Below, one piece after another: positions 1 through 64,000 of a stretch of 64,000 bases of DNA. The stretch is taken from positions 248,001 to 312,000 of the forward strand of contig JADBYT010000002.1 of the NCBI GenBank assembly GCA_020402865.1, read 5' to 3'. Numbering within the stretch: the stretch's first letter is position 1; the number at the start of each line of letters is the position of its first letter. The stretch comes from Bacteroidota bacterium. GTDB taxonomy: Bacteria; Bacteroidota; Bacteroidia; Palsa-965. Position numbers and translations under genes: made by a program. Under the pieces are notes generated by a model, which was given only the letters and a program-made list of their open reading frames with translations, ran no database searches and had not been told where the DNA came from.

Positions 1-343
1 CCAGCATTAACGGAATGTCGAAATATGTGGTTACTCTTGAAAATGAGTAAGGCTTAGAAAGCAGGTATCCCGAACCTTTGAATCCCTTTTGGGAAATCAG
101 AAACTCAGGCTGCAGACCGAGAAACATGCCTATGGGAATAACCGCAAAAGCCCCCCCTGCAAATCCGATAATGGGATCAGCCTGAAACTCCTGACCCTTG
201 CCGTCCCAAACATTTGAGTAATTAGCACCGGCCTTTATACCGAACGTTAATTTTTCTCGCGCATCCATATCATCATCCTGGGCAAAAAGATAACGTGCGG
301 GGAAATGAAGGGTTATAAGGATTATAAGTAATTTGATTTTCAT
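1..343 (-). CDS. PorT-type outer membrane beta-barrel protein, partial
   Basis: The gene runs off the window at its 3' side; the ATG at 343-341 is preserved. About 114 residues are visible. They begin with a hydrophobic signal peptide (MKIKLLIILITLHF) ending near LFAQ, followed by the GIKAGANYSNV motif that opens many Bacteroidota PorT/OMP_b-brl_2 barrels, and then alternating strands (GLQPEFLISQKGFKG). Members are small 8-10 strand barrels of mostly unknown function in the outer membrane. No operon partner is visible. Family assignment is good; a specific role cannot be given. Confidence 0.75.
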   Translation of the reverse strand, partial: MKIKLLIILITLHFPARYLFAQDDDMDAREKLTFGIKAGANYSNVWDGKGQEFQADPIIGFAGGAFAVIPIGMFLGLQPEFLISQKGFKGSGYLLSKPYSFSRVTTYFDIPLML

Positions 344-739
344 GATTATTGATATTAGTTAGTGTTAGTCACTGCAAATTGAATGGAAGTAATCGATATA
401 AGTATTACATATTTTGTATTGATTATTGTATGTCTTACACATCCGTGTATGCAGTTAAAATAAACTTTCAGGCTTTATTTTTTCATTTTCAGTCACTTCA
501 AATAATACCGTTCTTATTATTCAGATTGTGTATAATCTGAATGATAATGAGCAGATTATAGCCTGTTGAACGGCTCATAATTATATTTTATCAGTTTTAT
601 CCGATGAATAATAGCCCCTGATTTTTTAAAAACCGGATCAGTCATATCCTGTTATTTACATTAGGATGATAACCAATCCGGTATATGGAGGACTTAAAAA
701 CAGGTGTGTCTGCCGATAGTCCCCGTATCTTTATTCGGG
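344..739. other. AT-rich intergenic region with one long hairpin
   Basis: I see no convincing gene here; the 63-codon ORF at 349-540 has no protein-like features. The stretch contains one strong hairpin at 514-547: a 14-bp stem with a single G.U pair around the loop GTGTAT. It lies upstream of the barrel gene and downstream of the lipoprotein gene, both read leftward, so it could be a terminator or a processing site. No clear promoter motif was found. Confidence 0.5.
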
Positions 740-1180
740 CTATTTTACATTGTCAGTTGTAATTTCAATAAATGAGCGTTTCAGTTGCTCCATGTCATAG
801 TGGAATTCTGACTTGAAATCTTTCCATTTCTCCGCACCTTCATAATTGTAACTATCTATTTTCTTTTTCATATAGGCATTTCTTTTTTCCAGCTCTGCAA
901 TTTTCTTTTGTGTATCGGCATCAACCATAATCTTGCTTACTGCGATCCGGTTATTGTAGTCTGTAATAAGTTTGTAATTTGCGGCAACTTCCTCCGCAAT
1001 GGTAATCCGGTAATTCGTAATTTCTTCATTATACTTTCGGGTTGACTCTGAAAGCTTTTCCCGGTCATCAGTTACTTCTTCTCCGGCTTTAATAACTTTT
1101 TCTTCAGGTGTGTTGCAGGATTGATTGATTAATCCGAGGGAAATTCCCATGAAAGCAAGGGTAAGCAGATAGTTTTTCAT
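740..1180 (-). CDS. putative small lipoprotein with coiled coil, function unknown
   Basis: 146 residues. An N-terminal hydrophobic stretch ends in INQSC at about residue 22, a plausible but imperfect lipobox, so the mature protein may be lipid-anchored in the periplasm. The rest is rich in Lys, Glu and Asp with heptad-like spacing (about 30-115), suggesting a helical coiled coil. The CsbD gene lies about 390 bp upstream in the same direction, so a stress-related role is possible, but this is context only. I do not recognise the family with certainty. Confidence 0.6.
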   Translation of the reverse strand: MKNYLLTLAFMGISLGLINQSCNTPEEKVIKAGEEVTDDREKLSESTRKYNEEITNYRITIAEEVAANYKLITDYNNRIAVSKIMVDADTQKKIAELEKRNAYMKKKIDSYNYEGAEKWKDFKSEFHYDMEQLKRSFIEITTDNVK

Positions 1181-1486
1181 TTTTATTTTTCTGATGTGAA
1201 CTTATTTAATGCTTCAAAGGTGAGCTTTATTTATTCAAATAAATTACAAAATATTGTAATAGTTTTTTATTTATCACAGATAATATTTTTCCTGATTCAT
1301 CAGACGATATTCTGTATATACATATTTTTAATAATTATTTCCTGAATCAGTCCCGCTAATTCGTGTATATGCGTAAATCCGCAATAATCAGCCGGTACAT
1401 TTTTATTAATCAATGTTTCTTGAAAAGTGAGGCAATAAATTATGTGACGGGAAATAATTGTACCGGCACGGCCTGTTATACATCAT

Positions 1487-1523
1487 AAAAAAAGAGGCCA
1501 TCTGTAGATACAGACAGCCCCTC
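1487..1523 (-). terminator. intrinsic terminator after csbD-like gene
   Basis: Read on the minus strand, GAGG...GC followed by TCTGTA-TC-TACAGA and GCCTC forms an interrupted hairpin followed by seven T. It lies about 50 bp downstream of the CsbD stop and separates it from the lipoprotein gene. The rest of 1181-1574 is AT-rich and holds a small palindrome (ATTACAA-AATA-TTGTAAT, about 1242-1259) but no gene that I can support. Confidence 0.7.
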
Positions 1524-1574
1524 AGGGCGGATAATTAAAGTCTTACGATCTTCGCTTATCCGGTTTGGTCAGCT

Positions 1575-1799
1575 TTAGCTTTTTTCGGCCTGTGCTTTTT
1601 TGATGATGTTAATCACCTCATCGCGTTTCTTATTCAGGCGTGTTTCCACTTTTTTGAGCATATCATGCTCTTTGCCGGCGTCAAAGGTAAGATCAGCATC
1701 GGTAAGTTGCGGAAATTTCTCTTTGAGTTGCGTTGACTGTGCTTTCCAGTCGCCGGTAATTTTAAAGGCTTCCGGGGTGTTGGTGTGTGTGTTGTCCAT
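1575..1799 (-). CDS. CsbD-like general stress protein
   Basis: 74 residues. The pattern ITGDWKAQSTQLKEKFPQL, LTDADL, then GKEHDMLKKVETRL matches the CsbD/YjbJ fold: W-K...G...LTDDDL...G....L..K.Q...G. These are small, soluble, helical proteins induced in general stress in many bacteria; their biochemical role is not known. It is a single-gene unit followed by its own terminator, with the AraC-type regulator about 90 bp upstream in the same direction. The ATG at 1799 gives the usual length. Confidence 0.8.
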   Translation of the reverse strand: MDNTHTNTPEAFKITGDWKAQSTQLKEKFPQLTDADLTFDAGKEHDMLKKVETRLNKKRDEVINIIKKAQAEKS

Positions 1800-1892
1800 G
1801 ATAGTGATGTGTTAATGAGAAATATTATGATACAAATGTCCTCTCTTGAACACACATTTATGTTATAGATTTAAATATAATTATTGTATAGA

Positions 1893-2453
1893 TCACACAT
1901 CTTCGAGATTACGGACTCTTTTCTGTTTTAGTTTTTTATAATAAGAAGGAGTGAGTCCGGTAATTTTTTTAAACTGGTTGGATAAGTGTGCCACACTGCA
2001 ATAGTTGAGCTTGTAAGAAATTTCGGTTAAATTAAGTTCGTCGTACAGCAATAATTCCTTTACACGTTCTATTTTATTGATAATAATATACTGTTGGATG
2101 GTTATTCCCTTTACTTCTGAGAACAGATTTGACAGATACGTATAATCATAATTAAGTTTTGAACTGATAAACTCGGAGTAACTTACGTGCGGAACCTCTT
2201 CCGGCTGGTGAATCAATTCGGCAATTGCATTTTTTATTTTTTCTATAATGATATTTTTTTTATTGTCGAGTATTTCAAGCCCCGAACGCGCCAAATTGAT
2301 TTTTAACTCATTCAGTTTTTCAGAAGAGATTTCATCTGGCAGTTCCACTTTTCCCAGGTCTATTGCAAAAAACGCGATACCCAGTTTTTCCAGTTCCTGC
2401 TGAACCAACATTTTGCAACGCAGGCTCACCATATATTTGATGTAAATTGTCAT
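1893..2453 (-). CDS. AraC-family transcriptional regulator (short form)
   Basis: 186 residues. The last 100 form an AraC-type double helix-turn-helix: first helix pair around FISSKLNYDYTYLSNLFSE, second around LNLTEISYKLNYCSVAHLSN, with the family signature QFKKITGLTPSYYKK. The N-terminal 80 residues (starting YIKYMVSLRCKM) lack a cupin or sensor domain and resemble the short regulators common in Bacteroidota. The target is unknown; proximity to the CsbD gene suggests stress control, but that is inference. Confidence 0.85.
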   Translation of the reverse strand: MTIYIKYMVSLRCKMLVQQELEKLGIAFFAIDLGKVELPDEISSEKLNELKINLARSGLEILDNKKNIIIEKIKNAIAELIHQPEEVPHVSYSEFISSKLNYDYTYLSNLFSEVKGITIQQYIIINKIERVKELLLYDELNLTEISYKLNYCSVAHLSNQFKKITGLTPSYYKKLKQKRVRNLEDV

Positions 2454-3290
2454 GCGTAATTCATTTTCGTGAACTTATTGGCTGAAATGAATATGCGTTC
2501 AGGCAAAGAGCCTGCCTATACCTCCAAACCGTATGGCATAACAATGAATTTTCCGGTTGAATGAGCGACCGTTCAGTATCCTTTTCTGAGAGCTTGTTAG
2601 GTTTTTTTCTTACTAATGATTTTGTGTCTTTTTTGACCGCTCTTCGTTGCTTTTTTCGCCAATCCCGACAATACTGTCGGGACAGGTATTGACTCAAAAA
2701 GCGCCTCAATCGGCCAAAAAATCCTGCAAAATCAAAGCGCAACAAAAAATCGTAACAAGCTCTGAGGTTTGTTATGAGCAGATTTTTTCTCATGCAAGGC
2801 GCATTTTGAACGCGATCCCTGACAGGATCTGCAAAAATGCAACGATGAGTAAGTAAAAATGTACCACAGCAAAGTCAAAGAATGATTTTTACACAGGCTC
2901 TAAAATTAATTCCGGCTGCGCTGAGTGTAGAATGAGCAGATATATGCCGGTCTTTTGAATGTCCTCCCTGCCACACAAATATTGCGATTTATGTAAGTTA
3001 CCACATTCTTTTCGATTTGGCAAATTTTATCTGCCGTGAGTTTGTAACTGTTGTGTACGCACCTTGTTGCAAATCCTGCCTTTCATATCCGGCTGCTGCA
3101 TTTACCGGAAAGCGCGGGAAGGTTTATGTAAATGAAAATGAGAAAAGAATTCATTCAGGCTTAATAGAAAGATTTTCAGTCTCTTAGACTGATGCGAAGG
3201 AGGCAGCACCAATGTGCAAATTCCGTATCTTCGTCGTTCGCCCGTTTGTAAGCAAGCGGCGCCCATTCAGTAAAAGAACGAATTACGCTT
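2454..3290. repeat. gene-poor region with hairpin repeat, possible decayed element
   Basis: 837 bp without a supportable gene; the ORFs at 2461-2793 (minus) and 2647-2856 (plus) are basic and compositionally unlike proteins. Two strong hairpins are visible. The first is at 2663-2682, TCCCGACA-ATAC-TGTCGGGA. The second is at 2801-2840, GCATTTT...AAAATGC enclosing GATCC-CTGACA-GGATC. The first resembles the hairpin near 22080 in sequence and setting, so this may be an interspersed foldback element. TATCTTCG at about 3222-3229 could be a weak -7 box for maeB. Confidence 0.45.
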
Positions 3291-5561
3291 ATGTCAAAAT
3301 TTCGCAAACAGGATGCCCTCGATTATCACGAGCAGGGTCGTCCCGGTAAAATTGAAGTTGTTCCTACAAAACCTTACAGTTCACAGCGTGATCTTACGCT
3401 GGCTTATTCGCCAGGTGTAGCTGAGCCTTGTCTTGAAATTGAAAAGAACCCGCAGGATGCCTACCGTTACACGGCCAAAGGCAATCTGGTAGCCGTAATC
3501 TCAAACGGCACGGCGGTGCTCGGGCTTGGCGATATTGGTGCGCTGGCCTCAAAGCCGGTGATGGAAGGCAAGGGTATGCTGTTTAAAATTTATGCCGATA
3601 TCGACGTGTTCGACATTGAGGTGGACACGAAAGATGTGGATGCGTTTGTGCAAACAGTAAAAAATATTGCGCCCACTTTTGGCGGAATAAATCTCGAAGA
3701 TATCAAAGCGCCTGAGTGTTTTGAAATTGAAAAACGCCTCAAAGAAGAGCTGGATATTCCGCTCATGCACGACGACCAGCACGGCACGGCTATTATTTCG
3801 AGTGCGGCGCTTATGAATGCCTGTGAGCTTGCCGGCAAAGACATTGGCAGTGTGAAACTGGTGGTAAACGGCGCCGGTGCATCAGCTATTTCGTGTGCCA
3901 AAATGTACATTGCGGTAGGAGTGAAGCGCGAGAACATTACCATGCTCGACAGCAAGGGCGTAATTACTACCGACCGCACCGACCTTGACGAGTACAAGCA
4001 GTATTTTGCCACCCCCCCCCGCGGCCTGCAAAGTCTGGCCGAAGCCATGGCGGGAGCCGATGTGTTTGTGGGGCTTTCAAAAGGCAATATTGTTACGGCC
4101 GAAATGATTCAGAGCATGGCGGCACGTCCCATTGTGTTTGCCCTTGCCAATCCTGATCCCGAAATTGCCTACGATACCGCCAAAGCCGCCCGCGAAGACA
4201 TCATCCTCGCCACCGGTCGCAGCGATCATCCCAACCAGGTAAACAACGTGCTTGGTTTCCCCTTCATTTTCCGTGGTGCGCTGGATGTGCGCGCTACAAA
4301 AATTAACGAGGAAATGAAGCTGGCCGCTGCAAAAGCCATTGCTATGCTGGCCAAAGAAGCCGTGCCCGATGATGTAAACATGGCCTATGATACCCGCAGC
4401 CTGGCTTTCGGGCCCGAATACATTATCCCCAAACCCATCGACCCGCGCCTGATTTCTACTGTGGCGCCGGCTGTGGCTAAAGCGGCAATGGAATCGGGTG
4501 TGGCCCTTCGCGAAATTACCGACTGGGAAGCCTACCGCAACGAACTCAACAACCGCCTCGGACTTGATAACAAACTCATGCGCGGACTGGCCGCCAAAGC
4601 CAAGTCGAACCCCAAACGCATTGTATTTGCCGAGGCCGATCATTACAAAATCCTCAAAGCGGCGCAGCTTGTACGCGACGAAGGAATTGCCAAGCCCATT
4701 CTGCTGGGCGATGCCGAACGCATCCAGTCGCTCATCGACGAATATCACCTCGATCTGGGCGATATCACCATTATCGACCCCCGTGACCCTGCCCAGGAAG
4801 AAAAGCGCCGTGATTTTGGCGATATGCTCTTCCAGAAACGCAAACGCCGCGGATTTACCCTCTTCGAAGCCCGCCGGAGCATGCTCGACCGGAACTACTT
4901 CGGCGCCATGATGGTGGAAACCGGTATGGCCGATGCCATGATTTCAGGCCTTACCCGCAAGTATGCCATTCCGATTAAACCCGCACTCGAATGCATTGGC
5001 GTTCAGGAAGGTGTAAACCGCGTGGCCGGCATGTACATTATGTCAACCAAACAAGGCAACTATTTCTTTGCCGATACGACTATGAATGTAGATCCGACGG
5101 CACAGGAACTGGTTGACATTACCGTGCTCACGGCGCAAACAGTGCGGCAGTTTAATATCGTTCCCCGCATTGCCCTGCTTTCCTACACCAACTTCGGTTC
5201 TACCGAAGGAGCAACTCCCCAGAAGGTGAGTGAAGCAGTTGCCCGTTTGCACAGCGAATATCCCGGATTAATTGTGGACGGCGATCTGCAGGCCAACTTT
5301 GCGCTGAACAACGAACTGCTTAAAGAGCAATTCCCCTTCAGCGAACTGGTGGACAAACGGGTGAATACACTCATTTTCCCCAACCTTGCATCGGGCAACA
5401 TTGCCTACAAACTGATGCAGGAAATGGGGGGGGCAGAAGCCATCGGGCCGCTGCTCATGGGTATGAAAAAGCCCGTGCACGTGCTGCAGCTTGGCAGTTC
5501 GGTGCGTGAAATTGTAAATATGGTCATTATCGCGGTTGTCGATGCACAGTCGCGCCGGTAA
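3291..5561 (+). CDS. maeB: NADP-dependent malic enzyme with phosphotransacetylase-like domain
   Basis: 756 residues, the usual length for MaeB. Residues 1-160 are the malic N-terminal domain, with YSPGVAEPC and the metal/malate region around DDQHGTA. A nucleotide-binding domain (about 165-400) carries [15 protein letters not shown]. Residues about 430-756 are a phosphate acetyl/butaryltransferase-like domain ([17 protein letters not shown] onward) that acts mainly in regulation in this family. The enzyme oxidatively decarboxylates malate to pyruvate with NADP+. A run of ten C near 4012 and a G run near 5427 leave the frame intact. ruvA starts 16 bp downstream. Confidence 0.95.
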
Positions 5562-5577
5562 GTAAGAAGCAGTTCGA

Positions 5578-6165
5578 ATGTACAACCACTTTGAAGGTCG
5601 TGTTTCTGAGAAAACCCCCACCTACGCAGTAATCGACTGTGGCGGTGTGGGATACCTGCTGCATATTTCGCTCAATACTTACACCAAAATGGGTAGCAGC
5701 GATAAGGCCAAACTTTTCGCCCACCTCGCCGTGCGCGAAGATGCACACGTTCTTTATGGTTTTGCCGACGAAGAAGAACGCGAACTCTTCCGCCACCTCA
5801 TTTCCGTTTCCGGCGTGGGCCCCGGCACGGCACGCATGATCCTTTCCTCTCTCTCCCCGGGCGAAATTGCCGGCGCCATCCTCACCGGAAACGTAGCTGT
5901 GCTCAAGGGCGTGAAAGGTATCGGCGAAAAATCGGCACAGCGCATTATTGTTGACCTTAAAGGCAAGCTGGGCAAGGCGGATGCCGCAGTGACCACCACA
6001 TTTTTTGCGGCAGACAATAAATTGCGCGATGAAGCGTTATCTGCGCTGGTTATGCTGGGTTTTGCCCGTAACATGGCCGAAAAAGCTGTTGATAAAGTAC
6101 TGCGTGCTGAAGGGAATGTGGTGTCTGTTGAACAGCTTATCAAACTGGCACTTAAGAATTTGTAA
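5578..6165 (+). CDS. ruvA: Holliday junction DNA helicase subunit RuvA
   Basis: 195 residues. N-terminal OB domain (1-65, starting MYNHFEGRVSEKTPTYAVID). Tandem helix-hairpin-helix motifs: GVGPGTARMILSSL (about 80) and GVKGIGEKSAQRIIVDLKGK (about 115). C-terminal RuvB-binding domain at about 150-195. RuvA binds Holliday junctions as a tetramer and loads RuvB for branch migration. It sits 16 bp behind maeB and its TAA is in the same frame as sprA, which starts 33 nt later, so co-transcription is likely. Confidence 0.97.
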   Translation: MYNHFEGRVSEKTPTYAVIDCGGVGYLLHISLNTYTKMGSSDKAKLFAHLAVREDAHVLYGFADEEERELFRHLISVSGVGPGTARMILSSLSPGEIAGAILTGNVAVLKGVKGIGEKSAQRIIVDLKGKLGKADAAVTTTFFAADNKLRDEALSALVMLGFARNMAEKAVDKVLRAEGNVVSVEQLIKLALKNL

Positions 6166-6198
6166 AGTAAAGTATCACTCCTGATCCAAACCACAGGC

Positions 6199-9100
6199 TT
6201 GAAACCGACTATAAAATATCTGCTTACCGGATCCGCTGCTGCGGTGATGCTTGCCGCTGTTGTAACTAGCGACAGCGAAGCATATACCAAAGCTTCCCGC
6301 TATACCGGCGGTTACCAAATTATGGCGGTTGATACCCCCGCCACCGGCAGCGATTCCGCCACCAGCCCGCATCAGTTTACTGACCAGTCGGGGCTTGACC
6401 CGCTGTACTTCAACAACAACGGTACGCTTAAGCTCAACGACCCCGCAAACATACAAACATCTATTACTTTCCTCCCCGGCGATTCGGGCTCCTACCTTGT
6501 TGAGCAGAAACTCGGAAACAGGCTCAACTACCGCCCCCCGATGGAGCTTACGCTGGAAGAATACATGTACTACGACATGAAAAAATCGGCGCGCGATTAC
6601 TGGCGCCAGCGTGTACATGCCGAAAGCCAGAACCAGACACGGGGCGGAAACGGAATCATCCCCCCAATCAAAATCAACAGCGAAGGATTTGACCGCATTT
6701 TCGGCGGCGGAACCATTGATATACGCCCGCAGGGCTCTGCCGAACTTATCTTCGGCATAAATGTAAACCGCACCGATAACCCCGCACTGCCCGAACGCCA
6801 GCGCCGTGTGGCTACGTTTGATTTCGACGAGAAAATTCAGCTCAACGTAGTAGGTAAAATTGGTGAAAAACTCAAACTCACCACCAACTACAACACCGAA
6901 TCAACTTTCGATTTCGAAAACCAGATGAAGCTGGAATACACCGGCTTTGAAGACGAAATCATCAAGAAAATTGAAGCAGGTAACGTAAACTTCGGCCTCA
7001 ATACCACGCTCATTACCGGCAGCCAGTCGCTGTTTGGTATCAAAACACAGCTTCAGTTTGGCCGCCTCACCGTAACCAGCATCGTATCGCAGGAGCGCGG
7101 TAAAAAATCAGAAGTAAACGTAACCGGCGGCGCGCAGGTGAGCAACTTCGAAGTAAGCGGCGATAACTACGAAGCCAACCGACACTTCTTCCTCTCGCAG
7201 TATTTCTACGATAAATATGACGATGCCTTAGAAACACGCCCGCTTATTAATTCCGGTGTGCAGATTACCCGTATCGAAGTATGGGTAACCAACCGTACCG
7301 GCGTGGTTGAAAATACACGCAACCTGGTAACCTTTACTGATCTTGGTGAAGACAACCTTGAACAGGTGGGAACCAGCTTTATTACCGATGCCCCCGGCGA
7401 AGTGCCCCGCAACGCCGGTAACGACCTCTACAGCCAGCTTACTTCTACCTACAACCAGCTGCGCAACATCAACGTGCCTTTGCAAACCACGTTTGCTACA
7501 CTTATCAATAACTTCGGTTTTGCACAGGCTGTAAACTATGAGCGTGTGAACAACGCCCGCCGCCTGCAACCCACAGAGTTTACCTACAACGAACGCCTCG
7601 GCTATATCTCGCTCAACCAGGCACTCAATCAGGACGAAGTGCTTGGCGTGGCTTATCAGTACACGCTTAACGGACAAACTTATCAGGTAGGTGAATTTTC
7701 TACCGATGGTATTACCGGACAGGATGCCCTTATTGTAAAAATGCTGAAAAGCACCAACAACGTGCCCAAAATCAGCAGCAACAACGGCCAGTTTAAATTC
7801 AAACTTTGGGATTTGATGATGAAAAACATCTATTCCATTGGTGCCTATCAGGTAAACCCGCAGGACTTCAATTTGCAGATCTGGTACAACAACCCCTCTA
7901 CCGGTACCGATATTCCGTTTATTGCCGAAGGACCCATTGACGGGAAGCCGCTGGTGCAGGTGTTTGAACTCGACTTACTCAACCAGCAGCAACAGGCCTC
8001 GCCCGACGGGCAGTTCGACTTTATGGATAAAGTCACCATTAACGCAGCAAACGGTCGCGTAATTTTTCCGGTGGTGGACCCCTTTGGTAAGTTTCTGGAA
8101 GAGAAACTTGATCCCACAAATACCAATCCGCAAATACGTTTGCAATACAGTTACCAGCAGCTTTACGATTCTACAAAAATTATTGCCCAAACGGCTTTTG
8201 CAGGCAAAAACCGTTTCAAAATTAAAGGTTCCTACAAGTCATCATCCAACTCCGACATTTCGCTTAACGCCGTAAACATTCCGCCGGGCTCCGTGCGCGT
8301 AACTGCCGGTGGCGCACCGCTTACCGAAAACACGGATTATACGGTTGACTATACGCTTGGGCGCGTAAAAATCATCAACGAGAGTGTGCTCAACTCGGGT
8401 GTGCCTATCAAGATTTCGCTCGAAAGCAACTCGTTGTTTAATATTCAAACAAAAACATTGTTTGGTACGCACCTCGATTATCGGGTAAACCGCGATTTCA
8501 ATGTGGGTGCTACCATAATGAATCTGACCGAACGTCCGGTTACGCAAAAGATCAATATTAACGACGAGCCGATGAGTAACACCATGTGGGGTGTGGATCT
8601 GAACTACCGTACAGAGCTACCCATCCTCACCCGCATGATTGACAAGCTGCCGCTGATTGAAACCAAGGCACCATCATCTATTGCCGCACAGGGCGAGTTT
8701 GCACAGCTTATTCCCGGCCACAACCGCGCCATTGGTAAAGAAGGTAACTCGTACATCGACGATTTCGAAGGTACACAGTCGGCCATCGACATCCGCGCCC
8801 CGCAGGGATGGAGCATTGCTTCGGTGCCGCAGGGGCAGCCGGCGCGTTTCCCCGAAGCCAGCACCACCGATCTGCGCAGCGGCATGAACCGCGCCCTGCT
8901 CAACTGGTATGTAATCGACCCGCTTTTCCTGCGGCCCGATAACAACCTTAAGCCGGCTCACCTTACTGTATCCGATCTTTCCAACCACCTTTCCCGCGAG
9001 GTGCTTGAAACAGAAATATTCCCCAACCGCCAGCCGCCAAACGGCCAGCCGCTTAACGTGGCCATGTTCGATATGGCGTTTTATCCCGCCGAACGTGGCC

Positions 9101-12100
9101 CCTACAACTTCGACGTAAACCCGCAACCCGGTTTAACAGCTGGTCTCGCGGCCAATGGTTCGCTGCTCGATCCGGCCTCGCGCTGGGGCGGTATTCAGCG
9201 CAGTATCACCACCAACGACTTTCAGGCCGCCAACATCGAATTCATCCAGATCTGGGTGATGGATCCGTACAACGACGATGTGCCTGTGGCCGACCGCAAC
9301 ACCACCGGCGAACTCGTGATCAACCTCGGTAACGTGTCGGAAGATGTGCTCAAAGATTCGCGCAACGCATTCGAAAACGGACTGCCGGTTGACAACAACT
9401 TCTCGCTGGTGGACACCACCGTGTGGGGCCTTGTGCCTTCGGTGCAGTCGATTGTGAATGCCTTCGATAACGATCCGGCCAAGCGCGCGCTGCAGGATGT
9501 GGGACTTGATGGCTGGGATGATGATAAGGAAGCGCAGTTTTTTGGTGATTACCTCACAGATATTGCTGCGCTGCATGGTCAGGCTTCTCAAGCGTATGCC
9601 AATGCCGTAAAAGATCCCGCCGGCGATAACTTCCACTACTACCGTGGTTCCGACTACGATGCTATTTCGCTGGGTGTGCTTGACCGTTACAAAATGTTCA
9701 ACGGCCTCGATGGCAACTCGCCGCAGGTGGGCGATCCGAACGACGACGGTGTGAGTGAAGATTACCCCACCCAGTCAACCACACTGCCCAACCAGGAAGA
9801 CATTAACCGCGATAATACGCTCAACGAAACCGAGAGCTATTACGAATACCGCATTAAGCTTACGCCCAACGATATTAATCCGGGAAACATCGGTAACAAT
9901 TACATTACCGACGTATATCAGACCACGGTAATTACCAAAGACGGCCGTACACGCCCAATTACCTGGTACCAGCTGCGCATTCCCATCCGCAACTACACCA
10001 CCAAAGTGGGCAACATAGAAGGTTTCAACTCCATCCGCTTTATCCGTATGTATTTCAAAGGCGTGGATAAGCCGGTGGTGTGCCGCTTTGCGCGTCTGGA
10101 ATTTGTGCGCAGCGACTGGCGTAAATATGAATACTCACTGCTTCGTCCGGGCGAGTATATTATGAACGACCAGAACACCACACAGTTTGATGTGGCTGCG
10201 GTGAACATTGAAGAAAACGGAAACCGTGTGCCTGTAAACTATGTGCTGCCTCCCGGTATTGACCGTGAGCAGAACGTAAACAGCAACACACTGGTGCGTT
10301 TGAACGAACAGTCGCTTTCGGTGCGCACCTGCAACCTCGAAGACGGCGATTCGCGCGCGGTGTTCCGCACGGTAAACAACATGGATGTGCGCTCCTACAA
10401 AAAGCTGCGCATGTTTGTACACGCCGAAGCCAATCCGGGCAGTTCGCAGCCGCTTAACAACGGCGATGTAACGGCATTCATACGCATTGGTGCCGACCAG
10501 ACGGATAACTACTACGAGTATGAAATTCCGCTTGAAGTAACACCGCCCGGCCGCTACGGCGAAAACGACCAGGCCGAACGCGAAAAAGTATGGCCGCTTT
10601 CAAACACCATGGAACTGCCTTTCGAGTTGCTGCAGTATGTAAAACAGCAGCGCAACCTTGAGCAGGCCGCCGGCCGGATTTCCCTCACACAGGAATTCAC
10701 AGTTACTGATCCGAACAATCCGGCCCGTAAGGTTACTGTAAAAGGCAACCCGAACCTGGCCATGATCCGTGTGTTTGTGTTGGGCGTGCGCAATCCCAAA
10801 CGCACAAGCGCCACACCTAACGACGATGGAATTCCGAAATGTGCCGAGGTGTGGTTTAACGAATTGCGCCTTACCGATTTCGTGGAAGACGGCGGCTGGG
10901 CGGCTACGGCCCGCGTTACTGCCCGTCTGGCCGATTTTGGTGTGGTAAACCTCTCCGGCAACATGGCTACGCCCAACTTCGGAAGTATTGAAAAGAAAGT
11001 AAGCGAGCGTTTGCGCGAACAGCAAATGAACTACGATGTTTCGACACAGCTCGAACTCGGACGCTTCTTCCCCGAAAAAGCCGGTATCAGCCTGCCGTTC
11101 TTCTGGAACTACGGCGAAACCTACATCACGCCACAGTTTAATCCGCTTGACCCTGACATTCTGCTCAAACCGCTGCTCAGCAATGAATCGCTGCTGAGCG
11201 ACAGGCAAAAAGATTCGTTAATAGGTGCGGCAGTCGATTATACGCGACGGCGAGGCTATAACTTTACAAATATTCATAAGGAAAGGAGTAAGGGTAAAAA
11301 AGGTTCGTACCCGTGGGATATTTCCAATTTCTCGGCCAGTTATGCCTACACCGAAATTTATCGCCACAACGTAAATATCGAGTACAGTTCGGTGCGTAAT
11401 TATCGCGGACAGTTAACTTATTCCTACACGCCGCAGGTGAAACCGTTTAAGCCGTTTGATAAAGCCGGCTGGGCCAAATCAAAATGGTTTACCCTGATCC
11501 GTGAAATCAGTATTTCGCCGCTGCCGTCGAATCTGGCATTTACTACCGACCTCAACCGCTCGTACAGCGAAATAAAAAACCGAAACATCACCGGTTTTGG
11601 CGATGTGTTTGTGCCCACCAACTTCAACAAGAATTTTGTGTGGACACGCAACTACAACCTGCGCTGGGATCTGATGAAGAACCTGAAACTCGATTTCACG
11701 GCCGATAATCTTGGTCAGGTACTCGAGCCGGTGGGTAAAATAGACACCGACGCCAAGCGCGATTCGCTGATCGACAATATTCGCGGATTCGGCACCACAA
11801 TGAATTATCACCACCAGACCAACGTAAATTACACCGTACCGATTAATAAGATTCCGGCTTTCGACTGGCTTACGGCTTCTGTACGTTATTCAAGCGGTTA
11901 CACCTGGCAGCGCGCCCCGCTGGCGGCTGATACGCTGGGTAATGTGGTGGGCAATAACGCACAATGGCAGTACACGGCGCAGGCCAACATGACGTCGCTT
12001 TACAATAAAGTGCCTTACTTTAAAAAAGTAAACCAGAAACGCCCCGGAGGAGGACAGGAACGCCCCGCAGGTGGCGGCCCCAACCGTCCGGGAGCTCCGC

Positions 12101-13539
12101 AGCAGGCCCAGCGCGACAGCACCAAGAAAAAAGATGATCAGTATGTAATTCTCGATTACCTTGCCCGTCTTGTAATGTCAGTGCGCACGGTGTCGCTCAA
12201 TTATTCTGAAAACAGCACACTGGCACTGCCCGGTTATGCACGCCGCACCCGCATACTGGGTATGGACGAAAACTTTCAGGGACCCACCTGGGGCTTTATC
12301 TTCGGACAGCAGGAAGGCTTTGGCCCCGGAAATGCTGATTTCCCGGTGTATGCTTCCAATCAGGGCTGGTTAGTACAAACGCAATCGTTGTTTACACCAT
12401 TTACACAAGGTAAAACACAAACACTTACCGGCCGTGCACAGCTTGAACCGTTCCCTGATCTGCGCATTGAACTCAACATCTCACGCAACAACACCCGCAA
12501 CGAGTCGGCTTTCTACCGCTGGACCGGTACGCAATACGAAAAACAGTCGCCGGTTGAAACGGGCAGCTTCAGCATGAGTATTATTACATGGCGCACCGCC
12601 TTCACCAAAGACGATCGTACCACCCGCTCCAACGAAGCGTTCCAGCAATTCCTCAACAACCGCGCTGTAATTTCATCGCGTCTGGGGCAGGAAAACCCCA
12701 ATTCCACCGGCATTCTCAATACCGGCTTTGCCGACGGTTACAGCAAGGCTTCGCAGGATGTGGCTATTCCGGCCTTCCTTGCCGCCTACACCGGCGGCCG
12801 CGCCGAATCGCAGTCAACCAGCATGTTCCCCGCTATTCCGCTGCCCAACTGGCGCATCACGTACGACGGACTTACCAAATACAAGAAAATCAAAAAGCAC
12901 TTCAAAGTCATCACACTTGCGCATACCTATCGCTCCACCTACACGCTGGGCGGTTTCACCACCAACCTCAACTTTGTGGATGCCAACGGCGACGGATTTT
13001 CAGATAATATCCGCAACGTGAACTCCGACTTTGAAGCACAGTTTCAGTTCTCAAACGTGCAGATTTCAGAGCAGTTCAGCCCGCTTATTGGTGTGGACAT
13101 GACCTGGACCAACAGTTTGATTACGCGTGTGGAGTACAAAAAAGACCGCACGCTTAGCCTGAGCCTTGCCAACATGCAGCTTACCGAAGTAAGCGGCCGC
13201 GAAATGGTGGTGGGACTTGGTTACCGTTTTGATGAAGTGGAGCTGAAATTCCTCAAGAAAGCGTTTAAAGGGAAAGCGCCCAAGAGCGCCATGAACCTCC
13301 GTGCCGATGTGTCGTTCCGTAACAACCAGACCGTAATCCGACGCAGTATTGAGGAGTTTAACCAGCTCACAGCGGGTCAGAACATCCTCTCCATCAAAAC
13401 CTCCTGCGATTATCAGCTCACGAAGGATCTTCAGATCCGTGCATTCTTCGATCGTGTAATGACCAATCCGCTCATTTCATCATCATTCAAAACGGCGAAT
13501 ACGAACGCTGGTATCAGTTTGCGCTTTACATTGCAATAG
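6199..13539 (+). CDS. sprA: SprA/Sov, type IX secretion system outer membrane translocon
   Basis: 2446 residues, typical of SprA. In this family it forms a very large outer membrane barrel through which T9SS substrates are exported; gliding adhesins such as SprB depend on it. The start is TTG at 6199: the frame is open from the ruvA stop but holds no ATG or GTG that would leave the signal sequence KPTIKYLLTGSAAAVMLAAVV intact. Typical stretches include the QGSAELIFGINVNRTDNP region, YIDDFEGTQSAIDIR and RVFVLGVRNPKR. It ends with barrel strands and a terminal aromatic-rich LRFTLQ. A strong terminator follows. Substrates with sorting domains lie at 20.4 and 26 kb. Confidence 0.96.
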   Translation: MKPTIKYLLTGSAAAVMLAAVVTSDSEAYTKASRYTGGYQIMAVDTPATGSDSATSPHQFTDQSGLDPLYFNNNGTLKLNDPANIQTSITFLPGDSGSYLVEQKLGNRLNYRPPMELTLEEYMYYDMKKSARDYWRQRVHAESQNQTRGGNGIIPPIKINSEGFDRIFGGGTIDIRPQGSAELIFGINVNRTDNPALPERQRRVATFDFDEKIQLNVVGKIGEKLKLTTNYNTESTFDFENQMKLEYTGFEDEIIKKIEAGNVNFGLNTTLITGSQSLFGIKTQLQFGRLTVTSIVSQERGKKSEVNVTGGAQVSNFEVSGDNYEANRHFFLSQYFYDKYDDALETRPLINSGVQITRIEVWVTNRTGVVENTRNLVTFTDLGEDNLEQVGTSFITDAPGEVPRNAGNDLYSQLTSTYNQLRNINVPLQTTFATLINNFGFAQAVNYERVNNARRLQPTEFTYNERLGYISLNQALNQDEVLGVAYQYTLNGQTYQVGEFSTDGITGQDALIVKMLKSTNNVPKISSNNGQFKFKLWDLMMKNIYSIGAYQVNPQDFNLQIWYNNPSTGTDIPFIAEGPIDGKPLVQVFELDLLNQQQQASPDGQFDFMDKVTINAANGRVIFPVVDPFGKFLEEKLDPTNTNPQIRLQYSYQQLYDSTKIIAQTAFAGKNRFKIKGSYKSSSNSDISLNAVNIPPGSVRVTAGGAPLTENTDYTVDYTLGRVKIINESVLNSGVPIKISLESNSLFNIQTKTLFGTHLDYRVNRDFNVGATIMNLTERPVTQKININDEPMSNTMWGVDLNYRTELPILTRMIDKLPLIETKAPSSIAAQGEFAQLIPGHNRAIGKEGNSYIDDFEGTQSAIDIRAPQGWSIASVPQGQPARFPEASTTDLRSGMNRALLNWYVIDPLFLRPDNNLKPAHLTVSDLSNHLSREVLETEIFPNRQPPNGQPLNVAMFDMAFYPAERGPYNFDVNPQPGLTAGLAANGSLLDPASRWGGIQRSITTNDFQAANIEFIQIWVMDPYNDDVPVADRNTTGELVINLGNVSEDVLKDSRNAFENGLPVDNNFSLVDTTVWGLVPSVQSIVNAFDNDPAKRALQDVGLDGWDDDKEAQFFGDYLTDIAALHGQASQAYANAVKDPAGDNFHYYRGSDYDAISLGVLDRYKMFNGLDGNSPQVGDPNDDGVSEDYPTQSTTLPNQEDINRDNTLNETESYYEYRIKLTPNDINPGNIGNNYITDVYQTTVITKDGRTRPITWYQLRIPIRNYTTKVGNIEGFNSIRFIRMYFKGVDKPVVCRFARLEFVRSDWRKYEYSLLRPGEYIMNDQNTTQFDVAAVNIEENGNRVPVNYVLPPGIDREQNVNSNTLVRLNEQSLSVRTCNLEDGDSRAVFRTVNNMDVRSYKKLRMFVHAEANPGSSQPLNNGDVTAFIRIGADQTDNYYEYEIPLEVTPPGRYGENDQAEREKVWPLSNTMELPFELLQYVKQQRNLEQAAGRISLTQEFTVTDPNNPARKVTVKGNPNLAMIRVFVLGVRNPKRTSATPNDDGIPKCAEVWFNELRLTDFVEDGGWAATARVTARLADFGVVNLSGNMATPNFGSIEKKVSERLREQQMNYDVSTQLELGRFFPEKAGISLPFFWNYGETYITPQFNPLDPDILLKPLLSNESLLSDRQKDSLIGAAVDYTRRRGYNFTNIHKERSKGKKGSYPWDISNFSASYAYTEIYRHNVNIEYSSVRNYRGQLTYSYTPQVKPFKPFDKAGWAKSKWFTLIREISISPLPSNLAFTTDLNRSYSEIKNRNITGFGDVFVPTNFNKNFVWTRNYNLRWDLMKNLKLDFTADNLGQVLEPVGKIDTDAKRDSLIDNIRGFGTTMNYHHQTNVNYTVPINKIPAFDWLTASVRYSSGYTWQRAPLAADTLGNVVGNNAQWQYTAQANMTSLYNKVPYFKKVNQKRPGGGQERPAGGGPNRPGAPQQAQRDSTKKKDDQYVILDYLARLVMSVRTVSLNYSENSTLALPGYARRTRILGMDENFQGPTWGFIFGQQEGFGPGNADFPVYASNQGWLVQTQSLFTPFTQGKTQTLTGRAQLEPFPDLRIELNISRNNTRNESAFYRWTGTQYEKQSPVETGSFSMSIITWRTAFTKDDRTTRSNEAFQQFLNNRAVISSRLGQENPNSTGILNTGFADGYSKASQDVAIPAFLAAYTGGRAESQSTSMFPAIPLPNWRITYDGLTKYKKIKKHFKVITLAHTYRSTYTLGGFTTNLNFVDANGDGFSDNIRNVNSDFEAQFQFSNVQISEQFSPLIGVDMTWTNSLITRVEYKKDRTLSLSLANMQLTEVSGREMVVGLGYRFDEVELKFLKKAFKGKAPKSAMNLRADVSFRNNQTVIRRSIEEFNQLTAGQNILSIKTSCDYQLTKDLQIRAFFDRVMTNPLISSSFKTANTNAGISLRFTLQ

Positions 13540-13557
13540 CCCTTGTGGCTTCCATAA

Positions 13558-13604
13558 ACTCAGCCACCGGGAGCATTCTACTCCTCCGGTGGCTGAGTTT
13601 TTTG
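13558..13604 (+). terminator. intrinsic terminator of the maeB-ruvA-sprA unit
   Basis: A perfect 13-bp stem (ACTCAGCCACCGG / CCGGTGGCTGAGT) closes a 15-nt loop and runs straight into TTTTTT, 19 bp after the sprA stop. The arm sequence recurs in degenerate form just downstream (GTGGCTGAGTTTG, then GAAGCCACCG), so it may derive from a palindromic interspersed repeat. Confidence 0.85.
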
Positions 13605-13715
13605 TTGGCAGCGCCTGTTCCGGCGACTGAGCCTATCGCCGTGGCTGAGTTTGTTGAAGCCACCGCAATTACATTGTTTTTACAGCCCGTATTATCGCCA
13701 ATTGCCCAAAACGTG

Positions 13716-13723
13716 TAAATTTG
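13716..13723 (+). promoter_or_regulatory. putative -7 box of gcvH
   Basis: TAAATTTG matches the Bacteroidota TAnnTTTG -7 element. It places a transcription start about 20 nt before the gcvH ATG at 13751. No well-spaced TTTG -33 element is visible, so support is moderate. Confidence 0.5.
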
Positions 13724-13750
13724 GGCACATCAAAAAACAATACACCCGAC

Positions 13751-14131
13751 ATGAATTTTCCGGACAATCTCAAATACACGAAAGACCACGAGTGGGTTCG
13801 TGTGGAAGGCAATGAAGCTGTTATCGGCATTACCGATTTTGCACAGGGCGAACTTGGCGATATCGTTTATGTAGAAATTGAAACGGTAGGCGAAGAGCTG
13901 GCTCAGCACGAAATTTTCGGAACCGTGGAAGCTGTGAAAACAGTGTCGGATTTGTTTATGCCGGTGAGCGGAACAGTAGTGGCAATGAACGATGCCATTG
14001 AAGCCAACCCGGAGTCGGTAAACAAAGATCCTTACGGCGAAGGCTGGATGATTCGTGTGCAAATGAGCAACCCCGGAGAGGTGGCTGAGCTCATGGATGC
14101 TGCTGCATACAAAGCACTCATCGGTCAGTAA
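13751..14131 (+). CDS. gcvH: glycine cleavage system H protein
   Basis: 126 residues from the ATG at 13751; this start gives the standard [16 protein letters not shown] opening, and the in-frame ATG 30 bp upstream precedes the predicted transcription start. The lipoyl-lysine lies in [19 protein letters not shown], the family signature. The H protein shuttles the methylamine group between the P, T and L proteins of glycine cleavage in the cytoplasm. The other subunits are not in this window. Eight bp separate it from the VanZ-like gene. Confidence 0.97.
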
Positions 14132-14139
14132 TTAGCCGC

Positions 14140-14538
14140 ATGAAGTTCAGATACAATTGGCCGGTGCTCGTTTGGGCACTGGTCATTCTTGTTTTATGCG
14201 CCATCCCCGGCCGCGATCTGCCGCATTCAGACTGGCTCGAAGCCTTGTCGTTTGATAAATGGGTGCATGCCGGAATTTTCTTTGTACTCGAACTGCTCAG
14301 CATTCGTGGCATCGCTTTTTCTGATTCACAGCCATTGCGCAAACTGGCGGTGCTCATTACCGGAGCAGGGGCTGTGGCCTATGGCGGTGCGCTTGAAATT
14401 ATGCAGGGTGCATTATTCAGCGAACGTACAGCCGATTTGTATGATTTCATTGCCAACTCGGTCGGAGTATTGGCTGGAGCCGCACTGTATGCAAGGCTTT
14501 CCACAAAATGGCCACGCATACTTCCCCCGATTCAGTGA
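14140..14538 (+). CDS. VanZ-like membrane protein
   Basis: 132 residues with about four membrane helices. The VanZ-family pattern is present: DKWVHAGIFFVLE, then GGALEIMQ, then DLYDFIANSVGVLAG. The family is named after the teicoplanin-resistance protein VanZ, but most chromosomal members have no established role. It follows gcvH by 8 bp and is probably co-transcribed; the gcvH-vanZ adjacency behind sprA is common in Bacteroidota. Confidence 0.85.
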   Translation: MKFRYNWPVLVWALVILVLCAIPGRDLPHSDWLEALSFDKWVHAGIFFVLELLSIRGIAFSDSQPLRKLAVLITGAGAVAYGGALEIMQGALFSERTADLYDFIANSVGVLAGAALYARLSTKWPRILPPIQ

Positions 14539-14557
14539 TGCCCGAAATTTATACTCC

Positions 14558-15028
14558 ATGAAGCTGAATCTTATCCGAACCACCTCTGAGAATGCTGATT
14601 TTCGTAAGCTCATTCCACTGCTCGATGCCGATTTGCGGATACGCGATGGTAATGAGCATGCTTTTTTTGCGCAGTACAATAAAATTGATGCAATAAAACA
14701 TGTGGTGGTCGCCTTTTTCAATGAGGAGCCTGTGGGTTGCGGTGCGTTTAAACCCTTCGAAGCGGGTGTGGTGGAAATAAAACGCATGTATGTGTTGCCC
14801 GCACATCGCGGCAGAGGTATAGCAGCAGCTATGCTGCGCGAACTTGAAATGTGGGCAGCAGATGAAGGCAATGAACAGGCCGTACTTGAAACAGGGAAGA
14901 AAATGCCCGAAGCGATCGGGCTGTATCAGAAAAGCGGATATGTATTTATCCCAAACTTCGGCCAGTATGCGGGTGTGGAAAGTTGCGTGTGCATGGGTAA
15001 ACAGTTCAACTCCGCGATAAATCAGTAA
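14558..15028 (+). CDS. GNAT family N-acetyltransferase
   Basis: 156 residues from the ATG at 14558; a longer frame open upstream overlaps the VanZ gene out of phase and is not used. The acetyl-CoA-binding motif A is VLPAHRGRGIAAAMLRELE, preceded by the strand VEIKRMYV. The end has the ETGKKMPEAIGLYQKSGY motif found in small MarR-associated-type GNATs. The substrate is unknown. It lies 19 bp after the VanZ-like gene and may share its transcript. Confidence 0.88.
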   Translation: MKLNLIRTTSENADFRKLIPLLDADLRIRDGNEHAFFAQYNKIDAIKHVVVAFFNEEPVGCGAFKPFEAGVVEIKRMYVLPAHRGRGIAAAMLRELEMWAADEGNEQAVLETGKKMPEAIGLYQKSGYVFIPNFGQYAGVESCVCMGKQFNSAINQ

Positions 15029-15117
15029 GCGTGAAAGCAGATTGGCAGTATATTGTTATTCGGGTGTCTGAATTAGACGGATACCTTAACGTATATTCGC
15101 ATACAGCGTAATAAGGT

Positions 15118-15582
15118 ATGAATCCAACTCAATACGTATGGCAATGCAAAACGTTCAGTACACTTCCTGTGGCAGAGCTTTACAAGCTGCTTCAGTTGCG
15201 TGCTGCAGTATTTGTAGTGGAACAGAACTGTCCCTATCTCGATCCTGATGATAAGGATATATTTGCGCTGCATGTGCTGTGCAGTAAAGGAAATGAGCTG
15301 CTGGCCTGCGCACGAATTCTTCCCGGCGGAGTTTCATACGATGAAGTTTCCATTGGACGTGTAGCCACTGCGACATCTGCCCGTAAAACCGGTCTTGGTA
15401 AACAGCTCATGCAGTTTACCTTGCAACAAATCGTACACACATTTGGCAATGTTCCGGTGCGTATTTCAGCGCAATGCTACCTGGAGAAATTTTACAATGA
15501 GTTTGGTTTTGTCCGCGCAGGGGAAGATTATCTCGAAGATGATATTCCGCACGTGGAAATGCTCCTTACCCCTAAACCCTGA
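15118..15582 (+). CDS. ElaA-type GNAT acetyltransferase
   Basis: 154 residues. ElaA hallmarks: LYKLLQLRAAVFVVEQNCPY, then DPDDKD followed by an H, then ACARILPGG, the acetyl-CoA loop ATSARKTGLGKQLM, and the terminal DDIPHVEM. ElaA-family proteins are acetyltransferases of uncertain substrate. The next gene starts 5 bp downstream. It probably belongs to the same run of plus-strand genes as the preceding GNAT, 89 bp upstream. Confidence 0.88.
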   Translation: MNPTQYVWQCKTFSTLPVAELYKLLQLRAAVFVVEQNCPYLDPDDKDIFALHVLCSKGNELLACARILPGGVSYDEVSIGRVATATSARKTGLGKQLMQFTLQQIVHTFGNVPVRISAQCYLEKFYNEFGFVRAGEDYLEDDIPHVEMLLTPKP

Positions 15583-15587
15583 TTTAT

Positions 15588-16574
15588 ATGCTGAAGGAAA
15601 TGCCCCAGATTAATTTATTGCGCGGAATAGCTGCGCTGATGGTGGCCGTGTATCATTTCTTTTTTTTCAGTAATCAGGAAGGAAATTTGTTTCAGGATGG
15701 CGGAACGATAAGAAACACGGCCTCTTTCGGTGCTACCGGCGTTTATCTTTTTTTTGTGATATCAGGCTTTGTCATTCCATGGTCGATGTATCATGGTAAT
15801 TACCGGCTATCGAAGTTTTTCAGGTTCATGGGCAAACGTCTGCTTCGTCTTGAGCCGCCTTACCTCGTATCAATAATGTTGATACTTGCTTTTGGCTTAT
15901 TCATGTCGAAAGTTGTTTGGGGATGTGAGTGGTCGCTCAATGTGCCGCAGTTGCTGCTTCATGTGGGTTATCTTATTCCGTTTACAGGAGGGAAGTATGA
16001 ATGGATAAATATTATTTACTGGACACTGGCCATTGAGTTTACCTATTATCTCGTTCTCTCTTTATTATTCCCTTTATTGAATCATAGCAACCGTATTGCC
16101 CGTTATTCGGTATTGCTGCTATTTCTGGCGGGGCCGCTAATTTTAAACGACAAAGCTTTTCTGCCGGTTTTTACGCCAATATTTCTATTGGGTTTTCTGC
16201 TTTTTCAGCATCTTACCAATCGTATGAACCGTTGGGAAATGCTGGGCTGGGCAATGGCCGCATTTGCGGTTATTGCATTTTACCACAAGCCCGATGTGGT
16301 TGTGGCATCTGCAATAGGTTTCTTTGGTATCTGGCTGTTACGTTCAGATACGCGTATAGGAAACGGACTGGGTGCCATTTCCTATTCTCTTTATCTCATA
16401 CATGGATTAACCGGCAACAACTATCTGAGTTTTGTAGCATCGCCTAATGATAGTTTGATGATGAAACTTGTACATGTGGCAGTGGCACTTGTGTTTTCGC
16501 TGGTAAGCGCCACCATATTCTGGTACGTGGTTGAGCGGACATCAAAAAAATGGGCGCAAAAAATTAAACTGTAA
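15588..16574 (+). CDS. acyltransferase family 3 (OafA/YrhL-like) membrane protein
   Basis: 328 residues, about ten membrane helices. It opens with INLLRGIAALMVAVYHFFFF, the usual start with the catalytic His of the family. It continues with VISGFVIPWS, KRLLRLEPPYLVS and, near the end, ISYSLYLIHG. Members O-acylate cell-surface sugars on the cytoplasmic membrane. The substrate cannot be read from sequence. Its 3' end overlaps the convergent GNAT gene by 11 bp. Confidence 0.92.
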   Translation: MLKEMPQINLLRGIAALMVAVYHFFFFSNQEGNLFQDGGTIRNTASFGATGVYLFFVISGFVIPWSMYHGNYRLSKFFRFMGKRLLRLEPPYLVSIMLILAFGLFMSKVVWGCEWSLNVPQLLLHVGYLIPFTGGKYEWINIIYWTLAIEFTYYLVLSLLFPLLNHSNRIARYSVLLLFLAGPLILNDKAFLPVFTPIFLLGFLLFQHLTNRMNRWEMLGWAMAAFAVIAFYHKPDVVVASAIGFFGIWLLRSDTRIGNGLGAISYSLYLIHGLTGNNYLSFVASPNDSLMMKLVHVAVALVFSLVSATIFWYVVERTSKKWAQKIKL

Positions 16575-17616
16575 TAGCTTGCAGGCTGATTACATATTTC
16601 AGCAATTCGTCCGTTTCTTCTGTTTCTGACCCGGTGTAGTGCATGCCGCATTTTTCGAGAATGCGTATGGATGCCGGATTGCTGCGGTAAGCAAAGCCAT
16701 GTATTTCATCCAAACCAAGCTGCTCTTTCCCGAATTTCATTGACGCAATTGCAGCTTCAGACGCAAGTCCTTTCCCCCAGAATCGCTGAAACAGCCGGTA
16801 GCCGAGATCCACACAGTTGCGCGGTTCGTAAAATTTCAGACCGCACCAGCCAATGCATTCATCCGTATCGCGGAGTGTGGCCATCCAGCGGGCATAGCCG
16901 TATTTTGTATAGTTTTCGCCGTATGCTGCATAGAAATCGCGGCATACGTTTACTGATGCAAAGGCCGTGTTACCTGTCCAGCGCACCACATCAGGGTCCG
17001 TATTCAGCGCAAAGTTTACGCCTGTATCGCTTGCGGTGATCTCTCTGAAATCAAGTCGGGAAGAGCGGAAGAGCACCGGCGTTTGCATATTGGCACCCGG
17101 GCGGATGAATTCGTATTCTGCAATTTCGAGTCCGGGTGCGTGCATCCACGTTTTCACAAGGCGGCCGTTTAGTTTTTCAAACACGCGTATAGAGGCCGGG
17201 TTTTGTGTTTGCGCCCAGCCCACAAGCCGTTTGTGGCCAAGCGTATGAAAACCGTGCAGCAGCATTACTTCGCTTGCTTCAGTGGCATAGCCTTTGCCCC
17301 AATGCGCAGGATGAAAGCGATAGCCCAGATCCACATGTCTGTGTTCGGGCCGCAGTTTCAAACCGCACCAGCCAATAACCTCACCGCTGTCTTTCAGCTC
17401 CGCCACATAGCGGCCCATGCCTGTGGCTTCGTATTGTTCGCGTTGCTGTTTATTAATCCACAATTCGGCCTGCGCAATATTTTGCCACGGCACATCATGC
17501 ACGTAGCGAGTTACTTCTTCATGGCGGTTTAGTTCCAGCAACGCCGCTGCATCACGCAATTCAGCAGGTCGAAGCAAAAGATGCTCGGTGGAAATGGGGA
17601 AGAGGAGAGGTTTCAT
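16564..17616 (-). CDS. tandem GNAT (RimJ/RimL-type) acetyltransferase, two fused domains
   Basis: 350 residues from the ATG at 17616; the open frame extends upstream into the aldehyde dehydrogenase gene but lacks protein character there. Domain 1 (about 1-172) carries HWGKGYATEASEVMLLHGF. Domain 2 (about 173-350) carries FWGKGLASEAAIASMKFGK. Each ends with the NPASIR-(V/I)-(F/L)-EK motif. Typical RimJ/RimL-like enzymes are single-domain with about 170 residues, so this is an in-frame duplication or fusion. The substrate is unknown. Confidence 0.88.
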   Translation of the reverse strand: MKPLLFPISTEHLLLRPAELRDAAALLELNRHEEVTRYVHDVPWQNIAQAELWINKQQREQYEATGMGRYVAELKDSGEVIGWCGLKLRPEHRHVDLGYRFHPAHWGKGYATEASEVMLLHGFHTLGHKRLVGWAQTQNPASIRVFEKLNGRLVKTWMHAPGLEIAEYEFIRPGANMQTPVLFRSSRLDFREITASDTGVNFALNTDPDVVRWTGNTAFASVNVCRDFYAAYGENYTKYGYARWMATLRDTDECIGWCGLKFYEPRNCVDLGYRLFQRFWGKGLASEAAIASMKFGKEQLGLDEIHGFAYRSNPASIRILEKCGMHYTGSETEETDELLKYVISLQAITV

Positions 17617-17639
17617 AAGAAAATAAAGAGAATTATTAC

Positions 17640-17852
17640 ACAGTAATTTCGACAAACCGAACCATCGCGACAGGCTTTCAACAAGCGGTGGTTTCGGCAG
17701 GCTCAACCATCGCAACAAACATTTCTTCCGGTGCCTGAGCTTGCCGGAACTATCGAAAAAAATACCCTTGTCGTTTCGTGCAGCCCCAGCACATTGCCTT
17801 ATCTCAAAAGCACCTCCGCCATTGTCATTTCGAGTAAGCCCGGAAATGACAA
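17640..17852. repeat. degenerate REP-like intergenic repeats
   Basis: This stretch between the tandem GNAT and aldehyde dehydrogenase genes repeats variants of AACCATCGC-(G/A)-ACA and GGCTCAACCATCGCAAC, with GTGGTTTCGGCAGG and TGAGCTTGCCGG. These resemble the palindromic GGCTGAG/CTCAGCC sequences downstream of sprA. I interpret them as decayed interspersed palindromes. No gene is supported here. Confidence 0.4.
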
Positions 17853-19346
17853 TTACTTCAAATTCACATACGGCAACAGCCCGTGCAGCCCGCCTTCGCG
17901 GCCGAAACCGCTTTCCTTGTACCCGCCGAAAGGCGAAGTAGGATCGAATTTGTTGAATGTATTGGCCCACACCACACCGGCGCGCATTTTTGAAGTGAGG
18001 TTGAAAATCTTCGAGCCTTTATCTGTCCACACACCGGCCGATAAGCCATAGGGTGTGTTGTTGGCTTTTTCAATTACTTCCTCTACCGTGCGGAATGTTT
18101 GAATGGCCAGTACCGGGCCAAAAATTTCTTCCTGCACAATGCGGTGTGATTGTGAGGCTTCGAGGAAAATGGTGGGTCGGCAGAAAAAGCCTTTGGCCGG
18201 TATGCTGCACGAAGGCTGATGAATGGTTGCACCTTCATCCACACCAATTTTCAGGTACTCGTTTATTTTCATCAGCTGCTCTTTTGAGTTGATGGCGCCG
18301 ATGTCGGTATTCTTATCCAGCGGATCGCCCACGATGAGCGTTTCCATACGGTCTTTGAGTTTGCGGATAACCGTGTTGGCCACGCCTTCCTGCACAAACA
18401 GGCGCGAACCGGCGCAACACACATGCCCCTGATTGAAGAAAATGCCATTGATAATTCCTTCTACGGCCTGATCAATAGCGGCATCTTCGAAAATAATATT
18501 GGCCGCTTTTCCGCCAAGTTCAAGCGTTACTTTTTTGCCGGTGCCGGCTACGGCGCGTTGAATAATTTTGCCTACTTCGGTTGAACCGGTGAACGCAATT
18601 TTGTCAACACCGGGATGATTCACCAGTGCGGCACCTGCTTTTCCATCGCCGGTTACAATGTTTACTACGCCCGGAGGCAAACCTGCATCGCGTATAATTT
18701 CGGCCAGCTTAAGGGCGGTAAGCGGTGTGGTTTCGGCGGGCTTAAGTACCACCGTATTGCCGCAGGCCAGCGCCGGTGCAATTTTCCACGCAGCCATGAG
18801 CAGCGGAAAATTCCACGGAATAATTTGTCCGGCCACACCCACCGGCGATACATTGCGGTTGGGAAATGCATATTCAAGTTTATCGGCCCAGCCGGCATAG
18901 TAGAAGAAATGTGCAGCAGCCAGCGGCACATCCACATCGCGCGATTCGCGGATTGGTTTACCGCCGTCCATGCTTTCAATCACGGCAAGTTCACGGGCAC
19001 GTTCCTGTATAATGCGTGCAATGCGGTAGAGATATTTACCCCGCTCGCTGCCCGGCATTTTCTTCCATACTTTTTCGTATGCGTTGCGGGCAGCCTTCAC
19101 AGCCGCATCAATATCTTTTTCATCGCCAAGCGCCACTTCCGAAAGTTGTTTTTCGGTTGACGGGCTTATCGTGGCAAAGTATTTTCCCGACGATGGTTTT
19201 ACAAATGCACCATTGATGAAATGCTGATAGCGCGGCTCAATGCGGGCATGGTCGGTGCTTTCGGGCGCAGCCACGTAATCCCAGCCTTTTCCGAAATCAA
19301 GCGCAGCTTTGGCAGCGGCATCTTTGCTTTTGGTCTTTGTGCTCAT
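17853..19346 (-). CDS. NAD(P)-dependent aldehyde dehydrogenase, ALDH16-like
   Basis: 497 residues, the standard ALDH length. It shows IIPWNFPLLMAAWKIAPAL, KPAETTPLTAL, the cofactor loop FTGSTEVGK, the general-base Glu in VTLELGGKAANII, and the catalytic Cys in GHVCCAGSRLFVQ. It ends with PFGGYKESGFGREGG. The CCAGSR context and the pairing with deoC (4 bp upstream) recall ALDH16-type enzymes, which often have a second, inactive ALDH domain or subunit. A candidate second half is at 63569-64000. With deoC it would oxidise acetaldehyde from deoxyribose breakdown (inference). Confidence 0.92.
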   Translation of the reverse strand: MSTKTKSKDAAAKAALDFGKGWDYVAAPESTDHARIEPRYQHFINGAFVKPSSGKYFATISPSTEKQLSEVALGDEKDIDAAVKAARNAYEKVWKKMPGSERGKYLYRIARIIQERARELAVIESMDGGKPIRESRDVDVPLAAAHFFYYAGWADKLEYAFPNRNVSPVGVAGQIIPWNFPLLMAAWKIAPALACGNTVVLKPAETTPLTALKLAEIIRDAGLPPGVVNIVTGDGKAGAALVNHPGVDKIAFTGSTEVGKIIQRAVAGTGKKVTLELGGKAANIIFEDAAIDQAVEGIINGIFFNQGHVCCAGSRLFVQEGVANTVIRKLKDRMETLIVGDPLDKNTDIGAINSKEQLMKINEYLKIGVDEGATIHQPSCSIPAKGFFCRPTIFLEASQSHRIVQEEIFGPVLAIQTFRTVEEVIEKANNTPYGLSAGVWTDKGSKIFNLTSKMRAGVVWANTFNKFDPTSPFGGYKESGFGREGGLHGLLPYVNLK

Positions 19347-19349
19347 AAC

Positions 19350-20249
19350 TTAATCTTTCGAAAAATAATCACCACTTTGATACATGCCGCTGCTTTCTTT
19401 GGCAAGCTGCATCAGAATATCGTTTGCCAGACTGCTGGCACCAAACCGGAACCACTGGTTGCTCAGCCAGGCATTGCCAAGCGTTTCGCGCACCATTACC
19501 AGATATTGCAACGCACCTTTTGCGGTTGAAATGCCGCCGGCGGGTTTCATGCCTACCATGATGCCGGTTTCGTAATAGTAATCGCGGATGGCTTCGAGCA
19601 TGGTAAGCGTAACCGGCTGTGTGGCCGCCGGCTGTATTTTGCCGGTCGATGTTTTGATGAAATCGGCACCGGCGCGCATGGCAATATCACTTGCGCGGCG
19701 CACATTGTCGAGCGTGGAGAGCTCGCCGGTTTCGAGAATTACTTTCAGGCGTGCATTGCCGCAGGCTTCCTTCACGGCAGCAATTTCATCAAACACATAG
19801 CCGTATTCGCCCGCCAGAAAATGCCCGCGCGAAATAACCATATCCACTTCATCGGCGCCGTTTTCCACAGCAAAACGCGTGTCGGCAATCTTCACATCGC
19901 GTGTCGATTGCCCTGCGGGAAATGCGGTGGCTACAGAGGCCACTTTTACGCCGCTGTTGCCCAGTGCTTTTTTGGCCGTTTTTACAAACGTAGGAAACAC
20001 GCACACTGCCGCCACGGTGGGCAGGCCGGGAAGCGCATCGTGCGGGTGCTGTGCTTTATAGCACATCTGCCGCACTTTACCTGCCGTGTCGCGCCCTTCC
20101 AGCGTGGTAAGGTCTATCATGTTAAGCGCCAGCTTGAGTCCGGCTACTTTCGCTTCTTTTTTTATGCTGCGCGAATTGAGACGAGCCACGCGCTCTTCCA
20201 TGCCCGTCTGGTCAACAGGCGGTGTGTGTGAAAAATCAATACCGGTCAT
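19350..20249 (-). CDS. deoC: deoxyribose-phosphate aldolase
   Basis: 299 residues from the ATG at 20249 (MTGIDFSHTPPVD); an in-frame upstream start would add 16 residues without homology. Schiff-base lysine region GMKPAGGIST and the preceding FIKTSTGK are intact, as is the VCVFPTFVKTA region. DeoC cleaves 2-deoxyribose 5-phosphate to glyceraldehyde 3-phosphate and acetaldehyde. The downstream aldehyde dehydrogenase gene starts 4 bp after its stop, so the two form an operon and plausibly a pathway. Confidence 0.95.
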   Translation of the reverse strand: MTGIDFSHTPPVDQTGMEERVARLNSRSIKKEAKVAGLKLALNMIDLTTLEGRDTAGKVRQMCYKAQHPHDALPGLPTVAAVCVFPTFVKTAKKALGNSGVKVASVATAFPAGQSTRDVKIADTRFAVENGADEVDMVISRGHFLAGEYGYVFDEIAAVKEACGNARLKVILETGELSTLDNVRRASDIAMRAGADFIKTSTGKIQPAATQPVTLTMLEAIRDYYYETGIMVGMKPAGGISTAKGALQYLVMVRETLGNAWLSNQWFRFGASSLANDILMQLAKESSGMYQSGDYFSKD

Positions 20250-20419
20250 TGAAAAGGAATGTGTTTCAAATGTAAGAAAAAGCCGCAAGGCCGCCAAGCT
20301 ACTGTTTCTGGTATTTCTGCCACAGATGAGTTAAATTAGCATAGATAAATAGTGAAAATACAGATACCGTGTGCTTTACTTTCAGCAATTTATCTAACTT
20401 GTTTTTTTATCGTCTCCCA

Positions 20420-22000
20420 ATGAGATATTTCTTACTCACATCATTCGCAATTGCAATTCAGCTCACAGCGGTTTGTCAGCCCCTTCAATTTCGTACCGGA
20501 GGCGGAAATCTCAATAATGGTTTATTCAATTCAACCAATATTCAATACATCTCTATTTTAGAAAATTCAGGTGCTAAAATGACCCGTGTAAACCTGTATC
20601 CCTATGATTATTGGGATTTTGTAAATAATGTACCTGAAACAAATTATGCCGATTCATTGCTGTTATATCTTGCGAGCAAAAATATACGTGTAGTTCTGCT
20701 TTTTGAACACTATGTCTATTTTGTTTCATTAGGCCAGCCCTTAGGAACCTATTCAAAATGGCAGCAAATCGGTTCTGCATTTGCCAATCGCTATAAACCG
20801 GGGAGTGCATTTTTTACTTCAAACGGTTATCCCAATTACGGTATCGAGTATTACACAGCAATCAACGAACCGGATATCGGGCTATATATGCCCAAAACCA
20901 TTGCCGACGGCCCCGAAAACTATCACGACGCACTTGAAGGATTGGCAGATGGAGTTCATAGCGTTGACAGTTCGTTGAAAGTTATTCCGGGAGGTTTTGC
21001 CAGTGAAAACTCAGCCGGAAGTCATACGCTGAATGGTTTTGGAACAGCTATTGCCGATCTTTTCAATAACGGGAAGTTATACGGAATAGATCTTCATACT
21101 TACAACGACGTGAGCTATGCGCCAATTTTGAAATGGGATAATACCAACCATGTTGAATTCATGGCATTTCATGATTTTACACAGGTTAAAGCAAGTTGCG
21201 GCATTACAGCCAATATTAAGTTTTGTGCTACCGAATTCAGCTTCAAAGAAAATACACAAGGAATAAATGATACGCTGGCAGCTAAAAGACTGCTAACCTG
21301 TATTTGGGGAAATCTTGGGGCAGTGTTGAATGATAGCGTGTCGAGCGCTACTGAGTATGCGCTCACCTGGAATTTGTATAATACATTGACTGTGGATCCG
21401 GTTTACGGTATGTGTATTACACAAACACCCTATCAACCCACATTGAAAGGGAAGACCTTTAAGCTGGTGATGGATTTATCGAAAGACATGGATTTTACTC
21501 ATCTTGATCCATTCAATCGCGGCGAATATATTTTGCAGGACACCATAAAAAAAATGTGGGTTTTCCAAAACTACAATATGCTGAGTTCTATTTATGGCTC
21601 AACCTACACGATCAGTCAAATTCCTGCTTCAACGGCATATCTTCAGGTGTACGACTGGAGCGGTTTGCGCGCTACGATTCCTAATTTGAACTACAGTAGC
21701 TACACATTCACAAATCTTAATGTAAACGAAACTTACATGTTTGTAGCCACATCTGATTTGACAGCAGGATCTTTTGAGCCCTCAAACTCAATACAGCCTC
21801 AGGTATATCCCAATCCTTTCGAACAGTTTACAACAATTAATCCGGCTGGCCTAAGCTATAAAGTGTATGATGCCGGATGCAGGCTTGTTGCTTCGGGAAC
21901 TCCATCTGAAAATAACGTGATAATTGGCTACGACTTTCTTCCCGGAGTATATTTTATCCGATTTGAGAATGGAATAGTTCAGAAATTGATTAAATACTAG
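20420..22000 (+). CDS. secreted clan GH-A-like glycosidase with type IX (type A) sorting domain
   Basis: 526 residues from the ATG at 20420, which opens a signal peptide (MRYFLLTSFAIAIQLTAVC). The catalytic region (about 25-370) looks like a TIM barrel: YYTAINEPDIGLY holds the NEP acid/base Glu of GH clan A, and KFCATEFSF could hold the nucleophile Glu. After a small beta domain, residues about 450-526 form a T9SS type A sorting domain (VYPNPF ... GVYFIRFENG ... KLIKY). It should be secreted through SprA. The substrate is unknown; I would not assign a GH family without a search. Confidence 0.75.
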   Translation: MRYFLLTSFAIAIQLTAVCQPLQFRTGGGNLNNGLFNSTNIQYISILENSGAKMTRVNLYPYDYWDFVNNVPETNYADSLLLYLASKNIRVVLLFEHYVYFVSLGQPLGTYSKWQQIGSAFANRYKPGSAFFTSNGYPNYGIEYYTAINEPDIGLYMPKTIADGPENYHDALEGLADGVHSVDSSLKVIPGGFASENSAGSHTLNGFGTAIADLFNNGKLYGIDLHTYNDVSYAPILKWDNTNHVEFMAFHDFTQVKASCGITANIKFCATEFSFKENTQGINDTLAAKRLLTCIWGNLGAVLNDSVSSATEYALTWNLYNTLTVDPVYGMCITQTPYQPTLKGKTFKLVMDLSKDMDFTHLDPFNRGEYILQDTIKKMWVFQNYNMLSSIYGSTYTISQIPASTAYLQVYDWSGLRATIPNLNYSSYTFTNLNVNETYMFVATSDLTAGSFEPSNSIQPQVYPNPFEQFTTINPAGLSYKVYDAGCRLVASGTPSENNVIIGYDFLPGVYFIRFENGIVQKLIKY

Positions 22001-22019
22001 GACTCACTCAAAATTGTTT

Positions 22020-22145
22020 TTAGCGATTTTTCCAAGTATTTTTCGCTATGGCGATCATCTTTTCGCAGGGCATAGTTGGCCCAACAGAATTGTTGGGTGG
22101 GCAAGAAAAGAAGAGAAGCCAGAGCGAAAAAGACGCAGCGAAAAA
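22020..22145. repeat. foldback repeat element between GH gene and cysC
   Basis: The outer arms, GCGATTTTTCCAAG...TTTTTCGCT on the left and AGCGAAAAAGACGCAGCG on the right, are loosely complementary. A central hairpin at about 22080-22098 (CCCAACA-GAAT-TGTTGGG) closely resembles the CCCGACA-ATAC-TGTCGGG hairpin at 2664-2681, with paired changes in the stem. The minus ORF across it (21997-22230) is not protein-like. It could be a small non-autonomous element or conserved structured DNA. Confidence 0.4.
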
Positions 22146-22249
22146 TTCGGAAGTGTAATTTTGCGATGAGTTCTAACATTCCACTCAAAATTTGATCGTA
22201 ACCAGTTTCCCCGATATTTACTGCGAACACTTACATTTGCTTTTCGCAA

Positions 22250-22828
22250 ATGTTTACACCCGCACACCGACACCAGCGTGAGCAACTGCTCAACCAACGT
22301 TCCTGCGTAATCTGGCTTACCGGACTTTCTGGTGCCGGAAAAACTACGCTGGCCACCGCACTAAGCAAGCATCTGCATCAAAGCGGAAAACTTTGCACCG
22401 TGCTCGACGGCGATGCTCTGCGCGATGGTCTCAACAAAGGCCTCGGATTTTCTGATGCCGACCGCACCGAAAACATTCGCCGCGCTGCCGAAACTGCACG
22501 CATCCTGCTCCACACAGGCATCATCACCATTTGCAGTTTCATCAGCCCTACGCACGAAATACGTGCAATGGCAAAAAGTATTATCGGCGAAAACGATTTC
22601 ATCGAAGTGTTTGTCAATTCATCACTTGCCAGCTGCGAGCAGCGCGATGTAAAAGGCCTTTATGCCAAAGCCCGCCGTGGGGAGATTCCGGCTTTCACAG
22701 GCATTACATCACCGTTTGAAGTGCCGCTTCAACCTGCCGTTGAGTTGCGCACCGATCAGCAAACCGAAGCCGAAAGTCTTGCGCAACTGCTGCATTACAT
22801 TGCCCCGCACATTGAACACGCCTTGTAG
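22250..22828 (+). CDS. cysC: adenylylsulfate (APS) kinase
   Basis: 192 residues. The P-loop is GLSGAGKTTLA; DGDALRDGLNKGLGFSDADR is the APS kinase signature; SFISPTHEIR and the KGLYAKARRGEI segment with PAFTGI complete the family pattern. It phosphorylates adenosine 5'-phosphosulfate to PAPS. cysN/cysD are not adjacent; cysQ, which dephosphorylates PAP(S), lies at 62.2 kb. PAPS could feed sulfate assimilation or sulfation; the window does not decide. Confidence 0.94.
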   Translation: MFTPAHRHQREQLLNQRSCVIWLTGLSGAGKTTLATALSKHLHQSGKLCTVLDGDALRDGLNKGLGFSDADRTENIRRAAETARILLHTGIITICSFISPTHEIRAMAKSIIGENDFIEVFVNSSLASCEQRDVKGLYAKARRGEIPAFTGITSPFEVPLQPAVELRTDQQTEAESLAQLLHYIAPHIEHAL

Positions 22829-22840
22829 TCTTGCCCCGCG

Positions 22841-24784
22841 TCACACATCCATAAACTCCCACGCCGAGCGGTACGCGCCAATCTCGTCCACGTAATTCAA
22901 AAACGATTTGTAAAACGAGTGATTGGCAAGCGTGGCACTGTCGCCAAATACCAGCAGCTTTCGCTTTGCACGTGTTAACGCCACATTCATGCGGCGCGTG
23001 TCAGACAAAAAACCGATTTCGCCGTTATCGTTGCTGCGCACCAGACTGATGCAGATAATATCGCGCTCCTGACCCTGAAAACCGTCAACCGTACGCACCG
23101 AAAAATGGTGGCGGCTGCCCTCTGCGTAAGGCTGTTCGGCAAGCATTTGTGTGAGTAATTCGCTTTGCTGTTTGTAGGGAGCAATAATACCAATGCGCAG
23201 CGGCTCTGCGGTCTGATGCCTGTCATACTGCTCCAGCACACGGCCAAGATGCTTCAGCAGCAGGGCGGCTTCCTCGGGATTCGAAAGGCTAAGTGTTTCG
23301 CTATTCTGCTCTTCGCCAAAACCGCATCCCGCTGTATCAATAAACTCCAGCGGACGAATCAGCAAATCATCGTTTTCATCAAAACTCAGCAAATTATCTT
23401 TCACCGTGGCATCAGCCTGCAGGCGGTTGTCATAAAATTCGCGGTTTGAGAAATTCATGATGTGCGCGTGCATGCGGTACTGCGTTTCGAGAATGACTGA
23501 TGCGTGTGGCTGGTTGCGGATGGCGCGCTCAAACAAGGTGTATTTCAATCCGCCGTCTTCCGCCTTTTTCGATTTCACGGTGGGCGGAAGCTGGCAATGG
23601 TCGCCGGCAAACACCACGCGGCTGGCGCGGGTAATGGGTATCCAGCTCATCGGCTCCAGAGCCTGCGCGGCTTCATCAATAAACACCGTGTCAAAACGTT
23701 TGTCGCGCAGCAACTTTCCGGCTGCTACAACTGGTGTACACGCCACCACCTGCGCCTGCTCAAACTGATCCCACAAAATATAATCTTCTAGCGTAGTGGC
23801 ATCTTTAAGCAGTTGCCTGGCTTCGTTGTAAAGCAGGTTGCGCTGTTCGCGTTCATCGCGGCCAAAATTGCGTTTGTACTTTTTGGCCATCGCAAAATAT
23901 TCCTCGGCACGCTTGCGGAATTCTTTCAGCTCCTTGTAATTCGCGTGGCGTGTCATTTTTACGTCAAGCGTATTGTTCATTACTTCATCCGATACGCGTG
24001 CCGGATTGCCGAGGCGCAACACATTAATGCCCTGTCGCACCAACCGCTCGGTAAGCAAGTCAACCGCGGTGTTGCTGGGGCTGCATACCAGTACCTGTTT
24101 CTCGTGCATCAGTGTGTGGCGTATGGCCTGCACCAGCGTAGTGGTTTTTCCGGTGCCGGGCGGGCCGTGTACAATGGCAATATCTTCGGCGGCAAGAATG
24201 GTGCGCACCGCATCGGCCTGCGAGCGGTTGAGTCCTGCGGGTTGCAGGCTTTCGTCTTTTTTCCCAAACGCGGCCTGCTTGTAGCCGTAAAGTATATCGC
24301 GTAGCTCGGCAAGGCGGCCGCGCTCGGCGTCCATTACTTTTTGCAACGCAATGAGCATTTCGCGGTATGAGTTTTCGTCAAACAGCAGGTTAATGCCCAG
24401 CTTGCCGCGCTCGGCCCAGCCGGGCAGTTCGTCGGTGTTAAACTGTATGCGCATTTTGTTTTGCCACACCTGCCGCACGGTGCCCTGCAGTTTCCAGTTT
24501 TCGCTGCCATTTTCGCCGCTGTTGCTGAAAAGCTCAATCAGTTTCCCGTTCGAAAACTGATGCAGTTCGCCAAGCCCCTGCGTGCGTTCTACTTCGATAA
24601 TCAGGTAATCGCCGGGTGCCAGTTCTTCGGCCACCACCTGCAGCGGATACCAGGTTACACCGTTTTTGCGGCGTTCGGCAATGCTGCACCGCTCAAACTG
24701 CGCTACGTATTGCTTGTAATCCTCGTCTTTTTCAATGGCAAGCAGTTGCACAAACTGCTGCAGCTTTTCGCGCAGTTCTTTCAC
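22841..24784 (-). CDS. SF1B (Upf1/IGHMBP2-like) DNA/RNA helicase
   Basis: 647 residues with a GTG start at 24784, five bp after the stop of the upstream nuclease-family gene. The N-terminal 170 residues are a beta-barrel/stalk region. Motifs: Walker A GPPGTGKTTTLVQ, Walker B FIDEAAQALEP, GDHCQLPPTV, TQYRMH, TVDGFQGQERDIICIS, and ALTRAKRKL. This is the IGHMBP2-type arrangement, 5'-3' unwinding of DNA or RNA. Its physiological substrate in bacteria is not established. Confidence 0.93.
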   Translation of the reverse strand: MKELREKLQQFVQLLAIEKDEDYKQYVAQFERCSIAERRKNGVTWYPLQVVAEELAPGDYLIIEVERTQGLGELHQFSNGKLIELFSNSGENGSENWKLQGTVRQVWQNKMRIQFNTDELPGWAERGKLGINLLFDENSYREMLIALQKVMDAERGRLAELRDILYGYKQAAFGKKDESLQPAGLNRSQADAVRTILAAEDIAIVHGPPGTGKTTTLVQAIRHTLMHEKQVLVCSPSNTAVDLLTERLVRQGINVLRLGNPARVSDEVMNNTLDVKMTRHANYKELKEFRKRAEEYFAMAKKYKRNFGRDEREQRNLLYNEARQLLKDATTLEDYILWDQFEQAQVVACTPVVAAGKLLRDKRFDTVFIDEAAQALEPMSWIPITRASRVVFAGDHCQLPPTVKSKKAEDGGLKYTLFERAIRNQPHASVILETQYRMHAHIMNFSNREFYDNRLQADATVKDNLLSFDENDDLLIRPLEFIDTAGCGFGEEQNSETLSLSNPEEAALLLKHLGRVLEQYDRHQTAEPLRIGIIAPYKQQSELLTQMLAEQPYAEGSRHHFSVRTVDGFQGQERDIICISLVRSNDNGEIGFLSDTRRMNVALTRAKRKLLVFGDSATLANHSFYKSFLNYVDEIGAYRSAWEFMDV

Positions 24785-24789
24785 AATGG

Positions 24790-25812
24790 TTATTTCGCAA
24801 AATACAAATCAATGTAAACCGGAAGGTGATCGCTGTAGCCGCCAATGTAGCGGCTGCCGGCGTAGGTGCGGAGCGGGGCGGGGGGATCACCTTTATAATT
24901 TTCACCCATTATCCATTCGGGTTTAAAAATTTGTCCCGATGTGGTGGTTACATAATAGCCGCGTTTGGTAAACAGGTTTCCTGAAACAAGCAACTGATCA
25001 AACGTGTTTTTTTCTTTTTTGTAGTAATGTGTGCCTTCGCCATTTGCATCAAGTGTGCTCATCATATTGCGTAAACCTGCGCTGAGTGAATCATTCACTT
25101 CATGTGCTACGGTTTGCAAACTTGCATCGGTAGGCTCGTCGTTAAAATCGCCCATGGCTATAATCTGTGCGCCGGGCACCGCTTTGGCCACACTGTCGGT
25201 AAGTTGCTTCAAACGCTCGGCGGCCATTTTTCGGCGCGGCGCACTTTCTTCCGGCCCGCCCCGGCGCGATGGCCAGTGATTGACAAAAATGCAGAGTGTA
25301 TCGTTTTTACCCATGATACCTTTTACATACAAAATATTGCGCGTGGGTGGCAATGTGTCTGAAGGCTGCGGCACCAGAAACGGTTTTGATTCAAGCACAC
25401 GGAAGGCTGACTTTTTGTAAAGCAGTGCCACATCAATACCACGTCCGTCGGGCGAATCGTAGTGTACAATCTGATACTTCTGTTTTTTAAGCGGTGTTTT
25501 CTGCGTAAGATCTGTCAGTACACCTTTGTTTTCCACTTCACACAAGCCAATTATTTCGGGGCCGCTGCCGCTGCCAATTGCAAGGATCACTTTTGAAAGC
25601 TGCGCAAGTTTTTTATTGTATCGCTCTTTCGTCCACTTCATTTTGCCATCGGGCAAAAACTCTTCATCAATTACGTTTTTATTATCAATGGTGTCGAACA
25701 GATTTTCTGTGTTGTAAAAAGCAATACGTGCGGCAGCAGGCGGCTGCGCATCGGCGCAGGCAACAATAAGCAGCGTGGCAAGTGTGCACAGCGAAAAGAG
25801 TGTGTGTTTCAT
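24790..25812 (-). CDS. secreted or lipid-anchored endonuclease/exonuclease/phosphatase family protein
   Basis: 340 residues. Signal sequence MKHTLFSLCTLATLLIVACADA (ACA could be a lipobox). EEP-fold motifs: FYNTENLFDT, IGLCEVENKGVL (metal-binding Glu), VNHWPSR, MGDFNDEP, and the terminal SDHLPVYIDL with the catalytic His. The family includes nucleases and phosphodiesterases; the exported location suggests degradation of extracellular or periplasmic phosphodiesters. It lies directly upstream of the helicase gene and is probably co-transcribed. Confidence 0.9.
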   Translation of the reverse strand: MKHTLFSLCTLATLLIVACADAQPPAAARIAFYNTENLFDTIDNKNVIDEEFLPDGKMKWTKERYNKKLAQLSKVILAIGSGSGPEIIGLCEVENKGVLTDLTQKTPLKKQKYQIVHYDSPDGRGIDVALLYKKSAFRVLESKPFLVPQPSDTLPPTRNILYVKGIMGKNDTLCIFVNHWPSRRGGPEESAPRRKMAAERLKQLTDSVAKAVPGAQIIAMGDFNDEPTDASLQTVAHEVNDSLSAGLRNMMSTLDANGEGTHYYKKEKNTFDQLLVSGNLFTKRGYYVTTTSGQIFKPEWIMGENYKGDPPAPLRTYAGSRYIGGYSDHLPVYIDLYFAK

Positions 25813-25973
25813 AAATACAAAGATAAAGTTCTGTTTCCAGAACCAGGGCAGGTTGTGAATTTACGGCTGAGTTAAGAAATGAGGGGGAAAGTATGCAGGG
25901 ATTTATATACGGATTTCATTAACTTGCTCTTGGCAAACACCGGGGCAATCAGTGTCTCAGGAAACATTCTCCC

Positions 25974-28900
25974 ATGTACAGGCAAGTACTATTGTTATTC
26001 ATTGTAATGTGTGCTGCTTTGGTTTCACAGGCACAACCGTATTGGCTGCAAACAGCAGGTGGTGTGGGAAATGATGAGGGGACTGATGTATGTACTGATG
26101 CTTCGGGCGATGTATTTAGTTGTGGCTACTTCAGTGCAGGTGCATCTTTTGGGCCGAATTCACCAGCCAACTCGGGTATTACCGATGTTTTTCTGGCTAA
26201 AATTGATAATTCCACAGGCAGTTACATGTGGGTGCGCAGCGGCGGCGGTTCCGGTAGCGACAGGGCACTGAGCACCTGCACGGATGCTTCAGGAAACAGC
26301 TACATGACGGGCTTTTTCGAAGGCACGGCCTTTTTTGGTGCACAATCCGTAACCTCAGCCGGGTCGCAGGATATGTTTGTGGCCAAGTACGATGCATCGG
26401 GCAATTTGCTTTGGGTGCGCAACGGCGGAGGTGCACTGGCCGATGCCGGTAACGGTATTGCAACCGATGCCGCCGGCAACGTAATTGTTACCGGCGAATT
26501 TTCGGGCACTGCTACTTTCGGCGCTGCATCACTCACCAGCCTCAATGGCTCTATGGATGTGTTTACCGTAAAGTACGATGCCGCCGGCAATGTACTTTGG
26601 GCCGAAAAAGGCTCCTCACGCCAGACCGACCGCGGTTTCGATGTAAGTACCGACGCTGCAGGTAACATCTTCATCACCGGTCAGTTCAGTGATACCATCA
26701 CGTTTGACCTGCCGCATAACAACGTATCGCAAAATGCGGTATTTGTTGTCAAGTACGATGCTTCGGGCAACGAACAATGGTTCCGGCGCATTGCCGGCGG
26801 AGGCTTCAATATTTCCAACGGCATTCACACCGATAACAACGGCAATGTGCTTGTAACCGGCGATTTTCAGGGAACCATTAACATTTACCTGCCCTCATCC
26901 ACACCCACCCTCAGCGGCACATACACCGAACATATCTTCCTGCTGCGTTTCAACAACAGCGGCGGGCTCGACTGGTCGGTGGCGGCTTCCTCCTTTTCGC
27001 CGGTTACATCGCGCAGCGTTACTTCCGATGCCGCCGGTAATTATTATATCGCTGGCATGTTTCGCTGTAATATGGAGCAGTTTGCCCAACAGTATGGCAA
27101 CAGCACATTCCGAACAGTTGGCTTTAATGATGTGTTTGTAGCCGCCTACAGCAACACCGGCGCGTGGCAATGGAGCCGGCAGCTTGGCGGGCAAGGAAAT
27201 GATTATGTAGGAGGCATTGATATTTCCGGCACCAGTCAGGTTGCCCTCTCCGGCAGCTTTCCCGCGCAGCTGCATGTGCCCGCAAATCCGGCAAATTTTC
27301 TTACACTGTCCACAGTGCCATCCGCTAACGTGGTGGCCCCGCCTGTATTCTGCACCGATCCAAATTACAACAGCTACCGGACAGCCGTAACCGCCGGCAG
27401 CAGCGATGTATTTGCCGGTTTACCCATCGACCTCAGCCGCCAGCCTTATGATTACTACCACCACAACCCACCCACCGGCTGCAACCGCGATACATTACCG
27501 CTTTGCATCCGAGATGATCAGTTAGCCTACAACTGCACCGGCGATACATTTTATGTGTGTGAATCAAACACACCGCTCATCATCGGCGCTGCTACACAAA
27601 CCATGCTCACGCCTGCAACAGGTGGCGGCATCGGCCCCGACTGGACTTACCAGTGGGCACCCGGGCCTTCTTCACCCACCATGCAGGTGTACAACACAGG
27701 AACCTATTCTGTTACCATCACTTCGCCTGATGGATGCTATACAGATACTGATGATGCACACGTAATTGTAACTCCCGGACCACCGCTGCCTACCATTACA
27801 GACGGGGTAAGCATAAATGTAAACGACTCAGTCACTACACCAGTTATTCTTTGTGCGGATTCTGTACTTCTATCGGCGGGAAATCTCGGTAATTATCAAT
27901 ACCTGTGGACAACCCCTGTGGGGCCGGTTACAACTTCTTCGTTTTATGCGATGCAAAGCGGACAGTATATTATCACAGTTACAGATACTGCGGGCTGCAC
28001 CGCTTCAACTACTGTAGATATTACGCTCGACGAGCCTTTGAGTGTAATTAACGATACAATGATACTGATGCTTGATACGGATGGAAATGATTCGATAGCT
28101 ATTTGTGATGATGTGTTTGTGGAAGTATTTATTTATGATCAGATTACAAACCCCACCGGATCAACTCAAATTTGTATTGACGATGTGCTGTCACTCAACT
28201 GGACAGTTTCTCCCACAACCGGCATTTATCTTGTAGGAAACAGTGCCTGCATAGGTACGTTTGATGTCGATTCTACCGGCTATTATACCTTCACCGCTCA
28301 ACTGATACGCGGCAACGCCTGCGATACCGATACCGTTGTATTGGTAAGGCAATACTACATTGAAGTATATCCCGATCCGGGCAATGTGATTTTGCCTGCC
28401 GTGATAACCGGAAACACATCCATCTGCCCCGGCGATTCTACGCTGCTTGTGGCTTCGGGCCTGCCTTCGTATGCATGGAGCAGCGGACAAACAAACGACA
28501 GCATCTGGGTGTCACAGCCCGGCTTTTACAGTGTGCAGTATTTCAGCAGTGTAACCAATCAATATGGGTGTACAGGCACAACAATAGGTTTTGTCGGGGT
28601 TACGGTTACCATAAGGCCAATACCAATCGTCACCATGCTCCCCTCAAACGGATTGATTTGTCCGGGCGATTCGGTGCAGTTGTTTTGTACCGGCACAGGC
28701 AATTTCATCTGGTACGGACCCAACGGAATTCTGCCCGTGAATGATTCAATTATCTATGTCACCAGCGGAGGAAATTATTATTGTGTGAATACGGGTGTGG
28801 GTACTGATACCTGCGAACTCGTGTCGAATACGGTTGCTGTGGTGCAGTACAACACGCCGTTTTTGCAGGCTTCGCCTGATGATGTGCTTTGCCCCGGCGA

Positions 28901-29816
28901 AACCGTTACACTTAACGTAGTGGCCAGCGGTGCCACTGCTATTCAGTGGGTATTCCCATTCAGCGGAAGTGCTCTTACACAGCAGGTAAGTCAGCCGGGC
29001 ACATACAGCTGTTATGTAACCTCGTGCAACATTACCACACTAACCGCTGTTGATATTGCCGCATCGTATGTTACTGCGCAGGCTACTTGGATTGGCCCTG
29101 ATCCGGTGTGCGAGGGCGATTCCACACTGCTCATTGCCAACAGCAATGCCTCCTATTCCTACAACTGGCTGCCCGGAAACACAGGGAATAATGACAGCGT
29201 TTTTGTATATGCCACCGGCACGTATGTAGTAGCTGTTACCGATACATTAAACTGCACAGTTTATGATACCCTGCAGGTGGCCTTCCAGCAAAACACCCTC
29301 CTTCCGCCCGATCTGACTACATCGCCTGTTTGCATCGGGCTTGTAGCCACCATTCAGGCGCAGGGCAACGGCGGTGTGGTTTGGTACACCACAAACGGGC
29401 AACAGGTGGGTGCAGGAAGTCCGTTTATTACCGGTCCGCTGTTTACAGATACCACACTCATTGCATACATAGAATCGGGTGCCTGCCGCAGTGCGGCAAC
29501 TCCTGTGCTGGTAGATGTGGAGGAATGCGATCAGAATGCGCCCAACGTGTTTACACCTGATGGCGATGGAGTAAACGATTTATTCACCGTGTATATTCCT
29601 TACGGTGAAGATTTGCGCATTGAAATATACAATCGCTGGGGACAACTGCTTAATGTGGTAACCGATGTGAACGCGGGCTGGGACGGCACGGTAATGCAAA
29701 CCGGGCGCCCGGCATCTGATGGTGTTTACTATTACATTGCTTCTGCAGTGGTGCCCGGTAGCGGCCCGGTAAAAATTGCCGGCTTCCTGCATCTTATCCG
29801 CGGAGGCGGACAATAG
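25974..29816 (+). CDS. SBBP-repeat surface protein with T9SS type B sorting domain
   Basis: 1280 residues. A signal peptide (MYRQVLLLFIVMCAALVSQAQ) is followed to about residue 430 by seven or so degenerate SBBP-type repeats (DASGN...GxFxGTxxFG...DxFVAKYDASGN). Then come tandem Ig/PKD-like beta domains at about 500-1190, each with CPGDS/CEGDSTLL starts. The last 85 residues are a gliding-motility-associated (type B) sorting domain: APNVFTPDGDGVNDLF, IYNRWGQLL, GWDGT, SDGVYYYI. It is likely exported by SprA to the surface or medium, perhaps as an adhesin-like structural protein. It stands alone between divergent and convergent neighbours. Confidence 0.9.
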   Translation: MYRQVLLLFIVMCAALVSQAQPYWLQTAGGVGNDEGTDVCTDASGDVFSCGYFSAGASFGPNSPANSGITDVFLAKIDNSTGSYMWVRSGGGSGSDRALSTCTDASGNSYMTGFFEGTAFFGAQSVTSAGSQDMFVAKYDASGNLLWVRNGGGALADAGNGIATDAAGNVIVTGEFSGTATFGAASLTSLNGSMDVFTVKYDAAGNVLWAEKGSSRQTDRGFDVSTDAAGNIFITGQFSDTITFDLPHNNVSQNAVFVVKYDASGNEQWFRRIAGGGFNISNGIHTDNNGNVLVTGDFQGTINIYLPSSTPTLSGTYTEHIFLLRFNNSGGLDWSVAASSFSPVTSRSVTSDAAGNYYIAGMFRCNMEQFAQQYGNSTFRTVGFNDVFVAAYSNTGAWQWSRQLGGQGNDYVGGIDISGTSQVALSGSFPAQLHVPANPANFLTLSTVPSANVVAPPVFCTDPNYNSYRTAVTAGSSDVFAGLPIDLSRQPYDYYHHNPPTGCNRDTLPLCIRDDQLAYNCTGDTFYVCESNTPLIIGAATQTMLTPATGGGIGPDWTYQWAPGPSSPTMQVYNTGTYSVTITSPDGCYTDTDDAHVIVTPGPPLPTITDGVSINVNDSVTTPVILCADSVLLSAGNLGNYQYLWTTPVGPVTTSSFYAMQSGQYIITVTDTAGCTASTTVDITLDEPLSVINDTMILMLDTDGNDSIAICDDVFVEVFIYDQITNPTGSTQICIDDVLSLNWTVSPTTGIYLVGNSACIGTFDVDSTGYYTFTAQLIRGNACDTDTVVLVRQYYIEVYPDPGNVILPAVITGNTSICPGDSTLLVASGLPSYAWSSGQTNDSIWVSQPGFYSVQYFSSVTNQYGCTGTTIGFVGVTVTIRPIPIVTMLPSNGLICPGDSVQLFCTGTGNFIWYGPNGILPVNDSIIYVTSGGNYYCVNTGVGTDTCELVSNTVAVVQYNTPFLQASPDDVLCPGETVTLNVVASGATAIQWVFPFSGSALTQQVSQPGTYSCYVTSCNITTLTAVDIAASYVTAQATWIGPDPVCEGDSTLLIANSNASYSYNWLPGNTGNNDSVFVYATGTYVVAVTDTLNCTVYDTLQVAFQQNTLLPPDLTTSPVCIGLVATIQAQGNGGVVWYTTNGQQVGAGSPFITGPLFTDTTLIAYIESGACRSAATPVLVDVEECDQNAPNVFTPDGDGVNDLFTVYIPYGEDLRIEIYNRWGQLLNVVTDVNAGWDGTVMQTGRPASDGVYYYIASAVVPGSGPVKIAGFLHLIRGGGQ

Positions 29817-29841
29817 GCCAGTTCGGCATTGCACATTTACA

Positions 29842-30747
29842 TTATTGTTTGGGCATCTGACGGCGCGTGCGCAGCGAGTCGGCCATGCTGGTGAGCAACT
29901 GTCGTACAAACTCCGGACGCTCTTCGGTTATCATGTGGCCGGCGCCTTTCAGACGGATAAATCGGTTTTTCTTATCGGGCAGTTTTTTCTGCAGCCAGCT
30001 TAAGTTGGCCGTATCGGCAATCGCATCGTTGTCGCCCTGCACAGCAGTAATGGGTACACGAATACTGTCCCACAACGGTTCCAGCCTTCGCAACTCGTCG
30101 CGATGTGTAAACTTCTCGTCCGATGCTCGGTTTATGGCGGCCGGAAACATCCATCGCATCACTTTACTGTTTGCAGGTTTGCTGAACCACCAGAATTTTT
30201 CAAGCTCAGGCGCCACCGCAGGCGCAATCAGCAATAGCTCCGATACATCCTGCGGATAGTCGGCCGCTAGCCGTGCAGCAATCGGCGCACCGTATGAACG
30301 CCCAACCACCAGCACACGCCGCCCGTTTCGCATCGAATCAATAAGCGGATGAATGCGCCGCGCCTGCTCTTCAATTGATGTTACCGCCCGCCGCCCTGAT
30401 TTTCCGTAGCCCGGCCTGTCAACCGATAACAACTGCATATGCTTTTGCAACAACGTGTCATCAATATAGTCCATATACCCGTACCAGGCTCCCGGTGCGC
30501 CATGTATTAACACTACCAGTGGCAACGTATCCGATCCTGAGAGCGCGAAATGAACTCCGGAAGTATCATTTAAAGGGTATTTTCCAAAATGCGGACGAAA
30601 CTTTTTCTTGTGATAATGCGCCTCTATATCACTGTCACTCAGGATATGACGCTTAAAACAGCTCTGTTGGAGAATGAGTATCAGGCCGGTACAAACAAAC
30701 AAAAGACGAAGCGGGTTATTCATTGAAAACGATGATGAAAAATTCAT
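29842..30747 (-). CDS. alpha/beta hydrolase, probable lipoprotein
   Basis: 301 residues from ATG 30747; an alternative ATG eight codons later (MNNPLRL) is equally placed for the signal peptide. A hydrophobic stretch ends in LQQSC, a plausible lipobox. The fold is clear: oxyanion region LIHGAPGAWYGY, nucleophile elbow GRSYGAP (Ser), acid in QGDNDAI (Asp), and the His in GAGHMI. The substrate is unknown. It converges with the SBBP-repeat gene (25 bp between stops). Confidence 0.9.
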   Translation of the reverse strand: MNFSSSFSMNNPLRLLFVCTGLILILQQSCFKRHILSDSDIEAHYHKKKFRPHFGKYPLNDTSGVHFALSGSDTLPLVVLIHGAPGAWYGYMDYIDDTLLQKHMQLLSVDRPGYGKSGRRAVTSIEEQARRIHPLIDSMRNGRRVLVVGRSYGAPIAARLAADYPQDVSELLLIAPAVAPELEKFWWFSKPANSKVMRWMFPAAINRASDEKFTHRDELRRLEPLWDSIRVPITAVQGDNDAIADTANLSWLQKKLPDKKNRFIRLKGAGHMITEERPEFVRQLLTSMADSLRTRRQMPKQ

Positions 30748-30780
30748 TACTGCAATGTTAATAACTGATCTAAAGGCTCT

Positions 30781-30812
30781 TTTGTTACATTTTTAAGATT
30801 TTTTTACATTTG
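30781..30812 (+). promoter_or_regulatory. Bacteroidota-type promoter of the small secreted protein gene
   Basis: TTTG at 30781-30784 and TACATTTG at 30805-30812 are separated by 20 nt, an ideal match to the -33/-7 consensus. The predicted transcription start is near 30818, 25 nt ahead of the ATG at 30843. Confidence 0.8.
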
Positions 30813-30842
30813 AAATCGCTCAACTCTTATCCAGTCTCCCCG

Positions 30843-31427
30843 ATGCGTAACATTGTTTTATTAGTAGTCCTATTCCTTGCAGGAATTCCCATTTCTGCCT
30901 TTGCACAAAACAGCCGTGTGCCGGCATCCTACATTTCTGCCACACCGCTTGATAAAGCTGTTCAGCTCACATGGTCTGCATTTGCCGAAAACACGGTATC
31001 ATTCGTACTTGAAAAATCGAGAAACGGAGTTGTGTATGATACCATTACTTCCGGTCAGACTTTTCAGGTAAATACTGATCATATAGAAACAGACTTTTCT
31101 CCCTACGAAGGTACTTCATGGTATCGGTTGCGTATGACTGATGCTGCCGGAAATGTATCTTACTCCAACGTGGTACCTGTGCGTTTTCTGCAGGGCAATC
31201 CTATTCCGCTCTTTACCCCGCTTGTTGAAAGCAGTAAGGAAGATGATACACTGCTTGTGGTTGTTACAGACAATACGGGCAATGAATACTACTCGAAAGT
31301 GATTATCAATATTGACGGTAATCCCGTGCTTGCAACCGACCTGGAAAATCGGCTTCACAGCGGTTGCTACCAGATTGTAGCCTGCTCTGATCAGAATTTC
31401 TACTCGCGTTCGCTTACTGTACGCTAA
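30843..31427 (+). CDS. small secreted protein of unknown function
   Basis: 194 residues from ATG 30843. The signal peptide MRNIVLLVVLFLAGIPISAFA is followed by a fibronectin-III-like beta domain (about 28-125: LDKAVQLTWSAFAENTVSF, SRNGVVYDTI, YEGTSWYRLRMTDAAGNVSYS). A short C-terminal part (about 130-194) has the look of a degenerate sorting domain but lacks a clear PNP motif. It has its own promoter and terminator, so it is a single-gene unit. Function is not recognisable. Confidence 0.75.
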   Translation: MRNIVLLVVLFLAGIPISAFAQNSRVPASYISATPLDKAVQLTWSAFAENTVSFVLEKSRNGVVYDTITSGQTFQVNTDHIETDFSPYEGTSWYRLRMTDAAGNVSYSNVVPVRFLQGNPIPLFTPLVESSKEDDTLLVVVTDNTGNEYYSKVIINIDGNPVLATDLENRLHSGCYQIVACSDQNFYSRSLTVR

Positions 31428-31449
31428 ATATTCTAATGTGTATGAATGA

Positions 31450-31479
31450 GGAGGACCACCTGTGGTTCTCCTTTTTTTT
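31450..31479 (+). terminator. intrinsic terminator
   Basis: GGAGGACCAC and GTGGTTCTCC form a ten-pair stem (one G.U) with a tight loop, followed by eight T. It ends the unit for the small secreted protein. Confidence 0.8.
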
Positions 31480-31664
31480 GAGATGTATGACCGGAAATTT
31501 GTTGTAAACTAAATTATCTGCAACACAAGATCGTTGATGTAAACAACCAGTTTGAATCAATTGAGCGTAATCCTGAAAAAATATTTCCCCCTTCAAAACC
31601 CTTGTTAATATTGCGTTTCAGCTATGTGTTCGGGTATTTGAGAAAATATTTTTTGCATTGCCTC

Positions 31665-31696
31665 TTGATAAATTGAAAAACTACTCGTTACATTTG
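31665..31696 (+). promoter_or_regulatory. promoter of the leader RNA / tRNA-array / rtcB locus
   Basis: TTG at 31665-31667 and TACATTTG at 31689-31696 with 21 nt between, matching the Bacteroidota consensus. The expected transcription start is about 31703. It is the last clear promoter I see before the tRNA array, though promoters between the terminators and the tRNAs could exist. Confidence 0.75.
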
Positions 31697-31702
31697 CACC
31701 GT

Positions 31703-31882
31703 AAATCAATCAAAGAACTCAAATGTTTATCCACAGCAACTCACCCATAGGTCTGCAGGCCGATCGCAAGGAACTTGTGTTCCTTACCGCTGCGCCGCTG
31801 CGTGCTGTGTGATGAATGAAACCATAATTCACTCACCCAAAACGCCCGGCGAACCACAAACGCCGGGCGTTTTGGCGTTTTT
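31703..31882 (+). ncRNA. structured leader RNA or small RNA, novel
   Basis: Between a consensus promoter and a strong terminator lies about 180 nt with layered secondary structure. A 7-bp outer helix (CACAGCA at about 31732, TGCTGTG at about 31803) encloses hairpins GGTC-TGCA-GGCC and AAGGAAC-TTGT-GTTCCTT, and a direct repeat CGCTGCG. It could be an independent small RNA or an attenuator leader for the downstream tRNA array and rtcB. No known RNA family is recognised. Confidence 0.5.
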
Positions 31883-32020
31883 ACACACATGATCAGCCAG
31901 TACAAACACATGCTGAATTTTTCACTTGTCATATCCGCACCGTGCGCGGATGTACGCAAGTATGGAATTGTACTGTCTGGCCGAAAGAAAATCGGATCCG
32001 TTTGTTTTGCATTACAGTGA
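31723..32020 (+). other. three overlapping mini-ORFs in the leader
   Basis: ORF1 (31723-31812, 29 codons, begins MFIHSNSPIGLQ) stops in TGATG, which contains the start of ORF2 (31812-31892, 26 codons, MNETIIHSPKTPGEP). ORF2 stops in ATGA, which contains the start of ORF3 (31889-32020, 43 codons, MISQYKHMLNFSL). Stop-start overlaps suggest translational coupling. The first terminator lies inside ORF2, so ribosome position could control termination. Chance cannot be excluded because the ORFs are very short. Confidence 0.35.
31837..31882 (+). terminator. strong intrinsic terminator in the leader
   Basis: A perfect 15-bp stem, CCAAAACGCCCGGCG with CGCCGGGCGTTTTGG, closes a 9-nt loop; CGTTTTT follows. 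It lies about 150 nt after the predicted transcription start and ahead of the tRNA array. Confidence 0.85.
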
Positions 32021-32036
32021 TGTAATGGAAAAACAC

Positions 32037-32070
32037 AAAACCCGGATCCACATACGATCCGGGTTTTTTT
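32037..32070 (+). terminator. second intrinsic terminator ahead of the tRNA array
   Basis: AAACCCGGATC-CACATAC-GATCCGGGTTT, 11 bp, followed by further T residues. A small hairpin (CATTACA-GTGA-TGTAATG) precedes it at about 32009. Two consecutive terminators between a promoter and the tRNA genes suggest regulated read-through or separate short RNAs. Confidence 0.85.
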
Positions 32071-32118
32071 ATGCCCTGATCTGAAAAAATGAATTGTTCG
32101 TTGACATACTGTAATTCT

Positions 32119-32196
32119 TGCAGGAGCCGCATTTTCAGGACATCGTAACCCGATTCCGTGCCGGTTCCCTTCCGGTGTTAACCCCAGGCTCCTGCA
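32119..32196 (+). ncRNA. tRNA-sized structured RNA with 10-bp closing stem
   Basis: TGCAGGAGCC and GGCTCCTGCA pair perfectly, closing a 78-nt unit, the size of a tRNA, six nt before the first tRNA gene. Inside is a hairpin GCCGG-TTCCCTT-CCGGT whose loop recalls a T loop, but no canonical D or anticodon arm can be drawn. It may be a degenerate tRNA, a processing signal or a regulatory RNA. Confidence 0.5.
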
Positions 32197-32201
32197 TACA
32201 T

Positions 32202-32275
32202 TGCTTCGTGGCGCAATTGGTTAGCGCAGCAGATTTTTACTCTGCGGGTTGAAGGTTCGAGTCCTTCCGGGGCAA
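32202..32275 (+). tRNA. tRNA-Lys (TTT), unusual acceptor
   Basis: A cloverleaf can be drawn fully: acceptor TGCTTCG/CGGGGCA (two G.U), D stem GCGC/GCGC, anticodon arm GCAGA-TTTTTAC-TCTGC with anticodon TTT, T arm GAAGG-TTCGAGT-CCTTC, discriminator A. Position 8 is T as expected. The first pair is T1:A72 instead of the usual G1:C72 for Lys. No CCA is encoded. Confidence 0.85.
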
Positions 32276-32278
32276 CAT

Positions 32279-32352
32279 TGTTGCATGGCGCAATCGGTTA
32301 GCGCAGGTGTCTTATACGCACCCGGATGAAGGTTCGAATCCTTCTGCAACAA
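32279..32352 (+). tRNA. tRNA-Ile (TAT), rare anticodon
   Basis: Acceptor TGTTGCA/TGCAACA is perfect, D stem GCGC/GCGC, anticodon arm GGTGT-CTTATAC-GCACC with anticodon TAT, T arm GAAGG-TTCGAAT-CCTTC, discriminator A. Most bacteria read AUA with a CAT anticodon modified to lysidine, so TAT is unusual. It lies three nt after tRNA-Lys and shares its D arm and T stem, so the two look like relatives. Confidence 0.85.
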
Positions 32353-32360
32353 CTTACTTC

Positions 32361-32437
32361 TTGCCGCGCCGGTAGCTCAAACGAAAGAGCAGCCGTTTGT
32401 ATGGTGTGTAAAGGTTAAAGCCCTTTCCGGCCGGCAA
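32361..32437 (+). tRNA. tRNA-like gene, Thr(TGT)-like with shortened anticodon arm
   Basis: The ends pair over 11 bp with one bulged C (TTGCCG-c-GCCGG / CCGGCCGGCAA). The D arm GCTC/GAGC and T stem AAAGG/CCTTT are intact, but the T loop is TTAAAGC, not TTCRANY. Only 18 nt lie between the D arm and T stem instead of about 21, so the anticodon stem is reduced to about three pairs around GTTTGTAT. If read as a tRNA the anticodon would be TGT. It is probably not a working elongator. Confidence 0.5.
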
Positions 32438-32442
32438 ATTCA

Positions 32443-32514
32443 GGACGAGTAGCTCAGCTGGCAGAGCACCGGTTTGAAAAACCGGCCGCAGAGGTTCGAC
32501 TCCTCTCTTGTCCG
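32443..32514 (+). tRNA. tRNA-Phe (GAA)
   Basis: Acceptor GGACGAG/CTTGTCC, D stem GCTC/GAGC, anticodon arm CCGGT-TTGAAAA-ACCGG with GAA, T arm AGAGG-TTCGACT-CCTCT. The cloverleaf is sound. The discriminator is G, while bacterial tRNA-Phe normally has A73, an identity base for the synthetase. Confidence 0.88.
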
Positions 32515-32542
32515 CAATGGCCGCAGCAATGCAGCCACAACA

Positions 32543-32615
32543 GGGTTGATAGCTCAACGGGAAGAGCACCCGACTACGGATCGGGAGCGTACAGGTTCGA
32601 ATCCTGTTTAACCCT
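32543..32615 (+). tRNA. tRNA-Arg (ACG)
   Basis: Acceptor GGGTTGA/TTAACCC, D stem GCTC/GAGC, anticodon arm CCCGA-CTACGGA-TCGGG with ACG, variable loop AGCGT, T arm ACAGG-TTCGAAT-CCTGT. The discriminator is T, unusual for Arg. ACG would be edited to ICG by TadA. Confidence 0.88.
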
Positions 32616-32621
32616 CAAAAT

Positions 32622-32692
32622 GGTAACAATGGTGCAATGGCAGCACGCCGGTTTGTGGCACCGGAAATCAGGGTTCGATTCCCGTTGTTGCC
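32622..32692 (+). tRNA. tRNA-His (GTG), slightly irregular T arm
   Basis: G-1 opposite C73 and acceptor GTAACAA/TTGTTGC are the His hallmark; D stem GTGC/GCAC; anticodon arm CCGGT-TTGTGGC-ACCGG with GTG. In this alignment the T stem (CAGGG...CCCG) has a bulged A and only four pairs. The anticodon and G-1 make the identity firm; the T arm makes function less certain. Confidence 0.78.
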
Positions 32693-32754
32693 CTTTACAA
32701 ATTGGTTTAAAATAATTCACACAAAGAACAAATCACACAAACACAAAATGAGTC

Positions 32755-32892
32755 ATGACCAACATCTCACACATTCGGATCATGCTCCGGACAGAAGGTG
32801 TTCGGATCGTGGCCGGCAACGAAACCACACACGGAGTTATTTCGCCTGTTGTTACCGAAATAGCTCCTGATGATGACTGTGACAACGATTAA
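32755..32892 (+). CDS. short acidic-tailed ORF between tRNA array and rtcB
   Basis: 45 codons from ATG 32755 (MTNISHIRIMLRTEGVRIV), ending in an acidic tail (APDDDCDND). I do not recognise it. A 40-codon ORF in another frame (from 32747) overlaps it and looks less protein-like. Support is only the plausible composition and its place in a plus-strand run toward rtcB. Confidence 0.3.
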   Translation: MTNISHIRIMLRTEGVRIVAGNETTHGVISPVVTEIAPDDDCDND

Positions 32893-32945
32893 TGATGTTA
32901 AACCTTGCGGCCGCCGGGCTGCAGTAAAAGCAGAAAGGAGATGCG

Positions 32946-33161
32946 ATGAAAAAAAATCCGGTTCACAACGAGTTCGTGTTCGACGAACGACCGGTTTGTG
33001 TGTATGGCAACATGTACATCAAGCCTCAGGTAAATTCAATGCCGGTGCGCGTGTTTCTTACTGCAGCCCGGCACATCAATACTTTAATTCATAAAGTAAG
33101 TCTGTATGGCAAAATTATCTCTTACCGCAAAAGACCTGCGCCGCCTTGGTTACACACCTGA
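32946..33161 (+). CDS. 71-residue ORF with strong ribosome site, overlapping rtcB start
   Basis: Begins MKKNPVHNEFVFDERPVCVYG at 32946. AAAGGAGATGCG directly before the ATG is a strong Shine-Dalgarno sequence, rare in Bacteroidota, which argues for real translation. The end overlaps the first 56 bp of rtcB in another frame, so translational coupling is possible. No family is recognised. The distal basic part (SYRKRPAPPW) lies in the overlap and may be constrained only by rtcB. Confidence 0.45.
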   Translation: MKKNPVHNEFVFDERPVCVYGNMYIKPQVNSMPVRVFLTAARHINTLIHKVSLYGKIISYRKRPAPPWLHT

Positions 33162-34506
33162 TGCGGCGGTGAGCACGGCTTTGCGCGTAATGCACAAGCA
33201 TTACAAACATCACAGCGCGGCAGAAGTGCTTCAGCTGCTGCGTGAAATACTTAAAACGCCCGATGCGTTTGAAGCCGATGAAGTGCTTGGCGAAATTGCC
33301 ACGCATTTTATTGAAGCCAAAGAAGAAGAAGTACCGCAGCAGGAACTGCGCAGCAAGCCTGCCGATATTTTCATCTTCGGTGCTGAACATGTGGATCATG
33401 CTGCCATCGACCAGCTGCGCAGTGCGGCGCGCTTACCGGTGGCTGTAAGCGGTGCGCTTATGCCTGATGCGCATTCGGGATACGGCCTGCCAATTGGCGG
33501 TGTGCTGGCTACTGAAAATGCGGTAATTCCTTACGGTGTGGGCGTTGACATTGGCTGCCGCATGTGTTTAACGGTGTATGATTTGCATGCGTATGAACTC
33601 AATCGCAAACACAAGCAACTTGAAACAGCCTTGCTGCGCCACACTTATTTCGGCTCCGGCCGCGAACTTGGCAAAGCAAAAGAGCACGAAGTAATTGACC
33701 GCCCCGAGTTTGGCGAACTTGCCTTGCTGCGCAAACTTCAGGGCAAGGCCGCAAAACAGCTGGGCACTTCGGGCTCAGGCAATCATTTTGTAGAATTCGG
33801 TGAAGTGGAAATTCTGGCCGACTGGCCCGAACGCAACCTCAAAGCCGGGCGTTACATCGGGCTGCTTTCGCACTCAGGCTCGCGCGGGCTGGGCGCTTCC
33901 ATTGCCACGCATTACACCGAAGTAGCCAAACAATGGTGCAAGCTGCCGCGTCAGTTGCAGCACTTGGCCTGGCTGCCCATGGACTGGTTTGAAGGGCAGG
34001 CCTATTGGAAAGCCATGAACCTTGCCGGCGACTATGCATCAGCCTGCCACGAAGTGATTCACCAAAGCATCACGCGCGAAATTGATCTTACGCCGCTGGC
34101 GGTGATTGAAAACCACCACAATTTTGCGTGGAAGGAAATTCACCACGGCCGCGAAGTAATTGTGCATCGCAAAGGTGCTACACCGGCTGCTAAAGACGAA
34201 GCCGGCATTATACCCGGTTCCATGACTGCGCCCGGATTTATTGTGCGCGGCCGTGGCGAAACTACTTCGCTGCATTCCGCTTCGCACGGTGCCGGGCGAT
34301 TAATGTCGCGTTCACGTGCCAAAGAGTCCATCACCCGCAATGCCATGCATGCGTTGCTTCAGCAGCACGGCGTAACCTTGCACGGCGGCGGTTTGGACGA
34401 GGCCCCGCAGGCCTACAAAAATATCAACGAGGTAATGCACGCGCAGCAAAACCTTGTGGATATTGCCGGCACTTTCCGTCCGCGTATTGTGCGTATGGAC
34501 GGGTAA
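33106..34506 (+). CDS. rtcB: RtcB-family RNA ligase
   Basis: 466 residues, normal length. Motifs: DAHSGYGLPIGG, metal-site Cys in GVGVDIGCRMCL, GTSGSGNHFVEFGEV, HSGSRGLG, HNFAWKEIHHG, SASHGAGRLMSRSRA (guanylate-linked His region) and LHGGGLDEAPQAYKN near the end. RtcB joins 2',3'-cyclic phosphate to 5'-OH RNA ends with GTP and Mn2+ and repairs cleaved tRNA or rRNA in bacteria. No RtcA, archease or RtcR is visible nearby. It ends the plus-strand run that starts with the leader RNA and tRNA array and is followed by two terminators. Confidence 0.96.
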   Translation: MAKLSLTAKDLRRLGYTPDAAVSTALRVMHKHYKHHSAAEVLQLLREILKTPDAFEADEVLGEIATHFIEAKEEEVPQQELRSKPADIFIFGAEHVDHAAIDQLRSAARLPVAVSGALMPDAHSGYGLPIGGVLATENAVIPYGVGVDIGCRMCLTVYDLHAYELNRKHKQLETALLRHTYFGSGRELGKAKEHEVIDRPEFGELALLRKLQGKAAKQLGTSGSGNHFVEFGEVEILADWPERNLKAGRYIGLLSHSGSRGLGASIATHYTEVAKQWCKLPRQLQHLAWLPMDWFEGQAYWKAMNLAGDYASACHEVIHQSITREIDLTPLAVIENHHNFAWKEIHHGREVIVHRKGATPAAKDEAGIIPGSMTAPGFIVRGRGETTSLHSASHGAGRLMSRSRAKESITRNAMHALLQQHGVTLHGGGLDEAPQAYKNINEVMHAQQNLVDIAGTFRPRIVRMDG

Positions 34507-34509
34507 AAT

Positions 34510-34595
34510 GAAAACAGCCGTTCCGGCGCTCCGCTTCACTTATCGTGTTGTTGTCAAAAAATAAGGAGCATGCAGGAACGGCTGTTTTCTTCTCT
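34510..34595 (+). terminator. long inverted repeat/terminator after rtcB
   Basis: GAAAACAGCCGTTCC and GGAACGGCTGTTTTC are a perfect 15-bp inverted repeat separated by 50 nt, three bp after the rtcB stop, followed by TTCT. The long loop is unusual for a simple terminator. Confidence 0.6.
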
Positions 34596-34603
34596 TGTTG
34601 TTT

Positions 34604-34651
34604 CACCGGATTTATTATTTTTCAAAAATAATTATCCGGTGTTTCTTTTTT
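34604..34651 (+). terminator. second terminator after rtcB
   Basis: CACCGGAT...ATCCGGTG forms an 8-bp stem extended by an AT-rich inner stem (TTATTTTT-c-AAAAATAA), followed by TTTCTTTTTT. It closes the locus before the CAP-domain gene. Confidence 0.75.
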
Positions 34652-34729
34652 ACACCTCGTGACTTATGCTCAAAAAACAGGGGAGCAACAACAAAGCCTG
34701 TTTCCCGACGTTTACGTTGAAAGCGCTTT

Positions 34730-35848
34730 ATGAAAAAAGTGTCAGTAGTTTTTTGGTTGTTTTTTTTCAGTGCAAACTTTGTAATTGCGCAGGAGAGTCT
34801 GCGTTTTCAAACCGTCGATATGTTGCGGCTTCGCGGAGTATTTAAGCAAACAGCAACCGATACGGTAATGAAAATTGAACGGCTTGCCGCACTCAAATTT
34901 CATACGCTGCTTAATGCATACCGCCGGGAGAATAAACTCGACACACTGCGTTTTAACGATACGCTCTGGCTGGCTTCGCGCAATCATAATATCTGGATGA
35001 TTGCAAACAAACAACTCAGCCATTCGGAAGAAAAAGACACGCCTTCGTTTACCGGCGAAGATCCCGGCGACAGATACGAATTTGTGGCAAAAGACAAAGC
35101 AAACTGTTCGTGGACGGGAGAAAATTGTTTATACAATTTTTCTTACGGAAGTACGATTGAGAAAGCGGCCGATAATATTGCGCGGTCGGCCATATCACAA
35201 TGGAAAGCATCGCCGGGGCATAATGCCAATATGCTTCGTGAGCGGCACCGGCAGCATGGTGTGGCTTTTAATATTGGTGAAGACGGCCGTTGCTGGGGTA
35301 CCGATTTATTTACCGACGGGCCTTATTACAGCACATACACCGACAGTAAAAATACCAGTACGGCATCCACGGCACAAACAACCGAGAAGCGCAAACGGTT
35401 TGTGCAGGCACAGGCTGAGGCTGCGTTAAAAGACAGACTCTACTCGGCTTCGGGGCAGTCAAAGCAACAGGCATTTTTGGAAGAAGCTGCACAGCAGCAT
35501 GCTGCATACCTCAGTGTAAATCGTAAAACATTTGGACATGATGAGGTTGAAGGCAAACGTTTTTTCACCGGCGTTTCACCCGAAAAACGGTTCAAAAAAG
35601 CGGCAGGCCTCAAATCAAAAAAGCTGCTCAAAAATTATTCGCTCAAAGAAAGTATAGCAAGTGCAAGTTATCATATTGATGATTTTGAAGCCGAGCAGGC
35701 TGCGCAGGAATTACTGCTTTTGCTTAACTCGGAGCAAAAAGGCAGCGGCTCCGGATCGCTTGTGGGCTTTGGCATCAGTATGAAACGGAGCAAGAATGTG
35801 ATTACGGTAATTGTAGTGCGGGTGGAGTTGATTGGGAAGGGTGGGTGA
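34730..35848 (+). CDS. secreted CAP (SCP-like) domain protein
   Basis: 372 residues; signal peptide MKKVSVVFWLFFFSANFVIAQ. Residues about 55-200 are a CAP domain: FHTLLNAYRRENKLD, the region NKQLSHSEE, CSWTGENCLYNF, SAISQWKASPGHNANML, HGVAFNIGEDGRCWGTDLF. The rest (about 210-372) has a second, degenerate helical region with an H-containing repeat (LEEAAQQHAAYLS, KTFGHDE), perhaps a decayed second CAP domain. CAP proteins are extracytoplasmic and of varied function. The convergent neighbour is also a CAP protein. Confidence 0.88.
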   Translation: MKKVSVVFWLFFFSANFVIAQESLRFQTVDMLRLRGVFKQTATDTVMKIERLAALKFHTLLNAYRRENKLDTLRFNDTLWLASRNHNIWMIANKQLSHSEEKDTPSFTGEDPGDRYEFVAKDKANCSWTGENCLYNFSYGSTIEKAADNIARSAISQWKASPGHNANMLRERHRQHGVAFNIGEDGRCWGTDLFTDGPYYSTYTDSKNTSTASTAQTTEKRKRFVQAQAEAALKDRLYSASGQSKQQAFLEEAAQQHAAYLSVNRKTFGHDEVEGKRFFTGVSPEKRFKKAAGLKSKKLLKNYSLKESIASASYHIDDFEAEQAAQELLLLLNSEQKGSGSGSLVGFGISMKRSKNVITVIVVRVELIGKGG

Positions 35849-35849
35849 A

Positions 35850-38549
35850 TTACTTCTCCCACCTCGACGGCGTACGTGCATAATTCGGGTAGCCTGCGCA
35901 TTCTTCGCAATAAAGTTCGCGCGCTCCTTCGTGGTCGAATAGCTGGAAACTTACATTGCAGGGGCCTGTAAAAATTTCGCACCATTCATTGTGTGTCAGG
36001 TAACTTCTTGACCAGCGAAGCAATTCAAGATACTCGTTGAAGTAGGCTGAGTCGGCTTCTTCGTAATGCGTGTAATGCAGTTTGATGTAGAGGATTAATG
36101 CTTCGTGATTGGGTTCGGGCTTTGTGGCAATTGGATTAATTATTTGATAGGCCATCCTCACGGCATCGTGTTCAATGCAATATTTTGCCAGCTTTACACC
36201 TATGCTGTCATTCATTCGTCCGTTTTGCCAGTAGCGGTTAATTTCATATAAACTGGCAAATACATTATCCTTAAACTTTTTACCCTTTTCTTCGTAGTAA
36301 GGCACGGCAAGATAATGCCATGTTACGGTTAAGTCCTCAATTACATTTTGCATGGAATCAGGCGCGTGTGTGGCGAGCCAGTTGAGTAAATTGAGAAATA
36401 CTTCAGGATCGTCGCCTGATAGCGGATTGTTGAGAATGCCGTAGCGGAGATAGAGTTCGGTTGCACAGAATACGGGTTCCCAATATTGGGTAAGTAAATT
36501 GTTACTGGCAATCAGATATGATTCATTGAAAAGTTTTCTGTCTGCTTTGAGCGAGTCGGCCTTGTTATCGAGATGGTAACGCACCATCCATGCCTGCCGC
36601 CAGCGCAAGGTGTGAAAGATTTCCTGCGGAGGAAATTTTCGTTTGCGGAAGCATTGCGTGTCTGCTTTTTGCTGCAACAGTAAACTGAATTCGTAAGTCT
36701 GCAGGCGGGAGAGAGAATCGAGGTAATGTGGTTTGAAAACAGATTTAAGGGTGCTGTCTGTCCATGCTTTGTAATGTTCGCCGAGCCACTCGCAGGTAGG
36801 TTTAGGGGCGGGCTGAATGGATACCTGCAGTGTAATACGCGCGTAGCGTTGTTTTGAGAGCCACGGTTCGGCCATGTTGGCGATGGCAGTGTCGAGCAGC
36901 ATTTTTTTGACTTCTTCGTGGCTTTTGCCTTTGAAAGTGGCCAGTGCAGGTATGCGTTGAATCTGCTTTTCGAACAAGGGCCAGTTCTCGTCGGTTTTTA
37001 TGGTAAAGGGAAACGTATCGCGCTGGGTAGTTTGCATGGCCTGTACAATAGATTGTGAGCGGCGTTGCTGAAGTTGCTTGTTAACAGCTTCGCTGCCTTC
37101 AACTGAAGCATAGGCTTCGATTTGTGCGCTGTGTATGTAGAATGCCGATGTGGAAAGCGAGTCGAGAAAAGGCCGGATGTCTTTTGGCACGTACTCGTAT
37201 TTGTTTTGTTCGAACGGCACGGTAAATGTGCGCCGGGCCTTTACGGGTTTGAGCTGAAGTGAATCGGGGTAAAACGAAACCGGATGATCGGAGGTAACTG
37301 CATATTTCCAGTCTTCGCCACAAAAGGAAGTGAAATGTTTAATCATACACACCTGCTTTTTCTGAATCACTACAAGGTTATATTCTATATAACCAGAAGT
37401 GTTCCTCGGCACTTTCCCTAATGCAATTTCAAAATACTCGGCGTCGTACGGATAAGAAAATACTTTATTCCATACCATCAATTTTCCGCGCAGAGAAAGG
37501 CTGTCGTCGCTTTGTGAAGCAAGCTGAATTTTTTCGCGGAATTTATAAGGCTTCTTTTTCTTAAAACCTTTCTTTAGTTTTTTCTTGTACAATGGTTTCA
37601 GCACACGGCCATTGAAAAGGCATTGTCTGTTTCTGCGGCTTGGTTTTTCGTAAAACTGCGGGTTGCCGCAATCAACAGGTTTATAGGTAACAATTTCGGC
37701 GGCCAGCCCGTCGCGGCGGTTGTTGAGCAGCCATTGCATGTATTCGGTGTCTTTGGTGCGGAAATAAATTTTCCCGTTTTTCACAAACATCGTAGTGCCG
37801 CGTCCCGGAGTAAACTGTCCGTCCATGCAAAATGCGCAGGTGGTGAGTGTGTCCTTGGGTGCTTTAAGTTTCCACGCATGCTTTACACTGTGCGGCTGGT
37901 GCGATACCTGACTGAATGATGAGGTAACGGGAGGCGGCACAAAAGTGGAATAATCAAACGCTGAATCTTCGGCTGGTGTGTAGGGTTTGTAGCCTGCGCG
38001 TGTGCCAAATACCTGTGCGGCGTAGTATTTTCCTGTTTTGGGGTTGTATGCTACGGCAACACCGGTAAACTCATAACCGGGAGTAATTATGTTCTGGTAA
38101 TGACCGGGCGAGTTTACCCAGCCGGTTACCATGTTGCGGGCCATTTGCCCGTAGGTATCATTTACATACACATTATCGTGTTTGTCTTTGAGTGGCTGGT
38201 GTGCAAATGTGAACAGACAATTTTCGCCTACGCCAGAAAAGCCGGTGCCGCCGCAAAAGGCCACACGGTCTGACGGAGCGAAGCGGTTTTTAAACTCAGG
38301 TTCATGGTGTGTGAGTTTGTTTACCGAGTCCATGTAGTCCGCATGCAGGGTGGCTGCTTTGTAGAGCCAGATGTCGTTGCGAAGGGGTGGGAGGTTGTGC
38401 GCGATGCGTACACTGTCCACGCCGGTTTTTACAAGATGTTCGAGGTATTTTATGTTAACGCCTGAAGCGGGCAACGGATCATCGGGCGATTGTGCAAGGC
38501 AATTTACGCCGATGAACATCAACAGGGTTAAAAGCAAACGATGATGCAT
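35850..38549 (-). CDS. large secreted CAP-domain protein with OmpA-like segment
   Basis: 899 residues from the ATG at 38549 (MHHRLLLTLLMFIGVNCLAQ signal); an ATG ten codons upstream is less likely. CAP domain at about 25-190 (LTHHEPEF, GVGENCLFTF, GWVNSPGHYQNI, FTGVAVAYN). A Lys-rich middle part follows. Around 460-600 an OmpA-like pattern appears (IEAYASVEGSEAVN, QLQQRRSQSIVQ), which in OmpA proteins binds peptidoglycan. The C-terminal 300 residues are helical and unrecognised. This combination is uncommon. Its stop lies two bp from that of the convergent CAP gene. Confidence 0.8.
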   Translation of the reverse strand: MHHRLLLTLLMFIGVNCLAQSPDDPLPASGVNIKYLEHLVKTGVDSVRIAHNLPPLRNDIWLYKAATLHADYMDSVNKLTHHEPEFKNRFAPSDRVAFCGGTGFSGVGENCLFTFAHQPLKDKHDNVYVNDTYGQMARNMVTGWVNSPGHYQNIITPGYEFTGVAVAYNPKTGKYYAAQVFGTRAGYKPYTPAEDSAFDYSTFVPPPVTSSFSQVSHQPHSVKHAWKLKAPKDTLTTCAFCMDGQFTPGRGTTMFVKNGKIYFRTKDTEYMQWLLNNRRDGLAAEIVTYKPVDCGNPQFYEKPSRRNRQCLFNGRVLKPLYKKKLKKGFKKKKPYKFREKIQLASQSDDSLSLRGKLMVWNKVFSYPYDAEYFEIALGKVPRNTSGYIEYNLVVIQKKQVCMIKHFTSFCGEDWKYAVTSDHPVSFYPDSLQLKPVKARRTFTVPFEQNKYEYVPKDIRPFLDSLSTSAFYIHSAQIEAYASVEGSEAVNKQLQQRRSQSIVQAMQTTQRDTFPFTIKTDENWPLFEKQIQRIPALATFKGKSHEEVKKMLLDTAIANMAEPWLSKQRYARITLQVSIQPAPKPTCEWLGEHYKAWTDSTLKSVFKPHYLDSLSRLQTYEFSLLLQQKADTQCFRKRKFPPQEIFHTLRWRQAWMVRYHLDNKADSLKADRKLFNESYLIASNNLLTQYWEPVFCATELYLRYGILNNPLSGDDPEVFLNLLNWLATHAPDSMQNVIEDLTVTWHYLAVPYYEEKGKKFKDNVFASLYEINRYWQNGRMNDSIGVKLAKYCIEHDAVRMAYQIINPIATKPEPNHEALILYIKLHYTHYEEADSAYFNEYLELLRWSRSYLTHNEWCEIFTGPCNVSFQLFDHEGARELYCEECAGYPNYARTPSRWEK

Positions 38550-38596
38550 ATTTGCGGGGTTTTTGCAAATATACACCATCGTTTGGAGAGAATAAT

Positions 38597-41500
38597 TTAA
38601 TACCCCAGCACCGGCCCCAGCCAGCGTTCGGCCTCTTCCACGCTCCAGCCTTTGCGGCGGGCGTAGTCTTCTACCTGATCCTTGCGGATTTTGCCTACGC
38701 CGAAGTAATGACTACCGGCATGCGCAATGTACAAACCGGAAACGGCGGCGGTGGGTACCATGGCGAGGCTTTCGGTGAGCGTGATGCCGGCGTTTTCTTC
38801 GGCATTGAGCAGGCGGAAGAGGGTGAGTTTTTCGGTATGGTCGGGCTGCGCGGGATAGCCGGGCGCGGGACGTATGCCTGAGTAGGCTTCGTGAATGAGC
38901 TGTTCGTTGGTGAACGTTTCATCGGGTGCATAGCCCCAGATTTCCTTGCGCACTTTTTCGTGCAGATGCTCGGCAAAAGCCTCAGCCAAACGGTCGGCAA
39001 GGGCTTTGAGCATAATGGCGCTGTAGTCGTCGTGCTGTGCTTCAAACTCCGCCACTTTTGCATCAATGCCAATGCCGGTGGTTACCGCAAAGCCGCCGAT
39101 GTAATCTGTTTTTCCGTTTTGTGCGGGTGCCACAAAATCGGCAAGCGCCACGTTGGCCTGTGCAGCCGGTTTGCGTGTTTGCTGGCGTATGGTGTGAAAC
39201 ACGGCGGTAACATTGCTTCGCGTATCGTCGGCATATACTTCAATATCGTCGCCTTTGGCATTGGCGGGCCAGAGCCCAACCACCGCGCGCGCACCGAGCC
39301 AGTTTTCGCTAATAATTTTTTCGAGCATCTGCTGCGCATCGGCAAAGAGCTTTTTCGCTTCTACGCCGCGCTCGGCATCGTCCAGAATTTTCGGATAGCT
39401 GCCTTTCATTTCCCAGCTGTGAAAGAACGGCGTCCAGTCGATATACGGCACTAATTTATCCAGCGGATAATTGTGGAGGACGGTAATCCCTTTTTGCGCC
39501 GGACTTGCCGCAGTGTAGTTGTTCCAGTCAATAGCGAAACGGTTTTGCCGCGCTTCGTTAATTGAGATAAACTTGTCGGCACTTTGTGCGCGTTCGTTTT
39601 GTACACGCACGCGTTCGTAATCGGCGTTTACTTCTTTCACCAGATTTTCGCGCTGATCGTCGGAAAGCAAGGCTGTGGCTACAGGCACACTGCGCGAGGC
39701 ATCGTTTACATGAATTACCGGATGTGCATAGTGCGGTGCAATTTTCACCGCAGTGTGTACGCGCGATGTGGTGGCACCGCCAATGAGCAGCGGGGTTGAA
39801 AAGCCCAGGCGGCTCATCTCTTTTGCCACATGCACCATCTCATCGAGCGAAGGTGTAATGAGTCCGCTCAGGCCAATAATATCAGCGCCTTCGGCTTTGG
39901 CGCGTTCCAGAATTTTATCGGCGGGCACCATCACGCCCATATCCACAATTTCAAAATTATTACAGGCCAGCACCACGCCCACAATATTTTTACCAATATC
40001 GTGTACATCGCCCTTTACAGTGGCAAGCAACACTTTGCCCGCACTGCGGCTGTTTTCACTTTTCTCGGCTTCGAGATAAGGTGTAAGATAGGCCACGGCT
40101 TTTTTCATTACCCGCGCACTTTTCACTACCTGCGGTAAAAACATTTTACCTGCACCAAACAAATCGCCCACCACATTCATTCCGTCCATCAACGGCCCTT
40201 CAATTACCTCGAGCGATTTGCTGAACATTTGCCGTGCTTCTTCCACATCGGCATCAATGTAATCAGTAATACCTTTTACCAGCGCGTGTGTGAGGCGTGA
40301 GCGCACATCTTCCTTGCGCCACTCTTCATCTTTTTCGGCTTTCTTGCCGGGGCCTTCGCCTTTTAGTTGTTCGGCAAACGTAATGAGGCGCTCGGTAGCA
40401 TCGTCTCTGCGATCAAGCAGTACGTCTTCCACGCGCTCCAGCAGGTCTTTCGGAATTTCGTCATACACCTGCAGCTGGGCCGGATTTACAATACCCATGT
40501 CCATGCCGTGTTTGATGGCATGATACAGGAAAGCCGCATGAATAGCTTCGCGCACGTGGTCGTTACCACGGAAAGAGAATGACACATTGCTTACACCGCC
40601 ACTTACCTTTGCATGCGGAAGATTTTCCTTAATCCATTTTGTAGCAAGGAAAAAGTCGAGCGCGTTGCGGCGGTGTTCTTCCATGCCGGTGGCTACCGGG
40701 AAAATGTTCGGATCGAAAATAATATCCTGTGGCGGGAAATGAACCTGCTGCGTAAGTATATCGTAGGCGCGTTTGCAAATATCAATGCGTCGCTGATAGG
40801 TGTCGGCCTGACCATTTTCGTCAAAAGCCATTACAATCACTGCAGCGCCGTAGCGGCGAATGAGTTTGGCCTGCCGGATAAACTCGGCTTCGCCTTCCTT
40901 GAGTGAAATGGAGTTAACGATTGCTTTGCCCTGCACGCGTTTCAGGCCGGCTTCAATTACGTTCCATTTGGAGGAGTCGATCATTACCGGCACGCGGGCA
41001 ATATCGGGTTCGGCGGCAACCAGATTCAGGAAGCGCACCATAGCGCCTTCCGAGTCGAGCATGCCTTCGTCCATGTTTACGTCAATTACCTGTGCGCCGC
41101 CTTCCACCTGATCGCGTGCAATGGCAAGGGCTTCATCGTATTTCTGTTCGGTAATTAAGCGTGCAAATTTGCGTGAGCCGGTTACGTTGGTACGTTCGCC
41201 CACGTTCATGAAATTGCTTTCGGGCCGCAGTGTAACGGGCTCGAGTCCGCTCAGGCGCATGTGTTGCGGCAGCATGGGTACAGGGCGCGGCTTTGTTTGC
41301 GCGGCGTATTCGGCAATTTTACGAATATGATCGGGTGTGGTGCCGCAGCAGCCGCCCACAATATTCAGAAAGCCGTTTTGCAAAAAGTCATTTACCTGCA
41401 CGCCCATCTGTTCCGGCGTTTCGTCGTATTCGCCAAACTGGTTGGGCAGCCCTGCGTTGGGGTAGCAGCTTACGTAGAAGGGCGATTTCTGCGCGAGTTC

Positions 41501-42262
41501 TTCAATGTACGGACGCATCTGTGCCGCGCCCAGTGCGCAGTTCAGGCCCACACTCAGCAGGTCGATGTGTGCCACTGAGTTCAGAAATGCTTCGGTAGTC
41601 TGGCCCGAAAGTGTGCGGCCGCTGGCATCGGTAATTGTGCCTGAAACCATTACCGGTATGCGCAATCCGCGTTGTTCGGCAATGCTGTCTATTGCAAACA
41701 GTGCTGCTTTGGCGTTGAGTGTATCAAAGATGGTTTCCACGAGCAGCAAATCCGATCCGCCGTCGAGCAGGCCGTTTATCTGTTCGCTGTAGGCCGCTAC
41801 AAGTTCATCGAAATCAACCGCGCGGAAGCCGGGGTCGTTTACATCGGGCGAGAGTGATGCGGTGCGGTTGGTGGGGCCCATGGCGCCGGCCACAAAGCGT
41901 GCGCGGCCGGTTTGTGCGGTGTATTCGTCGGCCGCCTGTCGGGCTAATTTGGCGGCTTCGACGTTCATTTCATACGCCAGTGCTTCCATCTGGTAATCGG
42001 CCAGCGAAATGCGTTGTGCGTTGAAGGTGTTTGTTTCGATAATATCAGCGCCCGCATCAAGGTAGGCGCGGTGAATATCGAGAATGATTTGCGGCTGGGT
42101 GAGCACCAGCAAATCGTTGTTGCCTTTCAGGTCGTGCGGCCACTGCGCGAAGCGTGCGCCACGGTAATCGGCTTCTTCGAGTTTGTGGCGCTGAATCATG
42201 GTGCCCATTGCACCGTCAATGACAAGCACCCGTTTTTTGAGTTCGCTGCGTATATCTTTCAT
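38597..42262 (-). CDS. metH: cobalamin-dependent methionine synthase
   Basis: 1221 residues, full length. In order: homocysteine-binding domain (1-330) with the zinc motif [14 protein letters not shown]; methyltetrahydrofolate-binding domain (about 350-620, [14 protein letters not shown]); B12 cap and B12 domain (about 640-890) with the cobalt-ligand motif DVHDIGKNI; and the AdoMet reactivation domain (about 900-1221) with [12 protein letters not shown]. It makes methionine from homocysteine. The upstream methyltransferase gene is nine bp away and a SAM-I riboswitch heads the unit, matching methionine control. Confidence 0.98.
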
Positions 42263-42271
42263 AAATCGAGG

Positions 42272-43033
42272 TCAGTTCAGTATGCCGTGAAAAGCGCGGC
42301 AGTGATAGCGCATGGTCACGGTGCCGTTTTCCTGGTAGCGGAGAAATATTTTTTTGAGTACGTTTTTCATAAACCCGAATTCGGGGTGCGTTTCATCGGG
42401 CATGTACGACGAGGAAAGCACGCGTCCGATCAGGCCTTCGAATGTGAGCAGCTGTACGTTTTCGGTAGCGGTTTCGCGCCAGTTGCCTTCGCCCCAGAGT
42501 TTGTTGAAGGAGGCTTCACCAAATTGCTTGTGATCTACTTTGGCATAATCAATGGCGAAGTAGCGCAGGGCATCTTCATACACTTCCGAAAAGCCGTCGC
42601 CCTGTGTAATGCGGTCGTTCCAGATGAGGACTACCTGTCCGCCGGGTTTGAGTATGCGGCGGAATTCGGCGGCAGTTTCGGGTGAGTCAAACCAGTGCCA
42701 GGCCTGGGCGGCCGCAATGGTGTTGATGCTTTGCGCGGTAAGTCCGGTGTTTTCTGCAGTTCCTGCATGCCAGTTCACGAGCGGCTGCATTGCGGTAAAT
42801 TCACAACCGGCATTTCGCATGGGTTCGTTGGGTTCTACAGCCTGCACGGTATGCCCGTTTTGGGCAAACAGCATGGCTGATATTCCTGTGCCTGCGCCAA
42901 TGTCGGCAATCACATCGCCGGGAGTAAGCGCGCCGTTTTGCCGCAGGGCATCGTAAAGTGCCTGCGGATAGCCGGGACGCCATTTTACGTAGTTGGCCAC
43001 GCGGCCTGAAAAACGTTCGGTAGTTTGGCTCAT
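42272..43033 (-). CDS. class I SAM-dependent methyltransferase
   Basis: 253 residues from the ATG at 43033 (MSQTTERFSGRVANYVKWRP); a TTG 15 bp upstream is less likely. Motif I is VIADIGAGTGISAMLFA, motif II AVEPNEPM, and then AQAWHWFDSPETAAEFRRIL with LKPGGQVVLIWNDR, the pattern of the YcgJ/Coq5-like group. The substrate is unknown. Its position as the first gene after a SAM-I riboswitch and directly before metH suggests a link to sulfur or methyl metabolism (inference). Confidence 0.88.
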   Translation of the reverse strand: MSQTTERFSGRVANYVKWRPGYPQALYDALRQNGALTPGDVIADIGAGTGISAMLFAQNGHTVQAVEPNEPMRNAGCEFTAMQPLVNWHAGTAENTGLTAQSINTIAAAQAWHWFDSPETAAEFRRILKPGGQVVLIWNDRITQGDGFSEVYEDALRYFAIDYAKVDHKQFGEASFNKLWGEGNWRETATENVQLLTFEGLIGRVLSSSYMPDETHPEFGFMKNVLKKIFLRYQENGTVTMRYHCRAFHGILN

Positions 43034-43050
43034 ACTCTGCTTTTTCAAAC

Positions 43051-43082
43051 AAAAAAACCTCCCCTGTGTTCAGTCAGAGGAG
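43051..43082 (-). terminator. riboswitch-controlled terminator
   Basis: On the minus strand CTCCTCTG...CAGGGGAG (8 bp, one G.U) is followed by GTTTTTTT, 18 bp before the methyltransferase ATG. With the SAM-I aptamer just upstream it forms the expression platform. Confidence 0.85.
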
Positions 43083-43122
43083 ATTCCGAGGTAGGGTATG
43101 CCTTGCAGCCGGAAGCACACTG

Positions 43123-43229
43123 ACTTATCTTCACTCCGTTTGTTGGAGCAGGAAGTGGCACCTTCATAGCCTGAGCCGTGGGTTGCCAAGGTTTCGCAGG
43201 GCACAGTCCCTCCACCTTTCTGGATAAGT
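43123..43229 (-). promoter_or_regulatory. SAM-I (S-box) riboswitch aptamer
   Basis: On the minus strand P1 is ACTTATC...GATAAGT. It encloses the family core: CCAGAAAGGTGGAGGGACTG, then GCCC-TGC-GAAACC and GGCAACC, followed by a P3/P4 region. These are the conserved S-box segments. Binding S-adenosylmethionine should favour the terminator at 43051-43082 and shut off the methyltransferase-metH operon. Confidence 0.92.
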
Positions 43230-43489
43230 TGTTTTGTTTGAGAACGTGGTGCAAATATAGGTTTTTAAACCGTAGCAACAGGGTGTTTAAGGCATTACGA
43301 AAATCAAAATAAGAAAATGAAAGGTGCGTAGGGGTATTAGTTATTGTTCCTGTCTTGTTAGTGTATCTCCCAGTACAATGATTCAAAAATTATGGCATGT
43401 GCAGTAACCCTTTTGGTGCATTATTCGTCACAAGGCAGCTGTTGAATGCTTGTTTTTGTATCTTTAAAACCTCTCACCACTACACCATT

Positions 43490-45808
43490 ATGCCTCAACC
43501 AGAAAAATCATTTCAACGGCTATTTTTGCTGTTGTTGCTGTTGTTTCCCGGATTTCTGCTTCATGCACAGAATCAGAAATTTACACTGAGCGGTTTCGTT
43601 TCCGACTCAGCCAATGGCGAAATGCTCATTGGCGCATCCATTTATGTAAAAGGCACCAGCACCGGCGTGGCTGCCAACGTATATGGCTTTTACTCGCTTA
43701 CACTGCCGCAGGGGGATTATGTGCTGGTGTGCAACTACATCGGCTACCGGCAAAAGCAAATCAACGTTACGCTCAAGGCCGATGTGACGCTGAATGTAAC
43801 CATGAGTAATTCAGAGGCCGGCACCACCATGAAAGAAGTGGTAATTACTGCCGACCGCAATCAGGAACAGGTTACCAATACACAAACAAGCGCCATAAGT
43901 ATTCCGGTTGATCAGGTGCGTACGCTACCCACCATTGGCGGTGAAACCGATATTATTAAGGTAATGCAGCTTATGCCCGGCGTAAAACGCGGTGGCGAAG
44001 GGCAGAACGCCATGTTTGTGCGTGGTGGTCAGGGCGATGATAACCTGATTCTGCTTGATGAAGCAGTGGTATATAACGTTTCTCACCTGTTTGGGTTTTT
44101 CTCCGTATTCAATAATGATGCGCTGAAAGACGTAACCATGATTAAAGGCGGGTTTCCGGCACAATACGGCGGCCGCATGTCGTCGGTAATGGATATCCGC
44201 ATGAAGGATGGTGATTTTCAGCACTTCCGTGCCGATGGCGGCATTGGTATTCTTTCTTCACATCTTACCCTGCAAGGGCCTATTATTAAAGGTAAATCGT
44301 CGTTTCTCCTTTCAGGGCGCCGGTCGTATATCGACAGGATGTTTAAGCTGGTGAATGGGGGACAAAATGTATTGCCTTACTATTTCTATGATGCCAATCT
44401 GAAACTGAATTATACCATTTCCGACAAAGACCGCATTTTCCTGAGCGGCTATATTGGCGACGATGTGCTGAACGGAAGTGCGGGCGGCGACAGCAGTTTG
44501 TTCGAAGGTGGTTTCCGGCTCGGCAATTTCACTTCCACACTGCGCTGGAACCATACCTACAACCCGAAGCTCTTTTCAAACATCTCGTTCATTCACACCC
44601 GCTTCCGGTACGATGTGGAAGCGGCCATTCCCGGCAACAGCTTTCTGGTACAGTCGCGCATTGCTGATTTGGGGGTGAAAGCCGATTACAATTATTACCG
44701 CGGACCCGGACAAACACTGCGTTACGGTGCGTCTTACACCAATCACCTTTTCCGTCCGAACGTGGTAAACACTTCGGGTCAGATTGCGGATTACCTGCAA
44801 TCGCGCGAGGGTAAAAAGGTATATACACACGAATTAGGACTTTATGCCAACTACGAAACCGAACTTGATTCGGCGTGGAAAGTAAACGGCGGTGTTCGTC
44901 TTTCTACGCTCGTAACCACCGACAAGGTGTTTTTCCACCCCGAACCACGCGCTTCGGCCACCTGGCTCTTTCATAAAAAACAGTCGCTCAAGTTCAGTTA
45001 CGCCAAAATGGTGCAGTACCTGCATCTGGTGTCGAGCTCATCAGTGGCGCTGCCCACCGATTTGTGGTACCCGGTTACCTCGCGCACCAAGCCTCCTGTT
45101 GCGCATCAGGTGGCAGCAAGCTACAACTACAATTTCAGCAAACTCAAAACGCTTGTTACCGTTGAGGCGTATTACAAATGGATGCGCAATCTTATCGAGT
45201 ACCGCGAAGGAGCTGTGCTTATCCTCAACGACAATTACGAAAACGAACTGGTAAGCGGCAAAGGCCGTGCATACGGTTTCGAGTTTTTTGCACAGCGCAC
45301 CGAAGGCAAACTCACCGGCTGGATCGGCTACACACTTTCGTGGTCCACACGCCAGTTTGATGAGCTGAACAACGGCAAGGAATTCTTCGCCAAGTTCGAC
45401 CGGCGCCACGATTTTTCAATAGTGGGTATGTGGCAGATCAGTAAGCGTGTGTCGTTTTCGGCGGTTTGGGTATATAGCACCGGGCAGCGTTTTACGCCCA
45501 TTACCGGTAATTTCTTTATGCCTAACTCGGCGCTTACTTCGGTTGATGCGCTGCCTATTTATGCCGAGCGTAACTCGCTTCAGCTGCCTGCCGCGCATCG
45601 TCTCGATTTCAATTTTGTAATCAAATCGCGCCTCGATCGTAAATGGCTTATCTGGACCGGCGAATGGATTCTGGGTGCTTACAACACCTACAACCGCGCC
45701 CAGCCCTACAGAGTAGATGTTGTTCCTTCCGAAAGCGGCGGCTATAAATATCAGGCCAGAGGGCTTTTCGGTTTCATTCCTTCCATTGCTTACAATTTCC
45801 GCTTCTAA
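43490..45808 (+). CDS. TonB-dependent receptor with carboxypeptidase-regulatory-like domain
   Basis: 772 residues from the ATG at 43490 (MPQPEKSFQRLFLLLLLLFP signal). Residues about 30-115 are a CarboxypepD_reg-like domain (FTLSGFVSDSANGEMLIGA, GFYSLTLPQGDY). The plug domain is at about 130-240 (GGETDIIKVMQLMPGVKRG, FVRGGQGDDNLILLDEA). A 22-strand barrel follows, ending in IAYNFRF. It imports an unknown ligand across the outer membrane using TonB energy. A DUF4249 lipoprotein gene follows by four bp; no SusD gene is present. Confidence 0.94.
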   Translation: MPQPEKSFQRLFLLLLLLFPGFLLHAQNQKFTLSGFVSDSANGEMLIGASIYVKGTSTGVAANVYGFYSLTLPQGDYVLVCNYIGYRQKQINVTLKADVTLNVTMSNSEAGTTMKEVVITADRNQEQVTNTQTSAISIPVDQVRTLPTIGGETDIIKVMQLMPGVKRGGEGQNAMFVRGGQGDDNLILLDEAVVYNVSHLFGFFSVFNNDALKDVTMIKGGFPAQYGGRMSSVMDIRMKDGDFQHFRADGGIGILSSHLTLQGPIIKGKSSFLLSGRRSYIDRMFKLVNGGQNVLPYYFYDANLKLNYTISDKDRIFLSGYIGDDVLNGSAGGDSSLFEGGFRLGNFTSTLRWNHTYNPKLFSNISFIHTRFRYDVEAAIPGNSFLVQSRIADLGVKADYNYYRGPGQTLRYGASYTNHLFRPNVVNTSGQIADYLQSREGKKVYTHELGLYANYETELDSAWKVNGGVRLSTLVTTDKVFFHPEPRASATWLFHKKQSLKFSYAKMVQYLHLVSSSSVALPTDLWYPVTSRTKPPVAHQVAASYNYNFSKLKTLVTVEAYYKWMRNLIEYREGAVLILNDNYENELVSGKGRAYGFEFFAQRTEGKLTGWIGYTLSWSTRQFDELNNGKEFFAKFDRRHDFSIVGMWQISKRVSFSAVWVYSTGQRFTPITGNFFMPNSALTSVDALPIYAERNSLQLPAAHRLDFNFVIKSRLDRKWLIWTGEWILGAYNTYNRAQPYRVDVVPSESGGYKYQARGLFGFIPSIAYNFRF

Positions 45809-45812
45809 CGTC

Positions 45813-46697
45813 ATGAAAAATATTAGTCTTTATATCTCCGCACTGCTTGCATTTGTGTTTGCCACAAGCTGCCGTCCTGAACCCATCGACATTGAAATAG
45901 CACAGGCGCCGGTTAAACTGGTAGTTACCTCGCAGGTTGTGCCGGGGCAGATTATGGTTGTGGGTCTTACCCGCAGTTTCAGCGCACTCAGTACCGGCGG
46001 CAACGCCGATACCATCAGCGATAATTTCCTTGATTCGGTGCTGGTTGAAAATGCGATCGTGACTGTTGATCATCCCGGCGGCACCGATACACTTTACATG
46101 ATTACGCCCGGTATTTATGCCAGCATCAATGTACTGCTCAGTAATTACGGCACCTATACACTGCGCGCACGTGATGTGGTGATGAATCTCGAAATTACTT
46201 CCACCACGCAACTCATGCCGCAAGTGGTACCCGATTCTGTAGCCCCTTATTTCGAGTATCTCTCAAACGACACAAATTTGTTTGTGCATTACGAACTCAC
46301 CGACATTCCCGGCGAACAAAATTTTTACGTCGTAAATTTCTATCGCAACAACAACGATACCGGTGCCAGCCTCGACCCCAATACGTATTTCGCAGCGGGG
46401 CAAAACAAACTCACTTCCTTTGACCTTATCACGGATACCGATTTCGACCAGAACGGCCGCCTTGTGCGCAACCGCGAAATAACGGATGTAGGGTACTACG
46501 ATACGATTGCGGTTACCGTGTCGCACATCAGTAAAGGATACTATGAGTTTCTTTCGGCTTACAAACGTTCGGGCTCATTAATCAATCAGCTCACCGGCGA
46601 ACCGATTAATTTCCCCACAAATGTGCAGGGAGGCTATGGGTATTTCAATGCACATATTCCTACGGTGCGTATTTTTGAGTTGCCTGATTATCATTAA
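45813..46697 (+). CDS. DUF4249 family lipoprotein
   Basis: 294 residues from the ATG at 45813. Signal and lipobox (LLAFVFATSC, Cys about 20) are followed by beta-rich sequence typical of DUF4249 (KLVVTSQVVPGQIMVVGLTR, VLVENAIVTVDHPGG, PGIYASINVLLSNYGTYTL). DUF4249 proteins are regularly encoded behind TonB-dependent receptors and probably act at the cell surface with them. The four-bp spacing supports co-translation. Ligand unknown. Confidence 0.88.
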   Translation: MKNISLYISALLAFVFATSCRPEPIDIEIAQAPVKLVVTSQVVPGQIMVVGLTRSFSALSTGGNADTISDNFLDSVLVENAIVTVDHPGGTDTLYMITPGIYASINVLLSNYGTYTLRARDVVMNLEITSTTQLMPQVVPDSVAPYFEYLSNDTNLFVHYELTDIPGEQNFYVVNFYRNNNDTGASLDPNTYFAAGQNKLTSFDLITDTDFDQNGRLVRNREITDVGYYDTIAVTVSHISKGYYEFLSAYKRSGSLINQLTGEPINFPTNVQGGYGYFNAHIPTVRIFELPDYH

Positions 46698-46706
46698 TCT
46701 GCTGAC

Positions 46707-46916
46707 ATGAAATTATTATTCACCTTACTATTTCTGATTTTCTTTGCCTGTGCAATTGGTATCATATCGATTTCTGTGTACACCATAGACAGCCCATCTA
46801 ATGTATCATCATCGCAGGCACAGGTGCTGGGAAACATAGCACTAAGTCTTGGCCTGATTGCCTCACTTTCCTTAGCTGGAATGATTTATGTGTTTTTCAG
46901 AGCAGCGAAATTATAG
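46707..46916 (+). CDS. small two-helix membrane protein A
   Basis: 69 residues. Two hydrophobic helices (about 3-25 and 42-65) flank a short polar loop (YTIDSPSNVSSSQAQ). It starts ten bp after the DUF4249 gene, so co-transcription is plausible. Its layout is like that of the next gene (helix - Y.ID.P - helix - basic end), suggesting a tandem pair. Function unknown. Confidence 0.6.
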   Translation: MKLLFTLLFLIFFACAIGIISISVYTIDSPSNVSSSQAQVLGNIALSLGLIASLSLAGMIYVFFRAAKL

Positions 46917-46946
46917 ATAGATTGTCGCAATAAAAAAACTAAATAG

Positions 46947-47144
46947 ATGAATCGTTTTATAGGAATCCTTGCCCTGATATTTTTAGTCTGTAAATTTTTC
47001 ATCCTGATTTTGTTTGCACAGTATATTGATAAACCAGGCCTAAGTACCGATGTAGTTTCAGCAACAATTCATTCAATAGGATTGCTTGGATGCACTATTG
47101 TGGCTTGCATTACCTATATTCTTGTAAAGTACAAGGATAAATAG
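46947..47144 (+). CDS. small two-helix membrane protein B
   Basis: 65 residues with helices at about 3-24 and 40-60, polar loop QYIDKPGLSTDVV and a basic tail (VKYKDK). It lies 30 bp after the similar 69-residue protein and shares its architecture. Its stop is immediately adjacent to the end of the convergent dioxygenase gene. Function unknown. Confidence 0.6.
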   Translation: MNRFIGILALIFLVCKFFILILFAQYIDKPGLSTDVVSATIHSIGLLGCTIVACITYILVKYKDK

Positions 47145-47855
47145 TTACAGACTAACGGCCTCCGACCATTGCAGCGGCTGTGGTAAATTATCGCTGCAAA
47201 ATTCGAGGTGAATGACGCGGCGCTGTCGTCCCTAGCTGCGGGCTGATGAATGCAGCAGCAACGGATGCATAAGCATAACGCCACCCTTGGGTACATTGCA
47301 GCAAACGGCATTGCGGTAAAAGTCATTGCCGGTTTGTTCGGGCCTGTATTCCCCATTCAGGTGTGAGCCGGGAATTACTTTCAATGCTCCGTTTTCTGCA
47401 TCGCAGTCGTCAAGATGAATGCGAATAGTAAGAATGCGACTGAGTAAAGATGCCGGAGCTTTTGCGGTGATCTGTCCTTCCTTTTCGGCCCAGCCGGTAA
47501 AGCCGGGTGTTTCGTGCCGCTCGGTCAAATTCACCGTTAAGTCCTGATGCCAGGGTACAATCCAGTTTGCACCGTCAGGCTTATTGAAGTAAATGGAACG
47601 AATAACTTTTACATCGTCTTTAAAGTAATCTTGTGCCAGTGATGCAATGCCCGCTTCAATAAGTACGGGCTTTAGTGCAGGAACTGTATGTAGTAATTTG
47701 CGAATTGCAAATACTTGCTGCACGCCGCGAACGGATGAATTGTAAACTGGTTGGCAAGGAATACAGGCCGCCAGTGCATTGGTGAGCGGTTCGCTTACGC
47801 ACGGGTTGATAATAGCAAAACCGGCGTTTTTAAATGCACTGAAATGTGTTTGCAT
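47145..47855 (-). pseudogene. PhyH-type dioxygenase gene interrupted by in-frame TAG
   Basis: From ATG 47855 the reading frame gives 207 residues with the Fe(II) motif PWHQDLTVNL (HxD), LDDCDAENGALKVIPGSH and the distal His in MHPLLLHSSARS. Then TAG (47234-47232) stops translation. The same frame continues 28 codons with clear family sequence (RRVIHLEFCSDNLPQPLQW) to TAA at 47147-47145. The protein would lose its last strand beyond the 2-oxoglutarate-binding Arg. Options are a recent nonsense mutation, read-through, or a sequencing error. It is the last gene of the oxidase assembly run. Confidence 0.8.
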
Positions 47856-47858
47856 GGA

Positions 47859-48119
47859 TTATGCCCACATGCTGCGGAGTTCTTTCAGAAAAGCCAGAAT
47901 GCGCTTGCGGAAAAAGATAAAGAGTAGCACATACGGCACCGCCATGAGATACAGAATCCCGTTATTGAGACCTCCGGCCACATTATTGCCATTGCCATCG
48001 GTTCCGGTTTCGGCTGCGGCTTTGCAGGCCGAGCAACCCTGTGCATACATTTCGGTATCGGCAAACAGCATCGCGCACAACACCAACACAACTACTACAA
48101 GCGGCTTACTGATTTTCAT
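47859..48119 (-). CDS. small membrane protein of the oxidase operon
   Basis: 86 residues: a signal-like helix (MKISKPLVVVVLVLCAMLFA), an exported loop with a CSAC motif and a Gly/Asn-rich stretch, a second helix (ILYLMAVPYVLLFIFF) and a basic cytoplasmic tail (RKRILAFLKELRS). The CSAC pair could bind a metal or form a disulfide, but this is speculation. Similar small proteins accompany SCO1/DUF420 genes in Bacteroidota. Function not established. Confidence 0.65.
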   Translation of the reverse strand: MKISKPLVVVVLVLCAMLFADTEMYAQGCSACKAAAETGTDGNGNNVAGGLNNGILYLMAVPYVLLFIFFRKRILAFLKELRSMWA

Positions 48120-48149
48120 GGCTTTTGTTTTGAGTTACAAATTTACGGC

Positions 48150-48737
48150 TTAAGCGTAATATGGCGAAATCATCAGATAAACAACAACTCCGCTCACACT
48201 CACAAAAAACCAGATGGGCCAGGTAATGCGTGCCAGTTTTTTATGACGCGGATATTCAGCCACCATTGCACGGTATGCGGTAAAAAGGATGAACGGCAGA
48301 ATAATGGCAGCCAGAAAAATATGCAGCATAAGCAAAATGAAGTAAAATATGCGAATGCCCCCGGCAGCCAGCTTTTCATCATCGCTCAGCATACCATCAT
48401 GGTCAATGTCGCCATAGCGTGTATCGCCGCTGAGTAAGTGGTGTGCAATGTAGGAAACCAAAAAAAGTATGGAAAGCACCATGGCGGCCATCATTGTTTT
48501 TTTGTGCAGCACGTATTTCCCTTTCATAACCGCCCACAATGCAAATAGCAGCAAAATTGCTACAAGCGTGTTGATTGCTGCATTGATGCGTGCAAAAATG
48601 TGTACATCAAAACCCAGGTCAATCTCCAGCTTGATGCGGCTGAGACTGGTAACTACGGCAAATACTACAAAAGAAAAAATGCCAATCAGCCACCAGGCTT
48701 TTTTATCGTTTTTGGTAATGGAAGGTTGTGGTAACAT
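48150..48737 (-). CDS. DUF420 membrane protein (CtaM-like)
   Basis: 195 residues, about five membrane helices. The DUF420 features are visible: the polar pair region HIFARINAAINTLVAI, YVLHKKTMMAAMVLS, YIAHHLLSGDTRYGDI, and a later LMLHIFLAAIILPFI. In Bacillus-type bacteria the DUF420 member CtaM is needed for haem-copper oxidase maturation. The location between SCO1 (6 bp upstream) and a small membrane protein gene supports oxidase assembly. Confidence 0.85.
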   Translation of the reverse strand: MLPQPSITKNDKKAWWLIGIFSFVVFAVVTSLSRIKLEIDLGFDVHIFARINAAINTLVAILLLFALWAVMKGKYVLHKKTMMAAMVLSILFLVSYIAHHLLSGDTRYGDIDHDGMLSDDEKLAAGGIRIFYFILLMLHIFLAAIILPFILFTAYRAMVAEYPRHKKLARITWPIWFFVSVSGVVVYLMISPYYA

Positions 48738-48743
48738 GGTGCT

Positions 48744-49424
48744 TTACTTTTCTTCGAGCAATAATTTTATGTCTTGAATCAGGCTGTCAACCGCCAGTGA
48801 ATCGGTGCCGTTGTAATAGCCTCTGATGATGAGATTCCTGTCAACCAGCACAATCTGTTCGCTGTGAATGAAGTCTTCCTGGCCACCGTCGCCGGGCACC
48901 ACATCGGGCAAAATGAAGCCGTTGCGGATTTGTCCGTACAAGGCTTTTTTCTCGCCGGTGAGGAATGTCCATTTCTTTTCATCAGCACCATAGCGGGCGG
49001 CGTAAGCTTTCAACGCAACCGGGTTGTCTGTTTCCGGATCTACCGTATATGAAACAAGTTTGAGATCGGGATTGTTTTTGTAGGCGTCGTGAATTCGGCT
49101 CATTCCATTGGAAACAATGGGGCAGATGCCTTCGCAGGTGGAAAAGAAAAAGCTGTTTACACTCACTTTCCCGCGCTCTTCCTCGTGTGAGTATGTGTGT
49201 CCGTCCTGCGCGGTAAATTTTTCGAGCGGAATGGTATGATACTTTACTACAGTATCGCTGCCGGTAATGGTGGTGTCTTGCGGGAAGTATTTCATGAGCC
49301 GGGTTAAACCGGTATTTCTCATGTCCACTTCGCCGGCAATGATTGAATCGGCCGGAACAGGCTTTGGATTTCCGCTGCAGCCGAGCAGAAAAGCAGTTGT
49401 TAACGCGAGAAAAAAGTAATTCAT
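48744..49424 (-). CDS. SCO1/SenC copper chaperone
   Basis: 226 residues; lipoprotein signal MNYFFLALTTAFLLGCSG. Thioredoxin-like fold with the copper-binding FFFSTCEGICPIVSNGM (CxxxC) and the partner His in DFIHSEQIVLVDR. SCO proteins deliver copper to the CuA site of cytochrome c oxidase subunit II at the membrane's outer face. Its ATG overlaps the stop of the cysteine-free paralogue by one base, so the two are translationally coupled. Confidence 0.93.
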   Translation of the reverse strand: MNYFFLALTTAFLLGCSGNPKPVPADSIIAGEVDMRNTGLTRLMKYFPQDTTITGSDTVVKYHTIPLEKFTAQDGHTYSHEEERGKVSVNSFFFSTCEGICPIVSNGMSRIHDAYKNNPDLKLVSYTVDPETDNPVALKAYAARYGADEKKWTFLTGEKKALYGQIRNGFILPDVVPGDGGQEDFIHSEQIVLVDRNLIIRGYYNGTDSLAVDSLIQDIKLLLEEK

Positions 49425-50116
49425 TATTTACGGCGTTGCTCAATGACTTGCCCTTCAAGCGTTTCAAGGGCTTCGTCGTGAAAGGTAACATGGCTGATGT
49501 CTTCGCGCAGGCGTTTCAGTTCGGCGGCATTGCGCATGTTGTAATAACCGCGTATTCGGCCCGAACGGTCAATCAGCACAAAGTCGCTTTTATTGAACCA
49601 CGGCTGTTTGGCAAGGCCGGGCGTTTCAATGAAGAAATGCTTGTCGCGCAGGGTATCGTATGTGGCTGGCAGCAATGCGCCAACCTGTACCGAATCCCAC
49701 TCAATGCTTTTTGCATTAATGGCAAAGTCGGCAGCAGCTTTGTGTCCAAGCGAATCGCCTTTTTCGAGAAACAGAAAACGGGCTGTGCCCCATTTGCCTT
49801 TATTCACTCTCAGATCCTGCACGAGGTGCAGAAAAAGTTTGCTCACCGAATCACGCTCTACAAATGCGGCAATGTACAGGCTCCCTCTCAGATCGTTTCC
49901 CGAAAACAAACGGCCCTCAGCATCTGTGAAGCTGAAGGCCGGAAGATGATAGTAGCTGGTGTCGGTTTTTGTACCGCCTGTTTTGGTTTTCACGAGAATA
50001 GGTGTTCTCGGTCCAAACACGGGTGCCGGCATTACTTTAGGCACTCCCAGCGAAAAAATCAAATAGATTGTAATGGGGAGAAAGAGAACTGCGGAAAGAA
50101 TCAGTCCTTTTTTCAT
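49424..50116 (-). CDS. cysteine-free SCO/thioredoxin-like membrane protein
   Basis: 230 residues with an N-terminal anchor (LILSAVLFLPITIYLIFSL). It keeps the SCO-like framework (LPAFSFTDAEGRLFSGNDL, then SDFVLIDRSGRIRGYYN) but has no cysteine anywhere, so it cannot bind copper through CxxxC or do thiol exchange. It lies between subunit IV (3 bp) and SCO1 (overlap). A structural or partner role for the active SCO is likely but unproven. Confidence 0.75.
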   Translation of the reverse strand: MKKGLILSAVLFLPITIYLIFSLGVPKVMPAPVFGPRTPILVKTKTGGTKTDTSYYHLPAFSFTDAEGRLFSGNDLRGSLYIAAFVERDSVSKLFLHLVQDLRVNKGKWGTARFLFLEKGDSLGHKAAADFAINAKSIEWDSVQVGALLPATYDTLRDKHFFIETPGLAKQPWFNKSDFVLIDRSGRIRGYYNMRNAAELKRLREDISHVTFHDEALETLEGQVIEQRRK

Positions 50117-50119
50117 TGG

Positions 50120-50545
50120 TTAATGTTTCTCGCCTCCTTCGTGTTTTGCCGGTGCTGCATGTTCGGTGGGTTGTGCACTGCCTCCGTCAAGACGATTGTC
50201 TTGCGAATAGGTGCCTTCGCCGGCCACAAGCATTACGATGAGATACAAAATGAAGAAAATGAAGGGAACAAGAATTACCCATTTCGTCCACTTTGCTTCT
50301 TCGCCCAAGTGCATAAACACCATTACAATGTAAGCTGCTTTTACCACGGTAAGGCCAATGAAAATGATTTTAAGCATCAGCGGTCCGAGTGCTTCCTGCG
50401 CATACAAACCAATCAATACTTCCACAATGGTTACTAGGAGCAGCAGCCAGAATACATTCCAGAGCTTACGACGCACTTTCTTACCTGCGGCATCATCATG
50501 ATGAGCCATCGTTTCGTAAGGTGCCTGATAATCGTTGAATTCCAT
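50120..50545 (-). CDS. cytochrome c oxidase subunit IV family protein
   Basis: 141 residues, three membrane helices (NVFWLLLLVTIVEVLIGLYA; IIFIGLTVVKAAYIVMVFMHL; WVILVPFIFFILYLIVML), with the KAAYIVMVFMHLGEE segment typical of bacterial subunit IV. The C-terminal tail is His/Glu-rich. It is an accessory subunit of the aa3-type oxidase. It follows the larger subunit III gene by 46 bp in the operon. Confidence 0.88.
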   Translation of the reverse strand: MEFNDYQAPYETMAHHDDAAGKKVRRKLWNVFWLLLLVTIVEVLIGLYAQEALGPLMLKIIFIGLTVVKAAYIVMVFMHLGEEAKWTKWVILVPFIFFILYLIVMLVAGEGTYSQDNRLDGGSAQPTEHAAPAKHEGGEKH

Positions 50546-50591
50546 ATCCGTTTTATTATGCGGTTATATCTTTATTCGATTGAGCATGTAA

Positions 50592-51413
50592 TTAGAGCAG
50601 GTAGAAGAAGGTGAATACGAATACCCACACCAAATCTACAAAGTGCCAGTACAAACCTACTTTTTCTACCATTTCATAATGACCGCGGCGGTGCATTACA
50701 CCCTGAAGCGCCATGATGAAAATTACAAGGTTAATCATCACACCGGAGAATACGTGGAAACCGTGGAAACCGGTAATGAAGAAGAAGAAGTCGGCAAACA
50801 GTGTATGACCGTATTCGTTGTGCTTGAGGTTAGCTCCGTAGAACTTTTCACCCTTAGCCATAATCTCGGCCGATTTTGCTTCTGTAAGAACGTTGCCGTG
50901 CAGTTTGAGCAGTTTGGTGTTTGGCTCGTGCGTGATATGATCAACCGGATACGTATAGATTTCCTGATTGTACAAAATGGCACCATGCTCTGAACCTTTA
51001 ATGAAGTTGTACCATTCCCATGCCTGCGAACCCACAAACATGAAGCCGCCTACGATAGTTGCAGCCATCCAGATAAGCACCTGGCGTTTGTTGTTGCGGT
51101 GGCCGGCTTCTACGGCAAGTACCATAGTTACCGAGCTCATGATAAGAATGAAGGTCATTAAACCTACATACATGAGCGGGAGGTGAACACCGTGGAGGAA
51201 CGGGAAGTGATGGAACACATCGCCGGGCACGGGCCACTCGCCAAAGAACTTGTAACGGTTAAAACCGTAGGCACAAAGGAAACCTGAGAAGGTGAGCGCA
51301 TCGGAGATAAGGAAAAACCACATGAAGAGTTTACCGTAGCTCGCGCGGAGGGGAGAAACCCCGCCTCCGTCCCAGTGTTGGTATTGTTTCAGATCAGCAG
51401 CAGCGCCTGCCAT
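50592..51413 (-). CDS. cytochrome c oxidase subunit III
   Basis: 273 residues, about six helices. KLFMWFFLISDALTFSGF is the subunit III start; ADFFFFITGFHGFHVFSGV and YWHFVDLVWVFVFTFFYLL are family signatures at the end. A polar insert of about 60 residues (145-205) is typical of this Bacteroidota form. It is a core subunit of the haem-copper oxidase in the inner membrane; subunits I and II are not in the window. Confidence 0.93.
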   Translation of the reverse strand: MAGAAADLKQYQHWDGGGVSPLRASYGKLFMWFFLISDALTFSGFLCAYGFNRYKFFGEWPVPGDVFHHFPFLHGVHLPLMYVGLMTFILIMSSVTMVLAVEAGHRNNKRQVLIWMAATIVGGFMFVGSQAWEWYNFIKGSEHGAILYNQEIYTYPVDHITHEPNTKLLKLHGNVLTEAKSAEIMAKGEKFYGANLKHNEYGHTLFADFFFFITGFHGFHVFSGVMINLVIFIMALQGVMHRRGHYEMVEKVGLYWHFVDLVWVFVFTFFYLL

Positions 51414-51456
51414 AGTGAATGTGGGTATTAGTGGTTGAAATTATGCGGTTGCAAGT

Positions 51457-52053
51457 TTACTTAAAAAATGTCAAAAACAGGAATAAATAGATCCACAAAC
51501 CGTCGAGGAAATGCCAGTAAGTGGAACAAAGTACTACTCCGTGTGTATTTGACGAGTTGTAAGCGCCCATTCCGCCTTTTATAGTGGTGATTATCAGTGC
51601 GATAATTCCGCCGGCAAGGTGAAGCAGGTGAAGTCCGGAGAAAAGATACAGAAACGAACCTGAAATCAGTGCAGGTTGTTTATCGGGCGAAACAAAGAAA
51701 ATTCCATTGTTGGTGAGCTCCTGCCAGCCCAGAAATTGGGTGTAACAAAAAGCCAGACCCAGCAAAAGGGTGGTTGACATGAGTGTAACTCCCAGTTGTT
51801 TTTTATTTTTTTTGAAGGCCCAGAGGGCAAAGTTTATGGTAAGGCTGCTGATGAGGATAACAGCTGTGCTCACTTTAAACACATCAGGCATAACCAGACT
51901 GTACCATTCACCGCCATCGCGGCGCACTACGTAGGCACTGGTGAGTCCTGCAAAAATCATTACAATGCTGAAAATACCCAGCGCAAGCAATCCGCGCTGG
52001 CCTTTCTGCTGGCGTTTTTGCTCTTCAGTTTTGAGTTCCATTGCACTTTCCAT
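51457..52053 (-). CDS. haem-copper oxidase subunit III, short form
   Basis: 198 residues, five helices. It contains GIFSIVMIFAGLTSAYVVRR, GSFLYLFSGLHLLHLAGG and the terminal TYWHFLDGLWIYLFLFL, all subunit III family motifs. It lies directly downstream of cyoE (11 bp) and upstream of the longer subunit III, a tandem of two subunit III genes commonly seen in Bacteroidota. Which role each plays is not known. Confidence 0.9.
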   Translation of the reverse strand: MESAMELKTEEQKRQQKGQRGLLALGIFSIVMIFAGLTSAYVVRRDGGEWYSLVMPDVFKVSTAVILISSLTINFALWAFKKNKKQLGVTLMSTTLLLGLAFCYTQFLGWQELTNNGIFFVSPDKQPALISGSFLYLFSGLHLLHLAGGIIALIITTIKGGMGAYNSSNTHGVVLCSTYWHFLDGLWIYLFLFLTFFK

Positions 52054-52064
52054 CCTGTTGTTTT

Positions 52065-52997
52065 TTAGCCAAAAAGCAGCGCCAGCTGAACCACCGGCAG
52101 GTATATAAATGAGCCGAACATTACACGTGCGGCATCTTTTGAGTCGAGTGTGCGGTAGAGCTTGAAGGCCTGAGCAGTAAATAATGCACCGGCGGCTACC
52201 GAAATAAGTACACCGATTACCCCCGTTGAAATAAGCTCGCCGCTATTGTACACCGGCAGAAGCAGGGGCATTACGCTCAGCGGCATCAGAAACAGGGTGT
52301 ACACCAGAATCTGAAACGCCGTGCTTTTGTCGCGTCCGCCGGCAGAGGGTAGCAAACGGAAACCGGCTTTACGGTAGTCTTCATCGGCCACCCAGGCAAT
52401 GGCCCAGAAATGCGGGAACTGCCATACAAACTGCACGGCAAAAAGAATAAGAGCCGTTACTCCGATACTTCCAAAGCCCGGATCAGCCGCCACCCAGCCC
52501 AGCATGGCCGGAATAGCGCCCGGAAATGCGCCCACAAACACCGCCACCGGCGAAACTCGTTTCATGGGGGTGTAAAGCGCCACATACAACACCAGTGATA
52601 GGGCTGAAAGCAAACCACTGAGCGGGTTGAGATAATACCAAAGCAGAAAAATACCTGCCACGCCTGTAATTCCGGCCACAACCATGCCCTCAGTTACCGA
52701 CATGCGGCCTGTGGGTATGGGACGGTTGGCGGTGCGTGTCATGAGCTTGTCGGTTTCGCGCTCGATAAGCTGGTTAAATCCGTTGGATGAGCCCGTTACC
52801 AGAAAACCGCCCAGAATGAGCATGGTAATTTCAAGCCAGTCGGCCGCGCGCGAAAATTCGCGTATGCCCATGAAGTAACCGATTACAGCCGAAAACACGA
52901 CCAGCGAAGCCAGCCGGAATTTCATAAATTGTGCGTAATCGCTGAATTTACTCACAGCGCGTGCCGGTTCGTCTATGCTTTGTGCCTTGGTTTGCAA
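52065..52997 (-). CDS. cyoE: protohaem IX farnesyltransferase
   Basis: 310 residues, about nine helices. The prenyltransferase motif NGFNQLIERETDKLMTRTAN with RPIPTGRM is present, then LYVALYTPMKRVSP, VGAFPGAIPAMLGW and the second Asp-rich stretch WVADEDYRKAGFRLLP. It converts haem B to haem O for the terminal oxidase (also named ctaB). It heads the minus-strand oxidase operon, with a -7 promoter box 24 bp upstream. Confidence 0.95.
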   Translation of the reverse strand: MQTKAQSIDEPARAVSKFSDYAQFMKFRLASLVVFSAVIGYFMGIREFSRAADWLEITMLILGGFLVTGSSNGFNQLIERETDKLMTRTANRPIPTGRMSVTEGMVVAGITGVAGIFLLWYYLNPLSGLLSALSLVLYVALYTPMKRVSPVAVFVGAFPGAIPAMLGWVAADPGFGSIGVTALILFAVQFVWQFPHFWAIAWVADEDYRKAGFRLLPSAGGRDKSTAFQILVYTLFLMPLSVMPLLLPVYNSGELISTGVIGVLISVAAGALFTAQAFKLYRTLDSKDAARVMFGSFIYLPVVQLALLFG

Positions 52998-53020
52998 TTT
53001 CGGTGGGCAGAAAAACTTTG

Positions 53021-53028
53021 CAAATGTA
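53021..53028 (-). promoter_or_regulatory. putative -7 box of the oxidase operon
   Basis: On the minus strand TACATTTG matches the TAnnTTTG consensus, with a predicted start about 16 nt before the cyoE ATG. I see no well-spaced TTTG -33 element. A small palindrome (TTTAGA...TCTAAA, about 53068-53082) lies further upstream and may be an operator or a terminator part. Confidence 0.5.
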
Positions 53029-53099
53029 GCAACTGCCTCGCCTCGTTGTGCCGCCCGGGGGCAGAATTTAGACCTCTTCTAAATTAAATCAGCTTAACC

Positions 53100-54695
53100 T
53101 CAGAAATCGCGGTACGAACGCCAGGGCGTTAGTTTTAGCCCGGCAAGCACCCAGGCGCTGTTAAATGACTGTCCGGCAGCTGTTTGGCGGCGAATGCCGG
53201 CGGTGAGCTCAACTACAATCGGGAAAGGCAGCTTCAGTTTCCAGCCGGCTTTAAATTCGGCGTGTATGAGGTTGGTGGCTAAGCCCTGACCAATAAAGTT
53301 GCCATACTCGCGGGGGCGGGGGAAGTAGGAAAGCAACGGATTGCCACCATAATTCAGGCCGGCAGTATCCTGCCCGAATTTGGCTACCATGAGTTTGCCG
53401 CTCAAATAGTACCGGCTCCGGTCGAACGCCAGAATGCCGATGGCTTCAGTAAAATTGGCGCCAAGAATATGCGCCAGCGGCATGCCGGCATGCGTGTAGC
53501 TTTGCTGCGGACTGCCATGCGCATAGGTGTAGGGGCGTACCATATTCAGCTCGCCCTGAAGTGTAAGACCCACTACACGAAACAGGTTGAATGATTTGTA
53601 GCCGAGCTGCAGACCCTGTTTATTGCCCCACCAGCCGTTTTGTGCACGTATTTCACGCAGCAGAAACTCGTCGAGAATAAGCTGTCCGTAAAAACGGTTG
53701 TTCTGGTTGATGCGCAGGCCAAAGCCAAAGCCCAGCATGGCATTGTCGCTGGAACCGAGGCTGTATTCGACCGGACGGTAAAACACTACAGGGTTAAGGT
53801 AGTTTACATCAAAGCCACGGAAGCGGTTGTTGTCGGTGCCTTGCCACACCACCGATTCAAATACCTGCAGGTTGAGCCATCGGGTGGCGTTGAAACTGAT
53901 GAGGTGAAAGGAAGCATAGGCTGTGCGCAGGTCGCGGCCGGTTGGGCCGCCGGGATGGCTGAGTGCGGTAAAAAGGCTTGTGTACTGCAGCTTCCATATT
54001 TTGGTTGATTGCTGCAGGTAAGGCATAGGGCCGCTTACATCCGACAGCCAGAGCGAGCGGTAGCCTTCGCCCCAGAAATGCTTGTCGCGCCCGGCCTGGA
54101 GGTTGAAAATGCGGTTGGGTTTCCAGCTCAGGTAGCCCGATACATGTTGCCAGCTGTACACGCCGTTTGAATCGGCAAAGGCAAAATCGCCCCAGCCGGG
54201 TATGCGTTGTGTGCGTACAATCTGGCTGTCCACGTAATCGGTAAAGCTGGCCATGCCGGTTGCTGCGCGCAGCTCGCCGCCAATTTTCTTTTTTACATCA
54301 AAACTCAGCTGAAAACCCAGCGCCGATTCATAAATGGTTTCGCCAGCGCCGGCATCCACCCCGGCCTGCATCTGGTAAAGCGGACGCACCAGCATGGCCG
54401 ATTTCCCGCCGGCCAGAAAGCCTTCGCTGCGTGAATAGTAGTTGGCAAACGTTTGCCGCTGTGCGCGTGCATATCGTGCATCGGGCAAAAGAGGGAATTT
54501 TAAACTATCATAAAGCCCGCCGGGCAGGCTGCGCACTGCGCTGTGCGCGTGGACAATGTTATTGATGTAGTCAGCACTTTCGGGATAATCTCTGGCCGAG
54601 AGGCCATAGTTAAGTTGTGCATGCAGCAACTGCAGCGAGATAATCGCAGCGATAAATGTAAAAAGAAGGATTCGGGGAGTAGAGCGTTTTATCAT
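53100..54695 (-). CDS. RemB/Wzi-like outer membrane barrel protein (1)
   Basis: 531 residues, signal ILLFTFIAAIISLQLLHAQ. Motifs RIFNLQAGRDKHFWGEGYRS and SLWLSDVSGPMPYLQ are typical of the capsule-assembly Wzi / gliding protein RemB family, followed by barrel strands. In Flavobacterium RemB contributes to gliding, while Wzi anchors capsule. Its start overlaps the stop of the sugar-phosphate transferase gene by one base, so a link to surface polysaccharide is likely. A paralogue lies at 56043-57740. Confidence 0.78.
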   Translation of the reverse strand: MIKRSTPRILLFTFIAAIISLQLLHAQLNYGLSARDYPESADYINNIVHAHSAVRSLPGGLYDSLKFPLLPDARYARAQRQTFANYYSRSEGFLAGGKSAMLVRPLYQMQAGVDAGAGETIYESALGFQLSFDVKKKIGGELRAATGMASFTDYVDSQIVRTQRIPGWGDFAFADSNGVYSWQHVSGYLSWKPNRIFNLQAGRDKHFWGEGYRSLWLSDVSGPMPYLQQSTKIWKLQYTSLFTALSHPGGPTGRDLRTAYASFHLISFNATRWLNLQVFESVVWQGTDNNRFRGFDVNYLNPVVFYRPVEYSLGSSDNAMLGFGFGLRINQNNRFYGQLILDEFLLREIRAQNGWWGNKQGLQLGYKSFNLFRVVGLTLQGELNMVRPYTYAHGSPQQSYTHAGMPLAHILGANFTEAIGILAFDRSRYYLSGKLMVAKFGQDTAGLNYGGNPLLSYFPRPREYGNFIGQGLATNLIHAEFKAGWKLKLPFPIVVELTAGIRRQTAAGQSFNSAWVLAGLKLTPWRSYRDF

Positions 54696-55825
54696 CAGGC
54701 GGCTTCAACTGATGTGAGCTGGCGGGTTTTGGGCTTAAGCTGCGCCTGCTTTTTGTTGTGGCGGCGCTTAATAAAAATGGGTGTAAGCATAAGAAGTATG
54801 CTGGCGGTGCCGGTAATAATAAATGCAGTTGTTTCATCAAGCAGGCGTGTGCCAAAAGCTACACCCATTACAGCCAGCGTACCGCTGTAAATGCTAATTA
54901 CCGTGCTTTTGTGCGAAAATCCGCTGTCGATAAGCAGGTGATGAAGGTGATTCCGGTCGGCCGAAAAAGGCGATATACCTTTAATGGCGCGGTAAATGAA
55001 AATGCGCAGTGTGTCGGTAAGCGGATAAACCAAAATAGCAAGCACGGTTACCGGCGATACAAGTTCTTTAATGACCAAAGGTGTGTTTTCCTGCGGCACA
55101 AACTCTACCAGCTTAATGGCCAGAATACTCATAATAAGGCCAATGCTGAGTGAGCCGGAATCGCCCATGAAAATTTTGGCGGGCGAAAAGTTGAAAAACA
55201 GAAAAGCCGCCAGCGAACCCGCCAGCGAAAACGAAAGAAGCGCCATTACCAGATCGCCGCCCAGCATGAAAATTGTGCCGAATGCCGCTGATGCAATAAG
55301 CCCCACACCTGACGCAAGGCCGTCAACCCCGTCAATGAGGTTAAATGCATTGACTACTACAATATAGGTAAACAGCGAAAGGAAGATACTCGCCCAAAGC
55401 GGAATATCATAAATGCCAAACAGGCCGTGTAAACTGCGGATGCGGATTTCAGCCATCAGCACCAGAATCATTCCCACAATAATATGCGCCGCCAGTTTTT
55501 TAATCGGCGCGGTTCCCACAATATCATCTTTAATTCCTACAAAAAACAGCATGAGCAACGTGGCCACTACATACTGAAAATCTTTCACGCCCCGGATCAG
55601 ACCGTCATACTGATTGATGCCATTTGGGAACCAGAGGGAAACGGCAAAAACAGTAGCTGCGAAAATGATAATTCCGCCAATGGTGGGCACCACCCGCTTA
55701 TGCAGTTTGCGTGCTTCGCCCGGCTCGTCGAACAGGCGCTTCAGAAACGCCACTTTAATTAACGAAGGCGTAACCAGAAGCACCACAAAGAATGATGTTA
55801 AAAATGCCAGTATAAGATGCTCCAT
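54695..55825 (-). CDS. WecA/MraY-type undecaprenyl-phosphate sugar-1-phosphate transferase
   Basis: 376 residues from the ATG at 55825 (MEHLILAFLTSFFVVLL), about eleven helices. Family motifs: RKLHKRVVPTIGGIIIF, FFVGIKDDIVGTAP (DD pair), NAFNLIDGVDGLASGVG, and KIFMGDSGSLSIG; RNHLHHLLIDSGFSH at the end is the HHH-type motif of WecA-like enzymes. It transfers a sugar phosphate to the C55 lipid carrier, starting O-antigen or capsule synthesis. It sits between two RemB/Wzi-like genes. Confidence 0.93.
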   Translation of the reverse strand: MEHLILAFLTSFFVVLLVTPSLIKVAFLKRLFDEPGEARKLHKRVVPTIGGIIIFAATVFAVSLWFPNGINQYDGLIRGVKDFQYVVATLLMLFFVGIKDDIVGTAPIKKLAAHIIVGMILVLMAEIRIRSLHGLFGIYDIPLWASIFLSLFTYIVVVNAFNLIDGVDGLASGVGLIASAAFGTIFMLGGDLVMALLSFSLAGSLAAFLFFNFSPAKIFMGDSGSLSIGLIMSILAIKLVEFVPQENTPLVIKELVSPVTVLAILVYPLTDTLRIFIYRAIKGISPFSADRNHLHHLLIDSGFSHKSTVISIYSGTLAVMGVAFGTRLLDETTAFIITGTASILLMLTPIFIKRRHNKKQAQLKPKTRQLTSVEAA

Positions 55826-56042
55826 AGCGTGGTCAGGTGGGCGTTTGGTGTTGCTTATACGAAGCAACTTATTAACAGGTTGTACACAAATGTAAGATTC
55901 TTTATTACGACCAATTTCTTTTTTCGTTCGACGGGTGTTAATTCCGGTTGGATGGAAAGGGAAACACCCTTAATTACTTGAGTTGGTGATTGCAATAAAA
56001 TACGTGAAAGCAGTGAGTCCGGTTTGGCAATTTCAGCCGGGG

Positions 56043-57740
56043 TCAGAAGAAATCGTAGTAAATATTGCTGAGCGAAGTTCTCAGGGCCACGCTGAAAAGG
56101 GTTTGCGCGTTGTTGGTGGAGTTGTTTGTTACATTGCGGGCGGTGAGTCCGGCACTTACGTTGAGGTTGCTGGCGTAGCTTATCATCCAGCCAATGCGGG
56201 CATCGAGGTAGTTGAGTCGTGTGTTGGAGGGCAATAAGGTGGTGGCAGTGTTGTCGCTCAGGAAAGGCCATTGGCCAAAGTTCTGGCCGTTTGTGTTTGC
56301 TTCTAAGGTGGCCGAGGTGGCTCGCACATGCACGAAGAAATCGCCGATTTTGTATTGCAGGCTGCCGGTAAACTCGCTGAAACCTGCGCCCAGCGGGTGT
56401 GCCAGCGGCTGGCCGTAGTGTGTCCACGATTGGGCGGCATCGGCAGTGGCGTAGGAGTAGGGCATTACGCGGTTGTACTCGGCCTGTATGTAAAGGTGTT
56501 TAATGGTAAATGTATTGAACGATTTAAGCCCTGCCTGCCAGCCCATTTTCCTTGTTATGCTGTTGTTGCCCAAATTGTCGAGCATAAACTGGCCGTAAAG
56601 AGAGGCTGTTTTCAATATATCCACCCGCAGGTTCAGCCCCAGCATATAATTGCGGGTGCTGTTCATGCCCTCGGCGGCCGGGCCAATGCCGGGCAGCGGG
56701 TTCCAGAATAAAAAGCCGGTGTTTACCCGGTTTGCCGAGTCGGCCGCATTCCACATTACGCCCTGAAAGAAGCCGAGTTCAAAAATACGTGCCGGCCGCC
56801 AGCTCAGCATTTGAAACGAGGCAGGCTTTTTCTGGAACAGCCGCTCGGTTTGGGGTGGTACCGGCGAAATGCTTTGCAAATTGGTAAGCACGGCATACAA
56901 GCTGGTAAACTGAAACTGCGACTTTTTCCCAAACCATGCCGTGAGCCGTGCATACGGGTAGTTGAAACTATTGTCAGACAGCAGCAGCGAGCGGTAGCCA
57001 TCGCCCACAAAATGCTTGCCGTGGCCAGCCTGCACATTCAGCCATTTTGCCGCTTTTACAGATACATAGCCCGATGCCATGGCAAAGTCAAAGCCTGTTG
57101 TATCGAATGTTTTCCAGCGGCCCTGCCCCGGAATAACCAGTGTTTTGCGGGCGTAGGCATCAATAAACTCCGGCATCATGGCCTGGTTTTCCTGAAACGA
57201 GGTTTCGAACGATATACGCCGGCCAATATCGCCACGGGCCGTTACACCGCGGGTGTTTATCCAGAATGTGCCGCTGCCGGTGCTGTCTGTGGCACTGCCC
57301 GCCTGCAAATTGAAAAGCGGGTCGATATATAGGTTGAATGCTGGCTCACCATCTTTGGCCGGGCGTTCAACCTGCAGCAAACTGTTTTGATAATGCCAGC
57401 GTTTGAGCCAGTTTCCAAAGCCGGGGCCATTGGCCGCCTGCTTCTGGTGGGCATTGTTCAGTGTAATGGTTTTACGCACCGGCATGCCGTTTTCAATCCA
57501 GGGTTTCATGCTGGTATGCACCGGCATTACCAGCGAAACCGATGAATCGGCGGCAATAATGCTTTGCAGTTGCGGGTCGTGAATGAAAGGCCTTAGCCCG
57601 GAAGGAATGAGCAGGCCACGATTTCTTACCATTTCTGCCTCGGTTTCCTGCATCCATTCAAAATTGAGCGGCGAAACCGATTGTTGTGCGCGCAAAGAAC
57701 ATGCGGCTAATACAAACAGCAAAACGAAGAAATGTTTCAT
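56043..57740 (-). CDS. RemB/Wzi-like outer membrane barrel protein (2)
   Basis: 565 residues; signal MKHFFVLLFVLAACSLRAQQ. WLNVQAGHGKHFVGDGYRS and LLLSDNSFNYPYARL match the paralogue at 53100-54695 in position and pattern (HFxGxGYRSLxLSD). Barrel strands follow to the terminal YYDFF. A gap of about 217 bp separates it from the transferase gene, so it may be in a separate transcript. Surface polysaccharide or gliding role by family; specific function unknown. Confidence 0.78.
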   Translation of the reverse strand: MKHFFVLLFVLAACSLRAQQSVSPLNFEWMQETEAEMVRNRGLLIPSGLRPFIHDPQLQSIIAADSSVSLVMPVHTSMKPWIENGMPVRKTITLNNAHQKQAANGPGFGNWLKRWHYQNSLLQVERPAKDGEPAFNLYIDPLFNLQAGSATDSTGSGTFWINTRGVTARGDIGRRISFETSFQENQAMMPEFIDAYARKTLVIPGQGRWKTFDTTGFDFAMASGYVSVKAAKWLNVQAGHGKHFVGDGYRSLLLSDNSFNYPYARLTAWFGKKSQFQFTSLYAVLTNLQSISPVPPQTERLFQKKPASFQMLSWRPARIFELGFFQGVMWNAADSANRVNTGFLFWNPLPGIGPAAEGMNSTRNYMLGLNLRVDILKTASLYGQFMLDNLGNNSITRKMGWQAGLKSFNTFTIKHLYIQAEYNRVMPYSYATADAAQSWTHYGQPLAHPLGAGFSEFTGSLQYKIGDFFVHVRATSATLEANTNGQNFGQWPFLSDNTATTLLPSNTRLNYLDARIGWMISYASNLNVSAGLTARNVTNNSTNNAQTLFSVALRTSLSNIYYDFF

Positions 57741-57799
57741 GCGGAGGTGGTTCGGCTCGTTATACTGGCTAAGCTGGACGGAAGTTTCGGTTTTCGGGC

Positions 57800-58534
57800 T
57801 TACAATAGTATTGTTTTTACGGCAATTCCTGCCAGCAACGCCATGCCGAAACTTAACAGCGTGCCTATGAGTACATATTCTGTCTGTCTGCGCAGTAAAT
57901 CATTATTTACCGGCGATTCCGATTTTTCCCTGAAACGGATAATTGATTTTGCGGCAATCAGCAAACCGATTGCTTCGTACTGATTTACCAATACGAGTGT
58001 AAATGTAATGGTACGTTCGCTTATACCTATCCACATGCCTGCATTGCTCAGTGTATCGCCGCCAAGTGTATCGGCTATTTTATCATACCAGATTTTTATG
58101 CTTTTTGCAATTATTATCCGCGCCACCCAGATTACAAACACATAACCGGTAATTATGGCCAGAAAATTTCTGTTGTTTGCCAACCGTTCAATATGCTCTC
58201 CCAACTGCGTCATTATTGCCATCTGAGTATCATTGCCCATATATACCCAGCAGAAAAGCAGTACAAGCAAATGCAGAAACTGATCGATATAAAAATAAAT
58301 CAGTTTATCGGCCTTATAACTTTTCCATAAATCAATACCCGTGTGCGTAATCAATACCGCAAAGAGCACGATAAAATTTCCGGTAAATATTCCTGCCAGA
58401 ATACCCGCAATGGCACCATGCAGGTACAGATAAACCGATTTATGTTTTTTTTCGTTACGGTCTTTCACCCATTTGCCCGGCTGTAACACAAAATCGGTGA
58501 GCAGGTGGCTGAGCAGCAATTTCAGAAAGAGCAT
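57800..58534 (-). CDS. DUF3307 membrane protein
   Basis: 244 residues, about six helices. The DUF3307 pattern is present: LLLSHLLTDFVLQPGKWV, LHGAIAGILAGIF, ITHTGIDLWKSY and YFYIDQFLHLLVLLFCW. His and Asp residues at the membrane edge are conserved in the family but no reaction is known. It follows the SatD gene by ten bp; SatD-DUF3307 pairs are recurrent, so they probably work together under the operator array upstream. Confidence 0.85.
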   Translation of the reverse strand: MLFLKLLLSHLLTDFVLQPGKWVKDRNEKKHKSVYLYLHGAIAGILAGIFTGNFIVLFAVLITHTGIDLWKSYKADKLIYFYIDQFLHLLVLLFCWVYMGNDTQMAIMTQLGEHIERLANNRNFLAIITGYVFVIWVARIIIAKSIKIWYDKIADTLGGDTLSNAGMWIGISERTITFTLVLVNQYEAIGLLIAAKSIIRFREKSESPVNNDLLRRQTEYVLIGTLLSFGMALLAGIAVKTILL

Positions 58535-58544
58535 GATGCGGTGT

Positions 58545-59282
58545 TTAAATTTCCTGAGCCAGCATTTCGCGCGAAACGCTGATTGATTTTTTAAGTAATT
58601 CCCAGTTTGCCGAACTTATTCGCTGGCTCAGCGAGGGTTGTGTGATTCCGAATTTGTTTGCCAGATCGCTTTGCTTTATTTCCTTATTCCCGGCTTTCAG
58701 CAAGGCAAGCACTACTTCGGCCTGATTAAACGACCAGCCTTTAATAATATGATCCACATACTCGCAAATCAGTTCAAGCGATTTTTGTGTGGCGATATGT
58801 TTATCTGTGGTAATGGAAAGATTTCTGTCTTTTAAAAGCGCATCAAAACCCCGCCCTGAATTATGAAAGGCAGTGCCGTCTGATTCAGACAGCTTTTTCG
58901 CTTTGTAATTGATATCACCTATTCCTATGCTCAGCCTCGCATCGGTTATCAGTACACCATCCCGTATCTCTTTCCCGCCTGCATTTACAAATACATTTCG
59001 CCCCGTCTTTTTCTTTTTCCTGTCGGTGCTTTTTTTTACTTCCACACCCGGCTTAAGAATTGTTTTTAAAAAGCACCTGATGTAAACTGCGGCAAACAGG
59101 GCATCTTTATATTCATGCACAATTACCTGAAATGAATCGCCCCGGGTAATTTCCAGATTTGTTCTTGCTTTGGCAGTAAACACAAGGCACTCTTTGAGCT
59201 TTTGGGCCAACAACGCCCTTTCCTGCCCATCTTTGAGTTTTGATGATCCTGTTATGTCTCCGGTAATTACGGCAAACGGCAT
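58545..59282 (-). CDS. SatD family protein with C-terminal helix-turn-helix
   Basis: 245 residues. The N-terminal two thirds carry the SatD pattern (MPFAVITGDITGSSKL, LEITRGDSFQVIV, RLSIGIGDI), which resembles a nucleotide-cyclase-like fold. The last 60 residues are a helix-turn-helix (IKQSDLANKFGITQPSLSQR), a likely DNA reader. The ATG at 59282 is only about nine nt from the predicted transcription start. Five palindromes overlap and flank the promoter, so autoregulation is likely. The signal sensed is unknown. Confidence 0.85.
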   Translation of the reverse strand: MPFAVITGDITGSSKLKDGQERALLAQKLKECLVFTAKARTNLEITRGDSFQVIVHEYKDALFAAVYIRCFLKTILKPGVEVKKSTDRKKKKTGRNVFVNAGGKEIRDGVLITDARLSIGIGDINYKAKKLSESDGTAFHNSGRGFDALLKDRNLSITTDKHIATQKSLELICEYVDHIIKGWSFNQAEVVLALLKAGNKEIKQSDLANKFGITQPSLSQRISSANWELLKKSISVSREMLAQEI

Positions 59283-59296
59283 GAATTTATTTTTTT

Positions 59297-59328
59297 CAAA
59301 TATAGGTAAAAAAGCCTATAATTCAAAA
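59297..59328 (-). promoter_or_regulatory. satD promoter
   Basis: On the minus strand TTTTG at 59328-59324 and TATATTTG at 59304-59297 are 19 nt apart, an excellent -33/-7 match. The first operator palindrome fills the spacer and touches the -7 box; the -33 element sits in the 8-bp gap between operators 1 and 2. Confidence 0.8.
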
Positions 59329-59475
59329 TATAGGTAATTTATTCTATATTTTAAAATCCTGCGCTTTCGCAGAAAGCGCAAAGGTGCCGGTTTTCAGTAT
59401 ATAGGTAATTTATTCTATAATTATAAATATAGGTAAAAAAGCCTATATTTATTTTTATAGGTAGTTTATTCTATA
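59301..59475. promoter_or_regulatory. array of five 20-bp operator-like palindromes
   Basis: Copies start at 59301, 59329, 59400, 59428 and 59456. Copies 1 and 4 are the palindrome TATAGGTAAAAAAGCCTATA; copies 2 and 3 are TATAGGTAATTTATTCTATA; copy 5 has TAG for TAA. Spacing is 28 bp within each group, with 8-bp AT-rich gaps. Between copies 2 and 3 lies a perfect hairpin TGCGCTTT-CGCAG-AAAGCGCA. The layout fits cooperative binding of a dimeric regulator, most simply the SatD helix-turn-helix. Confidence 0.8.
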
Positions 59476-59492
59476 TTTCTGGAATGCCCCGG

Positions 59493-60053
59493 TTAGCGCA
59501 GCTTTTCCCAGGCTTCGCGGGTAATTCTGAAAATAATTACCGGATCGCCTTTGTGCAGGGTTTGTTTGTCGGGCTGCATGCCGTTGGCAAGTGCGGTGCG
59601 CTGCGAGGCAACATTATCTATATGCACAATGGAAATGAGCGAGGGACTGAAATTATTTTCAAACGCATAATCGCGGCATTTTTGGGCAGCTTCGGTGGCA
59701 AAACCTTTTCCGCGAAATGCAGGCATGAGCGAGTAGCCGATTTCGAGCTCTTCAATTTCATCTACCGTTTGCACCAGCAGCCCGCATTGCCCCACAAATT
59801 CATTTTTCTGTTTTTCAATCAGGGCATTCATCCCGCCCAAATCATTGGCGTAACGGAAATTCACTTTATCAAACCAAACCTCAAGATTTTCTTCGGCCGA
59901 TTTGATGTCATTCACATTGAAAATGTATTTCAGGGAATCAGGATCACGGCAAAACTCCAGCCAGCATATCCGGTCTGTTTCTTCTAATCTGCGGAACAGC
60001 AGGCGGGCGCTGGTTTCTCCTTCTAGTGAGAAACGAAATGTTTTTTCTGCCAT
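59493..60053 (-). CDS. RimJ/RimL-type GNAT acetyltransferase
   Basis: 186 residues from ATG 60053 (MAEKTFRFSLEGETS). It contains LLFRRLEETDRICWLEFCRD, EIGYSLMPAFRGKGFATEAAQ (acetyl-CoA loop) and HIDNVASQRTALANGM. Substrate unknown. It starts 13 bp after the fcl stop and is the last gene of the cysQ-gmd-fcl run, ending before the SatD operator array. Confidence 0.88.
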   Translation of the reverse strand: MAEKTFRFSLEGETSARLLFRRLEETDRICWLEFCRDPDSLKYIFNVNDIKSAEENLEVWFDKVNFRYANDLGGMNALIEKQKNEFVGQCGLLVQTVDEIEELEIGYSLMPAFRGKGFATEAAQKCRDYAFENNFSPSLISIVHIDNVASQRTALANGMQPDKQTLHKGDPVIIFRITREAWEKLR

Positions 60054-60065
60054 GTCGTTGTGCAA

Positions 60066-61043
60066 TTAAGCTTCGCGCAGCACGTGGTTGCCGGCCAGTT
60101 CCTGATCAAAAAGTGGCTTTACATCGGTGTACACACTTCGCAAACCGGTTTCGAGGTCGATGCGGTGCGCCCAGCCCAGTGCGTGCAGGCGGCTCACATC
60201 GGTAAGTTTACGCGGCGTACCATCGGGCTTGCTGGTGTCGAAACGAAGTTCGCCGGTAAAGCCTACAATGCTGCTGATGAGTTTTGCCAGATCGCCAATG
60301 CTTATGTCGGAACCGGTGCCGATGTTGAGGAAGCCGGGTTCGTTCCAGTGGTTCATTACAAACACACAGGCATCGGCCATGTCATCCACATGCAAAAACT
60401 CGCGCAGCGGTGTGCCGGTGCCCCATATTTCGGCGTATGCAGCACCTGTGGCTTTGGCGGTGTGAAACTTGCGCAGCAGCGCAGGCATTACGTGCGAGTT
60501 GTGCAGGTCGTAGTTGTCGTTGGGCCCGTACAAATTGGTGGGCATCACCGATACGAAATTGCAGCCGTATTGTGCGCGGTAGGCATCACACATTTTTATG
60601 CCGGCAATTTTGGCAATGGCGTAGGGTTCGTTGGTAGGTTCAAGCAGGCCGGTGAGCAGCGCATCTTCCTGAAGCGGCTGCGGTGCCATTTTCGGATAAA
60701 TGCAGGTGGAGCCGAGGAAGAGCAGTTTTTTCACGCCATGCACATGCGCGGCATGAATTACGTTGGCCTCAATCATGAGGTTTTCGTAAATAAAATCGGC
60801 GCGGTAGGTGTTGTTGGCCACAATACCGCCCACTTTGGCGGCGGCCAGAAATACAAACTCCGGTTTCTCAGCTGCAAAGAAATCATTTACCGCAGCCTGG
60901 TTGCGCAGATCAAGTTCTTTTGATGTGCGCGTGATGATATTTTTGCAGCCGTTTTGTTGCAGCCGCCGCACAATGGCCGAGCCCACCATGCCGCGATGCC
61001 CGGCCACAAATATTTTCGATTCGGTGCTTAGCTGTGTGCTCAT
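60066..61043 (-). CDS. fcl: GDP-L-fucose synthase
   Basis: 325 residues. The NADP-binding start is [19 protein letters not shown], then [35 protein letters not shown] and the catalytic [11 protein letters not shown] (YxxxK). [23 protein letters not shown] is diagnostic. It epimerises and reduces GDP-4-keto-6-deoxymannose to GDP-L-fucose (also called wcaG). It follows gmd by three bp, so both steps of the pathway are coupled. Confidence 0.97.
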
Positions 61044-61046
61044 GGC

Positions 61047-62135
61047 TTACTCGTGAAAGTGAGATACGGTGTGGCCGCCGTCCATCAGATAGCGGTCGCG
61101 CTCAAAGTGTTTCAGGTCAGACTGCACCATTTCGCGGCAAAGTTCCTGCACGGTGGCTTTGGGTTCCCAGCCAAGCACGGTGCGGGCTTTGGTGGCATCG
61201 CCCACAAGAAGATCTACTTCAGCCGGACGGAAATACTGCGGATCAATTTGCACCAGCACTTCGCCCGAGGCAGCATCCACACCTTTTTCATCCACACCGC
61301 TGCCTTCCCAGCGCAGGGTAATGCCGGCTTCGGCAAACGACCAGTTTACAAATTCGCGCACCGAAATTTTTATACCGGTAGCCAGCACATAATCATCGGG
61401 CTTATCCTGCTGAAGCATACGCCACATGCCTTCCACATAGTCGCGGGCATGGCCCCAGTCGCGTTCGGCATCAAGGTTGCCGAGGTACAGTTTTTTCTGC
61501 AGGCCGAGTTTGATGCGGGCTGCGGCACGGGTAATTTTCCGGGTCACAAATGTTTCGCCGCGTATGGGGCTTTCGTGGTTAAACAAAATACCGTTGCAGG
61601 CATACATGCCGTAAGCCTCGCGGTAATTTTTAGTAATCCAGAACGCATACAGCTTGGCTACACCGTAGGGGCTGCGCGGATAAAAAGGTGTGGTTTCGCG
61701 CTGCGGAATTTCCTGCACAAGGCCGTAAAGTTCCGACGTAGAAGCCTGATAAAAACGCGTTTTGTTTTCGAGTTTGAGTATGCGTATGGCCTCAAGCAAA
61801 CGCAGGGTGCCTAATGCATCGGAATTGGCCGTGTACTCCGGTGTTTCGAACGATACTTTTACATGCGACTGTGCCGCGAGGTTGTAAATCTCGTCGGGCT
61901 GCACTTCCTGTACAATGCGAATGAGGTTGGTAGAGTCGGTAAGATCACCGTAGTGCAGCTGAAAAGGCTGGCCCTGCTCATGCCGGTCGTGGTAGAGATG
62001 GTCAATACGGTGTGTGTTGAAAAGCGAACTGCGGCGTTTAATGCCGTGTACTTCGTAGCCTTTCTGCAAAAGCAGTTCGGCAAGGTAAGCACCATCCTGA
62101 CCGGTAACCCCGGTAATTAAAGCAACTTTGGCCAT
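61047..62135 (-). CDS. gmd: GDP-mannose 4,6-dehydratase
   Basis: 362 residues from ATG 62135 ([20 protein letters not shown]); a longer frame upstream lacks homology. Further motifs: [31 protein letters not shown], the catalytic [16 protein letters not shown] and [20 protein letters not shown]. It makes GDP-4-keto-6-deoxymannose for fucose or related deoxysugars, probably for surface glycans. cysQ lies 31 bp upstream. Confidence 0.97.
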
Positions 62136-62166
62136 TTGCGCTGAGTAAGGAAGACAGGCGGCAAAT

Positions 62167-62973
62167 TTAATCAATTTCAGCCGCCGTAACGAGGAAGTGA
62201 GGATTGATGAGGTTTTGGCGGTTGTAGCGCAGTACACCGCCGTCGGGCCAGGTGCTTACGCGCGCGCCGCTTTCGAGTGCAATGATGTGGCCGGCAGCCG
62301 TGTCCCACTCGCTGGTAGGCGCAAAGCGCGGGTATGCGTGTGCTTTGCCTTCGGCCACCAGGCAGAATTTGAGCGAACTGCCCGAAGGCAAAAAATCAAC
62401 GCGCCCGAAACGGCGTTGTTGCATATTTACATACTGTTCTGTTTCGGGCGATGAATGCGAACGACTGCCGGCAATGGTAAACACTTCGGGCAAAGCTTGC
62501 AGGGGCAGGCGCAGAGCCGGGGTGAAATCTGGCGAATGCTGTGTGTGGGCAATGTGCACAAGCCAGGCACCTTCGCCTTTGGCGGCATAGTAAAACAAGC
62601 CTTTGGCCGGCGCATACACAATGCCGAACACGGGTGTGCCGTTTTCGCAAAGTGCTATGTTCACGGTAAATTCGCCGTTGCGCTTCACAAACTCTTTAGT
62701 GCCATCAAGCGGATCCACAATCCAGCATTGTGTCCATTTCGAGCGGTATTCCTCGTAAGGATGATTGGCGTCGTCTTCTTCGGTGAGAATGGGAATGCCC
62801 GAAGGAGCCAGATAACGCGAAATGATTTCGTCGGCAGCTTTGTCGGCCTGAGTAAGCGGCGTGTTGTCGGCTTTGTAATCTACTTCAAAGGCCGTGGTGT
62901 AAATGTGCAGTATTGCTTTGCCGGCTTCGTGTGCGGCGGTGAAGGCAGGTTTGTAGAGCGGGTTTTCATTCAT
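62167..62973 (-). CDS. cysQ: 3'(2'),5'-bisphosphate nucleotidase
   Basis: 268 residues, inositol monophosphatase fold. Metal sites: ILTEEDD (Glu-Glu), [19 protein letters not shown] (DPLDGT) and the later [15 protein letters not shown]. CysQ hydrolyses 3'-phosphoadenosine 5'-phosphate to AMP, clearing the by-product of PAPS use. The ATG overlaps the stop of the upstream toxin gene by four bases (ATGA). cysC at 22.2 kb would make the PAPS. Confidence 0.94.
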
Positions 62974-63254
62974 AGCGAATATTTTCTGTTGGCTCTGCGA
63001 AAATGAATGAATGCCACAAGTGAAAGTTTATCCCTGTTTTGTTTGTAGTAGATGTGGTAAGGGAATCGTGATAAATTTATTTTTCGGATCGAATGTGTAA
63101 CCGGCTTGCCACTTTCGGGGAAAGTGATCAGTGACTGTAGATTAACTTCAATATCATCGAGCAAACTTAATGCCAGAGCTTCATGTATATCGACGTAATA
63201 TTCAACAGCAGATTCAAGTTGTTTGGCGAATAGACGTGACTCAATAATCTGCAT
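62970..63254 (-). CDS. RelE/ParE-type toxin
   Basis: 94 residues from ATG 63254 (MQIIESRLFAKQLESAVEYY). Typical ParE pattern: FAKQL...AVEYY, LLDDIEVNLQSLITFPESGK, INLSRFPYHIYYKQ, LVAFIHFRR. It follows the antitoxin gene by 14 bp. Whether it poisons gyrase (ParE) or cleaves mRNA (RelE) is not certain from sequence. Its last bases overlap the cysQ start, so the pair has been placed at the head of the cysQ-gmd-fcl run. Confidence 0.85.
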   Translation of the reverse strand: MQIIESRLFAKQLESAVEYYVDIHEALALSLLDDIEVNLQSLITFPESGKPVTHSIRKINLSRFPYHIYYKQNRDKLSLVAFIHFRRANRKYSL

Positions 63255-63268
63255 AAAGCACGAAAGAA

Positions 63269-63532
63269 TTATCCGGCCTTGTTTTTTGAATGTGAAATTT
63301 CGGTTCTCAATCTGTTGAGGTGCGCATGCCAACTTTCAGTATGGATAGTTCCGGCCTCAATTTCCTGGTCAGCCTTTAGAATTGAGGCAATTTCATCAGG
63401 TGTTAAATCCTCGCTGGTTTCATTAATCATTGGTAATTGCTCGATAATAGCAGACAACATTTTCAACTGCTGTTCATCATCAATCGAATTGATATGGCGG
63501 ATTATTTCCTCTTTCAGTGATGCAGTTGTCAT
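63269..63532 (-). CDS. antitoxin of the RelE/ParE pair
   Basis: 87 residues from ATG 63532 (MTTASLKEEIIRHINSIDDE); a start six codons upstream is possible. Helical N-terminal part, then the DLTPDEIASILKADQEIEAG segment common in addiction-module antitoxins, and a basic C-terminus. It lies directly upstream of the toxin gene, the usual order. DNA-binding autoregulation is expected but no operator was identified. Confidence 0.8.
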   Translation of the reverse strand: MTTASLKEEIIRHINSIDDEQQLKMLSAIIEQLPMINETSEDLTPDEIASILKADQEIEAGTIHTESWHAHLNRLRTEISHSKNKAG

Positions 63533-63568
63533 GGCATAATTTTTAATCAACTAAAGTTACTGAATAAA

Positions 63569-64000
63569 TCAGTATTTCGCACCGCCCGCACCAATCTGCT
63601 CAATCGGGTGCCAGGTGGTTTTTACTTCCTGCAGGTCGATAATGAAATACGGATTTTGTGCTGCGGCATCACTCCAGTTGTTTTCGCTCCAGTTGAATGT
63701 ACGTTTCACATTGGCCGCTGCTTTTTCCTGCGCCAGTTTCCAGTCGGCGGCGCTGCCCGCTGCCATTACCAGTGCATTCACATCCATGTGTGAGGCCATG
63801 TGGCTGAGCAGCTCTTTGATTTGGCCGGTGAGAATATTTATCACACCGCCGGGCAAATCGGAAGTAGCCAGCACTTCGCCAAACGTAATGGCGCAAAGCG
63901 GCTTTTGTTCCGAAGCCAGCACCACACAAGTGTTGCCGCCGGCAATTACCGGCGCAATAACCGATACAAGCCCGGCCAGCGACGTATCCTGCGGTGCCAC
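63569..64000 (-). CDS. aldehyde dehydrogenase-like protein, partial, probably non-catalytic
   Basis: 144 residues of the C-terminal end; the start lies beyond the window edge. APQDTSLAGLVSVIAPVIAGGNTCVVLASEQKPL corresponds to the ALDH cofactor-domain segment and SDLPGGVINILTG follows. Then the sequence runs straight to a short tail (NPYFIIDLQEVKTTWHPI) without the catalytic Cys region or the general-base Glu loop. It resembles the inactive second half of ALDH16-type systems. The active partner may be the enzyme at 17853-19346. Confidence 0.75.
   Translation of the reverse strand: MAPQDTSLAGLVSVIAPVIAGGNTCVVLASEQKPLCAITFGEVLATSDLPGGVINILTGQIKELLSHMASHMDVNALVMAAGSAADWKLAQEKAAANVKRTFNWSENNWSDAAAQNPYFIIDLQEVKTTWHPIEQIGAGGAKY

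What the first reader, a model, noticed from the sequence alone, without database searches (positions are those of the whole stretch)
31665..34651. Candidate RNA-repair or tRNA-decoy locus: leader RNA, odd tRNA array, small ORFs and RtcB
Seen: one consensus promoter, two strong terminators, a tRNA-sized structured RNA, six closely packed tRNA or tRNA-like genes, two short ORFs and an intact RtcB, all on the plus strand and closed by two terminators. Known: RtcB repairs cleaved tRNA and rRNA. The Salmonella rtcBA operon carries Y RNAs with a tRNA-like module and responds to tRNA fragments. Anticodon nucleases target Lys (PrrC), Arg (colicin D) and His (colicin E5), all represented here. Inference: the array may supply decoy or replacement tRNAs, or act as a sensor controlling RtcB through the terminators.
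Basis: partly seen in the sequence, partly recalled or inferred. Interest (0 to 1): 0.85.

Follow-up and report, generated by a model that had tools for sequence, protein, structure and literature searches.

The report
All-amino-acid leader switch for tRNA repair
In front of a spare set of tRNA genes and the RNA-repair enzyme RtcB sit two short 'test peptides' that in relatives together contain every amino acid, so a shortage of any tRNA would stall the ribosome and switch on spare tRNAs plus repair: a general tRNA-loss alarm that I found described nowhere.

Summary
In detail: promoter, two terminators, a structured RNA, five canonical tRNAs, one odd tRNA-like gene, two mini-ORFs and intact rtcB, all on the plus strand. 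It is not a chance neighbourhood. The same operon recurs in the family (G006, G007) and, with arrays of up to 28 tRNAs, across Bacteroidota. Each of the two terminators follows a short ORF whose 3' end can pair with the terminator's 5' arm: tandem leader-peptide attenuators. In relatives these peptides carry nearly all 20 amino acids in about 30 codons (20/20 in several). Across 33 diverged leaders this coverage is kept by compensatory change (17.8 types against 16.5 +/- 0.19 in column shuffles, 0/4000; RtcB windows show no such effect). An RNA-only motif search gave 22 attenuators, 18 with rtcB downstream on the same strand. Best reading: leader translation tests the tRNA pool, and stalling at any codon lets transcription reach emergency tRNAs and RtcB. 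Array tRNAs are divergent (63% identity to housekeeping copies). In the window itself the switch is well supported (1/300 and 8/300 shuffles), but amino-acid coverage is partial (16 types in the first 20 codons; no Trp). Nothing here was measured experimentally.

The parts
31665..31696 (+). promoter of the Bacteroidota -33/-7 type (TTG-N21-TAcaTTTG)
   Evidence: pattern found 4 times on the + strand of the 64-kb window; alignable counterpart at L136:5250 in G007
31723..31812 (+). leader peptide 1, MFIHSNSPIGLQADRKELVFLTAAPLRAV (29 aa, 17 amino-acid types; 16 types in the first 20 codons, p=0.010)
   Evidence: same position in G007 and G006
31793..31803 (+). antiterminator strand at the end of leader ORF 1, pairs with the 5' arm of terminator 1
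   Evidence: co-transcriptional folding: pairing 0.87 with the ribosome upstream, 0.03 near the stop; 1/300 shuffles as strong
31838..31874 (+). terminator 1 (attenuator 1)
   Evidence: hairpin, -26.9 kcal/mol for the folded stretch
31889..32020 (+). leader peptide 2, MISQYKHMLNFSLVISAPCADVRKYGIVLSGRKKIGSVCFALQ (43 aa, 17 types)
   Evidence: coverage not above chance on its own (p=0.59)
32037..32067 (+). terminator 2 (attenuator 2)
   Evidence: hairpin -18.3 kcal/mol; switch 0.65 to 0.08, 8/300 shuffles
32119..32196 (+). structured RNA of tRNA size with a 10-bp closing stem; possibly a decayed tRNA
   Evidence: -31.5 kcal/mol; no homologue seen in G006 or G007
32202..32276 (+). array tRNA-Lys(UUU)
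   Evidence: ARAGORN, Rfam 65 bits; 64% identical to the housekeeping copy
32279..32353 (+). array tRNA-Ile(UAU); anticodon absent from the housekeeping set found
   Evidence: ARAGORN, Rfam 66.6 bits; loop CTTATAC in 7/7 arrays
32363..32437 (+). odd tRNA-like RNA: 8-9 bp acceptor, D loop AAACGAAA without GG, T loop TTAAAGC without C56, 8-nt anticodon loop with GUA
   Evidence: conserved just upstream of tRNA-Phe in G006 and G007 (nhmmer 4e-21 to 7e-23 on its own three seeds)
32443..32515 (+). array tRNA-Phe(GAA), discriminator G73 where G006 and G007 have A
32543..32616 (+). array tRNA-Arg(ACG)
32622..32693 (+). array tRNA-His(GUG), no G at -1 in the gene
32755..32892 (+). mini-ORF 1, 45 aa (LRTxGVR...GV.PVV.E..DDD)
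   Evidence: similar ORF at the same place in G007, L136:8672-8797 (by eye)
32946..33161 (+). mini-ORF 2, up to 71 aa, Shine-Dalgarno GGAG, overlaps the start of rtcB
   Evidence: similar ORFs in G007 (L136:9067-9210) and G006 (by eye)
33106..34506 (+). rtcB, RNA ligase, single copy in the genome
   Evidence: Pfam PF01139 1.6e-85; only copy; motifs present
34510..34589 (+). closing hairpin 1
   Evidence: -39.3 kcal/mol
34604..34641 (+). closing terminator-like hairpin 2 followed by T run
   Evidence: -15.7 kcal/mol

Best explanation
The locus is an inducible tRNA-rescue operon. One promoter reads a leader with two consecutive attenuators, then a supernumerary tRNA array, two small proteins and the RNA ligase RtcB. 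Each attenuator is a short ORF whose last codons contain an RNA strand complementary to the 5' arm of the following terminator. When all charged tRNAs are available, a ribosome follows RNA polymerase to the end of the ORF, covers that strand, and the terminator forms, so the operon is off. When a tRNA needed in the ORF is missing (cut by a nuclease, uncharged or scarce) the ribosome stalls upstream, the strand stays free, ties up the terminator's 5' arm, and transcription runs on. Because the peptides sample nearly every amino acid, the switch answers to loss of almost any tRNA. Because both terminators lie in series, both peptides must stall, which explains why both are broad in relatives. 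The products then replace the lost tRNAs with divergent copies and re-ligate cut ones. Shown by computation: architecture, its recurrence, complementarity, selection for amino-acid coverage in relatives, divergence of array tRNAs. Inferred: translation-dependent switching, the inducing signal, function of the tRNAs and mini-proteins, and transfer of the coverage argument to this window, whose leaders are less complete.
For: Same order promoter / terminator / terminator / tRNAs / rtcB in G006 and G007, and tandem or single attenuators in front of the arrays of ten further extended rtcB loci. Switch in the window: antiterminator pairing 0.87 to 0.03 (T1, 1/300 shuffles) and 0.65 to 0.08 (T2, 8/300) as the ribosome nears the stop. 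Leaders with 20/20 amino acids in 30, 30, 37 and 39 codons. Column-shuffle test 17.82 vs 16.50 +/- 0.185, 0/4000, non-redundant 26 peptides also 0/4000; 43 control windows of RtcB give mean z -0.2, max 3.6, against 7.1. Motif search blind to peptide and to rtcB: 21 of 197 genomes of the Niastella family, 0 in the reversed control; every hit has an ORF of about 28-33 codons over the element; 18 of 22 have rtcB 0.2-13.4 kb downstream on the same contig and strand, one of them a fragment. Third-position excess 423 vs 282/292 in the leader ORFs. Array versus housekeeping tRNAs: identity 63% vs 86% for housekeeping between genera; loop flanks identical in 10/27 vs 62/68, p=1.5e-7.
Against: No expression data. 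In the window and its two family members the amino-acid count per whole leader is not significant (p 0.10 to 0.65); only the first 20 codons of leader 1 stand out (p=0.010, three-genome combined 0.006). The switch of some relatives does not beat shuffles (L137 T1 87/300, T2 64/300, L138 76/300). Final-state folding often still favours the terminator, so switching must be kinetic. The 33 leaders are related, and column shuffling does not remove all relatedness. Array tRNAs may be decaying: window tRNA-His lacks G-1 and tRNA-Phe has G73.
Confidence: 0.66

Rival explanations
1. General translation-stress attenuator: the leader peptides sense any slowing of ribosomes (antibiotics, amino-acid starvation), and tRNA cleavage is not the main signal. 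The operon raises tRNA supply under translation stress.
For: The Anabaena trn operon, 26 tRNAs, is induced by translation inhibitors together with rtcB (PMC10272220). The mechanism above would respond to these as well.
Against: A generic stall sensor needs no full set of amino acids, yet coverage is selected. RtcB as the constant partner points to cut RNA. The two readings overlap.
Confidence: 0.2
2. The RNA switch is real but the short ORFs are not read as sensors: a protein or ligand acts on the leader RNA.
For: The conserved RNA element alone defines the motif.
Against: ORF of near constant length in every hit, mostly in one frame, third-position excess, and amino-acid coverage kept by compensation. 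No Rfam leader family matches.
Confidence: 0.07
3. The array is a set of tRNA-like decoys or sponges for nucleases or for RtcB.
For: The odd tRNA-like element is conserved but lacks D-loop GG and C56; some tRNAs have lost identity elements.
Against: Most array genes are full cloverleaves (mostly 42-73 bits) with kept anticodons, nearly one per amino acid, in distant relatives. A decoy set would be expected to keep the nuclease-recognised loop, but loops differ.
Confidence: 0.1
4. Chance or decaying neighbourhood: a phage-like tRNA island that landed beside rtcB.
For: Only 1 of 6 other genomes of the genus has rtcB; the window's array is short and partly degenerate.
Against: Recurrence of the whole architecture in many families and the motif-to-rtcB link.
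Confidence: 0.03

Closest known systems
Anabaena PCC 7120 trn operon with rtcB (TrcR regulon), PMC10272220
   Same: Silent supernumerary tRNA operon induced by translation stress and co-regulated with RtcB; the regulon also holds slipin, HNH, GNAT and AAA ATPase genes, classes also found in the Bacteroidota rtcB operons
   Different: There tRNAs and rtcB lie apart and are joined by a repressor protein; here they form one operon with leader-peptide attenuators
Amino-acid operon leader-peptide attenuators (trp, his, thr; own knowledge)
   Same: Short ORF, terminator, mutually exclusive antiterminator, stalling as signal
   Different: Those repeat one or a few regulatory codons; here the peptide samples nearly all amino acids and the cargo is tRNAs and repair, not biosynthesis
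Pseudomonas leader peptide linked to MexXY (PMC13041342, PMC12057347; seen as search results, not read)
   Same: Leader peptide and ribosome stalling couple a translation or tRNA defect to gene expression
   Different: Efflux cargo; no tRNA array
Salmonella rsr-yrlBA-rtcBA operon, PMC7790460
   Same: RtcB repair operon switched on by damaged tRNA
   Different: RtcR with a CARF domain senses tRNA halves; rtcA and Y RNAs present; no tRNA array
Phage tRNA arrays, PMC10264068
   Same: Spare tRNAs with changed anticodon-loop positions, proposed to escape host nucleases
   Different: Phage-borne, no attenuator, no rtcB link in that paper

Membership tests
Leader-peptide transcription attenuator | short ORF between promoter and an intrinsic terminator in the leader | tested here: met
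   window 31723-31812 and 31889-32020 before hairpins 31838 and 32037
Leader-peptide transcription attenuator | antiterminator exclusive with the terminator and blocked by a ribosome near the ORF end | tested here: met
   computed switch, 1/300 and 8/300 shuffles in the window; prediction only
Leader-peptide transcription attenuator | regulatory codons match the cargo | tested here: inconclusive
   coverage selected in relatives; in the window both leaders hold K, I, F, R and H, the five array amino acids, but whole-leader coverage is not significant
Leader-peptide transcription attenuator | expression rises when the ribosome stalls | not testable with these tools
   needs reporter or Term-seq
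RtcB RNA ligase | RtcB domain with metal and guanylylation motifs | tested here: met
   PF01139 1.6e-85; motifs GVGVDIGCRM, GSGNHF, SHSGSRG, NHHNFAW, HSASHGAGR; solved relatives at 1.8e-35
Salmonella-type rtcBA / RtcR operon | rtcA and an RtcR activator adjacent | tested here: not met
   neighbours are CAP-domain proteins, an alpha/beta hydrolase and an unassigned ORF
Salmonella-type rtcBA / RtcR operon | Y RNA | tested here: not met
   best YrlA match 23.2 bits, gathering 69, over an ordinary tRNA
Cyanobacterial trn/TrcR regulon | supernumerary tRNA operon | tested here: met
Cyanobacterial trn/TrcR regulon | TrcR repressor and its site | not tested
   no search for TrcR was made
T-box riboswitch | Rfam T-box match in the leader | tested here: not met
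   no match up to E=1 in 31650-33110

The most novel reading that the evidence does not exclude
A universal tRNA-depletion sensor built from leader peptides that contain all twenty amino acids, in two serial attenuators, which releases a nuclease-evading second tRNA set together with the RtcB repair enzyme; widespread in Bacteroidota.
Probability: 0.55. Interest if true: 0.92.

Novelty: new variant of a known kind. Interest (0 to 1): 0.85.

Why it matters
Known attenuators ask about one or a few amino acids. One peptide that asks about all of them would be a new logic for sensing damage to the translation machinery, needing no protein sensor. It would give RtcB in Bacteroidota a clear inducing signal and explain why bacteria keep silent spare tRNA sets. 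It also offers a simple RNA-level motif for finding more such operons (one second attenuator, in G861, lies on a contig without rtcB), and a ready reporter for tRNA-cleaving toxins and phage-defence nucleases.

Tried and rejected
Relaxed ARAGORN scan (-ps80): too noisy to call degenerate tRNAs. Searching the class for the RNA motif: 0/395 and 1/394, because the motif in this exact form belongs to the Niastella family. TTG-N-TAnnTTTG as a general promoter test: fits G000, G006 and G007, not most others. Attenuators were first picked by amino-acid diversity; rejected as circular and replaced by selection on complementarity and on an RNA-only motif. The odd tRNA-like element as a general feature: found only in G000, G006 and G007. 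Covariation of that element with three sequences: three compensated pairs, but 74/500 shuffles as good, inconclusive. Synteny search with the downstream CAP gene gave 42-46% homologues and no clean empty site. L151 terminators are repeats of decayed tRNAs, left out. Burroughs and Aravind 2016 (NAR 44:8525), the main survey of RtcB neighbourhoods, is not held; from memory it mentions SPFH proteins with a tRNA-like RNA, so part of the rtcB-tRNA link may be known.
Full report
What is there. The window lies in a 4.9-Mb, 49-contig assembly. The array holds five canonical tRNAs and one odd element; rtcB is the only copy in the genome. The array is supernumerary: the genome search gave 43 tRNAs, with housekeeping copies for Lys, Phe, Arg and His; only the Ile(UAU) anticodon has none.

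It recurs. G006 (same genus) and G007 (same family) carry the same operon with 14 and 15 recognised tRNAs, close to one per amino acid. G029 has 20 tRNAs after rtcB, and L147 has 28 before it. In 80 rtcB loci of the genome collection I count 77 tRNAs within 6 kb upstream in 14 loci, against about 4 expected. Between array and rtcB other lineages carry AAA ATPase, RNase H-like, SPFH/slipin, a RlaP pair, DinB_2, HNH, GNAT and Macro genes, and PrfH-like release factors downstream. Several of these classes are in the TrcR regulon of Anabaena, which unites a silent 26-tRNA operon with rtcB (PMC10272220).

The overlooked part. When the loci were extended, terminators stood before the array in almost every case, two in series in most. 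Each follows a short ORF. In the window: MFIHSNSPIGLQADRKELVFLTAAPLRAV, terminator 1, MISQYKHMLNFSLVISAPCADVRKYGIVLSGRKKIGSVCFALQ, terminator 2. In relatives: MLRKQSHIEVLNGWSPIGDFTVCGACYAEE (30 codons, all 20 amino acids), MFSKLNLYIQTLPAVRCADTQIGSEDMRLIGRHYWFR (37, all 20), MFSTVKNYIHNFTTEPRGLQGCNTEDMWLFGRRARHFMK (39, all 20). The end of the ORF is complementary to the terminator's 5' arm; in the Niastella group TTGCGGGGC, coding for CGA, pairs with GCCCCGCAA.

The switch. Folding of the RNA downstream of a ribosome placed at each codon shows the terminator's 5' arm paired with leader RNA (0.5-0.99) while the ribosome is upstream, and a fall once it enters the last 7-9 codons. For the window the fall is 0.87 to 0.03 (T1; 1 of 300 dinucleotide shuffles as large) and 0.65 to 0.08 (T2; 8 of 300). 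L142 T1 gives 0/300 and L136 T2 3/300; L137, L138 and L147 are weaker. The finished terminators are usually more stable than the antiterminators, so the order of synthesis must decide, as in classical attenuation.

Is amino-acid coverage selected? (a) Leaders chosen only by complementarity exceed expectation by 1.8 types on average (not independent). (b) An RNA-only motif hit 21 of 197 genomes of the Niastella family, with none in the reversed control. All 22 hits carry an ORF of about 28-33 codons, most with 16-20 types against 15 expected. (c) In 33 aligned leaders, shuffling each column among sequences lowers the mean from 17.82 to 16.50 (sd 0.185; 0/4000), and in 26 leaders below 70% identity from 17.54 to 16.31 (0/4000). 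The same test on 43 RtcB windows gives mean z -0.2, max 3.6. So when an amino acid is lost at one place it tends to be present at another. Differences in the ORFs favour third positions (423 vs 282 and 292), as expected if they are translated.

Link to rtcB. Of the 22 motif hits, 18 have rtcB on the same contig and strand 0.2-13.4 kb downstream, one of them a fragment. In some, such as G835 (0.24 kb), no tRNA array can lie between. The attenuator is therefore the constant part and the tRNA array variable cargo.

The array tRNAs. In three genomes, array tRNAs are 63% identical to the housekeeping tRNA with the same anticodon, while housekeeping tRNAs of different genera are 86% identical. Loop positions 32, 33, 37 and 38 all match in 10/27 array-housekeeping pairs against 62/68 housekeeping pairs (p=1.5e-7). 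This fits nuclease evasion as proposed for phage tRNAs (PMC10264068) but also relaxed constraint, since the array tRNAs diverge everywhere.

The odd tRNA-like element. Conserved next to tRNA-Phe in G000, G006 and G007 only: long acceptor, D loop without GG, T loop without C56, and an 8-nt anticodon loop with GUA. Those changes should break the usual D-T loop contact. Its function is open; a scaffold or fragment sensor is possible.

Limits for this window. Its leaders cover 17 of 20 amino acids each, 19 together (no Trp), and whole-leader counts are not beyond chance. The first 20 codons of leader 1 hold 16 types (p=0.010; three-genome combined p=0.006). The window array is short and partly worn (His without G-1, Phe with G73). 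The general-sensor claim rests on relatives; for the window it is inherited by shared architecture.

Known or new. Leader-peptide attenuation, RtcB repair and silent tRNA operons are known separately. No Rfam leader family matches, and full-text searches found no paper on a leader peptide with all amino acids controlling tRNAs or rtcB, within an open-access library that lacks the main RtcB survey. I rate it a new variant of a known kind.

Noticed in passing
window 43122-43230 (-): SAM riboswitch (72.9 bits) upstream of a methyltransferase-like ORF and a MetH-like ORF, all on the minus strand.
   Followed up: no
L246 (G861:C2:444398-444475:-): A second motif attenuator, with leader MSFMSQHIAKRNWLTLVEGIGDGGACSAGEK, on a contig without rtcB: the sensor may control other genes.
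   Followed up: no
L136:7140-7284: A third attenuator-like ORF plus terminator inside the tRNA array of G007.
   Followed up: no
L112, minus strand, near 9900-10200 (+ coordinates): Two attenuator-like elements on the minus strand, reading toward a minus-strand tRNA-Phe downstream of rtcB.
   Followed up: no
window 32279-32353 and arrays L136, L140-L142, L144, L145: tRNA-Ile(UAU) with invariant loop CTTATAC recurs in arrays; it could read AUA without lysidine modification by TilS.
   Followed up: partly
L059, L084, L088, L109, L038: Shorter attenuator leaders (25-31 aa) before rtcB without tRNA arrays in flavobacterial-type loci, with amino-acid coverage near chance in most.
   Followed up: partly
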